NCBI GenBank assembly: GCA_040384265.1
Contig: JAZKJM010000003.1
Span: 141,919 to 205,918 of the forward strand
Origin: Pseudomonadota bacterium
GTDB taxonomy: Bacteria > Pseudomonadota > Alphaproteobacteria > Rickettsiales > UBA3002
Direction of reading: 5' to 3'
DNA: 64,000 nucleotides
Shown here: positions 1 through 64,000 of the stretch, piece by piece
How positions within the stretch are numbered: position 1 is the first letter of the stretch
Layout of the letters: every line of letters starts with the position of its first letter
The notes under the pieces: generated by a model
Told to the model about the DNA's origin: nothing
Database searches by the model: none
The model's input: only the letters and a program-made list of their open reading frames with translations
Made by a program: the position numbers and the translations under genes

Positions 1-294
1 TTTGGCTTCCACCGTGGCGCGCACCGGCGTCGATCCGGCGACCGCCCAGGCATCCCACACCGCGTTCATTTCGCCGATGGTGGCAATATCCGTCAGCCAG
101 ATATTGGTTTTGATGAGTCTGGTTTTATCGCTACCCGCGCGCGCCAGCGTGGCGTCGATCTGCGCCAGAATATCCGCCGTCTGCTCCGCGACCGTGGTGC
201 CGCTTTCGGCCACAAAGCCCGACAAATACACCGTGCCGCCATGCACCACCGCTTCACTCATCCGCGCACCCGATTCAATCCGTTTGATCGTCAT
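1..294 (-). CDS. RidA/YjgF family protein, 3' end outside window
   Basis: The first 98 codons are in the window and the C-terminus lies beyond the left edge. RidA-family proteins are small trimeric enamine/imine deaminases that remove reactive intermediates of amino acid metabolism; some subfamilies have other or unknown substrates. The reading shows the family pattern: an N-terminal strand pair with 'GTVYLSGFVAE', a helix with 'QTADILAQIDATLARAG', a second helix with 'MNAVWDAWV', and the segment 'STPVRATVEAK', whose Arg (about residue 91) is the usual carboxylate-binding residue. The ATG at 294 follows a good Shine-Dalgarno (GAGGAG about 7 nt upstream on the minus strand). Family assignment is firm; the subfamily and substrate cannot be told from this fragment. 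Confidence 0.88.
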   Translation of the reverse strand, partial: MTIKRIESGARMSEAVVHGGTVYLSGFVAESGTTVAEQTADILAQIDATLARAGSDKTRLIKTNIWLTDIATIGEMNAVWDAWAVAGSTPVRATVEAK

Positions 295-399
295 AAAAAA
301 CTCCTCATGTTTAGAAAATTTAAAGTGCGAGCCGGGCGAGCGAGCCATCAGCCCGCGGAGCGGCGCGCAGCATTGGTCAGCAGACCAACGCGTAGCAAC

Positions 400-630
400 C
401 TAGAATGCCTCAAACAGCGGCCGCCCGTTATCGTAACGAACAATCGCCAGTAGCAGGGTGAACAGCATCACCCCCGCCATCAGGAACGCCAGAAACGCAC
501 CATCAGTATTTTGTTCCAGCATGGTGACGCCCTGGTTGAGCATCGTGCGCGCCAGCAGCGCCGCGATGATGCCATACACCATCTTCCCATCGCGCGAACG
601 CGGCATGTGTTTGATCGATTCGTAATTCAT
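400..630 (-). CDS. small hypothetical membrane protein
   Basis: This reads as a 76-residue protein with a basic N-terminus ('KHMPRSRDGK') and two hydrophobic segments, roughly residues 17-33 and 45-65, the second rich in Leu and Phe ('MLFTLLLAIVRY'). That suggests two membrane spans with a short loop. An AGAGGG stretch lies a few bases before the ATG, which supports translation. It is transcribed in the same direction as the RidA gene downstream, with about 105 bp between them. I do not recognise a family, and no catalytic motif is visible. Its reality rests on the ribosome binding site and the membrane-protein pattern only. Confidence 0.55.
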   Translation of the reverse strand: MNYESIKHMPRSRDGKMVYGIIAALLARTMLNQGVTMLEQNTDGAFLAFLMAGVMLFTLLLAIVRYDNGRPLFEAF

Positions 631-660
631 AAAACCCTCTTTTTTGTATCGTCTATTGCG

Positions 661-752
661 ATGTCACCCCGGCTTCACGCCGGGGTCCCGCTGTGAGGCG
701 GGTGGTATTGCTGGCGCTCCCGCGCGATGGATGCCAGCCTTCGCTGGCATGA
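661..752. repeat. intergenic palindromic repeat (two hairpins)
   Basis: Two perfect-stem hairpins lie back to back. One is built on ACCCCGGC/GCCGGGGT around 665-685, the other on ATGCCAGC/GCTGGCAT around 729-750. The same modules recur near 10479, 16550-16670, 25118-25250, 30620-30715 and 61260-61370. It sits just after the stop codon of the kinase gene and before the small membrane protein gene, so it may also stop minus-strand transcription, although no T-run follows. Confidence 0.7.
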
Positions 753-755
753 CAA

Positions 756-1745
756 CTACGCCGCGAGCAGCCTTTTTAATGGCTTTTGCGCACGTGCACC
801 GAGATGCGTAATGATGTCGCTGGCGCAGGCCGAACCCAGGCGACCACATTCTGCCAACGGCATGTGTTTGCTGAGGCCATAGAGGAAACCCGCCGCATAG
901 AGATCGCCCGCGCCGGTGGTATCCACCACTTCGCTGACCGGCACCACCGCCACATGAATCCGTGCATCCTTGGTCAGGATGATCGAGCCCTTCTCGCCAC
1001 AGGTCACGGCGATAATCTCGCACTGGCCTTGCAGGGTCGCCAGCACCTCTTCAAAGCTCTTGCCGGGATAAAGCGCACAGGCTTCGGCCTCGTTGCAGAA
1101 CAGGATATCGAAATCATCGGCGATCATGCGGATGAAATCCTCGCGGCTGCGCTCGACACAGAACACATCGGACAGGGTGAAGGCGATTTTGGTGCCCGCC
1201 GCCCGCGCCGTGGCAAACGCATGGCGCAGCGCCGTTTTGGTGACATCGAGGTCCCACATATAGCCTTCGCCGTAAAATATCTGCGCGTTGCCGATCAGCG
1301 CCACATCCACATCATCCGCATGGATTTCGCCCGCCGCACCGAGGAAGGTGTTCATCGTCCGCTGGCCATCCTGCGTCACCACAATCAGGCAGCGCGCAGT
1401 GACGACGCCATTGGCCGCATCCGGGGTCTTGAATTCGACGCCGATGGCGTTCATGTCATGGCGGAAAATGCGGCCCAGCTCATCGGCATTCACCTTGCCG
1501 ATAAACGCCGTTTTTGCGCCCAGATCCGCCATGCCCGCCAGCGTGTTGGCAGCCGACCCACCGGAGACTTCGGTGGCCTGGCCCATTGCGCCATAGATCG
1601 TTTCAGCCTGCTCGGCATTGATCAGCTGCATCGTGCCCTTGCGCATCGCCTGCGCGGTGATGAATGCGTCATCCGCAAACGCCAGCACATCGACAATCGC
1701 ATTGCCAATAGCCACCACGTCGTAGGGTTTTTTTATATCGCTCAT
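756..1745 (-). CDS. PfkB-family carbohydrate/nucleoside kinase, adenosine kinase-like
   Basis: A 329-residue ribokinase-fold kinase. The N-terminal substrate motif is 'GNAIVDVL' near residue 15, followed by the 'GGSAANTLAGMADLG' glycine motif near 62. The C-terminal PfkB signature 'DTTGAGDLYAAGF' near residue 275-290 holds the catalytic Asp and anion hole. The overall pattern, including 'GEGYMWD' and 'NEAEACALY', matches alphaproteobacterial adenosine/sugar kinases, which phosphorylate a nucleoside or sugar hydroxyl with ATP in the cytoplasm. I chose the ATG at 1745 over the GTG at 1748 because GGAG then sits 6 nt upstream. It lies about 25 bp after kdsB on the same strand and is probably cotranscribed. 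Substrate is inferred, not proven. Confidence 0.85.
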   Translation of the reverse strand: MSDIKKPYDVVAIGNAIVDVLAFADDAFITAQAMRKGTMQLINAEQAETIYGAMGQATEVSGGSAANTLAGMADLGAKTAFIGKVNADELGRIFRHDMNAIGVEFKTPDAANGVVTARCLIVVTQDGQRTMNTFLGAAGEIHADDVDVALIGNAQIFYGEGYMWDLDVTKTALRHAFATARAAGTKIAFTLSDVFCVERSREDFIRMIADDFDILFCNEAEACALYPGKSFEEVLATLQGQCEIIAVTCGEKGSIILTKDARIHVAVVPVSEVVDTTGAGDLYAAGFLYGLSKHMPLAECGRLGSACASDIITHLGARAQKPLKRLLAA

Positions 1746-1769
1746 CACTCACTCCATGGGGCAGCGCGT

Positions 1770-2498
1770 TCACGCACCACCCAAAATTTCGCGCGCCCGC
1801 TGCAGATCCTCAGGCGTATCGACGCCGAGCGGTACAGTATTTACCACGCACCCGTCAATCCTCATTCCGGCCTCAAGCGCGCGCAGCTGCTCAAGTTTTT
1901 CGCGCAACTCGAGGGGGCTTGGCGGCAGGCTGACGAACCGTTCCAGCGCCGCCCGGCGGTAAGCATACACCCCGATATGGTGGTAGCGCACACCCTCACC
2001 ATAGGGTGCCGTGGCGCGGGTGAAATAGAGTGCGCGACCGATATTGTCATTATCATTCAATGCAATAACCGCCTTCACGACGGATGGATTTTCATGTTCC
2101 TCCGCGCGCGTAATCGGCGTCACCAGCGTCGCGATATCCACCGCCGGGTTGGCCAGCGGCAGCAGCACATCGCGCAGGTTTTGCGGGTCCAGTGTCGGCA
2201 CATCGCCTTGCAAATTAATAATCGTGTCGGCCACTGTCGGCCATGCCCGCACCGCTTCCCAGATGCGATCCGAGCCGCTGGGATGGTCCGGATCGGTTAC
2301 GATCGCCTGCCCACCGGCGGCGCGCACGGCATCCGCAATCTCGGCCCCATCGCATGCCACCACCACCTCGCCGACGCCCGATTCCAACGCCCGCCGCATC
2401 ACCTGCACAATCATCGGCACCCCGCCGATGCTGGCCAGCGGCTTGCCGGGCAGGCGTGTCGCTTTCATGCGCGCGGGAATCACAATCAGGACAGACAT
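1770..2498 (-). CDS. kdsB: 3-deoxy-manno-octulosonate cytidylyltransferase (CMP-KDO synthetase)
   Basis: KdsB activates KDO with CTP to give CMP-KDO for the inner core of lipopolysaccharide. The N-terminus has the nucleotidyltransferase motif '[20 protein letters not shown]'. It is followed by '[10 protein letters not shown]', the metal/nucleotide-binding 'NLQGDVP', then '[12 protein letters not shown]' and '[10 protein letters not shown]' that mark KdsB rather than other cytidylyltransferases. Length (about 242 residues) is normal. An ATG exists 15 bp upstream (2513), but the internal ATG at 2498 has a GAGAAAG box about 6 nt before it and starts directly on the conserved strand, so I prefer it. 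It implies an LPS outer membrane, consistent with lptE and the porin later in the window. Confidence 0.95.
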
Positions 2499-2611
2499 CC
2501 GGTGCTTTCTCATCTTATTGTTGCGGGCCTGCGAAGCCTATGTTACCGCAGGGACAGTTTTCGTTAGCCGCTGCGTCGGCAAATAACAACCATGCACTTT
2601 AGGATCTTCGC

Positions 2612-3223
2612 ATGTCGAACCTCAATATGAATAAAGCCGCTGCCGCCATTCTCGTTGCCGGTCTCATCGGCATGGTCACCGGCAAGGTCACCGAATATCT
2701 CTATCTGGGTGGCCCCGAGCATCCTGGCCACCACGAGGCCAAGCGCGGCTATTCGATCGAAGTGACCGAAGCCCCTGCCGATGGCGCCGCCGCCGCACCC
2801 GCCACCGCAGCCGACATTTCCGCGCTCTACGCCACGGCCGATGTGAAAGCCGGTGGCGACCTGTTCGCCAAAAAATGCACCGTCTGCCACAATGGCGAGA
2901 AGGGTGCCGCCAACAAAATCGGGCCGCATCTGTGGGCCGTGGTTAACCGCAAAGTCGCCAGCGTCGCTGATTTCGGCTATTCTTCCGGCATGAAAACCCA
3001 CGCCGACCGCAGCTGGGGCTTTGACGAGCTGAACCACTTCCTCTGGTCGCCAAGCAAATGGGTGCCGGGCACCATGATGTCCTTTGGTGGGTTCCCGAAA
3101 GACCAGGATCGCGCCAACCTCATCGCCTACCTCAACAGCCTGTCGGATAGCCCGGCCAAGCTGCCGGTCGCTTCTGCCAAACCGGCGGAAAAACCTGCCG
3201 AGGCGGCGCCCGCTGCCCACTAA
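2612..3223 (+). CDS. membrane-anchored class I cytochrome c
   Basis: This 203-residue protein has an uncleaved N-terminal membrane anchor (about residues 8-24), a low-complexity Ala/Pro linker, and one cytochrome c domain. The heme motif 'CTVCH' is at residues 89-93 and the probable axial Met is in 'VPGTMMSFGG' near 155. A Pro/Ala/Lys-rich tail follows. This architecture matches the membrane-bound cytochrome c552/CycM group that passes electrons from the bc1 complex to terminal oxidase on the periplasmic side. AGGA lies about 7 nt before the ATG. It is divergent from kdsB and 20 bp upstream of the NfeD gene. The family is clear; the partner oxidase is not in the window. Confidence 0.88.
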   Translation: MSNLNMNKAAAAILVAGLIGMVTGKVTEYLYLGGPEHPGHHEAKRGYSIEVTEAPADGAAAAPATAADISALYATADVKAGGDLFAKKCTVCHNGEKGAANKIGPHLWAVVNRKVASVADFGYSSGMKTHADRSWGFDELNHFLWSPSKWVPGTMMSFGGFPKDQDRANLIAYLNSLSDSPAKLPVASAKPAEKPAEAAPAAH

Positions 3224-3243
3224 ACCGTAAGGAGTGCCTGCCG

Positions 3244-3687
3244 ATGACCACTTCCATCCTCTGGCTGCTCGCTGGCGCGCTTTTTATCTGTGTTGAGATT
3301 TTCGGCATGCCCGGCATTGGCTTCCTATTCGCCGGTATCGCCGCGCTGGTTGTCGGTGGTGCCATCGAGGCGGGGTTGCTTACGGCGGATGCCACACTCA
3401 TCCAGTTCGTGCTGTTTTTCGCCATCACCATCATCAGCGCCGCGCTGCTGTGGAAAAAGCTCAAGCGTACCCCCAACCCCACCTACCACAACATCATCGG
3501 CACCGAAGCGGTGGTAAGCGCGCCGGGCCTTTCGGGCACGCAAATCGGCCAGGTGCAATGGTCGGGCACCATCATGCGCGCCCGGCTGGTCGATAACGCC
3601 CCGGTCGATGTGCTGCCCGAAGGCAGCGTCGTCACCGTCCGCCACACCGAGGGCAACGTACTCTACGTCACCCCGCGCACCCACTAA
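3244..3687 (+). CDS. NfeD-like membrane protein
   Basis: A 147-residue protein with three hydrophobic segments in the first half (about residues 5-22, 27-45 and 52-69), including 'EIFGMPGIGFLFAGIAAL'. A C-terminal beta-rich OB-fold-like domain follows ('GTEAVVSAPGLSG', 'VQWSGTIMRARL', 'VLPEGSVVTV'). This is the short NfeD form, lacking the protease domain. NfeD proteins pair with SPFH/stomatin proteins in membrane microdomains, and the very next gene (24 bp on) is such a protein, so the two almost certainly form one functional pair. Confidence 0.9.
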   Translation: MTTSILWLLAGALFICVEIFGMPGIGFLFAGIAALVVGGAIEAGLLTADATLIQFVLFFAITIISAALLWKKLKRTPNPTYHNIIGTEAVVSAPGLSGTQIGQVQWSGTIMRARLVDNAPVDVLPEGSVVTVRHTEGNVLYVTPRTH

Positions 3688-3711
3688 CACACCCACACCA
3701 CGGAGACTGTC

Positions 3712-4683
3712 ATGGAAGCCTTTCTGCTTGTCGCTATTGGGTTCATCGGCCTTATCATGGTCTTCAAAGGCATCAAAATCGTGCCGCAGCAGGAGGCATG
3801 GGTGGTGCAGCGTTTCGGCAGCTTCGAGTCGGTGCTGGAGCCGGGCCTGAACTTCCTCAACCCGCTCACCAAAAAAGTGGCGTATAAACATTCGCTGAAA
3901 GAATTCGCCCACGAGGTGCAGGAGCAACCCGCCATCACCCGCGACAACGTGACGATGATGATGGACGGCGTGCTCTACCTGCGCATCATCGACCCCAAGC
4001 AGGCGTCCTATGGCGTCAGCAACCCCATCTATGCGGTGAGCCAGCTCGCCCAGACCACCATGCGTTCGGAGATCGGCAAGCTCTCGCTCGACCAGTGTTT
4101 CGAGGAGCGCGAACAGCTCAACTCCAACATCGTCACCGCGATCAACTATGCCTCGCAAACCTGGGGCATCCAATGCATGCGCTACGAAATTAAAAACATC
4201 ACCCCTCCTTCCACCGTGCTGAAAGCGATGGAGCTGCAGGTCGCCGCCGAACGCCAGAAGCGCGCCGAGATCCTCAATTCCGAAGGCATGCGCCAATCGA
4301 AAATCAACATGGCGGAAGGCCAGAAGCAAGAGGTCGTCCTCAACTCCGAAGCCTCGCAGACCGACCAGGTCAACCGCGCCCGCGGTGAGGCCGAGGCTAT
4401 CATCGCCGTCGCCGAAGCCACTGCCAAGGGGATCGAGATGATTGCCGCCGCGATTTCCCGTCCGGGTGGCGAGGATGCGATTTCGCTGCGCGTCGCCGAG
4501 CAGTATGTCAGCGCCTTCGAGAAGCTCGCCAAAACCAGCACCACCATGCTGTTGCCTGCCAGCGCCAACGATACCGGCAGCATGGTCGCCCAGGCGATGA
4601 GCGTGTTCGAAACCATCAAGCAAGGCCGCGGCGCCAGCAAAGATGCAACGAAAAACCCGCCATGGGCCACCCCCAAAGCGTAA
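3712..4683 (+). CDS. SPFH/band-7 protein, paraslipin/QmcA type
   Basis: A 323-residue stomatin-like protein. It has an N-terminal membrane anchor (about residues 3-19), then the SPFH domain starting 'GIKIVPQQEAWVVQRFG'. The domain includes the paraslipin hallmarks 'LEPGLNFLNP' and 'DNVTMMMDGVLYLRI'. A long Ala/Glu/Gln-rich helical stretch follows ('ARGEAEAIIAVAEATAKG') that drives oligomerisation, then a short C-terminal tail. Family members form large membrane-associated rings linked to protease control and membrane organisation. It directly follows its usual partner nfeD on the same strand. Confidence 0.92.
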   Translation: MEAFLLVAIGFIGLIMVFKGIKIVPQQEAWVVQRFGSFESVLEPGLNFLNPLTKKVAYKHSLKEFAHEVQEQPAITRDNVTMMMDGVLYLRIIDPKQASYGVSNPIYAVSQLAQTTMRSEIGKLSLDQCFEEREQLNSNIVTAINYASQTWGIQCMRYEIKNITPPSTVLKAMELQVAAERQKRAEILNSEGMRQSKINMAEGQKQEVVLNSEASQTDQVNRARGEAEAIIAVAEATAKGIEMIAAAISRPGGEDAISLRVAEQYVSAFEKLAKTSTTMLLPASANDTGSMVAQAMSVFETIKQGRGASKDATKNPPWATPKA

Positions 4684-4732
4684 CCGGCGCTTTGCACTAG
4701 ACGCCACCCATGGCGCGGCCTAGGCTTTGCCC

Positions 4733-6556
4733 ATGAACCGCTTCGTCACCTCGCTGCTGCTTTGCCTGATGCTTGCCGGCCCCGCCCACGCCGCGCAGGG
4801 CATCGCGCTGTTTGGCGAACCGAAATACCCGGCCAACTTCCACCATTTCGATTACGTGAACCCGAACGCCCCCAAAGGCGGCACCATGAAGCTCGCCACC
4901 ATGGCCAGCTTCGATAGCGTCAACCCGTTCATCCTCAAGGGCATCGCCGCGCCCGGCCTCATCGGCAACCTGTTCCAGCGGCTGATGGTGCCTTCCTACG
5001 ACGAGCCGGAATCCTGCTACCCGTTGATCGCAAGCGGCATCACGTTAAGCGCCGACCGCACCCGCGCCGAGGTTACCCTCAATCCCGCCGCCCGCTGGCA
5101 TGATGGCGTGCCCATCACGGCGGACGATGTCGTCTTCAGCCTCACCATGCTGAAGGAAAAAGGCCACCCCTCCTACCGCGTCTATTACAAGCCGGTCACG
5201 GTCGAGAAAATCGATGCCCACCATGTGCGGTTCCATTTCGCCGATCGGGACAACCGCGAGCTGCCGCTGGTCGCAGCATCCATGCCGGTGCTACCAAAAC
5301 ATTATTACGAAAAAATCCCCTTCGACAAAACCAGCCTCACCCCGCCGCTGGGCTCGGGCCCCTATAAAATCGCCAGCATCGACCCCGGCCGCGCCATCAC
5401 CTACAGCCGCGTGAAGGACTATTGGGCGGCGGATCTGCCAAGCCAAAAGGGCCTCAATAATTTCGACACGATCCGCTACGATGTCTACCGCGACGACGTG
5501 GTCGCGCTCGAAGGCATCAAATCCCACCAGTTCGATTTCTACGAAGAATTCATCGCCCGCAATTGGGCCACCGCCTATGACGTGCCCGCCGTCACTTCCG
5601 GCGCGCTCATCAAAACCCGCATCGCCCATAAAATCCCGCGCGGCATGCAGGGCTTCATCTTCAACACCCGCCTGCCCAAATTCGCCGATGTGCGCGTGCG
5701 CGAAGCCGTCGGCCTGACGCTCGATTTCGAGTGGATGAACCAGACCCTGTTCTACGGCGCCTACGAACGCGGCAGCAGCTATTTCAACAACACCGATTTC
5801 GAAGCCAAAGGCCTGCCGGGCGCCGACGAGCTGAAACTGCTCAGCCCCTTCAAAGCCTCCTTACCCGCCTCCCTTTTCACCACCCCCTACGCCGTGCCCA
5901 CCACGGATGGTTCCGGCGTCGCCCGCGCCAATTTAATCCGCGCACAGGCCCTGCTTAACGACGCGGGCTGGGTGATGCGCGACGGCGTGCGCGTGAACGC
6001 CAAAACGGGCGAAAAACTCACCATCGAATTCCTGATGACCCAGCGCACCTTCGAGCGCGTCATCAGCATCATGCGCCATAATCTGGAGAAGCTCGGCATC
6101 GCCTCCACCTTCCGTTATGTCGATGCCTCGCAATACCAGAAACGGGTGGATGGGCGGCAGTTTGACATCGTCTCGATCTGGTGGAACCAGGGCCAGTTTT
6201 ACCCCAGCTCCGAGCAATATATGTACTGGCATTCGAGCCAGGCCGATATGGATGCAAGCCAGAATATCGGCGGCATTAAAAACCCGGCGGTGGATCGCCT
6301 CGTCACCCAGATCCGCAACGCCCAGACGCTGGAGCAGCTGCGCCCCGCCGGTCGCGCCCTCGACCGCGTGCTGACGCATGAATATTACGTCATCCCGCAC
6401 TGGAACATCAACGCCTGGCGCGTCGCCTACTGGGACCAGTTCGGTCGCCCCGCCATCACCCCGGCCTATAATCTGGGGATCGATACCTGGTGGGATAAGG
6501 GCGTCACCAGCAAGAAAAAAACAGCGCCATCCGCAAGCGGTGGAGGCACCCCATGA
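4733..6556 (+). CDS. yejA: peptide ABC transporter substrate-binding protein (YejA-like)
   Basis: A 607-residue family-5 extracellular solute-binding protein. It has a clear Sec signal peptide (cleavage after 'LAGPAHA') followed by the YejA-type start '[20 protein letters not shown]' and '[13 protein letters not shown]'. The ATG at 4733 is preferred over an upstream TTG because it opens the signal peptide. It captures peptides in the periplasm and hands them to the YejBE permease. In enteric bacteria this system imports microcin C, and in some alphaproteobacteria it affects resistance to antimicrobial peptides; the substrate here is inferred. Its stop overlaps the yejB start (ATGA), so the two are translationally coupled. 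Confidence 0.93.
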
Positions 6557-7647
6557 CCGCCTACATCCTGCGCCGGTTGTTGCTGATGATTCCGACCCTG
6601 CTCGGCATTCTACTCATCAATTTCATCATCATCCAGGCCGCGCCCGGCGGCCCGGTCGAGCAGATGATCGTCAAGCTAACCACCCCGGGTGCCGGCGGCA
6701 CAGGCGACCGTTTAGGTGGCGGCGGTGATTTGGGGAGTACCGCATCCGCCAGTGGCGCAGCCACCACCGGCTATCGCGGCGCGCAGGGGATTGATCCGGA
6801 GCTGCTGGCCGACATCAAAAAGCAGTATGGCTTCGACAAGCCCGCCACCACCCGCTTCTGGCTGATGCTCACGCACTATGCCCGCTTCGATTTCGGCACC
6901 AGCTTCTTCCGTGACACCCCGGTCATCGCCCTCATCGCCGAGAAGCTCCCCGTCTCCATTTCGCTGGGCCTGTGGACGACCTTGATCGTCTATCTGGTCT
7001 CCATCCCCCTTGGCATCCGCAAAGCGGTGCGCGACGGCTCGCCGTTCGATGTCTGGACCTCCACCGTCATCGCCATCGGGCAGGCCATCCCCGGCTTCCT
7101 GTTTGCGGTGCTGTTGCTGATCCTGTTCGCCGGCGGCAGCTATGTGCAATGGTTCCCCTTACGCGGCATCGTCTCCGATGACTGGGCCAGCCTCAGCCTG
7201 TTTGGCAAAATAACCGATTATCTCTGGCATATGGTCCTGCCTGTCACCGCCATGGTGGTCGGGGGTTTTGCCTCGCTGACGCTGCTCACCAAGAACTCCT
7301 TCATCGAGGAAATCAGCAAGCATTACGTGCTCACCGCCCGCGCCAAGGGCCTGAGCGAGCGCCGCGTGCTTTACGGCCATGTGTTCCGCAACGCCATGCT
7401 GATCGTCATCGCCGGGCTGCCCGCCGCCATCCTTTCCATCCTCTTCACCAGCGCCATGCTGATCGAGGTCATCTTTTCGCTCGACGGGCTTGGCCTGCTC
7501 GGTTTCGAAGCCGCCCTCGCCCGCGATTACCCCATCATGTTCGGCACGCTGTTCATCTTCACCCTGATCGGCCTTGTGCTCAAACTCATCGGCGACATCA
7601 CCTACATGCTGGTCGATCCACGCATCGATTTCGAGGGGAGAAGCTAG
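6553..7647 (+). CDS. yejB: peptide ABC transporter permease (YejB-like)
   Basis: A 364-residue inner-membrane permease of the BPD_transp_1 family. The N-terminal membrane span is '[19 protein letters not shown]', followed by a periplasmic Gly/Ser/Ala-rich insert (about residues 50-80) typical of YejB. The membrane domain has the EAA coupling loop '[20 protein letters not shown]'. It starts inside the yejA stop codon. Normally yejE follows closely, but here a 196-bp gap holding a palindromic repeat separates them. Confidence 0.93.
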
Positions 7648-7677
7648 CGATGCGCATTGAACATCACCGATGCAATA

Positions 7678-7840
7678 ATCTCCATAGCTCCCCCCTTGAG
7701 GGGGAGCCAAATCCCGAGAGGGATTTGGTGGGGGGCCTCTCTCCACTTGCTCCAACGTCTGAGTATGCTGCACCATTATCCCCCCACCAAATCGCCGAAG
7801 GGGCGATTTGGCTCCCCCTCAAGGGGGGAGCTATGGAGAT
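7678..7840. repeat. long nested inverted repeat between yejB and yejE
   Basis: The left arm (7678-7735) and right arm (7780-7840) are near-perfect reverse complements separated by 44 nt. Each arm opens with ATCTCCATAGCTCCCCCC-type sequence and contains its own inner hairpin flanked by CCAAATC/GATTTGG. It fills the gap in an operon whose other junctions all overlap by ATGA. The right arm ends on GGAGAT directly before the yejE start and supplies its ribosome binding site. It also leaves an open 65-codon frame (7650-7847) that starts behind a GGGGAG box and ends overlapping the yejE ATG. No terminal T-run is visible, so readthrough transcription is possible. Confidence 0.9.
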
Positions 7841-7843
7841 CGC

Positions 7844-8877
7844 ATGACCCTTTCCCCCATCACCCAGCGCCGCCTCGCCGCCTTCAAAGCCAACCGCCGT
7901 GGCTATGTCTCGGCGATCATCCTGCTCAGCCTGTTCACGCTGAGCGTGTTCGCGGAATTGCTCGCCAATGACCGGCCGCTGCTGGTTTCCTATCAGGGCC
8001 GCCTGCTGGTGCCGTTCCTCACCACCTATGTCGAGAAAGACACGTTCGGCGGCGTGCTCGAGAGCGAGGCCGATTACAACGATCCCTGGGTGATCAAACA
8101 GATCGACGACCATGGCTGGATGCTGCGCGCGCCCCTGCCCTACAGCTACCGCTCGATCAATTTCCACATCACCCGCGCCCCTTCCGCGCCGTCGCTGCAT
8201 AACCTGCTCGGCACCGACGATCAGGCGCGTGACGTGCTGGCCCGCGTTATTTACGGCTTCCGCCTCAGCATGTGTTTTGCCATGCTGCTGGTGTTTTTCT
8301 CCAGCATCATCGGCATCGCGGTCGGCGCACTGTCGGGCTATTTCGGCGGTATCCTCGATCTGTGCCTGCAGCGCTTCATCGAAATATGGGAGGGCATTCC
8401 GGTGCTGTTCCTGCTCATCATTCTCTCCTCCATGGTCGCGCCCGGTTTCTGGTGGGTGCTGGGGCTGATGCTGCTGTTCCGCTGGATGAGCCTGGTCGAT
8501 GTGGTGCGTGCCGAATTCCTGCGGGCGCGCAACTTCGATTACGTGCGCGCTGCCCGCGCCCTGGGCCTGCCGGAACTCACCATCCTGCGCCGCCATGTGT
8601 TGCCCAATGCGCTGGTGTCGGTGTTCACCTTCCTGCCCTTCCTCATCACCGGGGCGATCACCACGCTGACCTCGCTGGACTTCCTCGGCTTCGGCCTGCC
8701 CATCGGTTCACCCTCGCTTGGCGAGCTGCTGGCGCAGGGTAAAAACAACCCTCAATCGCCGTGGCTGGGCCTTATTGGCTTCTTCACGCTGGCCTTTGTG
8801 CTGTCGCTGTGGCTGTTCATCGGCGAAGCCGTCCGCGACGCGTTCGACCCGCGCAAAATCTTCGTGAGGAGCGCAAC

Positions 8878-8881
<4 letters not shown>
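7844..8881 (+). CDS. yejE: peptide ABC transporter permease (YejE-like)
   Basis: A 345-residue inner-membrane permease, partner of YejB. It starts 'MTLSPITQRRLAAFKANRRG', then the first membrane span, a long periplasmic region containing 'YVEKDTFGG' and 'LLGTDDQARDVLARVIYGFR', and the BPD_transp_1 domain with the EAA loop 'YVRAARALGLPELTILRRHV'. I placed the start at the ATG at 7844 because an in-frame TTG upstream (7808) would lie inside the repeat, while GGAG sits 5-6 nt before 7844. The stop overlaps the yejF start by ATGA. Confidence 0.94.
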
Positions 8882-10458
<1,577 letters not shown>

Positions 10459-10478
10459 CTCCCCATTCTCACCGCTGG

Positions 10479-10498
10479 ATGCCAGCTTTCGCTGGCAT
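10479..10498. repeat. short palindromic repeat between convergent yejF and parB
   Basis: A perfect 8-bp stem ATGCCAGC/GCTGGCAT with a TTTC loop, the same hairpin module as in the repeats near 729, 25118 and 30620. It lies between the ends of two convergent genes and could act as a bidirectional terminator, but no U-rich run follows on either strand. Confidence 0.65.
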
Positions 10499-10542
10499 GA
10501 CACTATGGGTATCGTGAGTGCAAAACGGTCAGAACGTTGCGC

Positions 10543-11454
10543 TTAAACGCCACCGCCCAAACGGCGCAAAATTTCATCCAGCTGCGACAGTGAATCGTAG
10601 CTGATCACCACATCCCCCGCCTGCCCGCCGCGCGTGTCGATGCTGACGCGCAACCCGAGGGAATCGGCCAGCATATTCTCCAGCTGCAGCACGTCCTCGC
10701 TCTTATTGGCATCCGGCTGGCGTGCGTTGCCGGAGGGTTTTTTCTCCACCGCCGGAGCCTTGATTTGGGTATCCGGCTGCATGCCTTTGGCCATCTCTTC
10801 CGCCTGCCGCACGCTCAGCCCGATCTCGGTAATCTGGCGCGCCAGTTCTTCCGGATTGGGCGACATCAAAATCGCCCGCGCATGGCCCATCGTCAGCTCA
10901 CCCGTATCGATGCGTTTTTTGACCGATTCGGGCAGCTTCAACAGCCGCAATAAATTGGCGACATGGCTGCGGCTTTTGCCCACCACCGGCGCCAGTTTTT
11001 CCTGCGTATACCCAAACTCGTTCATCAGCCGCTGATAGCCCGCCGCCTCTTCCAGCGGGTTCAGATCCGCGCGCTGAATGTTCTCGATCAGCGCCAGCTC
11101 CAGCGCCTCGGAATCACTCACCTCGCGAATAATCACCGGCACCTCGACCAGCTTGGCCAGCGTCGCGGCGCGGAAGCGGCGTTCACCCGCAATAATTTCA
11201 TACTGGTTATGGGCGATCAAGCGCACCACGATCGGCTGCATCAGCCCGTGTTTTTCGATCGAGTCCGACAGTTCGGCCAGCGCCGCCTCATCGAAATGGC
11301 GCCGCGGCTGGTATTTGCCCGCCCGCAACAGCGCAATCGGCAGCGTCGCCGTTGGCTTTACCGCATCCGGCGCGCTCATGGTTTCATTGATCGCCGCGCC
11401 TTCGCCCATCAGCGAAGAAAGCCCACGTCCCAGTCCTTTTGCCGCCACTGCCAT
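10543..11454 (-). CDS. parB: chromosome partitioning protein ParB
   Basis: A 303-residue ParB. The N-terminus is 'KGLGRGLSSLMGEG', the CTP-binding ParB/Srx domain holds the 'GERRFRAA' box near residue 93, and the helix-turn-helix is in 'TQEKLAPVVGKSRSHVAN'. A Lys/Asn-rich linker follows, then the C-terminal dimerisation domain. ParB loads at parS as a CTP-dependent clamp and spreads; ParA then moves the complexes. Its targets are visible nearby as four perfect parS sites at 12842-15008. It lies 19 bp after parA on the same strand, the usual order. Confidence 0.97.
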   Translation of the reverse strand: MAVAAKGLGRGLSSLMGEGAAINETMSAPDAVKPTATLPIALLRAGKYQPRRHFDEAALAELSDSIEKHGLMQPIVVRLIAHNQYEIIAGERRFRAATLAKLVEVPVIIREVSDSEALELALIENIQRADLNPLEEAAGYQRLMNEFGYTQEKLAPVVGKSRSHVANLLRLLKLPESVKKRIDTGELTMGHARAILMSPNPEELARQITEIGLSVRQAEEMAKGMQPDTQIKAPAVEKKPSGNARQPDANKSEDVLQLENMLADSLGLRVSIDTRGGQAGDVVISYDSLSQLDEILRRLGGGV

Positions 11455-11473
11455 TGCCGTCTCCTTGTTTTTG

Positions 11474-12262
11474 TTATGCCGCCGCTTTCGCCGCGAATTG
11501 TTTTTCCCGTTGAATCAGTTCCCGCGCCAATTGCAGATAGGCCTGGCTGCCGGGGCATTTGAGGTCATAGACCAGCGCCGGTTGGCCATGGCTTGGCGCT
11601 TCCGACATCCGCACATTGCGTGGGATCACCGTCTTATAAACATCCGTCCCCAGGAAGCCCCGAACATCCTGTTCGATCTGCTCGGTCAGCTTGTTGCGGC
11701 GGTCATACATGGTGAGCACCACCCCGTGAATGGCGATGCCAGGGTTCAGGTTGGCCTGAATCAGGCGGATGGTCTTCAGCAGGTGGGCCAACCCTTCAAG
11801 CGCATAGAATTCGCATTGCAGGGGAATTAAAACCGCGTTGCTCGCCGTCAGCGCGTTGATGGTCAGCAGCCCGAGCGACGGCGGGCAATCGATAATCGCA
11901 TAGTCCCAATGGCCGGGCATGTTCCTCAGGGCGTTTTTCAGTTGGAATTCGCGGTTCTCCATCGTCACCAGCTCGATCTCGGCGCCGGTGAGGTCAATCG
12001 TCGCCGGGGCGACGGAGAGGCGAGGGATCGCGGTTTTCACCGCGGCTTCCTCCAGCGTCGCGCTGCCGATCAATACGTCATAAGACGTTTTGACCCGTTT
12101 CTTCTGGTCAATGCCCAAACCAGTCGAGGCATTACCCTGTGGGTCGAGGTCGATCACCAGCACCCGCTTGCCGATGGCGGCGAGGGCGGTGGCCATATTG
12201 ACCGCGGTGGTGGTTTTGCCAACCCCCCCTTTTTGATTCACTACCGAAATGATGCGTGTCAT
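11474..12262 (-). CDS. parA: chromosome partitioning ATPase ParA
   Basis: A 262-residue Walker-type ATPase with the deviant Walker A 'KGGVGKTTTAVN' at its N-terminus, the A' motif 'LVIDLDPQGNASTGLG' and Walker B 'YAIIDCPPSLGLLT'. It lacks the N-terminal DNA-binding domain of plasmid type Ia ParA, so it is the chromosomal form. I use the ATG at 12262 because the upstream in-frame codon is a TTG. It sits just after rsmG (9 bp gap) and before parB, the canonical arrangement. Confidence 0.97.
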   Translation of the reverse strand: MTRIISVVNQKGGVGKTTTAVNMATALAAIGKRVLVIDLDPQGNASTGLGIDQKKRVKTSYDVLIGSATLEEAAVKTAIPRLSVAPATIDLTGAEIELVTMENREFQLKNALRNMPGHWDYAIIDCPPSLGLLTINALTASNAVLIPLQCEFYALEGLAHLLKTIRLIQANLNPGIAIHGVVLTMYDRRNKLTEQIEQDVRGFLGTDVYKTVIPRNVRMSEAPSHGQPALVYDLKCPGSQAYLQLARELIQREKQFAAKAAA

Positions 12263-12271
12263 GATCAAACC

Positions 12272-12889
12272 CTATACGGTGTGCGTTTTCGACAACTCAG
12301 TTATCGATATTATGCTTGATTTTTTATTGGTTAAGCTAGGAAATAGCTGGTGCTGATACGACCAGTCATTGCCGGTCGCTGCTAACTCATTAGCGAAGTT
12401 TTCGCCCTTTGGGAAGAGGCAAATTGCACCCGGCTGCAGCAGCGGGTAGGCCATCGCCAACAGCTCTTTAAGGGGGGCGAGGGCTCGTGCCGTCACCACA
12501 TCGAAGCGGGCGGTGAGGGTGTGCAGGTCCTTTGCTTCAATGGTTACATGGTCCAGCGCCAAAGCGCGTTTGACTTCCTGCAGGAAGGCCGATTTGCGTT
12601 GATCGATTTCCACCAACGTCACCGCAATATCCGGTCGGGCGATGGCGAGGATCATCCCGGGCAATCCGGCACCGCTTCCCAGATCGGCCAGTGAGGTGGC
12701 GGTGGGGGGGAGGAGGGGTAAAAGCTGGAGCGCATCCTCAACATGGCGGGACCAAACATCCGATTCCGTGGTCGGGCCGATCAAATTGATCTTCGCGTTC
12801 CACTTTAAAAGCAGTCCGACATATCCTTCTAAATGTGAAAATGTTTCACGTGAAACATTTTGGGAAAGATGCGTCGGGGAATGGGCCAT
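12272..12889 (-). CDS. rsmG: 16S rRNA m7G527 methyltransferase RsmG (GidB)
   Basis: About 205 residues. RsmG uses S-adenosylmethionine to methylate G527 of 16S rRNA. The SAM-binding motif 'LADLGSGAGLPGMILAI' is near residue 65, followed by 'VEIDQRKSAFLQEV' and the conserved 'VVTARALAPL' and 'FPKGEN'. Several in-frame ATGs exist (12925, 12901, 12889); 12889 gives the usual family length and has GGAA 6 nt upstream. The codons for 'NVSRET' near the N-terminus (residues 10-15) are a perfect parS site, so this gene doubles as a ParB-binding locus. Start choice is the weak point. Confidence 0.93.
   Translation of the reverse strand: MAHSPTHLSQNVSRETFSHLEGYVGLLLKWNAKINLIGPTTESDVWSRHVEDALQLLPLLPPTATSLADLGSGAGLPGMILAIARPDIAVTLVEIDQRKSAFLQEVKRALALDHVTIEAKDLHTLTARFDVVTARALAPLKELLAMAYPLLQPGAICLFPKGENFANELAATGNDWSYQHQLFPSLTNKKSSIISITELSKTHTV
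12842..12857. promoter_or_regulatory. parS site 1 (inside rsmG)
   Basis: Perfect 16/16 match to the conserved bacterial parS palindrome TGTTTCACGTGAAACA. It lies within the 5' part of rsmG and codes there for the residues NVSRET. Confidence 0.97.
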
Positions 12890-12933
12890 GGGTGATTCCA
12901 TAGTTGAAAAGGGTCGTCCTGTCATGTTCAAAA

Positions 12934-12949
12934 TGTTTCACGTGAAACA
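12934..12949. promoter_or_regulatory. parS site 2 (mnmG-rsmG gap)
   Basis: Perfect 16/16 parS palindrome in the short gap between the mnmG stop codon and the rsmG start region, 76 bp from the centre-equivalent of site 1's end. Paired close sites such as these can nucleate ParB efficiently. Confidence 0.96.
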
Positions 12950-12960
12950 TTTTGGGGTCG

Positions 12961-14823
12961 TTATGCCGATGCCGAACGCCGTTTCATGAAAGTCAAAATA
13001 GCAATAATTGCCGCTGGGGTCACACCGGGAATCCGACTGGCCGCTCCGAGGGTCGGCGGTTTTGCCTGTTTCAATTTGTGACGAATCTCGTTGGAGAGGG
13101 AGCCGACATCGTCGTAATCCAACGCATCCGGAATCTGCAATTGTTCGTCTGCTTTGAACAAATCAATGTCCGATTGCTGACGGGCAAGATAAGATTTATA
13201 GACCGCTTCGATCTCGATTTGTTCCCGAACATCGGCCCGGTAACCCTTCATCGCCGGCCAGATGTCACTGAGTTGATCGAAGCCAATGCCCGTATAGCCT
13301 AGCAAATCAAGGGCGGTGCGTTTCACGCCATCCCGATTAATCGGCAATCCATACTCGGCGGCCTTGTTGGGTGAAATTGTTTCACGTGAAACATTTTGGA
13401 AGGCTTCGGCCAGTAATTTTTTCTTCTCTAAAAAACGCTCGGCGCGAATCGAGCCGATGCAACCAATCGCCAACCCAAGGTCGGTCAATCGCAAGTCCGC
13501 ATTGTCGGGACGGAGGGTCAACCGGTATTCCGACCGCGAGGTGAACATCCGATATGGCTCCTGAGTCCCCAGTGTCGTCAGATCATCGATCATCACCCCA
13601 ATATAGGCTTGGGCACGGTCGATAATAAATGGCGCGGAGCTAGAAGCGGCGAGGGCAGCATTTAAACCAGCAACCAAACCCTGACCGCCGGCTTCTTCAT
13701 ACCCGGTCGTTCCGTTAATTTGCCCGGCGAGATAGAGCCCGCTGACCTTTTTGGTTTCGAGCGTCGGCTTCAGCTCACGCGGATCGACATAATCATACTC
13801 AATCGCATAGCCGGGGCGGATGACATGGGCGTTCTCAAGACCCGGGATGGTTTTGATCATCGCCAACTGAACATCCTCGGGCAGGGAGGTCGAAATACCG
13901 TTCGGGTAGACGGTTACATCGTCCAATCCCTCGGGTTCGAGAAAAATCTGGTGACGCTCGCGGTCGGCGAAACGGACGATTTTATCCTCGATCGACGGGC
14001 AATAGCGCGGGCCGGAGGACTTGATTTGCCCGGAATACATCGGCGAACGATGGACATTTTCGCGAATGATTTCATGTGTTTTTTCAGTGGTATGGGTAAT
14101 GTAGCAGGTAATTTGCGGCACCCGTACTTCATCCGTCAGGTAGGAGAATGGCACCGGCGGATTATCGCCGGGCTGGGGGGTGAGAATGCCCCAATTAATC
14201 GTCGTCCCATCCAGCCGAGCGGGGGTGCCGGTCTTCAACCGGCCCATGGTGAGGCCGAGGCCGCGAATGGAATCGGCAAGAGCGATGGAGGGGGCTTCAC
14301 CAAAACGCCCGGCGGCGCGTTGGCTCTCACCGCAATGGATGAGGCCGTTGAGGAAGGTGCCGGTGGTGAGGACGACATGGCCCGTTTCATACCGGGTGCC
14401 GGAGGCGCCGATGACGGCCTGCACGGCGCCGTTTTCCATGACAATATCATCCGCGCTGTCTTCAAGAATGGTCAGATTGTCATATTCACCGAGAATGGAT
14501 TGGACAGCTTCGCGGTAGAGTTTGCGGTCGGCCTGGGCGCGCGGGCCACGAACGGCGGGGCCTTTGCTGGCGTTGAGCATTTTGTAATGGATGCCGGCAC
14601 GGTCAATCGCGCGGCCCATCACGCCATCAAGCGCGTCGATTTCGCGCACCAGCGTTCCCTTGGCGATGCCGCCAATGGCCGGGTTGCACGACATTTCGCC
14701 CACCGTGGCGCGTTGATGGGTGAGCAGGCAGGTGGTTGCACCGAGCCGGGCGGCGGCCGCAGCCGCTTCCGTGCCAGCATGGCCACCACCGATGACGATT
14801 ACATCAAAACGCTTCGTATTCAT
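12961..14823 (-). CDS. mnmG: tRNA U34 carboxymethylaminomethyl-modification enzyme, FAD subunit
   Basis: A 620-residue MnmG/GidA. The N-terminal FAD motif is '[17 protein letters not shown]', followed by '[20 protein letters not shown]', the insertion domain and the conserved '[17 protein letters not shown]' segment. The C-terminal helical domain binds MnmE. With MnmE it installs cmnm5U at the wobble position of some tRNAs. The residues 'NVSRET' near position 480 are encoded by parS site 3, an insertion into an otherwise poorly conserved surface region. It lies between mnmE and rsmG on the same strand. Confidence 0.97.
13378..13393. promoter_or_regulatory. parS site 3 (inside mnmG)
   Basis: Perfect 16/16 parS palindrome within the mnmG coding region, translated as part of 'QNVSRETI'. 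The same hexapeptide NVSRET arises from parS site 1 in rsmG. Confidence 0.97.
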
Positions 14824-14992
14824 ATGGTTATCCTTGATATCGCAACGTAGACATCGTTAGAAAGCTATTTTTATGGCCAATTTCGTCGTCCTTTTTGTGC
14901 TCAGTCGGTCATGTAGCGCCGCTACACTCCCTCCCTCCGCGCAAAAACTCCTAGAACTTGTCTCATAAAAATACCTTTTTACCGATGTCTAT

Positions 14993-15008
14993 TGTTTCAC
15001 GTGAAACA
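14993..15008. promoter_or_regulatory. parS site 4 (mnmE-mnmG intergenic)
   Basis: Perfect 16/16 parS palindrome, 14 bp beyond the mnmE stop codon, in the 199-bp gap between mnmE and mnmG. No other feature was recognised in that gap. Confidence 0.97.
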
Positions 15009-15022
15009 TTCGGCCCAACCGG

Positions 15023-16351
15023 CTATTTCCCAATGCAAAAGCGGCTGAAGACGAGGTCTAGTAGCTCATCCACCATGATTTTTCCAGTGATTTTGCCAAT
15101 CGCCTGCGCCGCCAGCCGCAAATCCTCGCAGATCAATTCGAGCGGATCGGTGATGCGGAAACGGGCTAAATGGGATAGCGCTTCCGCCATCGCTTCCCGG
15201 TGGCGGGCACGGGTGATGAGGGGGGAAGAGACCGACTCCATCCGGGCAGCAATTTCCTGATGAAGAAGGCCGACTAACTCACTGATACCTTGCTGTGTTT
15301 GTGTCGATATGGCTGTCGCTAAAAACGGCAGTGCCGGCAGCGGCGTTCCAAGGTCGGATTTGGTGGCAACGACAAGGGTGGTTTTGGTCATCTGCGCGAG
15401 GATATCAGGGGCTTGTTCCGCTATCGTAGTGATGTCAGCGACCCGCACGGTGAGGTCAGCATGGGCGGCACGGTGCAATGCGCGGCGAATTCCCTCGGAT
15501 TCGACCTCGGCTGCCGTATCGCGGATGCCCGCGGTATCGACCAGCGTGACGGCGTAACCGCCGATTTCCATCTGGATTTCGATGAGGTCGCGGGTGGTGC
15601 CTGCCTCGGCGGAAACAATCGCCGCGTCGCGTTTGGCAAGGGCGTTGAGCAGGCTGGACTTGCCTGCATTGGGCGGGCCGATAATGACGATATCCAGCCC
15701 CTCGCGAATCTTCTCGCCAATCCCGCCATCATCGAGCAGCACTCGCAGCTCCCCTACTAACGCCTCGACGCGCTGCGTCGTTTCGGTGAGGACGGAGTCG
15801 GGGATTTCTTCCTCGGGGAAGTCGATATAGGCTTCCATCAGGGCGAGCGGTTCGAGGATGGCCATGCGCAGGGCTTCGACCTGGCGGGTGGTGTCGCCGC
15901 CGATCTGGCGAAGGGCCTGGGCGTGTTGGGAGCGGGTGTCGGCGTCGATGAGGTCGGCGAGGCCTTCGGCCTGGGCAAGGTCGAGCTTGCCGTTGCGGAA
16001 GGCGCGGCGGGCGAATTCACCGGCGTCGGCCATGCGCAGGCCAAAACAGCCCGAAAGCGCCTCATACAGCAGTTTGGTGACGGCGCGGCTGCCATGGGTA
16101 TGGAGTTCGACGATATCCTCGCCAGTGAAGGAATATGGGGCTGGAAAAAACAGGGCCAGCGCCTGGTCGATGGGCGTATCGCCATGGCGCAGGGTGACGA
16201 GGGTGGCCAGCCGGGGGGTGAGGGGTTGGGCGACGCCCAGATGGGTGAGGGCGGCGACGGCCTCGGGCCCGCTGATGCGAAACACCGCGACGCCCGCTTT
16301 ACCGGGGGCCGAGGCAAGGGCAAAAATGGTCTGCGCGGCAGCGATGTTCAT
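15023..16351 (-). CDS. mnmE: tRNA modification GTPase MnmE (TrmE)
   Basis: A 442-residue MnmE. It has the N-terminal folate-binding domain ('TIFALASAPGKAGVAVFRIS'), then a helical domain into which the G domain is inserted: P-loop 'GPPNAGKSSLLNAL', switch 'AGTTRD', 'DTAGIRDT' and 'ATKSD'. The essential C-terminal motif 'CIGK' is present. It partners MnmG in wobble-uridine modification. The ATG at 16351 is followed upstream by the large repeat region, so the natural neighbour on that side has been displaced. Confidence 0.97.
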   Translation of the reverse strand: MNIAAAQTIFALASAPGKAGVAVFRISGPEAVAALTHLGVAQPLTPRLATLVTLRHGDTPIDQALALFFPAPYSFTGEDIVELHTHGSRAVTKLLYEALSGCFGLRMADAGEFARRAFRNGKLDLAQAEGLADLIDADTRSQHAQALRQIGGDTTRQVEALRMAILEPLALMEAYIDFPEEEIPDSVLTETTQRVEALVGELRVLLDDGGIGEKIREGLDIVIIGPPNAGKSSLLNALAKRDAAIVSAEAGTTRDLIEIQMEIGGYAVTLVDTAGIRDTAAEVESEGIRRALHRAAHADLTVRVADITTIAEQAPDILAQMTKTTLVVATKSDLGTPLPALPFLATAISTQTQQGISELVGLLHQEIAARMESVSSPLITRARHREAMAEALSHLARFRITDPLELICEDLRLAAQAIGKITGKIMVDELLDLVFSRFCIGK

Positions 16352-16892
16352 GGCGGCGATGTAGGCGCAAATGGGGGTTTTAGCAAGTTTTGGTTGGCGG
16401 CGTTGCCGCGTGGGGGCGGAGTCGCCCCCGCTACCGCGCCCCCTCGTTCGCGCTTACGCGCTCCGGCTCCGCGCGGTCGCGCTACGCACGGCTAAGTGGG
16501 GGCTATGCATTTTCTTTAGTGTTCCCTCGTGTCCCCCACCTCCCTCCCTTGTCATCCCGGCCTTGTGCCGGACCCGGAGCGTAGCGGAGAGAGGCGCAGC
16601 CAATCCGGCGCGCGTGAGCGCAGGCAATACTACCAGCGGTGAAGCGGGACCCCGCCGTGCGACGGGGTGACAGTGAATGGGAGGGGGCTCCCGGTGTGGC
16701 GCGGCCATATTAGTTGCGCTCCGCGCGCGATGGATCCTGAAACAAGTTCAGGATGACGTGGAGGAAGTGGGGGACACGAGGGAACAGCAAAGAAAATGGA
16801 TAGCCTCAGGTAAGCCGAGGGAGGCCAAGGGACGACCCGCGTAGCGGCGGGGGTCAGCGTAGCGTAGGGGCCAAGGGCCCCTTCAAGCAACC
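16352..16892. repeat. large mosaic inverted-repeat element between holA and mnmE
   Basis: There is no gene in these 541 bp. A left half (about 16390-16560) reads: a GCCGCGTGGGGGCGGAGTCG-type hairpin, a GCGCTACGCACGGC block (16479-16492), CTATGCATTTTCTTT, then TGTTCCCTCGTGTCCCCCAC and a TGTCATCCCGG hairpin. After a centre with GGGACCCCGCCGTGCGACGG (about 16649), the right half (about 16750-16850) repeats the left in inverse order: GTGGGGGACACGAGGGAACA, AAAGAAAATGGATAGCCTC, then the GACCCGCGTAGCGGCGGG hairpin. The same modules in the same order recur at 24850-25390, 30475-30725 and 61134-61400. The last hairpin runs into the holA stop codon. Confidence 0.9.
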
Positions 16893-17942
16893 CTAACGAT
16901 GGGGGCTTGCGCCCCCATGCGTTGCGCGCGCTAAGCGGGCGACATCCATCAGGCCGTGGGCCATGCGGGTGAGGGACTCGTCACTGTAGCGTTTGGAGTC
17001 GAGTTCGAGGATCTGGAGACGGGCGAGGGCAGTGGCGCAGGCTTCGGCGGACCAGCGGGCGGCGTGGGATTTGAGGGCGGCTTTGGCTTTGAAAAACACC
17101 GGCGGGCGGAGGCCTTCGATGGCGGCGTCGATACTGCTACCTTCGCTGCGTTTGAGGGCGATGGTTTCGAGCCGCTGGAAATAACGCATCAGGCTGCGCA
17201 CGATCAGCAGGCCGGGCTGGCCCTCCATCAGCAGGCGGTCGCTGAGGCGGCACAGCGTGACCATATCGCCCCCGGCAACAGCGGTGGTGAGATCGTCGAA
17301 CGAGCGGTCGTTATTTTCACCGACGGCGGCGATCACATCGTCGAGGAAAATTTCCTCGGCTTCATCGCCAACATACAGCGAAAGTTTTTCAATTTCGTTG
17401 AGGATGATCTGGCGGTCGCCGGAGAGCTGGGCGGCGAGCATACGGGTGACATCCGACCCGGCGCGCAGGCCGTAGCCGCGCAAGGTGTCGCGGATGAATT
17501 GTTCGAGGCCGGAGCCTTCATCCTTGTAGCAGGCGAGCGCGCCGACGGCGGCCGAGCGCTCCGCCCAGACACGCAGCTTGCTGGTCGCGGGCAGGGACTC
17601 GGTGGCATACAGGATCAGGAAATTTTCCGGCGCGCGGGTGGTGAGGGCGTTGACGATCGTGTCGAGATTGGCGTCCTCGACCTCGCGCACGGTAATGACG
17701 CGCTTGGGGGCCATCAGCGACATGGCGGCCAGCTCGTCGGAGAGCAGGGCGCCATCGTCCTTCAGCTGGTCGGCGGAACATTCGAGACGAGCCATGCTGT
17801 CGGCATTGGCGCCAAGCCAGCTCTCGGCGAGTTGGGCGGCGCGCTGGCGCACCTGCCCGGCATCCGTGCCGTAGATGAGGGCGGCGGCGGAGGGGTGGGG
17901 CTGGCGGATGTAGCCGTCAATATCCCGGGGGGCGATCTTCAT
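16893..17942 (-). CDS. holA: DNA polymerase III delta subunit
   Basis: About 349 residues. HolA is the clamp-loader subunit that opens the beta clamp. The N-terminal domain begins '[20 protein letters not shown]' with 'LIYGTDAGQVRQRAAQL', followed by 'KRVITVREVEDANLD' and 'SGDRQIILNEIEKLSLYVG', the usual delta-subunit pattern (no functional P-loop). The start overlaps the end of lptE by 26 bp, indicating coupling. The last residues (ATHGGASPHR) are encoded by the GGGGGCTTGCGCCCCC hairpin of the repeat element, so the native C-terminus has been replaced or extended. Confidence 0.92.
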   Translation of the reverse strand: MKIAPRDIDGYIRQPHPSAAALIYGTDAGQVRQRAAQLAESWLGANADSMARLECSADQLKDDGALLSDELAAMSLMAPKRVITVREVEDANLDTIVNALTTRAPENFLILYATESLPATSKLRVWAERSAAVGALACYKDEGSGLEQFIRDTLRGYGLRAGSDVTRMLAAQLSGDRQIILNEIEKLSLYVGDEAEEIFLDDVIAAVGENNDRSFDDLTTAVAGGDMVTLCRLSDRLLMEGQPGLLIVRSLMRYFQRLETIALKRSEGSSIDAAIEGLRPPVFFKAKAALKSHAARWSAEACATALARLQILELDSKRYSDESLTRMAHGLMDVARLARATHGGASPHR

Positions 17943-18558
17943 AACCACGCGGCTGTTGGAGGGCGGGAACGGGGGTCAACGCATCTTCCGGCTTCACGGT
18001 GATCGGGTCGTTGAGCGTTTTCAGCGAGGTTGCCAGCCGCAATTTGTAATCCTGCGCCAGCTCCATGATGCCGCGTTTGCGGGCGTCTTCGATCGAGACA
18101 TAGGAGGCGTAATCGGCGGTGGGCGAGGTGTTGTAGCTGCTGGTGCGTTGCAGGCTGCCGCTGGTGAGGGCTTTGCCATCGGCGAGGCGGCTGATGGTAT
18201 AGCTGCTGGTGAAGAGCAGATCGCCGCGGCTGGCGGTGCCGTCCGGGTTGACGAAGAGGGCGACTTCGAGCTCGGTGAAGGTGATGTCCACATGGAATAG
18301 TTTTTCACTGCGATTGGCAGCGGGATTGATCTGGGATTCGATCTCGGCTTTGAGCAGCTCGCCATAGCGGCGGTCGAGGCCAAGCGTGGTGGTGCCACTA
18401 TTGGCGTTGGAGCCGGTGGCGGTGATATCGAGCGCCGAAAGATCCACTGCGAGTGAGGACTGGTAGGCTTGGCTGTGCAGCGGCTGAAAGCCACAGGCAC
18501 ACAGGAGCAGCATGCCCATCATAAGCGCTGCGCGCTGGATGGCGGTGCGGCGCGTCAT
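17917..18558 (-). CDS. lptE: LPS-assembly lipoprotein LptE
   Basis: A 213-residue lipoprotein: basic N-terminus, hydrophobic core and lipobox 'LLLCAC' with the acylated Cys at residue 22, followed directly by the LptE start 'GFQPLHSQ'. The rest shows the family's '[15 protein letters not shown]' helix and beta-strand '[17 protein letters not shown]'. LptE sits in the outer membrane as the plug of LptD. Its position between leuS and holA is standard in bacteria. The ATG overlaps the leuS stop (ATGA). The Pro-rich C-terminal tail is unlike the core and probably disordered. Confidence 0.92.
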
Positions 18559-21146
18559 GCGGCGACCACGTTGATAATCCGGTTGGGGACCACAATGGTT
18601 TTTTTGACCGTTTTGCCCTCCATCGCGGCGAGGACGCTGGGATGGGCAAGGGCAATGGCTTTGGCCTCGTCCTCAGCCAAATCCTTGGCGAGCTGGAGGG
18701 TGGCGCGCAGCTTGCCGTTGACCTGCACGGCGACGGTGACGGTGTCATCCTCCAGCAGCGCCGGATCGGCTTTCGGCCAGGCCCGCGCGGCGATGAGATC
18801 GGTGTGGCCGAGCATGGCCCACAGCTCCTCTGCCAAGTGCGGCAGCAGGGGGGCGATGAGGTGGATGGTGGCTTCGATCGATTCGGCAAGGGCCGGGGAT
18901 TGCGTGGACGAGGGCTGCATCTGTTTTTCGATGCTGTTGGTCAGCTCACGGATGCGGGCGACGGCTTTGTTGAAATGGAAGCCCTCAAAATCCTTGGTGA
19001 CGGCATGGATGGTTTTATGGGTGAGCTTGCGCAAGGCGAGTGCCGCCTCGTCGCTTGTGTCCCGCATGCCGAATCCTGTGTCGCGCCCTTCTGCTACCAG
19101 GCGGTAGAGCCGCCCCAGATAGCGCCATGCGCCATCGACGCCCGATTCGGTCCATTCGAGGCCGCGCTCGGGCGGGGAGTCCGACATCATGAACAGGCGG
19201 GCGGTATCGGCGCCATAGGCCTCGATGATGCCGCGTGGATCGACGGTGTTTTTCTTCGATTTGCTCATTTTCTCGGAGCGGCCCATGGTGACGGCTTCAC
19301 CGCTCGCCAATTGCCAGTTGCCGGCAGCATCCTGATGGACATCGGCCGGGTAGACCCAGTCACCCTTGCTATCCTTGAAGGTGGCGTGGCTGACCATGCC
19401 TTGCGTCATCAACCCAGTGAAGGGCTCGGCGATGGTGAGGACGCCGCAATCGCGCAAGGCGCGGGTGAAGAAGCGCGCATACAGCAGGTGCAGCACCGCA
19501 TGCTCGATGCCGCCGATATACTGGTTCACCGGCAGCCAGCGTGATGCTTCGGACGTGATGCCATTCGCACCGCCGCCGGAGGCGAAACAGGCTGGATACC
19601 AGCTCGACTCGAAGAAAGTGTCGAACGTATCCGTCTCGCGCGTGGCGGGCTTGCCGCAGCTGGGGCAATCGACATGTTTCCATGTGGCGTGGTGGGCAAG
19701 CGGGTTGCCGGGTTTGTCGAAGGTTACATCCGCCGGGAGGGTGACGGGGAGTTGGTTGTCCGGAACGGGCATGGCGCCACAGGCATCGCAATGGATGATC
19801 GGGATCGGGCAGCCCCAATAGCGCTGGCGGCTTACGCCCCAATCGCGCAAACGGTAATTGATTTTGCGGCTGCCGATGCCGCGCGCTTCCAGCTCGGCAA
19901 TGGCTTTTTCCTTGGCATCCGCGACGGTGAGGCCGTTGAAGAGCGGCGAGTTGATGAGGGAGCCGTCACCCGTGTAAGGTTCACTCAACGGCTCGGTGCC
20001 ACCCGACACCACCGGCAGGATGGGCAGGCTGTATTTGGTGGCAAATTCGAAGTCGCGCTCGTCATGGGCGGGGCAGCCGAAAATGGCGCCGGTGCCGTAG
20101 CCCATCAGCACGAAGTTGGCGATGTAGAGCGGGTGCTCGCTGCCGGTGAAGGGATTCACGACCGTAAGGCCGGTATCGAAGCCATGTTTTTCGGCCTTTT
20201 CGATCGCTTCTTCGGACGTGCCGAGCTGGCTGCATTCCTTGATGAAGGCGGCCGCTTGCGGATTGTGGGGGATCATGCTCTGCGCCAAAGGGTGCTCGGG
20301 CGCGATGGCGACGAAACTCATGCCGTAGAACGTATCCGGACGGGTGGTGTAGACCTCGATGCTGCTCTCGATCACCTCCTGAGCGGGCTTGCGGCACAGC
20401 ACCTTCAGGGTGACCAGCGCGCCTGAGGATTTGCCGATCCATTTTTCCTGCATGATGCGGACTTTGTCGGGCCAGGCGGTGAGGCTTTCCAGGCCGCTCA
20501 GCAGTTCTTCGGCGTAATCGGTGATTTTGAGGAACCACTGGTTCAGCGTGCGGCGCTCGACCGGGGCACCGGAACGCCAGCCTTTGCCGTCGATCACCTG
20601 TTCGTTGGCAAGCACGGTGTTATCGATCGGGTCCCAGTTCACCACTGCTTGTTTGCGGTAGGCGATGCCTTTTTCCAGCATCTTCAGGAAAAACCGTTGC
20701 TCATGCTGGTAATATTCCGGCAGGCAGGTGGTCAACTCGCGCGACCAGTCATAGGACATGCCGATGGATTTAAGCTGCTCGCGCATGGTGGCGATGTTGT
20801 GCAGCGTCCAGGCTTGCGGGTGGGTGTTGCGCTGGATGGCGGCGTTCTCGGCGGGCAGGCCGAACGCATCCCAACCCATGGGGTAGAGCACGTTGTAGCC
20901 CAGCGCGCGGCGGAAGCGGGCGGTGACATCGCCCAGCGTGTAGTTACGCACATGGCCCATATGGATGTTGCCCGAAGGGTAGGGAAACATTTCGAGTACG
21001 AAGTAATCCGGCTTGCCGTTTTTTTCGGGCGTGGCGAACACGTTGGCGGCGGCCCAGGCGGCCTGCCAACGGGCCTCGGCGACGCGCGGGTTATAGCGTG
21101 CAGGCGTCAGGGATGCGGCATCCTGCGTATCGCTTGCTTCACCCAT
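18555..21146 (-). CDS. leuS: leucyl-tRNA synthetase
   Basis: An 863-residue class Ia synthetase that charges tRNA-Leu. The ATP-binding HIGH motif appears as '[14 protein letters not shown]' near residue 60, and the KMSKS motif as '[16 protein letters not shown]'. The CP1 editing domain is present ('[20 protein letters not shown]'), as is the zinc-like 'CDACGAMP...CPSCGKP' segment. The C-terminal domain ends 'RIINVVAA'. Length and order are normal and no frame break was seen. The start at 21146 follows the DUF3576 gene by about 25 bp. Confidence 0.98.
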
Positions 21147-21172
21147 AGTAGCACCCCTCCCCGATCACAAAA

Positions 21173-21709
21173 CTAGTAGCCCAGCTGCGTCACCCGCATC
21201 TGGCGGGCGCGGGTGAGGACCGTGTCTTCGAGTTTGCGGCCAAGGCTGGCATCGGTGGCGGTGTCGCGCCAGGCGCCGGCTTTGTCTTTTTTCTGGCGGA
21301 AGGTGGTGATTTTGAGGCTATCGGCGCGCAGCTGGCGGTCGAGGATCAGCACGTTGAGCTTGTAGCGCTCACCGGGTGCATCGGGGTCTTCGTACCAATC
21401 GGTGAGGATGACGCCGCCGAACGGATCGGCCTGCGCGATGGGCAGGAAGGCGAGCGTATCCAGGGTGGCGCGCCACAGGAAGCTGTTCACACCGAGTGGG
21501 TTTTTACCGGCATCCTTGTCCTTGGCGCTGTCGCCGCCGATTTGCAGCCCGTCTTCACCCGTGAGTTTGCCCAAACGCTCGCGGCGCTGGTCTTTTTCCG
21601 TTTTGGGGTAGGACTGGTTTTCATCCTGCTTAACGCCGCATGCCGAGAGGGCGAACAGACAGGCAAACACGGTTAATACGGCACGGGCAGTAAGGGGATG
21701 GCGGGTCAT
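21173..21709 (-). CDS. DUF3576 family lipoprotein
   Basis: A 178-residue predicted lipoprotein with an N-terminal signal and lipobox 'LFALSAC' (Cys near residue 24). The conserved body contains 'LGVNSFLWRATLDTLAFLPI' and 'DPFGGVILTDWYED', the hallmark of DUF3576, a family of unknown function found directly upstream of leuS-lptE in many alphaproteobacteria. That neighbourhood suggests a role in envelope or LPS assembly, which is inference only. Confidence 0.88.
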   Translation of the reverse strand: MTRHPLTARAVLTVFACLFALSACGVKQDENQSYPKTEKDQRRERLGKLTGEDGLQIGGDSAKDKDAGKNPLGVNSFLWRATLDTLAFLPIAQADPFGGVILTDWYEDPDAPGERYKLNVLILDRQLRADSLKITTFRQKKDKAGAWRDTATDASLGRKLEDTVLTRARQMRVTQLGY

Positions 21710-21825
21710 AGTAGCACCTGTGGTTGGTCATGGAAAAGAAAACGCACACTAGCGATGCCGCCGGGTTTTGCAAGTGGCGGATTGGGCACCCCTAAGCCCC
21801 CCATCTTTGGGAAATCGCGCCCATA

Positions 21826-21854
21826 GAAAAAGGGCGACTCTTGCGAGCCGCCCT
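21826..21854 (-). terminator. rho-independent terminator after the porin gene
   Basis: On the minus strand a 10-bp stem (AGGGCGGCTC / GAGTCGCCCT, one mismatch) with a GCAA loop is followed by TTTTTC, about 30 bp after the porin stop codon. Confidence 0.88.
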
Positions 21855-21885
21855 CTCCTTATGCTTTTCGTTTTAAGCGTGAAGC

Positions 21886-23064
21886 TTAGAACGCAACCTG
21901 GGTACCGAGGATAAGCGTGGTACCGGTGTTGTTGTATGCACCCGCAGCAGCGTTGCTTTGGTTTGCATCGAAGTCGTAGAAGCTGACTTCCGCGTACGGG
22001 GTCAGGCCTGGAGCCAGTTTGTACTCAGCACCGAGAACGATGTTCTGGAAATCGTTATCAGCCGTCGAACCAGCATAGTCTACGGTCGAGGCCAGGTAGG
22101 TTGCCGACACGCCCACTGGGCCTGCGGTGTAACCAAGACCAAGGGTCCAGTACTCAGCATCGCTGCCCAGTTTACCGGTGTCATCCGCGTTAGCGTACGA
22201 ACCAGCGAGCGAGAAGCCCTGGTAGCCAACGAGGGCGCCCAGGTTCCATGCGTTCACGTCTTCCGTACCGTAACCAGCGGAAGCTGCAGCAGCAGCGCCG
22301 GTTGCCGAAGCGGTTTCATAGGTACCAGCAGCAGCAACTTTTACGCCGCTGAAGGTGCCTTCGTAGCCGAGACCGAGATCGATCACGTCGGTCAGACCAG
22401 CAATGTTGCTACGAGCAACGGTTTGGCCACGGTCACCCAATTGTGGGGTGTAGCTTGCGCCGGCTTGGAAACCCGCAAATTTCGGGGTGTAGTAGGTAAC
22501 TTTGGTCGCGTTGTAGGTGGATTCGTCACCCAGTGCGTTTGCCGAACCATGCTCGCTTGGCAGTTTCGACGTGGTTACGAAACCAGCGTTTGCTGCGTTG
22601 TTGAGTTGGTTTGCACCAGCACCGGTACCGTTGACGAAGTACGTCCACGAACCGTTGATACCACCGGTAGCAGCAGCGAGGGTCGAAGCATCGACGCGCA
22701 GGTTAGCAGCAGCCGATTTGTTGCCACCGAGTTCTACGCGGCCCCAGCCACCTTCGAGGTAGGTGAAGGTACGCGAAGCGTTGACACCTTGGTTGTCAGC
22801 ATCTGCGGTCGAATCTGCTTCCAGATCGATTTCAGCGCCGTAGCCCAGGCCTGCATCGGATTTGCCATCAACTTTAACGGTGATTTCGTTATCGTTGCGG
22901 AAACCGGTGCTACGAACGGCAGCGCCGTCTTTGTCATCGCCCGTGATACCAGCTTGGAAGTCCGAAAAACCACCGAGCGTTACTTTAGGGGTTTCAGCCG
23001 AAGCTGCCGTTGCGAGCAATGCCACAGCGACGAGGCCAGTTGTACCAAGAAGAATTTTTTTCAT
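21886..23064 (-). CDS. outer-membrane porin, Gram-negative general porin type
   Basis: A 392-residue beta-barrel protein. It has a Sec signal peptide 'MKKILLGTTGLVAVALLATA' with cleavage near 'ASA', then 'KVTLGGFSDFQAGI' and alternating amphipathic strands. It includes 'YLEGGWGRVELGGNKSAA' and 'YYTPKFAGFQAGASYTPQ', and the terminal strand ends in Phe ('ILGTQVAF'), as BAM substrates do. It resembles alphaproteobacterial porins with diffusion function; the substrate range is unknown. AAGGA lies 7 nt before the ATG at 23064. Codon use is clean and strongly biased, suggesting high expression, and the gene stands alone with its own terminator. Confidence 0.92.
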   Translation of the reverse strand: MKKILLGTTGLVAVALLATAASAETPKVTLGGFSDFQAGITGDDKDGAAVRSTGFRNDNEITVKVDGKSDAGLGYGAEIDLEADSTADADNQGVNASRTFTYLEGGWGRVELGGNKSAAANLRVDASTLAAATGGINGSWTYFVNGTGAGANQLNNAANAGFVTTSKLPSEHGSANALGDESTYNATKVTYYTPKFAGFQAGASYTPQLGDRGQTVARSNIAGLTDVIDLGLGYEGTFSGVKVAAAGTYETASATGAAAAASAGYGTEDVNAWNLGALVGYQGFSLAGSYANADDTGKLGSDAEYWTLGLGYTAGPVGVSATYLASTVDYAGSTADNDFQNIVLGAEYKLAPGLTPYAEVSFYDFDANQSNAAAGAYNNTGTTLILGTQVAF

Positions 23065-23337
23065 GATCAGTTCCTTCTTTAATGAAACAAAAATATGCAA
23101 CAACGCATACTATTACACGTTGCTACCCGAATGAGCGCGAGGTCGCATCTTGGCGATGCATCCCACACTCCACGGGCCCATTCATTAGCCTGTAATGGGT
23201 TTCAAGCAAGCGGCCCCAAGCTTTTTATCACCCAAATACCCCCTTTACCGCCTTCCTGTTGCAGTTCTGCCACAAGTGGGCCGTCGCCTCTTAAAGCGCT
23301 GGACTAATCGCATAAGCACCTGTATTTGATTAATAGT
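23065..23337. other. intergenic region upstream of porin and yggS
   Basis: About 270 bp between the divergently transcribed porin and yggS genes. AT-rich stretches near 23085-23110 and 23325-23337 may contain promoters, but I see no convincing -35/-10 pair. No repeat copy was recognised here. Confidence 0.4.
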
Positions 23338-24093
23338 ATGAATGATTCCCCCAACTATGGCAGCCTTGCCACACGCCTTGCAGCCCTGCAACAGACACTG
23401 GCGGTTCCGCGTGAAGGGGGCATCGCCCCCTACGCGGCGCAGCCGCTGACCCCCTCCGCTACGCGGCTCGCGCGGAGCGCTACGCACGGCCCCCTCGACC
23501 GGTCGGAACATCAGGCATTCCTCATCGGCGCCAGTAAGGGGCAGCCGGAGGCGGTGCTGGCGGAGGCGATTCGGCTGGGCCTGAGCGATTTTGGGGAAAA
23601 CAAGGTGCAGGAGGCGCAGGCCAAATGGCCGGCACTGAAGGCCGCGCACCCGGCGGTGCGGCTGCATCTGATCGGGCCGCTGCAATCCAACAAGGCGCGC
23701 GAAGCGGTGGCGCTGTTCGATGTGATCCAGACGATCGACCGTGAAAAAATCGCCGATGCGCTGGCCGATGCCATCGCCAAAGAGGGCCGCACACCGGCGA
23801 TGCTGATTCAGGTGAATACCGGCGAAGAACCCCAGAAAGCCGGGGTAACACCGCGCGCCACGGCCGCGCTGCTGGCCCATTGCCGTGGGCTTGGCCTGCC
23901 GGTGGTGGGGCTGATGTGCGTGCCGCCGGAGGGGGTGAACCCGGCACCGCATTTTGCATTGCTGCGAAAAATGGCGGAAACGCTTGGCTTGCCCGAGGTC
24001 AGCATGGGGATGAGCGGTGATTACGAAACCGCGCTGCGGCTGGGGGCGACGATGGTGCGCGTGGGCACGGCGCTGTTTGGGGCGCGGGCTTAG
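23338..24093 (+). CDS. yggS: PLP homeostasis protein (YggS/PROSC) with in-frame repeat insertion
   Basis: A 251-residue YggS-type protein that binds PLP and buffers vitamin B6. Family motifs are present: 'LIGASKGQPEAV' with the PLP Lys near residue 67, 'LSDFGENKVQEAQAKW', 'LHLIGPLQSNKAREAV', 'LIQVNTGEEPQKAG' and 'MGMSGDYETALRLGATMVRV'. Residues 24-53 do not belong to the family. They are rich in Pro/Ala/Arg and are encoded by GC-rich palindromic DNA (23405-23496) including GCGCTACGCACGGC, a block shared with the intergenic repeats. The frame stays open. The insertion lies between the N-terminal helix and the first strand, so the fold may tolerate it. No clear ribosome binding site precedes the ATG. 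Confidence 0.9.
   Translation: MNDSPNYGSLATRLAALQQTLAVPREGGIAPYAAQPLTPSATRLARSATHGPLDRSEHQAFLIGASKGQPEAVLAEAIRLGLSDFGENKVQEAQAKWPALKAAHPAVRLHLIGPLQSNKAREAVALFDVIQTIDREKIADALADAIAKEGRTPAMLIQVNTGEEPQKAGVTPRATAALLAHCRGLGLPVVGLMCVPPEGVNPAPHFALLRKMAETLGLPEVSMGMSGDYETALRLGATMVRVGTALFGARA
23405..23496. repeat. mosaic-repeat fragment inserted in yggS
   Basis: About 90 bp, a multiple of three, with two hairpins (GGGGGCATCGCCCCC and CTCCGCTACGCGG...CGCGCGGAGC) and the 14-nt block GCGCTACGCACGGC at 23477-23490. The 14-nt block is identical in the repeats at 16479-16492 and 30551-30564, and differs by one base at 25044-25057. Confidence 0.85.
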
Positions 24094-24109
24094 AGACACT
24101 CCTGAAGGT

Positions 24110-24184
24110 TTTTGTCATTCCTGCGCATGCAGGAATCTATTTGGGAGACCACGAAGGGGATTCCTGCTTACGCAGGAATGACAA
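24110..24184. repeat. inverted repeat downstream of yggS
   Basis: Arms TGTCATTCCTGCGCATGCAG (about 24113) and ATTCCTGCTTACGCAGGAAT (about 24162, ending in GACA) form reverse-complementary hairpins that each also fold alone. This is a REP-like unit between the convergent ends of yggS and the 202-residue protein gene. Confidence 0.8.
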
Positions 24185-24212
24185 TTCAAAACACCGCAAG
24201 CGGCGGGGCCGC

Positions 24213-24821
24213 CTACAGCACCTGACTGGTGTTTACGTCGCGCAGGTAGGGCAACAGTTGCACTTTTTTGTAGGAACTATGGGCGGAAGCAGGGCTTGCG
24301 CCATACAGGTCGAGCACGGCGCTGTCGGAAGCGCTAATTGGCGTGGGGACCGCGAGGGCAGCCAGTTGCTGGGTTTCAACCGGAGTAACGACGGCAGCTT
24401 CCGCCAATTGCACGGCCGGTTCGGCGGGGGGCACGGCCGCGGCAACCGCGGTGGTGCTATCGCCGGTGAGGGCGGCATAGGCTGCCATGACGGGGCTTTT
24501 ACCGCCGCTTTCCTGTTGGAAAATGACCGTGGCGAGGCTGGCGACAAAACCAATCGGCCCGCCGAGCAGCGTCCCGCCGACCAGTTTGGAGGCGGTGGAT
24601 ACGGTGTGGCCGGTGGCATCCGCCAGCAGGTCGGAGACAATGGGGATGTGGTTGAGCGGATTCACTGCGTCCAGCACATCGCGGAAACTGAGGCCATCGG
24701 CACCGAAGAAACCGCTGCTGGGCTTGGGATCGGGGTGAATATCGACCTTGGTGATGCCGCTCTCTGCCGAGCTGGCGGCGGAAGCAAGGCGAAGGCGGCT
24801 ACTGTCGATTCCTGATTGCAT
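24213..24821 (-). CDS. conserved hypothetical protein with glycine-rich hydrophobic core
   Basis: A 202-residue protein of unknown function. The centre (about residues 38-105) reads 'FFGADGLSFRDVLDAVNPLN', then 'HIPIVSDLLADATGH' and 'LVGGTLLGGPIGFVASLATV'. I recall this pattern, a 'NPLxHIPxVS' motif followed by a GGPxG hydrophobic helix, from uncharacterised alphaproteobacterial proteins. It looks like a helix that inserts in or lies on a membrane. The second half is Ala/Pro/Val-rich and probably disordered. No signal peptide is evident. It is flanked by repeats on both sides, so it has no operon partner to suggest a role. Confidence 0.7.
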   Translation of the reverse strand: MQSGIDSSRLRLASAASSAESGITKVDIHPDPKPSSGFFGADGLSFRDVLDAVNPLNHIPIVSDLLADATGHTVSTASKLVGGTLLGGPIGFVASLATVIFQQESGGKSPVMAAYAALTGDSTTAVAAAVPPAEPAVQLAEAAVVTPVETQQLAALAVPTPISASDSAVLDLYGASPASAHSSYKKVQLLPYLRDVNTSQVL

Positions 24822-25400
24822 ACCTGCTTGCTATGCAAGCGATATGCCAGTTGTTCTGCGGCGTTGCCGCGTGGGTGCGAAGGCGCCCGCTCCTCGCGCA
24901 TGTGCGTCTAGGGTCTTTCGGGCACAGGGCTGTCGCCCTGCACCCCAAAGCCCAAGACTCCCATGATGCTTGTGATTTTTGATTCTTAATCAAAAATCCC
25001 AGCGCATCCCCTCGTTCGCCTTCGGCTCCGGCTTCGCGCGGTCGCGCTGCGCACGGCTAAGTGGGGGCTATGCATTTTTTTTACCTGTTCCCTTGTTCCC
25101 CCATTTCCTCCCAGTTGTCATGCCAGCGCAGGCTGGCATCCATCGCGCGCATGCGCAGGCAATGCTACTAGTGGTGAGAGGGGACTCCCGGTGTGGCACT
25201 ATAGTATGGGTTGCGCTTGTGCGCGCTGGATCCCGGGTCAAGCCCGGAGAGGATGGGGGAGGCATGGGAACAGGTGAGAAAATGGATAGTCTCAGGCAAG
25301 CCGTGGGAGGCCAAGGGCCGACCCGCGTAGCGGCGGGAGTTTGAGGGCAAGGCCCTCATCAGGCGCGCCAGCGCGCAACAACGCGAGGCCTTCGGCCTCG
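24822..25400. repeat. large mosaic inverted-repeat element downstream of atpC
   Basis: No gene in 579 bp. The module order matches the element at 16352-16892: a GCGGCGTTGCCGCGTGGG hairpin (about 24860), TTCGGCTCCGGCTTCGCGCG with GCGCTGCGCACGGC (25044-25057), GGGGGCTATGCATTTTTTTT, TGTTCCCTTGTTCCCCCA and a TGTCATGCCAGCGCAGGCTG hairpin. The centre has GCGCATGCGCAGGCAATG. The inverse half follows, with GGGAACAGGTGAGAAAATGG, ATAGTCTCAGGCAAGCCG and GACCCGCGTAGCGGCGGG. About 150 bp near 24900-25000 (the AAGCCCAAGACTCCCATGAT area) is not shared with the other copies. Confidence 0.88.
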
Positions 25401-25808
25401 CTAGCGATTACGGACGGCGGCGCTGAGGGCTTCGGAGGTTTCGAGGAGTTTTTGAGCGGCGGTGCGCTCGCTGTCGTTTTTGGCACCGGCAAGGGCGCGG
25501 CGGGCTTCCTGGATCGCGTCTTCGGCGTCGCTCAGGGAGATTTCCGAAACGTCCTGGATATGGTCGGAAATGACGGTGCAGCGGGTGGGGGTGACATCCG
25601 CATAGCCGGAGGCGGCGAAGAAACGGCGGTGGAAACCGTCGTTGAATTGCACATCGATCACGCCGGGGCGGATCATCGAGAAAAAGGGCGCATGGCCGGG
25701 CAGCACACCGAAATCACCTTGGAGGCCGGGGATTTGCGCCATCGGCACATGGGCATCGACCACAATCGCGGCGGGGGAGATGATTTGGAGATGGAATGCG
25801 GCGGTCAT
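25401..25808 (-). CDS. atpC: ATP synthase F1 epsilon subunit
   Basis: A 135-residue epsilon subunit: N-terminal beta-sandwich ('FHLQIISPAAIVVDAHVPMA', 'GDFGVLPGHAPFFSMIRPGV') and a C-terminal helical hairpin ('ISLSDAEDAIQEARRALAGA'). It links the rotor to gamma and can inhibit ATP hydrolysis. I chose the ATG at 25808; the frame is open further upstream, but that part lies inside a palindrome and does not match the family. It is the last gene of the atpHAGDC operon. Confidence 0.93.
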   Translation of the reverse strand: MTAAFHLQIISPAAIVVDAHVPMAQIPGLQGDFGVLPGHAPFFSMIRPGVIDVQFNDGFHRRFFAASGYADVTPTRCTVISDHIQDVSEISLSDAEDAIQEARRALAGAKNDSERTAAQKLLETSEALSAAVRNR

Positions 25809-25817
25809 AGGGATTCC

Positions 25818-25886
25818 AGTGGTCAGGGTTCCGAGGTTCAGTGGCCGGAATTGGTAGTCTGCTGACCACCGAATCCCGACCACTGA
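25818..25886. repeat. palindrome between atpD and atpC
   Basis: CAGTGGTCAGGGTTCC (from about 25818) is matched in inverse by GAATCCCGACCACTG (ending about 25885), giving arms of about 15 nt with two mismatches around a 38-nt loop. It fills the 87-bp gap inside the ATP synthase operon and could form an mRNA hairpin that lowers atpC expression relative to atpD. Confidence 0.75.
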
Positions 25887-25895
25887 GCACGTATG

Positions 25896-28252
<2,357 letters not shown>

Positions 28253-28273
28253 GGCGGTTCCTAAAAGCTGTCG

Positions 28274-29800
<1,527 letters not shown>

Positions 29801-29828
29801 GATTTACTCCTGATTTCTTTAGATAATA

Positions 29829-30389
29829 TTAATTGATATTCGGTGCGAGAAGCTGCTCGCGCATGCTGGTAAGGGCGCCGGCCAGGGTTGCGTCCAACCG
29901 CAACGAGCCAAGCTGGATCAAAAGGCCACCCAGAACAGCCGGATCTTCGACCAAGGTGAGCTGCACCTGCTTGCCGGTAGCCTTGGCAAGCGACTGGCTA
30001 AGCTGTTGTTTCACTGCAGCGGAAAGCGCGCGGGCGCTGGTCACGGTGGCGACCTGTTCGCCCTTATGGGCAGCAAGGTCCGCGCGCAATTGTTGGGCGA
30101 TCATCGGCAGCAGGCTGGCGCGGCCATTCTCGGCGACGGTGGCAACGGCGCGGCGAGCGGCGCCATCGGCCTTACCCATCAGCCCATCGAGCACGGCGGC
30201 TTTTTCGGTGTTGGAAACGGTGGGGTTGGCAAGCGCATCGCTCAGGTTTGCGTTATCGGCGATGGCGGCGGCAAGGGTGCTCAGGTCGGCGACGACGGCC
30301 GTTTCATTTTTCGCGGCGAGGGCCAACGCAAAAATCGCCGTGCTGTAGCGGCGGGCAATCGGGGCGGCGTCGGTATGCGAGATGCTCAC
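29829..30389 (-). CDS. atpH: ATP synthase F1 delta subunit
   Basis: About 186 residues. The delta subunit clamps F1 to the peripheral stalk. Motifs are 'APIARRYSTAIFALALAAKN', 'LSDALANPTVSNTEKAAVLD' and the C-terminal 'VEDPAVLGGLLIQLGSLRLD'. The start is best read as the GTG at 30389, with AGGA about 8 nt upstream, which gives the usual length. The open frame continues upstream into repeat sequence that does not match the family. It is the first gene of the F1 operon; F0 genes (atpB, E, F) are not in the window, as is usual in alphaproteobacteria. Confidence 0.92.
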   Translation of the reverse strand: MSISHTDAAPIARRYSTAIFALALAAKNETAVVADLSTLAAAIADNANLSDALANPTVSNTEKAAVLDGLMGKADGAARRAVATVAENGRASLLPMIAQQLRADLAAHKGEQVATVTSARALSAAVKQQLSQSLAKATGKQVQLTLVEDPAVLGGLLIQLGSLRLDATLAGALTSMREQLLAPNIN

Positions 30390-30760
30390 GCGGGAATCCT
30401 TGGGGCTAGTGGGTACGGGGTCTTTTTCGCGCGCGGAATCTATGGGCGGTTGCGTGGTTATGCAAGCGGTTTTTTGGTTGGCGGCTTTGGTGCGTGGGGG
30501 CGTACCCGACCCCACTACCCTCTCACTCGTTCGCCTTCGGCTCCGGCTCCGCGCTACGCACGGCTTGCCTGAGACTATGCTTTTTCTTTGCTGATCCCCT
30601 TAGTCCTCTACCCTCTTCGTTGTCATGCCAGCGTAGGCTGGCATCCATCGCGCGAATGCGCAGGCAATACTAACAGCGGTGAAGCGGGACCCCGTCGTGC
30701 GACGGGGTGACACTGTGTGGGAGGGGGGGGGGTGAAGCCAGCGGCCCCTTCAAGTAAATA
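30390..30760. repeat. mosaic repeat element between dnaQ and atpH
   Basis: No gene in 371 bp. The part next to atpH (30390-30470) must hold the F1 operon promoter, but I cannot place a clear -35/-10. From about 30478 the modules seen elsewhere follow: a GTGCGTGGGGGCGTACCCGA unit, TTCGCCTTCGGCTCCGGCTC, GCGCTACGCACGGC (30551-30564), TTGCCTGAGACTATGC, TTTTTCTTTGCTGATCCCCT, a TGTCATGCCAGCGTAGGCTG hairpin and GGGACCCCGTCGTGCGACGG with GGTGACA. It ends in a short run of G's at 30720-30731. Only the left half of the full element is present. Confidence 0.85.
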
Positions 30761-31456
30761 TTACACTACTGCCCAAACCGGGTGTTTTAGTTTTTCCTGC
30801 ATGGCTTTATGGGCGGCGAGTTCTTCGCTGCTTGGCGGAAAATGGCGTTCGGGGATGTCGGTGTGGCCGGAGAAGGTGAGGGTTTCGGAATCCGTGGCGC
30901 GGGGTTCCGTGGGGGCGGCGGCGGGTTTGGCGAGCAGGCTGCTTTGGCGGCCGCCCATTAATTCCAGATACACATCGGCGAGCAATTCGGCATCGAGCAA
31001 GGCGCCGTGTTTGGTGCGGGCGCTGGTGTCGATGCTGAAGCGTTTACACAGCGCGTCAAGGTTTGCCGGGCTGCCGGGGAAACGTTTGCGGGCGATCAGC
31101 ACCGTGTCGGTGGCGCGGGCGAAATCGATCAGCGGCAGGCCCTGGCTATCGAGTTCGGCGTTGAGGAATTTGAGATCGAACGCGGCATTATGGATGACCA
31201 GCGGGTCGTCGCCGATGAATTCGAGAAAGGCGCGGGCGACGGTTTTGAAGAGCGGTTTATCCTTCAGGAACGCGCTCGACAGGCCGTGGATATTCTCGGC
31301 TTCGCGCGGCATGTCGCGCTCGGGATTGAGATAGACATGAAAGTGATTGCCGGTGCGTATATGGCCCATCATCTCGACGCAGCCAATTTCCACCAGCCGG
31401 TGGCCGGAGAAGGGATCGAGGCCGGTGGTCTCGGTATCGAGGGCGATTTCGCGCAT
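30761..31456 (-). CDS. dnaQ: DNA polymerase III epsilon subunit (3'-5' proofreading exonuclease)
   Basis: A 231-residue DEDDh exonuclease. ExoI is 'IALDTETTGLD', ExoII 'VIHNAAFDLKFLNAEL' and ExoIII 'RTKHGALLDAELLADVYLEL', so the catalytic Asp/Glu and His residues are all present. The C-terminal tail ('FPPSSEELAAHKAMQEKLK') matches alphaproteobacterial DnaQ. I use the ATG at 31456, with GGAAA about 6 nt upstream, rather than an upstream alternative start. It follows coaE in the same direction, as in Rickettsia and Caulobacter. Confidence 0.95.
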   Translation of the reverse strand: MREIALDTETTGLDPFSGHRLVEIGCVEMMGHIRTGNHFHVYLNPERDMPREAENIHGLSSAFLKDKPLFKTVARAFLEFIGDDPLVIHNAAFDLKFLNAELDSQGLPLIDFARATDTVLIARKRFPGSPANLDALCKRFSIDTSARTKHGALLDAELLADVYLELMGGRQSSLLAKPAAAPTEPRATDSETLTFSGHTDIPERHFPPSSEELAAHKAMQEKLKHPVWAVV

Positions 31457-31522
31457 GGGTGATTTCCAGTGGGTGGTTCCCATCGAAGGTAGCGCGAGTG
31501 CTACCCATGGCGCAACCTATCT

Positions 31523-32230
31523 TTATAATCCCCACTCGCGCATCAACGCCATCACGATGCGGCGGGTGGCGGCTTTGCCGATGGCGGTGGGGATGACGAT
31601 ATCCGCCGCCGCGTTGCGGATGGGGGCGGGCAACTGGCGGGCGAGCAGGCGTTGCCATTTTTCTTCCGTCATGCCGGGGCGGGCGAAGGCGCGGGTGCGC
31701 CGGTGGTGCAAAGGCGCGTGGGCGACGATGACGATATCGCATAGCTGGTGCGCATCGGTTTCGAACAGCAGCGGAATATCGAGGATGACGGCGCGCAAGC
31801 GGTTGCGGCGGGCGGCGGCGATGGTGCTTTCCTCGACCGCGCGGACACGCGGGTGGAGGATGGTTTCGAGAGTGGCGAGGGCTTCGGGGTGGCGGGTGAT
31901 GTGCGCGGCGAGGCGGGCACGGTCGATGGATACACTGTCACCCCGTCGCATGACGGGGTCCATCTGCACCACCGAAGAAAGGTGGGCCCCGTCATGCGAC
32001 GGGGTGACAGTGTGGGGGCTGGTAACAGCTTCGGGAAACACGGCGGCGATGGCGGCGATGGTGTCGCGGTCGTTGCGCATCAGGTCATGGACGATGGTGT
32101 CGGCATCCAGATGGAGGATGCCGCGGCCGGCGAACATGCGGGCGAGGGTGGATTTTCCGCTCGCCATGCCACCCGTCACACCGATGATGAGTGGTTTGAT
32201 GGAAGGGGCAGGATGGTTGTCCCCACTCAT
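31523..32230 (-). CDS. coaE: dephospho-CoA kinase with in-frame palindromic insertion
   Basis: A 235-residue CoaE that phosphorylates dephospho-CoA in the last step of CoA synthesis. The P-loop 'GVTGGMASGKST' is at residues 17-28, followed by 'HLDADTIVHDLM', 'LETILHPRVRAVEE', 'DIPLLFETDAHQLCDIVIV' and 'ARQLPAPIRNAAADIVI'. The family is usually about 200 residues. The extra residues are about 72-100 ('HTVTPSHDGAHLSSVVQ', then 'MDPVMRRGDSV') and are encoded by a perfect inverted repeat (31932-32013) identical in type to the intergenic elements. The insertion falls between the 'FPEAV' and 'IDRARLA' motifs. The ATG overlaps the aroE stop. Confidence 0.93.
   Translation of the reverse strand: MSGDNHPAPSIKPLIIGVTGGMASGKSTLARMFAGRGILHLDADTIVHDLMRNDRDTIAAIAAVFPEAVTSPHTVTPSHDGAHLSSVVQMDPVMRRGDSVSIDRARLAAHITRHPEALATLETILHPRVRAVEESTIAAARRNRLRAVILDIPLLFETDAHQLCDIVIVAHAPLHHRRTRAFARPGMTEEKWQRLLARQLPAPIRNAAADIVIPTAIGKAATRRIVMALMREWGL
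31932..32013. repeat. protein-coding palindromic element inside coaE
   Basis: The 27-nt arms at 31932-31958 and 31987-32013 are perfect reverse complements around a 28-nt centre. Each arm also folds alone (CCCCGTCGCATGACGGGG). The whole is read through in frame by coaE without a stop. The arm sequence is the same module as GGGACCCCGTCGTGCGACGG/GGTGACA in the intergenic repeats near 16650 and 30685. Confidence 0.95.
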
Positions 32231-33066
32231 GCAAGCTGCTCCATAATATGGGCGCGCAGTTTTTGGGTGACTTCGGGGGTGACACCGTGCCATTGCGCGA
32301 AGGCGGCCTGGGCCTGATAGAGCAACATGCCCAGCCCATCCACGGTTTTCAGGCCGCGTTTTTTGGCGTTCTTGAGCAGCTCGGTTTCGAGTGGGGCATA
32401 GACAATATCATGCACCGCGGCATCGCGCGGCAGCTGTTTCACATCCAGATGCAGCAGGTGGTGACTGATCATGCCGAGGCTGGTGGTGTTGACGAGCAAG
32501 GTTGCTTCGCGCAGGATTTTTTCACGGTCATCCCACGGTGCGACGGTGATGGGAGTGGCGGTGGCGATGGAAAAATACTGCGCCAGTGTTTCGGCTTTTT
32601 CCTGCGTGCGATTGGTGAGGGTGATGCGCGCGGCACCTTCATCGATCAGCGCGACGATGGCGGCGCGGGTGGCACCGCCGGCGCCGAGAAGCACGACGTT
32701 TTCGAGATAGGGTTTCAGCTCACCAAGGCCGTTTTTGAGGTTGGTGATGAAGCCATAGGCATCGGTGTTGCTGCCGATGAATTTGCCGTCGCGGTTGAGG
32801 ATGGTGTTGACCGCGCCGATGCGGGTGGCCGCTTCGTCATGGCTATCGAGATATTCCATCACCGCCTGTTTGTGCGGCACGGTGACGTTGAGCCCGATCG
32901 CGTTTTTTTTGCGCATATGCAGGATGGTCTGGCGCAGGCGGGCGGGTGCGGTGGTGAAGAGTTTATAGTCTGCATCGAGCCCATGTTCCTTCAACCAGTA
33001 GCTATGGATATGCGGGCTCAGGGAATGGGAAACAGGGTAGCCGATGAGGCCGGTTGTTTTTGTCAT
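32227..33066 (-). CDS. aroE: shikimate dehydrogenase
   Basis: A 279-residue NADP-dependent shikimate dehydrogenase in aromatic amino acid synthesis. Substrate-site motifs are 'GYPVSHSLSPHIHSYWL' and 'GLNVTVPHK' (catalytic Lys). The NADP site is 'LLGAGGATRAAIVAL', with 'LTNRTQEKA' after it, 'LVNTTSLGM' and the C-terminal 'DGLGMLLYQAQAAFAQWHG'. The stop overlaps the coaE start. In related genomes maf usually lies between PPSR and aroE; here it is absent and a short repeat lies in the gap. Confidence 0.96.
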   Translation of the reverse strand: MTKTTGLIGYPVSHSLSPHIHSYWLKEHGLDADYKLFTTAPARLRQTILHMRKKNAIGLNVTVPHKQAVMEYLDSHDEAATRIGAVNTILNRDGKFIGSNTDAYGFITNLKNGLGELKPYLENVVLLGAGGATRAAIVALIDEGAARITLTNRTQEKAETLAQYFSIATATPITVAPWDDREKILREATLLVNTTSLGMISHHLLHLDVKQLPRDAAVHDIVYAPLETELLKNAKKRGLKTVDGLGMLLYQAQAAFAQWHGVTPEVTQKLRAHIMEQLA

Positions 33067-33099
33067 AGGGGTTCCAGTAAATAGTGGTTAGTTGTGCTT

Positions 33100-33140
33100 G
33101 CGCTGCGCGCGCTGGATTGCCGCGCTTCGCTCGCAATGAC
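33100..33140. repeat. short palindromic repeat between aroE and the PPSR gene
   Basis: ATTGCCGCGCTTCGCTCGCAAT (about 33114-33135) folds as an imperfect hairpin and is preceded by TTGCGCTGCGCGCGCTGGAT, a stretch also found in the large elements (about 25220). It sits where maf is found in related genomes. Confidence 0.65.
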
Positions 33141-33144
33141 GATA

Positions 33145-33990
33145 TTACACATCCTTCGCGACCGCAGCGGCAGCACGGCGGCGCTCGACCTGGCGTTGGC
33201 GGTATTGGATGATGAGGGTGGCGGTTTCCTCGACCGAGCGGCGGGTGACATCGATCACCGGCCAGCCCTGGGCGCGAAACATACGCTTGGAATTATCGAT
33301 TTCTTCGCGCACACGTTCTTCATTCACATAGTCGGTCGCGGTGTCCTGGTTCATGGCGGCAAGGCGCATGGTGCGGATATCGATCAGCCGTTCGCCGCTG
33401 ATGGTGAGGCCGACGACGAGCGGTTGTTTCAGCGTCAGCAAATTATCCGGCAGCGGGCAATTGGGCACATACGGAACGTTCGCCGCTTTATACCCACGGT
33501 AGGCGAGGTAGACGCAGGTCGGTGATTTGCTGGTGCGCGAGGGGCCGACAATGACGATATCGGCATTTTCCATTTCCCATGTCGCCTGGCCATCGTCATG
33601 ATCGAGCGCGAAATTGATGGCGTCGATGCGGGCGAAATAATCTTCACTCAATTCATACTGGGCGCCGGTATGGCCGGTGGCTTCCTGATTGAGGTAATTG
33701 GAAAGCTCGCGGATGACATGGCCGAGGATGGGAATGCAGGGAACGCCACGCTTGGCGCAGGCAAGCCGCAGATATTCGCGCATCTCGGGATCGACCAGGG
33801 TGAACATGACAATGCCCGGATAGGCATCGAGGTTGGCGATCATTTTTTCGAGCTGGCCTTTGGTGCGGATGAGTGACCATACATGCTCCTGCGCATCGAC
33901 CTGATCGAACTGGACGAGGCTGGCGCGGGCGACACTGGAAACAGTTTCACCGGTGGAATCGGAGACGAGATGCAGGTGGAATTTTTTCAT
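33145..33990 (-). CDS. pyruvate,phosphate dikinase regulatory protein (PPSR, DUF299)
   Basis: A 281-residue bifunctional kinase/pyrophosphorylase of the DUF299 family that controls PEP synthase or pyruvate phosphate dikinase by Thr phosphorylation. The N-terminus is 'FHLHLVSDSTGETVSSVARA'; the nucleotide-binding loop is 'VGPSRTSKSPTCVYLA' near residue 150; then 'NVPYVPNCPLP' and the C-terminal 'WPVIDVTRRSVEETATLI'. Whether its target is PpdK or PpsA cannot be told here. It is the first gene left of the putative origin and is divergent from hemE; the Rickettsia homologue (RP001) occupies the same position. Confidence 0.94.
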   Translation of the reverse strand: MKKFHLHLVSDSTGETVSSVARASLVQFDQVDAQEHVWSLIRTKGQLEKMIANLDAYPGIVMFTLVDPEMREYLRLACAKRGVPCIPILGHVIRELSNYLNQEATGHTGAQYELSEDYFARIDAINFALDHDDGQATWEMENADIVIVGPSRTSKSPTCVYLAYRGYKAANVPYVPNCPLPDNLLTLKQPLVVGLTISGERLIDIRTMRLAAMNQDTATDYVNEERVREEIDNSKRMFRAQGWPVIDVTRRSVEETATLIIQYRQRQVERRRAAAAVAKDV

Positions 33991-34366
33991 GGGGACAAGC
34001 TGTGAATGAAATGACGTTTATGCACCTATACCGAGCGGAAGCCAAAGTTACCAGACTTCCCTTCACATCCATCCCCACCCTCACCCCCATGGCATGGGGA
34101 GACGTTCTTTTTATGTGAGTTATGGGGATAGGTTTTTTATTAAGACGATTTCTATTGCCCGAACTATGTCTCGTTTTTCAATGGTTGCGCTATGCTATGC
34201 ACATCGTTACACCAAGGGGATCGTTAGTAGGCATTTTACGGGAGAGAAAACGAATCACACGGTATGGTTCGCTAATCCCCGTGATTGCACCCTCCTACTA
34301 CCTATACTAATAAACTAATCTTATTCTTATTAGAAGAAGATGCGAAAAGGATAAGTCGGAAAAACC
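33991..34366. other. candidate chromosomal replication origin between PPSR and hemE
   Basis: A 376-bp gap without a gene, AT-richer than its surroundings. By position it matches the origin in Caulobacter crescentus and Rickettsia, which lies between hemE and the RP001/DUF299 gene. Near-consensus DnaA boxes (TTATNCACA) are seen as TTATGCACC (34018-34026), CTATGCACA (34195-34203) and TGTGAATGA (34001-34009, complement TCATTCACA), each one mismatch off. AT-rich stretches lie at 34110-34160 and 34290-34345. A hairpin CCCCATGGCATGGGG is at 34086-34100. No full CtrA site was seen. Strand composition does not flip here, which weakens the claim. Confidence 0.55.
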
Positions 34367-35407
34367 ATGGCGCAAACGAAGCTTCTCATTCAGGCCTTGC
34401 AGGGAACATTGACCCCGCGTGTGCCGTTCTGGTTCATGCGTCAGGCCGGTCGCTATCTTCCGGAATACCGTCATGTGCGGGCGTCGACCAGCGGGTTCAT
34501 GGATTTATGTTTCACGCCGGATAAAGCAGCGGCAGTGACGTTGCAGCCGCTTGAGCGGTTTAGCATGGATGGGGCGATTTTATTTTCCGATATCCTCGTC
34601 ATCCCACATGCGCTCGGAGTGGATGTAACATTCGCGGAAGGCGAAGGGCCACTTGTTGGCATTACCGATACGCCAGAAAAAATTGCGGCGCTGAATCTGG
34701 AAACGGTGCGCAGCAAACTGGCACCGATTGCCGAAACGGTGCGGTTGGTGAAAAAGGATTTACCCGACGGGGTGGCGCTGATCGGCTTTGCTGGCGCGCC
34801 ATGGACGGTGGCGTGCTACATGCTGCAAGGCAAGGGCGGTAAGGAGTTTTTACCGGCACGTAAATTTGCCATTGCGCAACCGGCTTTGATGCAAAAACTA
34901 GTCGACACGCTGACCGAAGCGACAATCGATTACTTGCGGATGCAGATCGATGCCGGGGCGGAAGCGGTGCAGATTTTCGATAGCTGGGCGGGGCTGCTGA
35001 CGCCCGATCAATTCGCGCTTTGGGTGACGGCACCGACGGTAAAAATTATCGAAGCGCTGCAGCTGACCCATCCGGAGATTCCGGTGATTGGATTTGCCAA
35101 AGGGGCCTCGACCCAGCTGAGTGATTATGCGAAAAAAACGCAGGCCAATTGCATTGGTGTCGATCAGCATACGCCGATGGAATATGCGATTGCGTCGCGT
35201 GCCCATGTGTTTCAGGCGGTGCAGGGCAATCTCGATCCGTTGCTGGTGGTGGGCGACAAACCCGGCGCATTGCGCAGCACGGAAAGCATTTTGAAAAAAC
35301 TGGTCAACACACCGGCAGTGTTTAACCTCGGTCACGGATTTATTCCGGAAACGCCGATTGAGCATGTCTCGGCCGTATCGGAAATGGTGCGCGCATGGAG
35401 ACGATAA
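34367..35407 (+). CDS. hemE: uroporphyrinogen decarboxylase
   Basis: A 346-residue HemE that converts uroporphyrinogen III to coproporphyrinogen III. The diagnostic N-terminal motif 'PFWFMRQAGRYLPEYR' is at about residues 21-36 with the substrate-binding Arg residues. The catalytic Asp region is 'ILFSDILVIPHALGVDVTF'. 'GFAGAPWTVACYMLQGKG' and 'LGHGFIPETPIEHVSA' follow. It is the first gene right of the putative origin and its end overlaps hemH by 13 bp, so the two are coupled. Confidence 0.97.
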   Translation: MAQTKLLIQALQGTLTPRVPFWFMRQAGRYLPEYRHVRASTSGFMDLCFTPDKAAAVTLQPLERFSMDGAILFSDILVIPHALGVDVTFAEGEGPLVGITDTPEKIAALNLETVRSKLAPIAETVRLVKKDLPDGVALIGFAGAPWTVACYMLQGKGGKEFLPARKFAIAQPALMQKLVDTLTEATIDYLRMQIDAGAEAVQIFDSWAGLLTPDQFALWVTAPTVKIIEALQLTHPEIPVIGFAKGASTQLSDYAKKTQANCIGVDQHTPMEYAIASRAHVFQAVQGNLDPLLVVGDKPGALRSTESILKKLVNTPAVFNLGHGFIPETPIEHVSAVSEMVRAWRR

Positions 35408-36462
35408 ATATCGTCGGCCCCGGCCGCAAAACGGCGGTGGTGCTGTTTAACCTTGGCGGGCCGGATGGGCCGCAGGCGGTGCAGCCGTTCCTGTTTAATC
35501 TTTTCAATGACCGGGCGATTATTGGATTACCCAACCCGTTTCGGCGGATGCTGGCGTCGTTCATTTCGCGGCGGCGGGCGCCGACGGCGCAGTTGATTTA
35601 TGAGGAGATCGGCGGAAAATCGCCGATTGTCGAGAATACACAGGCGCAGGCAAAGGCGCTTGAATCCTCGCTAAATGGCCATGGGCAGGTGAAGGTTTTC
35701 CCGGTGATGCGCTACTGGCACCCAATGAGCGATGCGGTGGCGCAGCAGGTGAAAGACTTCGCGCCCGACCATGTGATTTTGCTGCCGCTTTACCCGCAAT
35801 TTTCGACGACGACGACCGGGTCTTCCTTCAAGGATTGGGACCGGGCGAGCAAGGCGGCGGGGCTGCATGTGCCGACCAGCCGGGTCTGTTGCTACCCGAC
35901 GCATAACGAATTTATCAAGGCCCACGCCCAATTGCTGCGCACCTACTATCAGGAAGCGGCGCGTTTCGGGAAGCCGCGGATACTCTTTTCAGCCCATGGG
36001 TTGCCGGAGAAAATCATTAAGCGCGGCGACCCCTATCAGGCGCAGGTCGAGGAAACGACCCGCGCGGTGATGGCGGCGCTCGACGTGGCGGATGCGGATG
36101 CGGTGAACTGCTACCAGAGCCGGGTGGGCCCGCTGAAATGGATTGGCCCCTCGACCATCAGCGAGCTGATGCGGGCCGGGCGCGAGCGGTTGCCAGTGGT
36201 GCTGGTGCCGATTGCGTTTGTCTCGGAACATTCCGAAACGCTGGTGGAGCTCGATATCGAATATGCCGATATGGCGCATGAAAACGGCATCGACCATTAT
36301 TACCGGGTGCCCACGCTTTCGACCCATGCGCATTACATTGCCGCCCTGTCGGATATGTGCCTCAAACTCAAGACCGGCGCGACGCTGGCGTCCGATTCGG
36401 GCGCGCGGCGGTGCGGGCCGCAATGGACCCAGTGCCCGTGTAAGGGGGGTGCTGGGGTCTAG
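35395..36462 (+). CDS. hemH: ferrochelatase
   Basis: A 355-residue ferrochelatase that inserts Fe2+ into protoporphyrin IX. Motifs are 'VVLFNLGGPDGPQAVQPFL', the active-site 'LFSAHGLPEKII' (catalytic His near residue 200) and 'FVSEHSETLVELDIEY'. The C-terminal tail has 'RRCGPQWTQCPCK', a Cys cluster seen in several alphaproteobacterial ferrochelatases that may bind an iron-sulfur cluster. The final residues and stop codon lie in a hairpin repeat (36446-36515). The ATG lies within the end of hemE. Confidence 0.95.
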   Translation: METINIVGPGRKTAVVLFNLGGPDGPQAVQPFLFNLFNDRAIIGLPNPFRRMLASFISRRRAPTAQLIYEEIGGKSPIVENTQAQAKALESSLNGHGQVKVFPVMRYWHPMSDAVAQQVKDFAPDHVILLPLYPQFSTTTTGSSFKDWDRASKAAGLHVPTSRVCCYPTHNEFIKAHAQLLRTYYQEAARFGKPRILFSAHGLPEKIIKRGDPYQAQVEETTRAVMAALDVADADAVNCYQSRVGPLKWIGPSTISELMRAGRERLPVVLVPIAFVSEHSETLVELDIEYADMAHENGIDHYYRVPTLSTHAHYIAALSDMCLKLKTGATLASDSGARRCGPQWTQCPCKGGAGV

Positions 36463-36515
36463 GTGCTAGGTTCTGGTTTTACTACCAGCACCCAGCACCT
36501 AGGACCGAGCACCCC
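36446..36515. repeat. inverted repeat overlapping the hemH stop codon
   Basis: The left arm (36446-36476, GGGTGCTGGGGTCTAGGTGC type) and right arm (36485-36515) are imperfect reverse complements of about 31 nt around an 8-nt loop. It could act as a terminator or attenuator between hemH and hemJ. Its sequence type (GGTGCTAGG units) differs from the large mosaic elements. Confidence 0.8.
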
Positions 36516-36529
36516 AAATAAGGAATCGT

Positions 36530-36970
36530 ATGGAAAATTACCTGCTCATCAAGGCCCTGCATATTATCAGCTTCACGGCGTGGATGGCCGGGATGTTCTA
36601 CCTGCCGCGGCTGTTTGCTTATCATGCGGCGGTGTCGCCAAGCGGGCCGGAAGCGGCGATTTTCACGGTGATGGAGCGGCGCCTGCTGCGCGCCATCATG
36701 AACCCGGCGATGGTGCTGACGCTTGGTTTTGGCATCTGGCTGGTCATTATCACGGGTTATGGCAGCCCGGATAACCCGGCGCCCTGGCTGATGGCCAAGC
36801 TGCTGCTGGTGCTGGGACTGGCCGGGCTGCACGGCTTCTTCTCCGCCTGCCGCCGCAAACTAGCCAACGGAACAAACACACGCAGCGCGAGATTTTACAA
36901 AATTATCAATGAGTTGGTGACGTTATTTTTTATCGCCATCGTGCTGCTGGCGGTGGTGAAACCGTTTTAG
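36530..36970 (+). CDS. hemJ: protoporphyrinogen IX oxidase HemJ
   Basis: A 146-residue membrane protein with four hydrophobic helices, beginning 'YLLIKALHIISFTAWMAGMF' with the heme-ligand His near residue 11. It continues 'MVLTLGFGIWLVIITGYGS', 'PWLMAKLLLVLGLAGLHGF' and 'RFYKIINELVTLFFIAIVLL'. HemJ oxidises protoporphyrinogen IX to protoporphyrin IX, the step before ferrochelatase, which fits its place after hemE and hemH. Confidence 0.93.
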   Translation: MENYLLIKALHIISFTAWMAGMFYLPRLFAYHAAVSPSGPEAAIFTVMERRLLRAIMNPAMVLTLGFGIWLVIITGYGSPDNPAPWLMAKLLLVLGLAGLHGFFSACRRKLANGTNTRSARFYKIINELVTLFFIAIVLLAVVKPF

Positions 36971-37026
36971 TTATTAATAAATAATTAACGTTTTAACCGT
37001 ACCATAGGTTCATCAAGGGACGGTTG

Positions 37027-38100
37027 ATGAGCAGCGGCGATGATAAAAAAGCAATCCCATTCCCCATGACCGAGGAAGAAGCCCGGCGCATGCGGGAGGA
37101 TTTTCCGCCATCGCAACCGCCTGTTGAGCCCAACCCGAACATTAACCCCCTGTCGCGCCGTATTTACCTTTCGGATCTGGCCAATCAATTGGCTGACAAC
37201 CCTGATCTTGCGCGCCAGATAGGGCAACAGGACGGCAATTTTCTTAAGAGTATTGCTGGTGAAGTCGTAGCACACATGGCGGAACACCCCAATTTCAGGG
37301 CCGAGGCGCACACAAAAATTGCTGAAGACGTGCCAAAATACGATGTGGTAGAAGCATCATTTTTTGACCAGAAACTGACAAACAACATCCAGTATACGTA
37401 TGCGCAGGTTGCTGAAGCAATGGCACCCATTGTCGCGCGCGCGGATGAAGCGCTGCGCGATCGATCCGAAGAGATTATTCAGGGTTTTTCAAACAGCTCT
37501 GAAGACCCCTATATCGGCGCCCGTCAGGAAAGGGGGTTGCGCGCGGAGGCCGCCCAGATTGGCGCAATTTCCGAGCGGTTGGATGGAGCATGGGCGCGTG
37601 CGCGCGAAAATGCTGCAATGGAATTTAAGGAAGAAGCGTTTTCCATCGACGCGCAACAAAAAGCCATGCCCGACGACGACCCTGCGGATCAGGCCGAAGT
37701 GCAAGCTTCTGTGGAGCAGAAGCGACAGGCGCTTGCCGCGACAAAAACACGCCTTGATGCGGTGATTGAGGGCAAGGTTTCCCCCTACGACCTTACGGGG
37801 GAACAGAGTGGGATTGTGTTGGCAGAAATGCTGCCCGGCACCCCATCGCCGCTGTGGGAGCCGGTTGCGCCCACGCCGCTGGTGATGGCGGCGGCACCCG
37901 CAGCGGATAATGGGCCGCAGGTTCATGCTCAAGCGCCCGCACCCACCGGGATGGACGCCGCGATGGTAGCGGCGCTGCAGGTGGATTGTTCCTGGGCGAA
38001 GGGGCTGAATGCGGCGGCCTGCTCGGCGCAGGAAACCGGGAAGCTGGCGGCGCCGTTAGCGCCGCAGCAGGCAAGCGCCGAGCCAACGCGGGACCGCTAA
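37027..38100 (+). CDS. hypothetical protein between hemJ and rho
   Basis: A 357-residue protein I do not recognise. There is no signal peptide or membrane span. The N-terminal third is polar, then a helical region with many acidic and Ala residues ('ANQLADNPDLARQIGQQDGN', 'GEVVAHMAEHP', 'YAQVAEAMAPIVARADEALR'). A Gln/Lys-rich coiled-coil-like segment covers about residues 200-260 and a Pro/Ala-rich tail covers about residues 270-357. AAGGGA lies about 7 nt before the ATG. Codon use fades in the last part. Its place in an otherwise conserved heme-rho cluster suggests a recent insertion. It has the look of a scaffold or secreted effector, but that is only a guess. Confidence 0.7.
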   Translation: MSSGDDKKAIPFPMTEEEARRMREDFPPSQPPVEPNPNINPLSRRIYLSDLANQLADNPDLARQIGQQDGNFLKSIAGEVVAHMAEHPNFRAEAHTKIAEDVPKYDVVEASFFDQKLTNNIQYTYAQVAEAMAPIVARADEALRDRSEEIIQGFSNSSEDPYIGARQERGLRAEAAQIGAISERLDGAWARARENAAMEFKEEAFSIDAQQKAMPDDDPADQAEVQASVEQKRQALAATKTRLDAVIEGKVSPYDLTGEQSGIVLAEMLPGTPSPLWEPVAPTPLVMAAAPAADNGPQVHAQAPAPTGMDAAMVAALQVDCSWAKGLNAAACSAQETGKLAAPLAPQQASAEPTRDR

Positions 38101-38273
38101 CCCATCAAACCGCTTGACCTTGCCGCGAAAATCGCCATGATGGCGGTGTCTTTCCCCAAGACAGCGCAACTGCGGACACAACCTGTGTCGTCTTTTTCGG
38201 TTGCATGAATTTTCCCAATTTACGGCTACGAATTAATCTCTTTTCCATTCCCTAGAAAGCACTGAGCGCATCC

Positions 38274-39533
38274 ATGAAACTGCAAGAACTGAAACGCAAA
38301 AAACCCAATGAACTCCTTGAGATGGCCGAAAGCGCCGGAATTGAAAATGCGAGCTCGCTGCTCAAACAGGAAATGGTGTTCGCCATCCTGAAAAAAATGG
38401 CGGACGATGGCGCAGAGCTGATCGGCACCGGGGTGATCGAAGTGCTGCAGGACGGGTTTGGCTTTTTGCGCTACCCGGAAGCCAACTACCTCGCCGGGCC
38501 GGATGATATTTATGTGCCGCCAAGCATCGTGAAAAAACTGGGCCTGCGCACCGGCGATACGGTGGAAGGCATTATCCACGCACCGAAAAACGAAGAGCGC
38601 TATTTTGCGATTTCGCAGGTGCGCGAAGTGAATTTTGAGCCGGTCGAGGCGCTGCGCCACCGCTTGACGTTTGAGAATTTGACGCCGCTCTATCCGGAAG
38701 AGCGCCTGAAAATGGAATATGTCGACCCGACCAAAAAAGACGACATGACCAAGCGCGTGATCGATCTGGTGGCGCCGCAGGGCAAGGGCCAGCGCACGCT
38801 GATCGTCGCACCGCCACGCACCGGGAAAACGGTGGTGATGCAAAATATCGCCCACGCGATCACGACCAATCACCCGGAATGCTACCTGATCGTGCTGCTG
38901 GTCGATGAACGGCCGGAAGAAGTGACCGACATGGCGCGCTCGGTGAAGGGCGAAGTGGTGAGCTCCACCTTCGATGAGCCGGCGACCCGTCACGTGCAGC
39001 TTGCCGAAATGGTGATTGAAAAAGCCAAACGCCTGGTGGAACACAAGAAGGATGTGGTCATTCTGCTCGACTCCATCACTCGTCTGGCGCGGGCCTATAA
39101 CACGGTGATCCCATCCTCGGGCAAAGTGCTCACCGGGGGTGTGGATGCCAATGCGCTGCAGCGGCCCAAGCGCTTCTTCGGCGCGGCGCGTAACATCGAA
39201 TTCGGCGGCTCGCTGACGATCATTTCAACGGCGCTGATCGAGACCGGTTCGCGGATGGATGAGGTGATTTTCGAGGAGTTCAAAGGGACCGGTAACTCGG
39301 AAATTATTCTCGATCGCAAATTGTCGGATAAGCGGATCTTCCCGGCGATGGATATTACCAAGTCCGGCACGCGTAAGGAAGACCTACTCTACGAAAAAGG
39401 CGATCTTGCCAAAGTCTGGATGCTGCGCAAAATCCTCAACCCGATGGGCTCGATGGATGCGATGGAATTCCTGATCGACAAGATGAAAGACACCAAGTCG
39501 AACGATGAATTCTTTGCCCGGATGAATTCCTAA
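38274..39533 (+). CDS. rho: transcription termination factor Rho
   Basis: A 419-residue hexameric RNA helicase. It has the N-terminal '[20 protein letters not shown]' helical domain, the cold-shock-like RNA-binding fold ('[20 protein letters not shown]'), Walker A '[15 protein letters not shown]', Walker B '[16 protein letters not shown]', the Q-loop region and '[20 protein letters not shown]'. No insertion is seen, so it is the compact alphaproteobacterial form. In related genomes mnmE follows rho; here a MAPEG gene does. Confidence 0.98.
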
Positions 39534-39548
39534 CCATTGGAGATTCCT

Positions 39549-39956
39549 ATGCCGTACCTGACCGCGTTGATAACGGTGCTTGCATTGATGGTGTATATCG
39601 CCGTGTTCCTCAAGGTTGGGAAAGCACGCGGGACATATGGGGTGAAAGCCCCGGCGACCACGGGGAATGAGGCATTCGAGCGGGTCTACCGCGTGCAGAT
39701 GAACACGCTGGAACAGCTGGTGCTTTTCCTGCCTGCGCTGTGGCTGTTTTCGGCATTTGCGCCGACCGATTATTCGGAATATGCGGTGGCGGTGCTCGGT
39801 GGGGCGTGGCTGGTTGGCCGGGTGCTGTATGCGCGCGCCTATTACGCGGCGCCAGCCAAGCGGGCAGCCGGGTTTATCATCAGCTTTTTTGCCGCGTCAC
39901 TGCTCCTGCTGGGCGCATTGGCGGGGATTGTGATGCATCTGGTGGCCGGGGCATAG
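39549..39956 (+). CDS. MAPEG family membrane protein
   Basis: A 135-residue protein with four predicted membrane helices. It contains the MAPEG signature around 'FERVYRVQMNTLEQLVLFLP' (about residues 45-64) and 'LGGAWLVGRVLYARAYY'. MAPEG proteins are glutathione-linked or eicosanoid-type membrane enzymes in eukaryotes; bacterial members are mostly uncharacterised. The ATG at 39549 has GGAG 6 nt upstream. It follows rho by 15 bp and may be cotranscribed. Confidence 0.88.
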   Translation: MPYLTALITVLALMVYIAVFLKVGKARGTYGVKAPATTGNEAFERVYRVQMNTLEQLVLFLPALWLFSAFAPTDYSEYAVAVLGGAWLVGRVLYARAYYAAPAKRAAGFIISFFAASLLLLGALAGIVMHLVAGA

Positions 39957-40035
39957 ATTTCGCTCTCGGCATTAACGCTTTCGTAAGGGTTTGGGTGTAA
40001 ACGTCTCGTCACGCGCCTAGCGTATATCGAATCAG

Positions 40036-41061
<1,026 letters not shown>

Positions 41062-41083
41062 TCAGCGCGTCCGCATTCGTGCC

Positions 41084-41111
41084 TTGCTTCATGCCCAATC
41101 CGGCGTATAAA
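41084..41111 (+). promoter_or_regulatory. predicted sucCD promoter
   Basis: TTGCTT (41084-41089) and TATAAA (41106-41111) with 16-bp spacing, 35 bp upstream of the sucC start codon and just after the mdh stop. Confidence 0.55.
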
Positions 41112-41146
41112 GCGAGTCGCATTTTCGTAAACTCTAGGAGAATCCC

Positions 41147-42319
<1,173 letters not shown>

Positions 42320-42331
42320 GGAGCGAACCAC

Positions 42332-43207
42332 ATGTCCATTCTCATCAACAAAAATACCAAAGTCATCTGCCAGGGCATTACCGGGCGTGAGGGCACCTAC
42401 CACACCGAACAGGCGATTGCTTACGGCACGCAAATGGTCGGCGGCGTGACGCCGGGCAAGGGCGGCACCAAGCATCTGGAGATTCCGGTCTTCAACACGG
42501 TGGGTGAAGCCAAAGCCAAAACCGGCGCCAATGCCTCGGTGATTTATGTGCCGCCGCGCTTTGCTGCGGATGCGATCCTGGAAGCGATCGATGCTGAAAT
42601 CGAGCTCGCCATCTGCATCACCGAAGGCATTCCGGTGCTGGATATGGTGAAGGTGAAACGCGCGCTGGTGAACAGCAAAACCCGCCTGATTGGGCCGAAC
42701 TGCCCGGGCGTGATTACGCCGGGTGAATGCAAAATCGGCATCATGCCGGGCCATATCCACACCAAAGGCCGCATCGGCATTCTGTCGCGTTCGGGCACGC
42801 TGACCTATGAAGCGGTTGGCCAGACCACGGCGGTTGGCCTCGGCCAGTCGAGCTGTGTCGGGATTGGTGGCGACCCGGTCAACGGGACCAACTTCCTTGA
42901 TATGCTGGAGATGTTCCTGAAAGACGACGCGACGGATGCGATCATCATGATCGGCGAAATCGGCGGCGATGCGGAAGAGCAAGGCGCCGAGTTCCTCAAA
43001 AAGTCGAAAATCAAGAAGCCGGTGGTTGGCTTTATCGCGGGCCGTACGGCACCTCCGGGTCGTCGCATGGGCCATGCCGGGGCGATTGTCTCGGGCGGCA
43101 AAGGTGGCGCGGAAGACAAGATCGAGGCCATGAAATCGGCCGGGATCAAGGTCTGCGACAACCCGGGCTACATGGGGCGCACCATGAAGGAAGCCCTCGG
43201 GAAATAA
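42332..43207 (+). CDS. sucD: succinyl-CoA synthetase alpha subunit
   Basis: A 291-residue subunit: CoA-binding N-terminal domain ('[19 protein letters not shown]', '[20 protein letters not shown]') and the phospho-His loop '[19 protein letters not shown]'. '[20 protein letters not shown]' is also present. It ends just before a strong terminator. Confidence 0.98.
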
Positions 43208-43216
43208 CGCTATGGC

Positions 43217-43245
43217 AAGGGGGTCGAAAGACCCCCTTCGCTTTT
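43217..43245 (+). terminator. rho-independent terminator after sucD
   Basis: A perfect 9-bp stem AAGGGGGTC/GACCCCCTT with a GAAA loop (43217-43238), followed by CGCTTTT. It separates sucCD from sucAB. Confidence 0.93.
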
Positions 43246-43303
43246 GTGGGAATTTTGTTGGCCGTTACCGTGCTGCAACGCCGCATCGGCTTTGCGGGTG
43301 GTT

Positions 43304-43312
43304 TGCTATAAT
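43304..43312 (+). promoter_or_regulatory. predicted extended -10 promoter of sucAB
   Basis: TGCTATAAT, a perfect -10 hexamer with the extended TGn element. No good -35 is seen at the right distance. It lies 72 bp upstream of the sucA start and after the sucD terminator. Confidence 0.65.
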
Positions 43313-43383
43313 CTGCTTGCCTTGCAACGGTTACGCGCCTAGAAACCGAGGCAAACCACAGACTAGCTTTGCACGGGTGTCCT

Positions 43384-46308
43384 ATGTCCCAAGATTTCCT
43401 TGAAAACTCGTATCTTTACGGCGCGAACTCGGCGTTTATCGAGGAGCTGTATCAGCGGTATTTGAACGATACCGGCAGTGTCGATGCCAGCTGGCAGCGG
43501 TTTTTCGCCAGCCTTGGTGACCCGGCGCCCAAAGGCGCATCGTGGAACGCGGCGCCTGCCGGGGTGATCGGTCAGCCCGACCCGGATGCACCGGCGATTG
43601 CCAAAGATGCCAAAGGCGGCAAACCAGCCACCGCACCAGCCGCTGCCGCCAAACCAGTCATGCCCGACGGCGCTGCCGTCCAGGAAGAGGCGATGTATGC
43701 GTTGCGGGCGCAGCAGCTGATTCGGGCGTATCGCGTGCGTGGGCATTTGCTGGCGACGCTGGACCCGCTGGGTATTGAGCGGCCACAGATGCATGCGGAT
43801 CTCGATCCGAAAACCTATGGCTTCACGGATGCGGATGCGAACCGTTCGCTCTATCTGGGTGGAAATCTGGGCCGCGAGCGCGCGACGTTGAGCGAAGTGG
43901 TTGAGACGCTGCAGGCGACGTATTCGGGCACGATGGGCGTGGAATTTATGCATATCCAGGACCCGGCGCAGCGCGAATGGGTGCAAAGCCGCATTGAGGC
44001 CGTGCGTGGCAAACCGACCTTCAGCAACGACCAGAAAAAAGCGATTTTGCGCTCGCTGCTGGAAGTGGAAGGGTTTGAGGAATTTGTGCAGGTGAAATAT
44101 ACCGGCGTGAAGCGCTTCTCGATCCAGGGCGGCGACGCGATGGTGCCGGGCCTCATCAGTATTCTGGAGACGGCGAGCAATGTCGGGGTCGATGAGATTG
44201 TTATCGGCATGCCGCACCGTGGGCGCATGAACGTGCTGACCGCGATCATGGGCAAGCCGTATTCGGAGCTGCTGTCGATCTTTAACGGCAACCTCGATTT
44301 CCCGGAAAATATCGATTCCTCGGGCGATGTGAAATACCATCTGGGCGCGAGCCATGACCGGGTGATGGCCAATGGCAAATCGATGCATTTGTCGCTGACC
44401 GCGAACCCATCGCATCTTGAAATTGTGAACCCGGTGGTGGTTGGCAAAGTGCGCGCGAAGCAGGACCAACAAAGCGACGCCGAGCGCAAAAAAGTGATGG
44501 CGCTGACGCTGCATGGCGACGCGGCATTCGCCGGTCAGGGATCGGTGGCCGAGACGCTGGCGATGGCCGATTTGCGCGGCTACCGCACCGGCGGCACGAT
44601 CCATGTGATCGTCAACAACCAGATCGGTTTCACGACCGCGCCGAGCTATTCGCGCTTCACGCCCTATCCGTCGGATGTGGCGAAGATGATCCAATCGCCG
44701 ATTTTCCATGCCAATGGCGATGATCCGGAAGTGGTGGCGTTCTGCTGCCAGCTGGCTGTTGAATTCCGCCAGACCTTCCAGCGCGACACGGTGGTCGATA
44801 TTATCTGCTTCCGCAAATACGGGCATAACGAAGGCGACGAGCCGATGTTCACCCAGCCGATCATGTATAAGAAAATCAGCCAGAAGCAGCTGCCGGCCCA
44901 TGTCTATGGCCAACGCCTGATTGCTGAAGGGGTGATGACGGAAGACGACATCGCCAAAGAAGTCGAGGCGCTGCACGCCCACTTCACCAAGGAATACGAG
45001 GCCGGGAAAGAGTTCAAGCCCAACAAGGCCAACTGGCTGGAAGGCAAATGGACTGGCTTCACCAAGGCCGACCATGGCCGCGCTGCGGAGCCGGATACGG
45101 GGGTCGATGTCGGCGTGCTCAAATCCATCGGCCATGCGTTGGCGGTGGTGCCTGAAGGCTTCAATCTCAACCGCAAAATCGACCGCCAGCTGAAGGCGAA
45201 AATCGAGATGATGGACACCGGCACCGGGCTCGACTGGGCGATGGGTGAGGCGCTTGCCTATGGCTCGCTCGTGGTTGAAGGAACGCCGGTGCGCCTGACC
45301 GGTCAGGATTCCGGCCGCGGCACGTTCTCGCACCGCCATTCGGTGTTTGTCGATCAGGAAACGGAAGAGCGTTACATCCCGCTTAACCATGTGGCGAGCG
45401 AACAGGCGCGTTACGAGGTGGTGGATTCGTTCCTCTCCGAACTCGCGGTGCTGGGCTTTGAATATGGTTACTCGCTCGCCGAGCCTGCGGCGCTGACCCT
45501 CTGGGAAGGCCAGTTCGGCGATTTCGCCAACGGCGCGCAGATGGTCATCGACCAGTTTATCGCCTCGGGCGAAATCAAATGGCTGCGCATGAGCGGCCTG
45601 GTGATGCTGCTGCCGCATGGGTATGAGGGGCAGGGGCCGGAGCATAGCTCGGCCCGCCTTGAGCGCTTCCTGCAGCTGTGCGGTGAAGACAATATGCAGG
45701 TGGTGAACATCACCACCCCGGCGAACTTCTTCCATGCGCTGCGCCGTCAGGTGCGACGCAATTTCCGCAAACCGCTGATTGTGATGACGCCAAAATCGCT
45801 GCTGCGCCACAAGCTGGCAGTGTCGGAACTGTCGGAATTCGAGACGGGCAAAACTTTCCGCCGGGTGATTCCGGAAATCGATACGCTGACGAAAGATGCC
45901 GACGTGAAGCGCCTGATTTTCACCAGCGGCAAAGTGTATTACGACTTCCTCGAAGCGCGCCGCGACCGCAAGATCGACGATATTGCGCTGGTTCGGGTGG
46001 AGCAATATTACCCGTTCCCGGCCAAGGAAATCGAAGCGGCGCTGGCCAAATACCCCAACGCCGAAGTGGTTTGGGCACAGGAAGAGCCGCAGAATATGGG
46101 CGCCTGGACGTTTATCAGCCCACGCATCAACGAGGTGATGGAAAAGATCGCCCATGGTGCGGGCCGCCTGCGCTATATCGGCCGCAAGGAAGCGGCAAGC
46201 CCGGCGGCGGGTTACATGAAACTGCATGTCCGCGAGCAGGAAGCGCTCATCGCCTCCGCGATGACGCTCGATGCGGCGGCAACCGTTAAACAGAAAAAGA
46301 AAGCATAG
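43384..46308 (+). CDS. sucA: 2-oxoglutarate dehydrogenase E1 component
   Basis: A 974-residue thiamine diphosphate enzyme that decarboxylates 2-oxoglutarate and passes succinyl to the SucB lipoyl group. It has the E1o N-terminus ('YGANSAFIEELYQRYLNDTG'), an Ala/Pro linker, 'EIVIGMPHRGRMNVLTAIMG' and 'KYHLGASHDRVM'. The ThDP site is 'GDAAFAGQGSVAETL' with 'VIVNNQIGFTT', and 'TGQDSGRGTFSHRHSVFVD' follows. The ATG at 43384 is used; the in-frame TTG 15 bp upstream is less likely. It is 9 bp upstream of sucB. Confidence 0.97.
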   Translation: MSQDFLENSYLYGANSAFIEELYQRYLNDTGSVDASWQRFFASLGDPAPKGASWNAAPAGVIGQPDPDAPAIAKDAKGGKPATAPAAAAKPVMPDGAAVQEEAMYALRAQQLIRAYRVRGHLLATLDPLGIERPQMHADLDPKTYGFTDADANRSLYLGGNLGRERATLSEVVETLQATYSGTMGVEFMHIQDPAQREWVQSRIEAVRGKPTFSNDQKKAILRSLLEVEGFEEFVQVKYTGVKRFSIQGGDAMVPGLISILETASNVGVDEIVIGMPHRGRMNVLTAIMGKPYSELLSIFNGNLDFPENIDSSGDVKYHLGASHDRVMANGKSMHLSLTANPSHLEIVNPVVVGKVRAKQDQQSDAERKKVMALTLHGDAAFAGQGSVAETLAMADLRGYRTGGTIHVIVNNQIGFTTAPSYSRFTPYPSDVAKMIQSPIFHANGDDPEVVAFCCQLAVEFRQTFQRDTVVDIICFRKYGHNEGDEPMFTQPIMYKKISQKQLPAHVYGQRLIAEGVMTEDDIAKEVEALHAHFTKEYEAGKEFKPNKANWLEGKWTGFTKADHGRAAEPDTGVDVGVLKSIGHALAVVPEGFNLNRKIDRQLKAKIEMMDTGTGLDWAMGEALAYGSLVVEGTPVRLTGQDSGRGTFSHRHSVFVDQETEERYIPLNHVASEQARYEVVDSFLSELAVLGFEYGYSLAEPAALTLWEGQFGDFANGAQMVIDQFIASGEIKWLRMSGLVMLLPHGYEGQGPEHSSARLERFLQLCGEDNMQVVNITTPANFFHALRRQVRRNFRKPLIVMTPKSLLRHKLAVSELSEFETGKTFRRVIPEIDTLTKDADVKRLIFTSGKVYYDFLEARRDRKIDDIALVRVEQYYPFPAKEIEAALAKYPNAEVVWAQEEPQNMGAWTFISPRINEVMEKIAHGAGRLRYIGRKEAASPAAGYMKLHVREQEALIASAMTLDAAATVKQKKKA

Positions 46309-46317
46309 GAGATCCAT

Positions 46318-47517
46318 ATGGCTGGAGAAATTATCGTTCCCTCACTGGGTGAGTCCGTTACCGAAGCGACGGTGGCGAAATGGTTTAAGCAACCCGGCGA
46401 CGCGGTGAAGGCCGATGAGCCGCTGGTGGAGCTGGAGACCGATAAGGTCACCGTGGAAGTGAACGCTCCCGCGGCGGGCGTGCTGAAAACGCAGGCGGTG
46501 AAAACCGGTGCGACAGTGGAAGTCGGCGCGTTGCTGGGCAACATCGATGTCGGTGCATCCGGCGGTAAAGCGGCTGCTGCCCCTGCCAAAGCAGAGGCAC
46601 CGAAAGCCGAAGCGCCGAAAGCAGCACCGGCTGCTGCCCCTGCGGCAGCGCCTGCAGCGGCCGCCGCATCGAGCGGCCCGGCTGTAACCAAAATGCTTGC
46701 CGAGAACCCGCAAGTGAACGCGGCGGCGATTGCTGCGACCGGCAAAGATGGCCGCCTGAAAAAAGGCGATGTGCTCAATGCGCTGGGCGATGGCATGGGC
46801 GTGGCCCCGGCTGCTGGCCCGCGTGAAGAACGCGTGAAGATGACCAAGCTGCGCGCGACCATTGCCCGCCGTTTGAAAGAGTCGCAGAACACCGCGGCGA
46901 TCCTCACCACCTTCAACGAAATCGACATGAGCAACGTGATGGCGTTGCGCAACGAATATAAGGAAGAATTCGAGAAGAAGCACGGCATCAAGCTGGGCTT
47001 CATGGGCTTCTTCGTGAAGGCGGTGGTGAATTCGCTGAAGCAAATTCCGGCCGTGAATGCCGAGATTTCGGGCGACGATGTGGTGTATAAAAACTACTAC
47101 GATATCGGCGTTGCGGTCGGCGGCCCCAACGGGCTGGTGGTGCCGGTGATCCGCGATTGCGACAAGAAATCGCTGGCGCAGATCGAGCAGGACATTGCCG
47201 ATGCGGCGATGAAAGCGCGCAACGGCACGCTGAGCATGGCCGACATGACCGGTGGCACCTTTACCGTGTCCAACGGCGGCACCTATGGTTCGCTGATGAG
47301 CACGCCGATCGTCAACCCGCCGCAATCGGGCATCCTGGGGATGCATAAAACCGAAGAGCGCCCGGTAGTGGTGAAAGGCGAAATCGTCATCCGCCCGATG
47401 ATGTATGTCGCGCTGAGCTATGACCACCGGATTATCGATGGCAGCGAATCGGTGACATTCCTCGTCAAGGTGAAGCAGGCGATCGAAGATCCGCGCCGGT
47501 TGTTGCTGGGGCTGTAG
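46318..47517 (+). CDS. sucB: dihydrolipoamide succinyltransferase (E2)
   Basis: A 399-residue E2: N-terminal lipoyl domain ('[19 protein letters not shown]', lipoyl Lys near residue 43), an Ala/Pro linker, the E3-binding domain ('[20 protein letters not shown]') and the catalytic domain ending '[20 protein letters not shown]' with the active His/Asp pair. A single lipoyl domain is present, as usual for SucB. AGGAG precedes the ATG. Confidence 0.98.
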
Positions 47518-47573
47518 TTCTGGCACGATCTATTGCTGGCATCATGGGAAACTGTGCGTCGCGGAAGGGTAGT

Positions 47574-47912
47574 ATGCGGAAACTGATCGTGGTTGCCATG
47601 CTGTTGCTTACGGCGTGCGATGAGGAATCCCTGACCTCGCTTAACAATATTCTCGATAACGTCGACCAAATGCAGCACTGCGGCATCGGCTCGGACGCGC
47701 AATCACGCAAGAAGAATGGATGTGACGAGAAACAGGCTGCCAGAGATTATGACGTTTGCCTGAGCAAACATGACCGCTACGTTTGCGAACCCTTCCGGGA
47801 AAAAGCAGGCGGGGTACGCGACGCGCAGCAGGTGAATGAGGATTATGGCGAATGCCTGGAGAAGCACGATTACTATATGTGCGAATCCTTCAGACTGCGC
47901 ACGCAGCGCTAA
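47574..47912 (+). CDS. small Cys-rich lipoprotein with duplicated motif
   Basis: A 112-residue predicted lipoprotein with N-terminus 'MRKLIVVAMLLLTAC' (acylated Cys at residue 15). The mature part has six further Cys, which could form three disulfides. A motif occurs twice: 'DYDVCLSKHDRYVCEPF' and 'DYGECLEKHDYYMCESF', about 33 residues apart, so it is an internal duplication. AAGGG lies 5 nt before the ATG. It sits between sucB and lpd, an unusual place for a periplasmic or envelope protein. I do not recognise a family. Confidence 0.75.
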   Translation: MRKLIVVAMLLLTACDEESLTSLNNILDNVDQMQHCGIGSDAQSRKKNGCDEKQAARDYDVCLSKHDRYVCEPFREKAGGVRDAQQVNEDYGECLEKHDYYMCESFRLRTQR

Positions 47913-47960
47913 AAGCACCCGCGCCCATTCTCAATCTGCTGGACTTGCCCAATGCGCATG

Positions 47961-47976
47961 TTAAACCGCGAACAAA
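47961..47976 (+). promoter_or_regulatory. motif upstream of lpd, identical to one upstream of mdh
   Basis: TTAAACCGCGAACAAA, the same 16 nt as at 40059-40074, placed 25 bp before the lpd start. Here no good -35 is found 17 bp upstream, so a leader or operator role is as likely as a promoter. Confidence 0.5.
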
Positions 47977-48000
47977 GCATTCATATCCAAGGAGAGTAGC

Positions 48001-49389
48001 ATGAGCGAACAATTTGATGTGATCGTCATCGGCGCCGGTCCCGGCGGGTATGTGGCGGCGATTCGTGCGGCGCAGCTGGGCCTGAAAACGGCCTGCGTGG
48101 AGAAGGGCGAGACGCTGGGTGGCACCTGCTTGAATGTGGGCTGCATTCCCTCGAAAGCGCTGCTGGAAAGCTCCGAGAAATTCGAGGATGCGACCCATGA
48201 ATTTACCAAGCACGGGATTGATGCGAAAGTGACACTCAACCTGCCCAACATGCTGAAACGCAAGGTCGAGGTGGTCAAAGGCCTGACCGAGGGCATCGCG
48301 TTTCTGTTCAAGAAAAACAAGGTCACCTGGCTGAAGGGCCATGGCACCATCACCGGCAAAAATGAAGTGACGGTGGGCACGGAAAAATACGGCGCGAAAC
48401 ATATCATTATCGCGACGGGTTCATCGGTAATGGACCTGCCGGGCATCGCGATCGATGAGAAGCAGATTGTGTCCTCGACCGGCGCCTTAGCGCTGAGCGA
48501 AGTTCCCAAGAACCTCGTCGTGATTGGCGCGGGCGTGATTGGCCTTGAGCTTGGCTCGGTCTGGCGGCGGTTGGGCGCGAAGGTGACGGTGATCGAGTAT
48601 CTCGACCGCATCACCCCGGGGGTGGATACGGAAGTGGCGAAAGCCTTCCAGAAGCTCCTCGAAAAACAGGGCTTTGCCTTCAAGCTTAGCACCAAGGTGA
48701 CGAGCGCCAAAGCAGGCAAAGGCGGCGTTGAGCTGGTGATGGAACCGGCCGCCGGTGGCGCGAGCGAAACCGTGAAGGCGGATATCGTGCTCGTCGCGGT
48801 GGGTCGCAAGGCCTACACGGACAAGCTGGGGCTGGAAAATGTCGGCATCACGACCGATAAACGCGGGCGGGTGGATGTGAACCACGACCTGCAGACCAGC
48901 GTGCCCACCATTTGGGCGATTGGCGATGCGATTGTGGGCCCGATGCTGGCGCATAAAGCCGAGGATGAAGGCGTGGTGGTGGCCGAGCGCATTGCCGGGC
49001 AGAAGCCGCATATCAATTACGACGCGATTCCCGGCGTGATCTACACCTGGCCGGAAGTGGCGACGGTGGGCAAAACCGAAGAGGAGCTGAAGGCGGCGGG
49101 CACGGCGTATAAGGTCGGTAAATTCCCGTTCCTGGCCAATTCGCGCGGCCGCTCCAGCGCGCAGACGGATGGGTTTGTGAAGATCCTCGCCAACGCAGCG
49201 ACCGATGAGGTGCTGGGCGTCCACATCCTCGGGCCGCATGCCGGGACGATGATTGCCGAAGCGGTGCTTGCCATGGAATTTGGCGCCAGCGCCGAAGACA
49301 TCGCCCGCACCTGCCACGCCCACCCAACGCTGAACGAAGCCGTCAAGGAAGCCGCCCTCGCGGTGGATGGCCGGGCGATTCATATTTAG
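48001..49389 (+). CDS. lpd: dihydrolipoyl dehydrogenase (E3)
   Basis: A 462-residue flavoprotein. FAD motif '[20 protein letters not shown]', redox-active disulfide '[16 protein letters not shown]', NAD motif '[20 protein letters not shown]', '[20 protein letters not shown]', and the C-terminal catalytic '[17 protein letters not shown]'. It reoxidises the lipoyl groups of SucB and possibly of other 2-oxoacid dehydrogenases. AAGGAGAG precedes the ATG. It ends the TCA cluster; a repeat remnant follows. Confidence 0.98.
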
Positions 49390-49391
49390 GG

Positions 49392-49496
49392 TTGATTGAA
49401 GGGGCCGTTGGCTTCGCCTCTCTCCGCTTCGCTCCGAGTGCCCCCTACGCTGCGCGCCGCTAAATGTCGGCTATTCATTTTGGGGGCTTGTTGCTT
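49392..49496. repeat. degenerate mosaic-repeat remnant after lpd
   Basis: The order of short blocks resembles the large elements: AAGGGGCC, TCTCCGCTTCGCTCCGAG, CGCTGCGCGCCGCTAA and GTCGGCTATTCATTTT, the last comparable to GGGGGCTATGCATTTT in the copies at 16500 and 25070. The hairpins are eroded. It lies between the convergent lpd and the putA operon. Confidence 0.6.
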
Positions 49497-49500
49497 CGCG

Positions 49501-49761
49501 CTACTTGATACCGGCGATTCTCAGGATCGTCTGGTGGACGTCCTTGACGTGTTCTTCCGGGCGTAGGCGGCCAGTGCGCATTTCCTTGGCGACCTGGGTC
49601 CAGATGTCGTCGCCCATATCTTTTGCCGTAATGGCGAAACCCGCCGCATCGATGGCCTTCAGCACGGCCTGCGCCTGCTTGGTGTAATCCTCGAAGAAAT
49701 AGCTCGCATCCGCTTTCTGGATCGCGTTTTCGATGACGGTTTGCAGTTTTGGTTTGCTCAT
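49501..49761 (-). CDS. small conserved hypothetical protein coupled to putA
   Basis: An 86-residue soluble, mixed-charge protein ('TVIENAIQKADASYFFEDYT', 'GFAITAKDMGDDIWTQVAKE', 'HVKDVHQTILRIAGIK'), predicted mostly helical. It has no signal or membrane span. I recall similar small proteins of unknown function in alphaproteobacteria but cannot name a family. The ATG overlaps the putA stop (ATGA), so translation is coupled and a role linked to proline use is possible. Confidence 0.72.
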   Translation of the reverse strand: MSKPKLQTVIENAIQKADASYFFEDYTKQAQAVLKAIDAAGFAITAKDMGDDIWTQVAKEMRTGRLRPEEHVKDVHQTILRIAGIK

Positions 49762-52700
49762 ACAAGAAGCTCCACATTGCCGCCGATTGCGGCGGTGTTG
49801 ATGCTGGTGGTGCGCTCGGTGACAAAGCGTAGCAGGTAATGCGGCCCACCGGCTTTGGGGCCGGTGCCCGAGAGGCCCTCGCCGCCAAACGGCTGCACGC
49901 CCACCACCGCCCCGGTCATGGAGCGGTTGACGTAACGGTTGCCCGCGGGCGCATGGGCGAGGATATCATCCATCCCGCCGCGTAGGCGGGTGTGCAGGCC
50001 AAAGGTGAGACCATAGCCGGTGGACTGGATATGGCTGAGGATTTTTGGCAGTTCCTTGGATTTATAGCTGAAGAAATGCAGCACCGGGCCAAACACTTCT
50101 TCCGTTAGCACCGCGGGCGAATCCAGCCCGAACAGATGCGGGGCGATAAGGGTGAGCTCCTGCGGCGCGGGCCCGCTGACATGGTGCGACCAGCGCGCCG
50201 TGCGCTCCATGGCGCCGATATGGGCCTGCAGATGCTGCTGGGCCTGGGCGTCGATCACCGGGCCAATATCGGTGGTGAGGGATTGCGGGTCGCCGAGGCT
50301 CAGCTCATCCATTGCGCCGACCAGCAGGTCGCGCAGGCTTTGCGCCACTTCCTCCTGCACAAACAGCATGCGCAAGGAGGAGCAGCGCTGCCCGGCCGAG
50401 CCAAACGCGCTTTGGATAATGTCGTCGCAGGCCTGTTCGAGCAGCGCCGAGGAATCGACGATCATGGCGTTAAGCCCACCGGTTTCAGCGATCAGCGGCA
50501 CAATCGGCCCATCTTTTGCCGCAAGCGCGCGGGCGATATGTTTGGCGACCGCGGTCGAGCCGGTGAAGCAGACCCCGGCAATCGGCGCAGCATTCACCAG
50601 CGCCGCACCCAGCGTTTCGCCGTGGCCCGGGGCAAGGATAAGCACATCCGCCGGAATGCCCGCTTCATGCAGCAGGGCGACGGCCGCCGCCGCCACCCGC
50701 GGGGTTTGCTCCGCCGGTTTGGCGATGACCGGGTTGCCGCTGACGAGCGCTGCCACCACCTGCCCCACAAAAATGGCGAGCGGGAAATTCCACGGACTGA
50801 TGCACAGGAACGGCCCGCGCCCATGCAGGGTGAGGATGTTGCTCTCACCCGTCGGGCCCGGCAGCGGTTGGGGGGCAAAAATGCGCTCGGCCTCATTGGC
50901 ATAATAGCGGCAGAAATCGACCGCTTCGCGCAGCTCGGCGACGGCATCGGCGGTGGTTTTTTTACCCTCGGCGATCAGCAGGGCGATGAACCCGGCGCGG
51001 CGTTCCTCCAGCAGATCCGCTGCGCGGCGCAGCATGGCGGCGCGGGTGGCAACGGGGGTGGCATCCCACGCCGCAAAGGCGCGCAGGCTGCGGGTGGCGA
51101 TGGCGGCGGCATCTGCCGCGCGCGCATCCGCCGGGGTGGTGTGCATAGTGGCACGCGTGGTTTCCACCGCCTTCAGGAAGGGGATGCGCAGGCTGCGATA
51201 GCCCAGATCGACCCCTTCGGGGTTCGGGCGCGCAGGGCCATAGAGCGCGCGCGGCAGGGGAATTTCGGAATTGGGCTGGCCGTCTGCTGCGCGGGCATGG
51301 GCGCGGGCGCTGAGGGTCAGCGTGTCGATGGGCGTCGCATGGTCGAGCAGCAGATGCACAAACGAGCTGTTCGCGCCATTTTCCAGCAGGCGACGGATGA
51401 GGTAGGCGAGCAGATCCTTATGCGCACCGACCGGCGCATAAATCCGCACCGGATGGGTGGCGACGATCTGGTCATGCAGGCTTTCGCCCATGCCGTGCAG
51501 GCGCTGAAACTCAAAGCTGCCCGGCGCGCGGCCCTGCTGCTGCGCCAGCTCCAGAATCGTCGCCACGGTGAGCGCATTATGGGTGGCAAATTGCGGGTAG
51601 ATATGCGCACTCGCCCCAAGCAATAGCTGCGCGCAGGCGAGATACGAAAGGTCGGTATATTCCTTGCGGGTGAAGACCGGGTAGCCGGGCAGGCCGAGCG
51701 TCTGGGCGTGCTTGATTTCGCTATCCCAATAGGCCCCTTTCACCAGCCGCACCGGCAGTTTTCGGTGGTGTTTTGTGGCCAGCGCCACCAGCGCCTCCGC
51801 CACATGCACCGCGCGTTTCTGGTAGGCCTGCAGCACAAACCCGATACCCTCGAACCCGGCAAATTCCGGATCCTCCAGCAGCGCGGCATAGATGTCGAGT
51901 TCCAGCTCCAGCCGGTTGGCCTCCTCCGCATCCAGCGACACCGCGATGGTGCACTCCATCCCCACCCGCAGGATCGCTTTCAGCCGCGGCAGCAGCTCGT
52001 CCATCACCCGCGCTTCCTGCGTTTGGGTGTAGCGCGGATGCAGCGCCGAGAGCTTCACCGAAATGCCCGGCCGCGCAAACAGGCCGGTGGCGCTGCTGGT
52101 CTGCGCAATCTCGCGAATGCCGCTGAGATAGGACGCCACATAGGCCTGCGCCTGCGCATCCGTGCGCGCACCCTCGCCCAAAATGTCATAGGAAATGGTA
52201 TAGCCGCGCGCCTCATCCGTGGCGGCATGGCGGATAGCATCGGCGACCGTTTCACCCATCACGAACTGGGTGCCGAGGAACTTCATCCCCGCCCGCAGCG
52301 CCTGGCGGATGACCGGTTCGCCGGAGCGTTTAATCAGCCCGCCGAACCAGCTTGCGATCGAATCGCCGCGATCCAGCTCCAACACCGAGCCGGTGAGCAT
52401 CAGCGCCCAGCTGGAGGCATTGACAAGGGTCGAATCGCTCTGGCCGAGATGCTGCTTCCAGTTGCCGGTGGCAAAGGTGTCTTCGATCAGCTGGTCGGCC
52501 GTCACCGCATCCGGAATACGCAGCAACGCCTCGGCGAGGCACATCATGGCAATGCCTTCCTGGGTCGACAGGCCGTACGATTGCAAAAACGCCTCAACCG
52601 TGCTGCCCGGCCCCACCGCGCGCTGGCTGGTGATGAGCCCATGGGCGCGGGCGCGAATGGCCGGGTCGAGTGCATCGATCGCGTCGGTGCGCGTCACCAG

Positions 52701-52766
52701 TGCAAGCACAGCCTCGCGCTCCGGGCCGAGCGCGTGCGGGCTGATGCTGTCAAGCCAGTGGGTCAT
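49758..52766 (-). CDS. putA: bifunctional proline dehydrogenase / P5C dehydrogenase
   Basis: About 1002 residues. PutA oxidises proline to P5C with FAD, then P5C to glutamate with NAD. The PRODH barrel covers roughly residues 110-450 ('KLSALHPRYTQTQEARVMDE', 'LPVRLVKGAYWDSEIKHAQ', 'APVGAHKDLLAYLIRRLLEN'). The aldehyde dehydrogenase half covers roughly residues 490-990, with 'CISPWNFPLAIFVGQ', 'VCFTGSTAVAKHIA', catalytic Glu in 'LIAETGGLNAMIVDS' and catalytic Cys in 'AFGSAGQRCSS' (near 795). There is no N-terminal ribbon-helix-helix domain, so it is not a self-regulating PutA. Start sites at 52784 and 52808 are also possible. Confidence 0.95.
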   Translation of the reverse strand: MTHWLDSISPHALGPEREAVLALVTRTDAIDALDPAIRARAHGLITSQRAVGPGSTVEAFLQSYGLSTQEGIAMMCLAEALLRIPDAVTADQLIEDTFATGNWKQHLGQSDSTLVNASSWALMLTGSVLELDRGDSIASWFGGLIKRSGEPVIRQALRAGMKFLGTQFVMGETVADAIRHAATDEARGYTISYDILGEGARTDAQAQAYVASYLSGIREIAQTSSATGLFARPGISVKLSALHPRYTQTQEARVMDELLPRLKAILRVGMECTIAVSLDAEEANRLELELDIYAALLEDPEFAGFEGIGFVLQAYQKRAVHVAEALVALATKHHRKLPVRLVKGAYWDSEIKHAQTLGLPGYPVFTRKEYTDLSYLACAQLLLGASAHIYPQFATHNALTVATILELAQQQGRAPGSFEFQRLHGMGESLHDQIVATHPVRIYAPVGAHKDLLAYLIRRLLENGANSSFVHLLLDHATPIDTLTLSARAHARAADGQPNSEIPLPRALYGPARPNPEGVDLGYRSLRIPFLKAVETTRATMHTTPADARAADAAAIATRSLRAFAAWDATPVATRAAMLRRAADLLEERRAGFIALLIAEGKKTTADAVAELREAVDFCRYYANEAERIFAPQPLPGPTGESNILTLHGRGPFLCISPWNFPLAIFVGQVVAALVSGNPVIAKPAEQTPRVAAAAVALLHEAGIPADVLILAPGHGETLGAALVNAAPIAGVCFTGSTAVAKHIARALAAKDGPIVPLIAETGGLNAMIVDSSALLEQACDDIIQSAFGSAGQRCSSLRMLFVQEEVAQSLRDLLVGAMDELSLGDPQSLTTDIGPVIDAQAQQHLQAHIGAMERTARWSHHVSGPAPQELTLIAPHLFGLDSPAVLTEEVFGPVLHFFSYKSKELPKILSHIQSTGYGLTFGLHTRLRGGMDDILAHAPAGNRYVNRSMTGAVVGVQPFGGEGLSGTGPKAGGPHYLLRFVTERTTSINTAAIGGNVELLV

Positions 52767-52854
52767 GCCGCCAAGCTTGCCCATACGGCCGCCAAAAGTC
52801 AAACCCATCAAGCGGCTAGAAAAGCCCCCGCCGCTCGGGTAAGATCACGAAGTT

Positions 52855-52931
52855 GGTCCCGTAGCTCAGCTGGATAGAGCGACAGTTTCCTAAACTGTAG
52901 GCCACGTGTTCGAATCACGTCGGGATCACCA
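52855..52931 (+). tRNA. tRNA-Arg (anticodon CCT)
   Basis: A full cloverleaf can be drawn: acceptor GGTCCCG/CGGGATC with discriminator A and an encoded CCA, D stem GCTC/GAGC, anticodon stem ACAGT/ACTGT with loop TTCCTAA (CCT at 34-36), and T stem ACGTG/CACGT with loop TTCGAAT. It reads AGG. It lies between putA (divergent) and the AT-richer accessory segment, a classic integration position, although I saw no downstream copy of its 3' end. Confidence 0.95.
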
Positions 52932-52947
52932 TAGATTGGAGGATTAC

Positions 52948-53355
52948 ATGCATAAAATTATTCTTGTCACTGGTCCATCCAACTCTGGCAAAACAAGCTC
53001 CATTCGCAGATTTCTTGAAAATCGGGGCATATTTCATAAACAAGATGGCGATTTAGCCATTGTTCTTCCTTTGCAAAAGAATGGGAAAACCTACGTCGTA
53101 GGCATTGCTAGCGGAGGAGACACCCTAGCAATTGTGCAGAGCAATTTTGTATTCTTCCAACCTCATAACTGTGATGTGATTATTTGCGCTTCTAAATCGA
53201 GAGGAAAGACGCTGGCCTGCATCACCAATCATGCTACGCAGCATGGTGCGGTATTGAGCAAAACCCATACTAACTATGCTAACCCTGCTAATACCAGCAA
53301 CATAGCCTTATCGATTAACGCTATAGCAGCTCAAATCGAACAGAATTTCCCGTAA
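52948..53355 (+). CDS. small P-loop protein of unknown function
   Basis: A 135-residue protein that opens 'MHKIILVTGPSNSGKTSSI', a clear Walker A (residues 9-16). The following sequence has alternating beta-strands ('LAIVLPLQKNGKTYVVGIAS', 'CDVIICASKSRGKTLACI') as in a small P-loop NTPase core, but no obvious Walker B Asp pair. GGAGG lies 6 nt before the ATG. It is AT-richer than the flanking genes and starts 16 bp after the tRNA. It is probably an accessory gene; the function is unknown. Confidence 0.72.
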   Translation: MHKIILVTGPSNSGKTSSIRRFLENRGIFHKQDGDLAIVLPLQKNGKTYVVGIASGGDTLAIVQSNFVFFQPHNCDVIICASKSRGKTLACITNHATQHGAVLSKTHTNYANPANTSNIALSINAIAAQIEQNFP

Positions 53356-53421
53356 GCCAGCCCAATTATCGGAAACACCAATCCCTTCCAATTTGATTAT
53401 TTATCGCCTAAGCCATTGTCT

Positions 53422-53664
53422 ATGGCCTTCGTTTTTCAGCAACCCAATACATCAAGTCTGCTTGATACAATTAACGCAGCAGCTCACGGGGCTGATAGTG
53501 GCGGTGGGGTTTTTGCATTTGCATCGAAAGATGGGATTGAAGCGCTTCTGGGATGCTCCCACCTGACTGCGATGGCTTCCGAAAAGAAACCATTTCAGCT
53601 TATTGTGGGCATGGATGCCATATACTTGGCATTCGCGATCGCGCGTGCGCGCGAGGTTGCCTAG
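53422..53664 (+). pseudogene. N-terminal remnant of a larger gene, possibly of a PLD-like nuclease type
   Basis: An open stretch of 80 codons beginning 'MAFVFQQPNTSSLLDTINAA' with 'DSGGGVFAFASKDGIEALLG' and 'PFQLIVGMDAIYLAFAI'. The alternating pattern and the ending at a strand-like 'LIVGMDA' resemble the first part of phospholipase D-like nuclease domains, which continue much further. No continuation is found downstream before 53858. The ribosome binding site is weak. It is probably a decayed fragment; the family call is tentative. Confidence 0.4.
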
Positions 53665-53858
53665 GAAGATGTCGGTGGCCACAGGGAGCGCGGAAAGTTC
53701 GCAACACGGTTCGCAGCGCGTAGTGCGTTTTTTATTATCCTATAATTGTAGCTCTTTTGGGCGCTATGCCTGCGGTCTAATAGACCGCGTCTTTAAGCAA
53801 ATTTGAAATATATAAAATACGTTACCCAAACTTTGTTCTTTAAGTTAGGCTGCTTGGC

Positions 53859-54269
53859 ATGAATGAAACAGCTACAAATAAGCCGGATATTTGGTTCGTT
53901 TACGATGGCGAATGCCCCGTATGCCAACTAGGCGTTTCCTTGTTTAAAGTCCGCCAATCAGTGGGCACGCTACACACGGTTGATGCACGTACCGAGAAAG
54001 ACCACCCGGTGATGCAGGAGGTCAATGCAGCGCGGCTGAATTTGGATACGGGCATGGTCATCAAGTATCTTGGTCAGCTATATCAAGGCGAAGACGCCCT
54101 TGCAGTTATGGCGAAAATTGGAGCCGATGAAGGGCTGTTCAACAAAATGAACCGTACGCTCTTCCAATCACGCACCAGGGTGAATCTTTGCTATCCGCCC
54201 ATGCGCTTTGCCCGCAATGTCGCCCTTGCCTTCAAAGGCGTAGGGAAAATCCGCAATTTAGAGAGCTAG
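53859..54269 (+). CDS. DCC family thiol-disulfide oxidoreductase-like protein (DUF393)
   Basis: A 136-residue protein with the DCC signature 'IWFVYDGECPVCQLGVSLFK' near the N-terminus (CxxC at about residues 23-26), followed by 'VDARTEKDHPVMQEV' and 'YLGQLYQGEDALAVMAKIG', as in DUF393. Its biochemical role is unproven; a thioredoxin-like redox function is inferred from the CxxC. It is the first gene of a four-gene, tightly packed operon in AT-richer DNA. Confidence 0.85.
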   Translation: MNETATNKPDIWFVYDGECPVCQLGVSLFKVRQSVGTLHTVDARTEKDHPVMQEVNAARLNLDTGMVIKYLGQLYQGEDALAVMAKIGADEGLFNKMNRTLFQSRTRVNLCYPPMRFARNVALAFKGVGKIRNLES

Positions 54270-54270
54270 C

Positions 54271-54645
54271 ATGGCCTACACGCTGCGTTCCCAGATGAGA
54301 GCAGTGGTATTAGCGGTGGCGTTCTTTGCCATATTCATCCGATTAGTATCTGCCCTAAACGCCTGGCAGTTAGGTCAGAATACTGAGATCCAATCTTATG
54401 CCTTTTGTGTCGTATTTCCGGCATCTCTACTTTTGCTTTTTGCCTTTATGGGCACTGCTCGCACCAAAGAGGGCATGCTGATGCGGTTCGGCAGCATGCT
54501 TCAGTTGTTGTTAATTTTGTGTCTGCCATCGTTTGCCCTGTATTTGGCACTTGGGTTCCCCGTTGTATTCTTCGCCGTAGAGATATTTTGCACACGCATT
54601 CCACGGAAGCTGGCCCAACCCATTGAGCGGGCGATTCTGGCATGA
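54271..54645 (+). CDS. hypothetical membrane protein
   Basis: A 124-residue protein with three or four hydrophobic segments ('AVVLAVAFFAIFIRLVSAL', 'YAFCVVFPASLLLLFAFMG', 'MLQLLLILCLPSFALYLALG', 'PVVFFAVEIFCT'). No family is recognised. It starts one base after the DCC gene stop and ends overlapping the next start (ATGA), so the three are translationally linked. Confidence 0.75.
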   Translation: MAYTLRSQMRAVVLAVAFFAIFIRLVSALNAWQLGQNTEIQSYAFCVVFPASLLLLFAFMGTARTKEGMLMRFGSMLQLLLILCLPSFALYLALGFPVVFFAVEIFCTRIPRKLAQPIERAILA

Positions 54646-55883
54646 TTCATCTATACATCCCACACGATTTATTGATTCTACTGCGGGCGGTTCTGTTACT
54701 CGGCCCGATGGCACTTACCTTCTACTTCGGCTGGCATCGTCGTTTTGAGAATCGCGTACTGGTTGGCGGCCTGTTTGCTTTTCTATATGCACTCGGCACA
54801 CTTCTTCCAGCCCATGTAATGGCGATGCAGCTTGGCTTCTGGTCTTATGGCGACAACGCCCTCATGTTTTTGGGTATGCCGACGGATATTTGGTTTGCGG
54901 GTGCGCTGTTGTTCGGCCCCGCAATCTTCTTTGCCCTGCCTAACTTAAACCCATGGGTATTAACGCTGGGCTGCATCGTCCTTCAAGCTCTCACCTTACC
55001 TTCACTCGCTCCCTTCGTCATTGCGGGCCCCTATTGGTTTGTAGGTGTGCTGCTGGTATTTGCGCTCGTTCATATTCCCGCCTTATTTCTGGCGCGATGG
55101 ACTGCGCGAGAGGTATGTTTACCTGAGCGTGCTGCTCTCCTTGCCTTTGGCTTTGGCATGATAGCCTACTTTGTATTACCCAGCATCATCATGAAGGCCA
55201 TGGGTGGTCACTGGCCTTTCGCTACCGTTTCTTACGCCTGCATTGCTATCACCATGTTGGCATTAGCCCCCTGCGTCGTTATGGGCCTGACAGCGGTGCA
55301 AATGTTTGCTCTCCATGGCGAAGGCACTCCTATCCCGCTGGATAAAACGAAGCATCTGGTGCGCAGCGGCTTATACGGCTACATCTGCAACCCCATGCAG
55401 TGCGCTACAGCTCTCTCGTGGATTGTACTCGGCCTGTTCCTCCAAAATATCTTTGTGATCCTCGCTGCCGCGATGGCTGTTATCTTCGTGTTAGGGATGG
55501 TGCGGTGGCACCACCGCATTGATTTATGCGTTCGCTTCCCGGAAGGATGGCCGGAATACCGCGAGCATGTACCGGAATGGTTCCCACGATGGAAGCCGTG
55601 GGTAAAGCATCCAAGTACGCTTCACTACAACCCAAACCGCGGCTTCCAAGCGAGGTTCGTGAAATGGGTTTCTAAACAAAACCTGACGGGCCTAACCATA
55701 GACTCAAGATCGCAAAGCCTACGTTACACCGATGGCAATCGGGGTAAGTCCTTTACTGGATTTGCCGCTATTGCCTGCAGCCTGTTTCATATCCATTTTA
55801 TCACGGCACTGGTCGGCTCCATGTTGCTTCTCGTCGCCCTACCTATGCAATGGGCTTTTTGTCGGGGTAAGGTAACAGCATGA
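54642..55883 (+). CDS. polytopic membrane protein with C-terminal isoprenylcysteine-methyltransferase-like domain
   Basis: A 413-residue protein. The first 200 residues form about six or seven membrane helices of unknown type ('LPAHVMAMQLGFWSYGDNAL', 'MFLGMPTDIWFAGALLFGPA'). Residues about 235-320 resemble the ICMT/phospholipid methyltransferase group ('HLVRSGLYGYICNPMQCATA', 'YREHVPEWFPRWKPW'), which bind SAM at the membrane. A last hydrophobic hairpin is at the C-terminus. The fusion is unusual. With the DCC protein and P450 it may modify a lipid-like product; that is inference. Confidence 0.72.
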   Translation: MIHLYIPHDLLILLRAVLLLGPMALTFYFGWHRRFENRVLVGGLFAFLYALGTLLPAHVMAMQLGFWSYGDNALMFLGMPTDIWFAGALLFGPAIFFALPNLNPWVLTLGCIVLQALTLPSLAPFVIAGPYWFVGVLLVFALVHIPALFLARWTAREVCLPERAALLAFGFGMIAYFVLPSIIMKAMGGHWPFATVSYACIAITMLALAPCVVMGLTAVQMFALHGEGTPIPLDKTKHLVRSGLYGYICNPMQCATALSWIVLGLFLQNIFVILAAAMAVIFVLGMVRWHHRIDLCVRFPEGWPEYREHVPEWFPRWKPWVKHPSTLHYNPNRGFQARFVKWVSKQNLTGLTIDSRSQSLRYTDGNRGKSFTGFAAIACSLFHIHFITALVGSMLLLVALPMQWAFCRGKVTA

Positions 55884-57155
55884 ATCACGCCTCGTATGCG
55901 CGCCTGTCATCATGGAACTTTGGAGTGGGTAGTCTGTTGGCCATTCGCAAAGATTCGCTCGGCTTCTACAACCATCTGCATGCCACCAACCCGGATGCAA
56001 TACGCCTTCAGCTGGGGCCGTATCGCTGCTGGTTTCTATTCCATCCCGATTTGATCGAGCAGGTATTAGCCAAACAGGCTGATAGCTGAGGGAAGTTCAT
56101 GGAAAGAGCGTCGTCGCAAAGTATTGCCTGCATTCAAGCAGCAGCGAATTCCCGAATATGCGAGAACGGTTGCCCATCATAGCCGCGCACTCAGAGAGCG
56201 CTGGGAAAGCCACGTCGCAAACCATGGCACCTATACCAGCGATATTGATAATGAAATGGCGATGCATGTACTGAATATCGCCGCGCTCACCCTGTTTGGC
56301 CAGCCGCTGGATGCAGACGCTCAAAAAATCAGCGCGACAGTGCACGCTTTATCAGAACTAGCCTTCCATGAATCCACCTCAGCCTTCACCTTGCCGGATT
56401 GGCTACCCTTACCCTCAAAACGCAAAAAGCGCGCAGTTATCCGCACCATGCACGATGCCATTCATCGCATTACCGGCGAGCGACTTTTGGGCAAGCGGGA
56501 TGACCGTGGTGATTTGCTTTCCATGCTTATCGAGCACCATGAAGGCAACCGAGTGGCGATTGAGGAAGATAGCATGTCTCTGCTCATCGCAGGGCATGAA
56601 ACCTCGGGTGCTACGCTGACATGGCTGTTTATACTCCTGGCCCAACACCCAGAAGCCCTACGTCAGGTTCAAAAAGAATTGGATACAGTAACTGAAGGTG
56701 CCGAAGTAGATTTCGGTATGCTGGCTAAGCTGCCGTACCTATTGGCTGCCACACAGGAAGCCATGCGTCTTTACCCTGCGGCCTATGCGCTATTTTGTAG
56801 GCGTGCGCAAACCGATGTCGATTTAGGTAACGGCATCAACATCCGCCGAGGGGATTTGGTTCAACTCATGCCTTACATTACACAGCGCGATGCGCGCTGG
56901 TTCAAGGAACCGCAGACCTTCAAACCGGAACGCTTCCTGAGCGAGCCGGATTGGCCCCGCTATGCCTACATTCCCTTCGGCGCTGGCCCACGCGTATGCA
57001 TCGGCCAATCGTTCGGGCTTATGGAGGTCATGTTAACCGCCGCGACACTACTGCAAACCCTTGAGCCGCAAACAGTGAGCCAGTCGCCACTACCATCGCC
57101 GCGTTTCTCGTTACGCCCGGAAGCGGGATTCGAGCTAATTTGGCAACGCAGATAA
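55880..57155 (+). pseudogene. cytochrome P450 gene broken by an internal deletion and frameshift
   Basis: The start overlaps the previous stop (ATGA). The first frame gives the P450 N-terminus to 'DLIEQVLAKQADS' and stops at 56089. The match resumes in another frame at about 56088 with 'EGSSWKERRRKVLPAFKQQR' and runs to 57155. It contains the I-helix 'LLIAGHETSGATLTW', ExxR 'EAMRLYP' and heme loop 'FGAGPRVCIGQSF'. Between the two parts the usual segment of about 20 residues ('GxGLLTSDG' type) is missing. Everything needed for heme binding survives, but the protein cannot be made as one chain unless the break is a sequencing error. Confidence 0.85.
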
Positions 57156-57320
57156 TCGGCAGTCTTAGGAAGCACGAAAAGTTTGCAACAGCGGTCAATC
57201 CTGTTTCCCAAAAAGTAGGTCGCGTGCGCGATGCGTTATATGGAGCCACTGTCCGCTGCAGACATTGTCATTTGCCCGGCAAGCGCGTAAGCAGTGCGGC
57301 TCATCCCCCGCGAGGAACCT

Positions 57321-58514
57321 ATGCCCCACACCCGCCCCATTGCCGGTAAAGAGTTCACCCTGCTGATGGCATTGCTGATGTCGATCGTCGCGATTTCGAT
57401 CGATGCCATGCTGCCGGCCCTGAGCCTGATTGGGCAGGATCTGGGGGTTAGCGAACCCAACCGCATGCAGCTCGTCATCGGCTGCATTTTCGGTGGGCTG
57501 GCCATCGGCCAGCTCGTAGCCGGGCCGCTATCGGATGCGTTTGGCCGCAAGCCCGTTCTCTTCAGCGGCATTGTGCTTTATCTGGTCGGCAGCGTGGTCT
57601 GCTATGGCGCGACCGATTTCCCCATGCTGCTGATCGGCCGCGTCATTCAGGGCCTCGGGGTGGCGGGCCCGTATGTCACCGCCGTTTCCGTCGTGCGCGA
57701 TAAATTCAGCGGCCGCGACATGGCGCAAGTGATGTCGCTCGTCATGATGATCTTCATCCTCGTGCCCGCCATTGCGCCGAGCCTCGGCCAGCTCATCATG
57801 CATCTGTCCGGGTGGCGCGCTATTTTCCTGCTGTATATCGGCTATGCCATCCTCATCGGCGGGTGGATCGCGCTGCGCCTTGAGGAAACCCTGCCCAAGC
57901 AACGGCGGCTGCCGCTTCGCCTCGCCGCCTTTGCCCACGGGTTTGGGGTGGTGGTGAAGAACCGTACCACCGTCATCTACATGGTCTGCATGGGCCTGTG
58001 CTTTGGTAGCCTGATTGGCTATCTGGGCGCCTCGCGCCAGATTTTCCAGGATCAGTTCGGAGTGGGCGAGGATTTCGCCCTCTATTTCGGTGGGTTGGCG
58101 CTGGTGCTGGGGGTTGCCTCGCTTCTCAACTCGCGCCTTGTCGGGCGGGTGGGCATGCGCCCCATCTGCGCCCGCGCGATGGCGACAAGCGCCATCGCCT
58201 CGCTGCTGTTCCTGCTGCTGCACCAGCTGGTGGACACCATCACCCTGCCGATGTTTGTCGCCTATGCCGCCGTGCTGTTCTTCTGTTTCGGGCTGATGTT
58301 TGGCAACCTGAACGCCATCGCGATGGAGCCGATGGGCCATGTTGCGGGCATGGCCTCGGCCATCATCGGCGCGACGTCATCGGTCATATCGCTGACACTC
58401 GGAACCGCCATCGGCCAGATGTACGATAACAGCCTGGAGCCGATCACCTTCGGCTTCCTGGTGCTTGGCAGCGTTTCCTTCGTGCTCATCACGCTCGAAC
58501 GCCGCACGCGCTAG
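57321..58514 (+). CDS. Bcr/CflA-type MFS drug exporter
   Basis: A 397-residue transporter with 12 predicted membrane helices. The DHA1 motifs are 'IDAMLPALSLIGQDLGV', 'QLVAGPLSDAFGRKPVLFSG' (motif A) and 'LIGRVIQGLGVAGPYVTAVS' (motif B/C), typical of the Bcr/CflA subfamily of multidrug efflux pumps. GAGGA lies 5 nt before the ATG at 57321. GC content returns to the host level here, so it marks the right limit of the AT-richer segment. Confidence 0.9.
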   Translation: MPHTRPIAGKEFTLLMALLMSIVAISIDAMLPALSLIGQDLGVSEPNRMQLVIGCIFGGLAIGQLVAGPLSDAFGRKPVLFSGIVLYLVGSVVCYGATDFPMLLIGRVIQGLGVAGPYVTAVSVVRDKFSGRDMAQVMSLVMMIFILVPAIAPSLGQLIMHLSGWRAIFLLYIGYAILIGGWIALRLEETLPKQRRLPLRLAAFAHGFGVVVKNRTTVIYMVCMGLCFGSLIGYLGASRQIFQDQFGVGEDFALYFGGLALVLGVASLLNSRLVGRVGMRPICARAMATSAIASLLFLLLHQLVDTITLPMFVAYAAVLFFCFGLMFGNLNAIAMEPMGHVAGMASAIIGATSSVISLTLGTAIGQMYDNSLEPITFGFLVLGSVSFVLITLERRTR

Positions 58515-58522
58515 GCACGCGC

Positions 58523-59326
58523 TTATTTGCTCAGGATCGCCGGGACGCCTTGCGGGTACATGGCAGCGATGCTGTCGAGGATGATCTGCATGCGCGTCTG
58601 GGTGTTGGGGTGGGTGGTGAAGAACTCCACATTCGCCCCCGCATTATAGGCATTGGCAAGAATGGTGAACATGCCGATCATGGCATTGGGGTCATAGCCC
58701 GCCTGGCTCATCAGTTTCAGCGCGCGGCCATCGGCGAGCAGTTCCTCTTTGGTGGTGTAGCGCAGCAGCGGATTGGGAGAAGTAGTGCTTTCTACCGGGG
58801 TGCTGAGCACGTCGCGCGGCATCACATGGGCGATGCCGTGGGCGATGGCGGCGGCGAGTTGGCCTTCCGTCTGCATGCGGTTGACCAGCGCGGTGGTGAT
58901 ATAGACCCCACCATCGGGCAGGGCGAAGAGGTTGAGCGCATCCGGCTCGGCAAGCAGGTGGAAATGGTACTTGGTAGTGCCGATTTTCGCATCGCCGCGG
59001 CCCACAATATCCGCGCCGATGCGCTCGATGAGGGCGCGTTGGGTGGCGTTGCTGCTTTCGCCACGGTAGCGGGTAAGGATGGTTTTGGCCGTATCGCGCG
59101 AGAATTGCTGCAATTGGGCGGGGCTCATCGCTTCTTTCGCCGGGCCGTCCGTAAGGCTACGCGTGCGATGGTCGATGGCTTTCAGCATCAACAGGAAAAG
59201 CGCCGCACCAACGATGAAGGCCACCATCGCAATATGGCGGGTACGGCGCGACATGCGGACGCGCGGGCGCGCTGCAGCAGGGGCGGGCGTGTCCAGAATG
59301 GGTTCGTTATCGGTCATGAGCGACAT
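58523..59326 (-). CDS. M48-like membrane protein with degenerate metal-binding motif
   Basis: A 267-residue protein: N-terminal cytoplasmic tail, one membrane span (about residues 31-50), then a domain that follows the M48 metalloprotease pattern. The pattern is 'ALNLFALPDGGVYITTALVN', 'LAAAIAHGIAHVMPRD', and a C-terminal 'LLADGRALKLMSQAGYDPNA'. In active M48 enzymes the second segment is HExxH; here it reads HGIAH, so the catalytic Glu is replaced by Gly (GGC), while both His remain. It is therefore probably not a working peptidase. It is convergent with the MFS gene. Confidence 0.8.
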   Translation of the reverse strand: MSLMTDNEPILDTPAPAAARPRVRMSRRTRHIAMVAFIVGAALFLLMLKAIDHRTRSLTDGPAKEAMSPAQLQQFSRDTAKTILTRYRGESSNATQRALIERIGADIVGRGDAKIGTTKYHFHLLAEPDALNLFALPDGGVYITTALVNRMQTEGQLAAAIAHGIAHVMPRDVLSTPVESTTSPNPLLRYTTKEELLADGRALKLMSQAGYDPNAMIGMFTILANAYNAGANVEFFTTHPNTQTRMQIILDSIAAMYPQGVPAILSK

Positions 59327-59441
59327 TTCATCAGGGGGTGAACGGGCCGGAGTTTAGGCGATAGCAGCAATTTCGGCAAGCTGCGGCTTGCATGCGCGCT
59401 GATATTTGCTAAGCAGACGTCATCAACCTGATGAGGCGACC

Positions 59442-60644
59442 ATGAGCAAGATCAACGTAAGCACCCCGGTAGTGGAACTCGACGGCGATGAAATGACCCG
59501 CATCATCTGGGCGATGATTAAAGAAAAACTGATCCTGCCCTTCCTCGATATCGACCTCAAATATTTCGACCTCGGGATCGAAGCGCGCGATGCGAGCGAC
59601 GATAAAATCACCACCGAAGCGGCGGCCGCCATCAAACACTACGGTGTGGGCATCAAATGCGCGACGATCACGCCGGATGAAGCGCGGGTCAAGGAGTTCG
59701 GCCTCAAGCGCATGTATCCCAGCCCCAACGGCACGATCCGCAACATCCTCGATGGCACGATTTTCCGCGCGCCGATTATCTGCAGCAACATCCCGCGCTA
59801 TGTGCCGGGCTGGAAAGCGCCGATCATCGTCGGCCGCCACGCCTTTGGCGACCAGTACCGCGCGACGGATATGATTATCGACCGTCCGGGCAAACTCACC
59901 ATGACCTTCACGCCGGACGATGGCTCGGCGCCGGTCGAAAACCTCGTCTATAAATTCCCCAGCGCCGGGGTGGCCTTGTCGATGTACAACCTCAACAGCT
60001 CCATCGAGGGGTTTGCGCGGGCCTGCTTCACCTACGCGCTGACGGTGAATTACCCGCTCTATCTCAGCACCAAAAACACCATCCTCAAAAAATACGATGG
60101 CGATTTCAAACATATTTTCGAGCGTGTGTACGAGACCGAATTCAAGCAAATCTTCGCCGAGAAGGGCCTGTGGTACGAGCACCGCTTGATCGACGATCTC
60201 GTCGCCTATGCCATCAAGTCAAACGGCGGGTTTGTCTGGGCCTGCAAAAACTATGACGGCGATGTGCAGTCCGATGTCGTCGCCCAGGGCTTCGGCTCGC
60301 TGGGCCTGATGACCAGCATCCTGCTCACGCCGGATGGCAAAACGGTGGAAACCGAAGCGGCACACGGCACCGTGACGCGTCACTACCGCGAGCACCAGGC
60401 GGGCAAGGAAACCTCCACCAACCCCATCGCCAGCATTTTCGCCTGGACGCAGGGCCTGAAATACCGCGCGCGGTTCGATGGCAACGCACCGCTCGACGCC
60501 TTCTGCGACCGCCTCGAAAAAGCGGTGATCGATACCGTCGAAGCCGGCGCGATGACGAAGGATCTGGCGCTGCTGGTTGGCAATGGCCAGAAGCATCTCA
60601 CCACCAAGGACTACATCGACGCGGTGGCATCGCGTCTGGCATAG
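59442..60644 (+). CDS. icd: isocitrate dehydrogenase (NADP-dependent)
   Basis: A 400-residue enzyme of the monomer-fold homodimeric, eukaryote-like NADP type used by many alphaproteobacteria. Motifs are '[20 protein letters not shown]', '[20 protein letters not shown]', '[16 protein letters not shown]', '[20 protein letters not shown]' and '[20 protein letters not shown]'. It makes 2-oxoglutarate for the SucA step. The ATG at 59442 has GAGG about 6 nt upstream. Confidence 0.97.
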
Positions 60645-60835
60645 GTTTTTGCTGCAGCAATTCGGTGGTCTAAACTGCAACATATATTTGTTGCGCCGCA
60701 TATAACCCGCAGCATTTTATCTATGCTGCAGCGCCCTGTTATGGTGCGCCGCAGCTACGATTTCTGCGGATTTCTTCCGTAGAATTTGCTATAAAGAAGG
60801 TGAGGATAATCCTCAGAAAGAGTAAGGTTAGTGTT

Positions 60836-61033
60836 ATGAAAATGATTCATGTAATTACGTTGTTTTTAGTGATTCTCGGTGGCCTTCATTTTGCGCTGAC
60901 CGGCTTTGGGATCAATCTGCTTGGTGCTGTCTTCGGCAGTGTCAATCTGACTGTCCTGTACATCGTGATGGGCGTTTCGACGATCTATCACGTGTTGCCG
61001 GTGCTTAGGACGCATCTCGCTACCATTAAGTAA
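60836..61033 (+). CDS. DUF378 family small membrane protein
   Basis: A 65-residue protein with two membrane helices ('IHVITLFLVILGGLHFALTG' and 'VNLTVLYIVMGVSTIYHVLP') in the DUF378 pattern: a GG at the first helix, a short loop with 'GINLLGAVFG', and a Tyr-rich second helix. Function unknown. The ATG at 60836 follows an AGTAAGGT stretch. A strong terminator follows. Confidence 0.85.
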   Translation: MKMIHVITLFLVILGGLHFALTGFGINLLGAVFGSVNLTVLYIVMGVSTIYHVLPVLRTHLATIK

Positions 61034-61078
61034 CGCAACGTCGGCGCGGGTTTATTGATCCGCTGCCGAGTGAGTCCG

Positions 61079-61111
61079 GGCCCTGCCGCGAAAGCGGTGG
61101 GGCCTTTTTTT
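61079..61111 (+). terminator. rho-independent terminator after DUF378
   Basis: An 11-bp stem GGCCCTGCCGC/GCGGTGGGGCC (two G-T pairs) with a GAAA loop, followed by TTTTTTT. Confidence 0.93.
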
Positions 61112-61133
61112 GCGCGCTGACGTGCGCTCATTT

Positions 61134-61400
61134 TTTGCGCGCGGACGCGCCTGATGAGGGCCTTGCCCTCAAACTCCCGCCGCTGCGCGGGTCGCGCCTT
61201 GCGCTCCCTCGGCTTACCTGAGGCTATCCATTTCTTTTTGCGTTCCCTCGTGTCCCCCACTCTCTCCATTGTCATGCCTGCGAAAGCAGGCATCCAGCGC
61301 GCGCATGCGCAGGCAATGCTACCAGTGGTGAAGCGGGACCCCCTCACACGACGCAGTGACCGTGGGCAGGTGCCACCCGCGAAAACCACGGTCCTTTCCA
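61134..61400. repeat. mosaic repeat element between DUF378 and ybjN-like genes
   Basis: The 538 bp between the two genes hold no coding region. From 61134 the modules read: GATGAGGGCCTTGCCCTCAA, a CCGCTGCGCGGG hairpin, CTCCCTCGGCTTACCTGAGG, CTATCCATTTCTTTTTGC, GTTCCCTCGTGTCCCCCA, a TGTCATGCCTGCGAAAGCAG hairpin, then CGCGCATGCGCAGGCAATGC and GTGAAGCGGGACCCCCTCAC. This is the complement of the right half of the copy at 16352-16892. From 61400 to 61571 I see nothing clear except a degenerate hairpin (TTCGCCCGCGAAGAGCATGG, about 61498). Confidence 0.87.
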
Positions 61401-61571
61401 CCAACCACCACTGCTAGTCCCCACATTTATAATCACCACCATATTTTGATGGATTTTTATTTCCCGCTGTGTTTCTCTTTGCATGTGCCGCGAGGGTTCG
61501 CCCGCGAAGAGCATGGACAGCCTAGGTAGCCCGGCAAGTAGCATCCAGGGTCATTTTCATCAGGAGAGCTC

Positions 61572-62078
61572 ATGTCCGCTGTACAGTTTGCCGACCTCGA
61601 CGTCTTATCCAAAAACCCCCTCGATCTTGCCGAGCAACTCATCATCGACCGCGACTGGTTATGCGACCGTCCGGTGGATGAAGAACTGGTCGCCGAGGTG
61701 CAGGGCTCGTGGTGCAACTTCCGCATTTGGTTCGCCTGGCAACCGGATCTGGGCGCGCTCATTTTCTCCTGCGCCTATGACTCCAAAATCCCCGAAAAAT
61801 CGCGCAGCAAAATCCATCCCCTGCTGGCCGCGGTGAACGAAAAAATGTGGCTCGGCCATTTCGACCTCGGCTCCGAGGATGGTATGGTTATGTTCCGCCA
61901 CGCGCTGCTGCTGCGCGGCGGTCAGGGGGTCACCTCCGAACAGCTCGACGACCTGCTCGATATTGCGATGAGCGAGTGCAACCGCTTTTACCCGGCCTTC
62001 CAGTCGGTCCTCTGGGGCGGCACCTCGGTCGAAACGGCGCTGGAAATTGCGCTGCTCGACACGGTGGGCGAGGCCTAA
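61572..62078 (+). CDS. YbjN domain protein
   Basis: A 168-residue protein with the YbjN/DUF1790 pattern: 'LDLAEQLIIDRDWLCDRPVD', 'ELVAEVQGSWCNFRIWFAWQ', 'LLAAVNEKMWLGHFDLGSED' and 'FYPAFQSVLWGGTSVETALE'. The fold resembles type III secretion chaperones and members are thought to act as sensory or chaperone-like proteins; the precise role is unknown. GGAGAG lies 6 nt before the ATG. The promoter must lie in or behind the repeat element upstream. Confidence 0.9.
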   Translation: MSAVQFADLDVLSKNPLDLAEQLIIDRDWLCDRPVDEELVAEVQGSWCNFRIWFAWQPDLGALIFSCAYDSKIPEKSRSKIHPLLAAVNEKMWLGHFDLGSEDGMVMFRHALLLRGGQGVTSEQLDDLLDIAMSECNRFYPAFQSVLWGGTSVETALEIALLDTVGEA

Positions 62079-62229
62079 GGCGCGACTGCTTTCGTTTTAA
62101 GGGATATGGCGGCGCGCGCTGGCTTGGGCGGGCTGCGGCCGTTGTGCATCTTCATCAAATCGTCACACATGCATGTGTTTTGCTGTGCTAGTTTTGTGGG
62201 ATTAGCCCATTAAAAACACGGAGCAGACC

Positions 62230-62418
62230 ATGGAAGACTCTAAAAACGATCCAAAATTTGACGCCGCTAAGATCAATGCAGCGGTTGTTTCCACACTTAA
62301 CCAGCACGACAATGGCGCTCAAAACCCAGGTGGGCTGCAACCTCCTCAATCCCAGGTGAGCGTGGGTGGGGCAGCGAAAGGCGGCACAATTATGCCGCGC
62401 GGCCTCGAAATCAAATAG
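62230..62418 (+). CDS. small hypothetical protein, probably disordered
   Basis: A 62-residue polar protein rich in Asn, Gln, Gly and Pro ('NQHDNGAQNPGGLQPPQSQV'), with no hydrophobic segment. GGAG is placed 6 nt before the ATG. A short AT-rich leader with a possible promoter (TTTGTGGGATTAGCCC) precedes it. No family recognised. Support is the ribosome binding site and its isolation in a gene gap. Confidence 0.5.
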   Translation: MEDSKNDPKFDAAKINAAVVSTLNQHDNGAQNPGGLQPPQSQVSVGGAAKGGTIMPRGLEIK

Positions 62419-62466
62419 AGAATCCCCGAGCTTTGCGGGCGCGTTTAGGGCACCCTGTGTCCCGCA

Positions 62467-64000
62467 TCACATGAAGTAATACGGATTCACGTCCACCTTC
62501 ACGCGCACGCCGGGGAATTTTTGTCCGGCGAGCCAGTTGCGCAGGGTTTTTTGCAGGTGGATGCCGGGTTTGGCTTTGACCAGCAGGCGGTAGCGGTATT
62601 GGCCGCGCAGTTTGGATAGCGGCGCCGGGGCGGGGCCAAGCACGGTGAGGCGGGCATCCACTGGCGCGCTGCGGGCGAGGGCCTGACCGGCGGCGCGGAC
62701 GGTTGCTTCATCCACCCCATCGAGCAAAATGGCGGCGAGCTGGCCGAAAGGTGGCCAGCCACCGGCGCGGCGTTCGTTGGCTTCAAGCGCCATCAACCGG
62801 TCGCGGTCATGGGCGACGAGCGATTGCATGACCGGGTGCTCCGGCGTGTAGGTCTGCACCAGCACGGTGCCCGCGAGATCGCCGCGCCCGGCCCGCCCGC
62901 CGAGCTGGTGCAGCAGCTGGTAGCTGCGCTCACCGGCGCGTAAATCGGCGCCGCTGAGGCCTACGTCGGCATCCACCACCACGACTAAGGTGAGGCGCGG
63001 AAAATGGTGGCCCTTGGCGACCATCTGCGTGCCGACGAGAATGTCGATGCTGCCCGCTTCGATCTGTGCCCAGGTGTCGGCGGCGATGGTTTCGTCGCTG
63101 CTCAGCAGCGTGACGCGCGGGGTGCGGCCGTCACCCGCCATCTGCCAGCCGCTACTTGCCACCATGGCGACCGCTTCTTCGGCGATCCGCTCGACACCGG
63201 GCCCGCAGGCGGCGAGTTTTTCAGCATCCGCGGCGCAGCTGGGGCAGGCTTGGGGCATCGGCTCGCGATGGCCGCAATGGTGGCAGTGGAGAGAAGAGTG
63301 TGGTGAGGCATCTTTACCGAGCTCGCGCTTGCCATGCACCACCAGCCATGCGGAGCACTGCGCGCATTCGAACCGGTGGCCGCAGGCGCGGCAAAGCAGC
63401 AGCGGCGCATAGCCACGGCGGTTGAGGAAGAGCAGCACCTGCTCGCCGCGTGCCAAAGTCGCTTGCATGGCCTGCTTGACCAGCGGCGAGAGGAACTCGC
63501 CGCGCTCGGGCGGGTCGAGGCGCATATCGATCATGCGCACGGTGGGCAGGCCGGCGGCACCGAACCGCTCCGGCAAATGCAACGCGCGGTATTTGCCCTC
63601 GCGGACATTTTCCAGCGTTTCGAGCGCGGGGGTGGCGCTGACCAACAGGATGGGGATTTTTTCGAACCGGGCCCGCACCACGGCCATGTCGCGCGCATGG
63701 TAGAGGACGCCGTCTTCCTGTTTATAGGAAGGGTCGTGCTCCTCATCGACAATGATGAGGCCGAGGGCGGCGAATGGCAGAAACAGCGCCGAGCGCGCAC
63801 CGACCACGACCGGCACCTGGCCGCGCGCGACCCCCTGCCATGCCCGCGCTTTGGCGACCGGTGTCATGCGCGAATGCCAGGCGCAGGGGCGGGCGCCGAA
63901 GGTTTTTTCGAACCGCTCCAGCCACTGGTGGGTGAGGGCGATTTCAGGCAGCAACACAAGCACTTGCTTACCCGCCGCGATGGCCTGCGCGATGGCATGG
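62467..64000 (-). CDS. priA: primosomal protein N' (replication restart helicase), 5' end outside window
   Basis: The C-terminal 511 residues are in the window; the start and the N-terminal part of the helicase domain are beyond the right edge. Visible motifs are 'AIAAGKQVLVLLPEIALT' (motif Ia), the DEEH box 'LIIVDEEHDPSYKQEDG', 'LLVSATPALETLENV' and 'LLFLNRRGYAPLLLC'. The paired zinc sites are 'CRACGHRFECAQC' and 'CHHCGHREPMPQACPSC'. Helicase motif V/VI 'VGTQMVAKGHHFPRLTLVVV' and 'ERSYQLLHQLGGRAGRGDLA' follow. The spacer between the two zinc pairs is about ten residues longer than usual. PriA restarts stalled forks. Confidence 0.96.
   Translation of the reverse strand, partial: HAIAQAIAAGKQVLVLLPEIALTHQWLERFEKTFGARPCAWHSRMTPVAKARAWQGVARGQVPVVVGARSALFLPFAALGLIIVDEEHDPSYKQEDGVLYHARDMAVVRARFEKIPILLVSATPALETLENVREGKYRALHLPERFGAAGLPTVRMIDMRLDPPERGEFLSPLVKQAMQATLARGEQVLLFLNRRGYAPLLLCRACGHRFECAQCSAWLVVHGKRELGKDASPHSSLHCHHCGHREPMPQACPSCAADAEKLAACGPGVERIAEEAVAMVASSGWQMAGDGRTPRVTLLSSDETIAADTWAQIEAGSIDILVGTQMVAKGHHFPRLTLVVVVDADVGLSGADLRAGERSYQLLHQLGGRAGRGDLAGTVLVQTYTPEHPVMQSLVAHDRDRLMALEANERRAGGWPPFGQLAAILLDGVDEATVRAAGQALARSAPVDARLTVLGPAPAPLSKLRGQYRYRLLVKAKPGIHLQKTLRNWLAGQKFPGVRVKVDVNPYYFM

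Follow-up and report, generated by a model that had tools for sequence, protein, structure and literature searches.

An in-frame CGTC-type REP dimer in the dephospho-CoA kinase gene of a GC-rich alphaproteobacterium

REPINs and GTAG REPs are moved by RAYT transposases. The CGTC REPs (families CGTC-1 to CGTC-4), to which the repeat described here is closest, are characterized in the main text of Di Nocera et al. 2013 (PMC3733652) as units with a CGTC or TGTC tag, a stem of 8–9 bp, a loop of 4–5 nt and a tail that is mostly CCA, which form head-to-head dimers. That text reports the first two stem positions to be 'almost invariably' A-T and the repeats to be mostly alphaproteobacterial and without an associated transposase (none was known in 2013), and has RPE-6 and RPE-4 (conorii) correspond to CGTC REPs. 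It also places REPs within genes of several species, where they often code for 20–30 residues; coding CGTC REPs outside Rickettsia are already described there, and recB of two Xanthomonas species is said to have different REPs at about one site. A term search of this main text, to which the target list in Additional file 3 is external, returned no dephospho, coaE or inositol, and we found no report of REPs in coaE among the titles and abstract beginnings listed in searches of the open-access literature.

We analysed a window of 64 kb (the whole stretch of DNA studied, whose positions are used below) from a genome of 2,004,024 bases (2.0 Mb; 9 contigs; 95.49% complete), labelled G000. The window holds coaE, generally regarded as an essential gene and recognized by its matches to PF01121 (E 9e-34) and TIGR00152 (101.2 bits, where 65.55 would suffice); its likely start is the ATG at 32230, and it overlaps the aroE stop. 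A first-pass annotation had claimed a perfect palindrome in frame in this gene, with extra residues at 72–100. Both 27-nt arms are confirmed, and the insert lies where it had been placed, with the element proper occupying codons 74–99:

31523..32230, minus strand: coaE, dephospho-CoA kinase, 235 aa (PF01121, TIGR00152), with its stop codon at 31523–31525
31932..31958, no strand: left perfect arm, 27 nt, of which 4 nt lie beyond the element
31936..32009, no strand: head-to-head REP dimer TGTC...GACA within coaE, 74 nt, codons 74–99
31936..31962, plus strand: REP unit 1 of the dimer, with tag TGTC, stem ACCCCGTC/GACGGGGT, loop GCAT and tail CCA
31963..31982, no strand: spacer of 20 nt separating units 1 and 2
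31983..32009, minus strand: REP unit 2 of the dimer (unit 1 inverted), with tail CCA
31987..32013, no strand: right perfect arm, 27 nt, of which 4 nt lie beyond the element

The arms reach 34 nt at 94% complementarity. Each half of the dimer forms its own small hairpin, with the tags outermost, and a change of the last stem base from T to C leaves unit 2 with 7/8 stem pairs. On the coding strand, the RNA fold of the insert has an energy of -66.9 kcal/mol (z = -10.0; 0/200 shuffles equally good); an Rfam search of the window at gathering scores returned one tRNA and no match at the coaE repeat. The gene has gained 84 nt, namely the 74-nt element plus 10 nt outside it for which the element does not account; the reading frame is therefore preserved, and 28 residues are added. 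In its stop-free phase the element would read ...TVTPSHDGAHLSSVVQMDPVMRRGDS.... In the structure model of CoaE, whose best PDB matches are dephospho-CoA kinases, block means are 95–98 except at residues 1–10 (75) and 71–100 (66, 53, 58). In this otherwise confident model, the insert is a loop of low confidence that joins two strands.

The coaE element has many relatives in its own genome. Used as a query against G000, it gave 86 matches on both strands, and 43 elements were counted in the 35 loci fetched around these matches. Strict head-to-head dimers make up 20/43; among the other 23/43, several carry a second unit of another type, and tail-to-tail pairs within 150 nt were absent from the G000 elements. 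The arm is the same module as in intergenic copies, as the first-pass annotation had it, and 71/74 bases are identical between the coaE copy and the intergenic copy at C5:240044. A degenerate unit pattern (≤2 mismatches) yielded 89 genome matches on both strands and 0 in the reversed control; these take in a second unit type, ATGCCAGC, and extra places beyond the 35 loci. The tag is TGTC in both coaE units and TGTC or CGTC in most G000 copies, the tail CCA follows both coaE stems and recurs in most copies, and the tag-adjacent flanks of the copies are C-rich (63 flanks). In the main G000 type the first stem pair is A-T and the second C-G; the ATGCCGTC type, which forms mixed dimers with the main type, has A-T at both. 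Since the element has the features of CGTC REPs bar the second stem pair, we regard it as a member of that class and not as a new kind. Two other units, of this or a related type, lie in the window:

30686..30712 (C3:172604-172630), minus strand: single REP unit of the coaE type with 2 mismatches, intergenic, past the 3' end of a dnaQ-like gene
16647..16671 (C3:158565), minus strand: REP unit of related type, between genes as judged by ORF and codon score

A second REP unit type, GTCATGCCAGCG..GGCTGGCATCC, occurs with its variants at window positions 729, 10477, 25117 and 61271, all intergenic by ORF and codon score. Repeats of other kinds are present as well: a 36-nt perfect inverted repeat (7678-7713 / 7805-7840, with 91 nt between the arms) that is not of REP type, and four copies of a TGTTTCACGTGAAACA palindrome at 12835-15014, which we take to resemble parS sites.

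A search of a collection covering 84,980 species found the exact 27-nt unit in 29 stretches, whose titles name six alphaproteobacterial MAGs; records of the own or a very near genome may be absent from these counts. Two MAG records that carry this GC-rich unit, L090 and L086, are titled Rickettsia typhi and Rhizobium sp. Q54, names that may be wrong; the former is suspect because, according to the main text of Di Nocera et al. 2013 (PMC3733652), R. typhi has neither CGTC-1 nor CGTC-4 repeats.

The Y1 transposase (Y1_Tnp) had 0 matches in G000 at E 0.01, in a search that was positive in 6/14 control genomes, and movement of the element itself is therefore a reading of the pattern only. Target-site duplication was not apparent in 20 G000 dimers, of which 2, 1 and 0 share 2, 3 and 4 flanking bases directly.

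Copies of the repeat sit mostly between genes. Placement in G000 was assessed from ORFs and codon score, and from Pfam for 10 chosen ORFs only. By these means two of the 43 elements, those in coaE and in a hisN-like gene, were found to lie in conserved genes, and 41/43 were not found inside one. Four of the 10 spanning ORFs put to Pfam have a domain (hisN-like, PurK, IF-1 and aminotransferase IV) and six have none, and the domain spans the repeat in just one of the four, the hisN-like ORF. The PurK, IF-1 and aminotransferase IV ORFs were rejected as coding copies: they are in frame, but the domain and a later ATG follow the repeat. The remaining 38/43 elements were judged by ORF and codon score; the spanning ORFs of five of them are without a Pfam match. 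No further convincing coding copy emerged, by ORF and codon score, from 14 places of the wider pattern and 5 places in the window (C5:348943 and C7:21700 have spanning ORFs and were judged without Pfam), and a pattern match with 2 mismatches within a gene, C1:39357, appears to be due to chance. The first-pass reading of the element as an in-frame repeat of the Rickettsia kind is supported, in that it is repeated, in frame in coaE and absent from most relatives; it needs amending in that the repeat is mainly intergenic. With 2/43 elements in conserved genes, we see an ordinary REP dimer, coding at times, and not mainly a protein-coding repeat. In 40 dimer strands of G000, the three phases are open in 3, 30 and 20 cases, so an open reading is available to dimers that become inserted.

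An order-wide search of 262 genomes gave 110 matching at E 1e-8, and the CoaE alignment, from which the duplicate loci L159, L164 and L166 were dropped, has 110 rows: one for the window and one for each of 109 distinct genomes. The loop that holds the insert has 7 residues in 97/110 rows, 8 in four and 9 in two; shorter loops are found in G080 (2 residues), G246 (4) and G041 (6). The gap expected in relatives is therefore present, and a loop ancestral to all of them is excluded. REP dimers occupy the loop in three genomes, which brings it to 35 residues in G000, 32 in G004 and 37 in G110. In G182, for which the automatic count is 14 (the motif is misaligned), a long insert is seen by eye; it is AT-rich, lies in the same loop (L174) and is not a REP. 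In a first alignment of 17 relatives, 16 lack an insert; the exception is the congener G004, whose REP dimer at this place differs from that of G000. Close neighbours of the carriers have none: G001 and G003, genus mates of G000, are without it, as are G036, G056 and G103, genus mates of G110. The congener G002 had no match at E 1e-8 and stands outside the 110 rows; its divergent CoaE-like protein has a 7-residue loop. G110 belongs to another family than G000 and G004.

The three dimers differ in sequence and in length (74 nt in G000, 69 nt in G004 and 87 nt in G110). The total gains of coaE are 84, 75 and 90 nt, respectively, all multiples of 3 and stop-free, and the tags start 23, 22 and 15 nt past the FP codons, that is, in phases 2, 1 and 0. 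In G004 the left unit is a changed form of the G000 type, and the right unit belongs to the ACCCCGCA type, which is recurrent in that genome; the G110 element is a dimer of types ACCCCGCA and ACCCCGTT.

A hairpin as stable as that predicted for the coaE RNA might be excised from the mRNA, or ribosomes might skip it, which would yield a protein without the loop; removal would need neither a length divisible by 3 nor freedom from stops, both of which all three genomes show, and we consider it highly improbable. That the insert is an assembly artefact, or that the gene is dying, would fit with genomes that are drafts, most of the relatives being fragmented. Against this, REPs occupy the same CoaE loop in independent assemblies, the coaE ORF is open and retains the residues that are invariant across 29 rows, and G000 has one full-length coaE match, so that we give this explanation hardly any credence.

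We instead consider it very likely (probability of about 0.9) that a CGTC REP dimer was inserted in the 7-residue loop of coaE and is read through, leaving a disordered loop and a working enzyme. On this account, a REP dimer would land among the codons of the loop or close to them, those insertions with an open frame would outlast selection, and the ribosome would read through a stop-free phase of the dimer. The 28 added residues would then extend the tip of a beta-hairpin by a disordered loop, a position in which the enzyme would stay functional and the insertion be tolerated. Translation of the insert, as a flexible loop on the protein surface, is probable. We infer that CoaE activity is retained, that the insertion is nearly neutral and that it is recent on an evolutionary scale.

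At least two REP insertions into coaE are needed to account for the three carriers, and three separate ones are more likely than two. With two, a single ancestral insertion in G000 and G004 would have been overwritten by conversion or replacement with other units. The two elements start ≤1 nt and end ≤3 nt apart relative to conserved codons, their right halves are in the same phase, and the make-up of the G004 element, a changed G000-type left half beside a right half common in G004, is what such overwriting would produce. A tree of 12 CoaE rows of the family does not reject G000 and G004 as a clade (p-AU 0.13). The best tree, however, joins G004 to G001 (81/87), which has no insert, and the left halves differ in phase (2 vs 1) as do the elements in length. 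Moreover, G000 contains a second copy near-identical to the one in coaE, and with a further match of the left-half type elsewhere in its genome (C53:1244), G004 could have gained a mixed dimer by an insertion of its own. A shared insertion would also leave G110, with its insert-free genus mates, unexplained. We therefore hold a common origin of the G000 and G004 elements to be possible but doubtful.

The hisN-like gene of G000, the second conserved gene with an in-frame copy, carries it within the conserved domain (PF00459, inositol-phosphatase family); in NCBIfam it matches HisN (histidinol-phosphatase) best, with 250.9 bits, below the cut-off of 275.15. The left half reads TVTPSHDG in both coding copies, and the hisN-like copy continues as TVTPSHDGVHL in the same phase as in coaE. 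In the model of HisN, two strands again flank a loop of low confidence at the insert (residues 141-160, at 48 and 66); confidence is likewise low at residues 21-40 (75 and 69). Among the 13 rows of the family compared is G013, from a different genus, whose hisN has a ATTCCCGC unit, decayed in part, 1 nt from the G000 insert site and in another phase; units like ATTCCCGC have 10 matches in G013 and 12 in G012. The HisN loops of G001 and G012 are somewhat longer, with no recognised REP unit. A different in-frame insert follows the GEEFG motif in hisN of G013 (L117) and G004 (L125); ~33 nt of it (GGCCAGRAGGCCGAGCCAGCCATGARCCGCGAT) are common to the two genera, in the same phase, and it is possibly another coding repeat.

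The coaE loop and the hisN hairpin might thus be preferred sites at which REP dimers land or are retained, either because the target is chosen or because the loop is beneficial. Dimers of different types fill the coaE loop of G000, G004 and G110 in three phases, different REPs lie ≤1 nt apart in two phases in hisN of G000 and G013, and the length of the CoaE loop is otherwise nearly constant. By a rough estimate (assuming ~2 coding insertions per genome, ~2000 tolerant loops and 109 other genomes), ~0.1 coincidences are expected at the coaE loop against 2 seen, an excess that is suggestive only and that shrinks to 1 seen if G000 and G004 share one event. The same pattern would result if few loops were tolerant, and the non-REP insert of G182 lies in the very same loop. 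Nor was a shared target motif found: the C-rich flanks are a trait of the G000 copies and are absent at coaE of G004. Site preference is therefore a tentative proposal, and the coaE loop is possibly a recurrent landing site for REPs. We regard as similarly speculative the broader notion that REP dimers of this order re-enter the same loops, favoured there by machinery or selection, as an exchangeable loop module.

G110 suggests that such repeats are read through in further genes. Its REP has 54 genome matches on both strands, 20 further places of which were fetched, and the best other copy, 99% identical to that in coaE, is the one in fmt. In fmt, addA and cobQ the repeat stands in an open frame as CHPALVAGSG...RPRYKNGVT or a close variant; family matches flanking it on both sides indicate that it lies inside these genes. 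Four ORFs with a prepilin-type N-terminus (among them L251, under the Pfam cut-off) and two with a hydrophobic N-terminal stretch have the repeat at the N-terminus. In these six ORFs (L251, L265, L266, L244, L272 and L282), the REP peptide directly precedes the prepilin-type or hydrophobic segment, and the N-terminus may bear the repeat or the true start may lie downstream of it. Among 16 genomes of the family, the repeat peptide has matches in three (38 in G110, 2 in G139 and 1 in G094).

The conversion of genomic repeats into pieces of protein is a known phenomenon, and these findings add one more lineage of GC-rich alphaproteobacteria to those with coding REPs. The coaE case is unusually easy to study: a loop normally of 7 residues, filled by three different repeats in three phases, is a natural experiment in which the peptide sequence is separable from the fact of insertion. 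It lets both the neutrality of insertions and the site choice of repeats be tested directly.

Compared with known systems, the G000 element agrees with CGTC REPs, as set out in the main text of Di Nocera et al. 2013 (PMC3733652), in its TGTC tag, 8-bp stem, 4-nt loop and CCA tail, in forming head-to-head dimers that are mainly intergenic, in that no transposase was found and in sometimes coding for 20–30 residues; the second stem pair is C-G in the main G000 unit and almost invariably A-T in CGTC REPs. Rickettsia palindromic elements are likewise palindromes in frame within conserved genes, a likeness to the G000 and G110 repeats of position and class; the G000 repeat differs in being GC-rich, with most copies intergenic. 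Since that main text assigns RPE-4 and RPE-6 to the CGTC REPs, the analogy to Rickettsia drawn in the first-pass annotation stands. REPINs, like the coaE dimer, consist of two inverted REP hairpins that make one long palindrome, whereas the tag in G000 is TGTC and not the GTAG of GTAG REPs, and G000 lacks a match to the Y1 transposase. The nearest parallel in a single gene is recB of Xanthomonas, in which, according to the same main text, related species have different REPs at roughly one position of the coding sequence; the coaE case, in contrast, spans two families of an order and all three phases.
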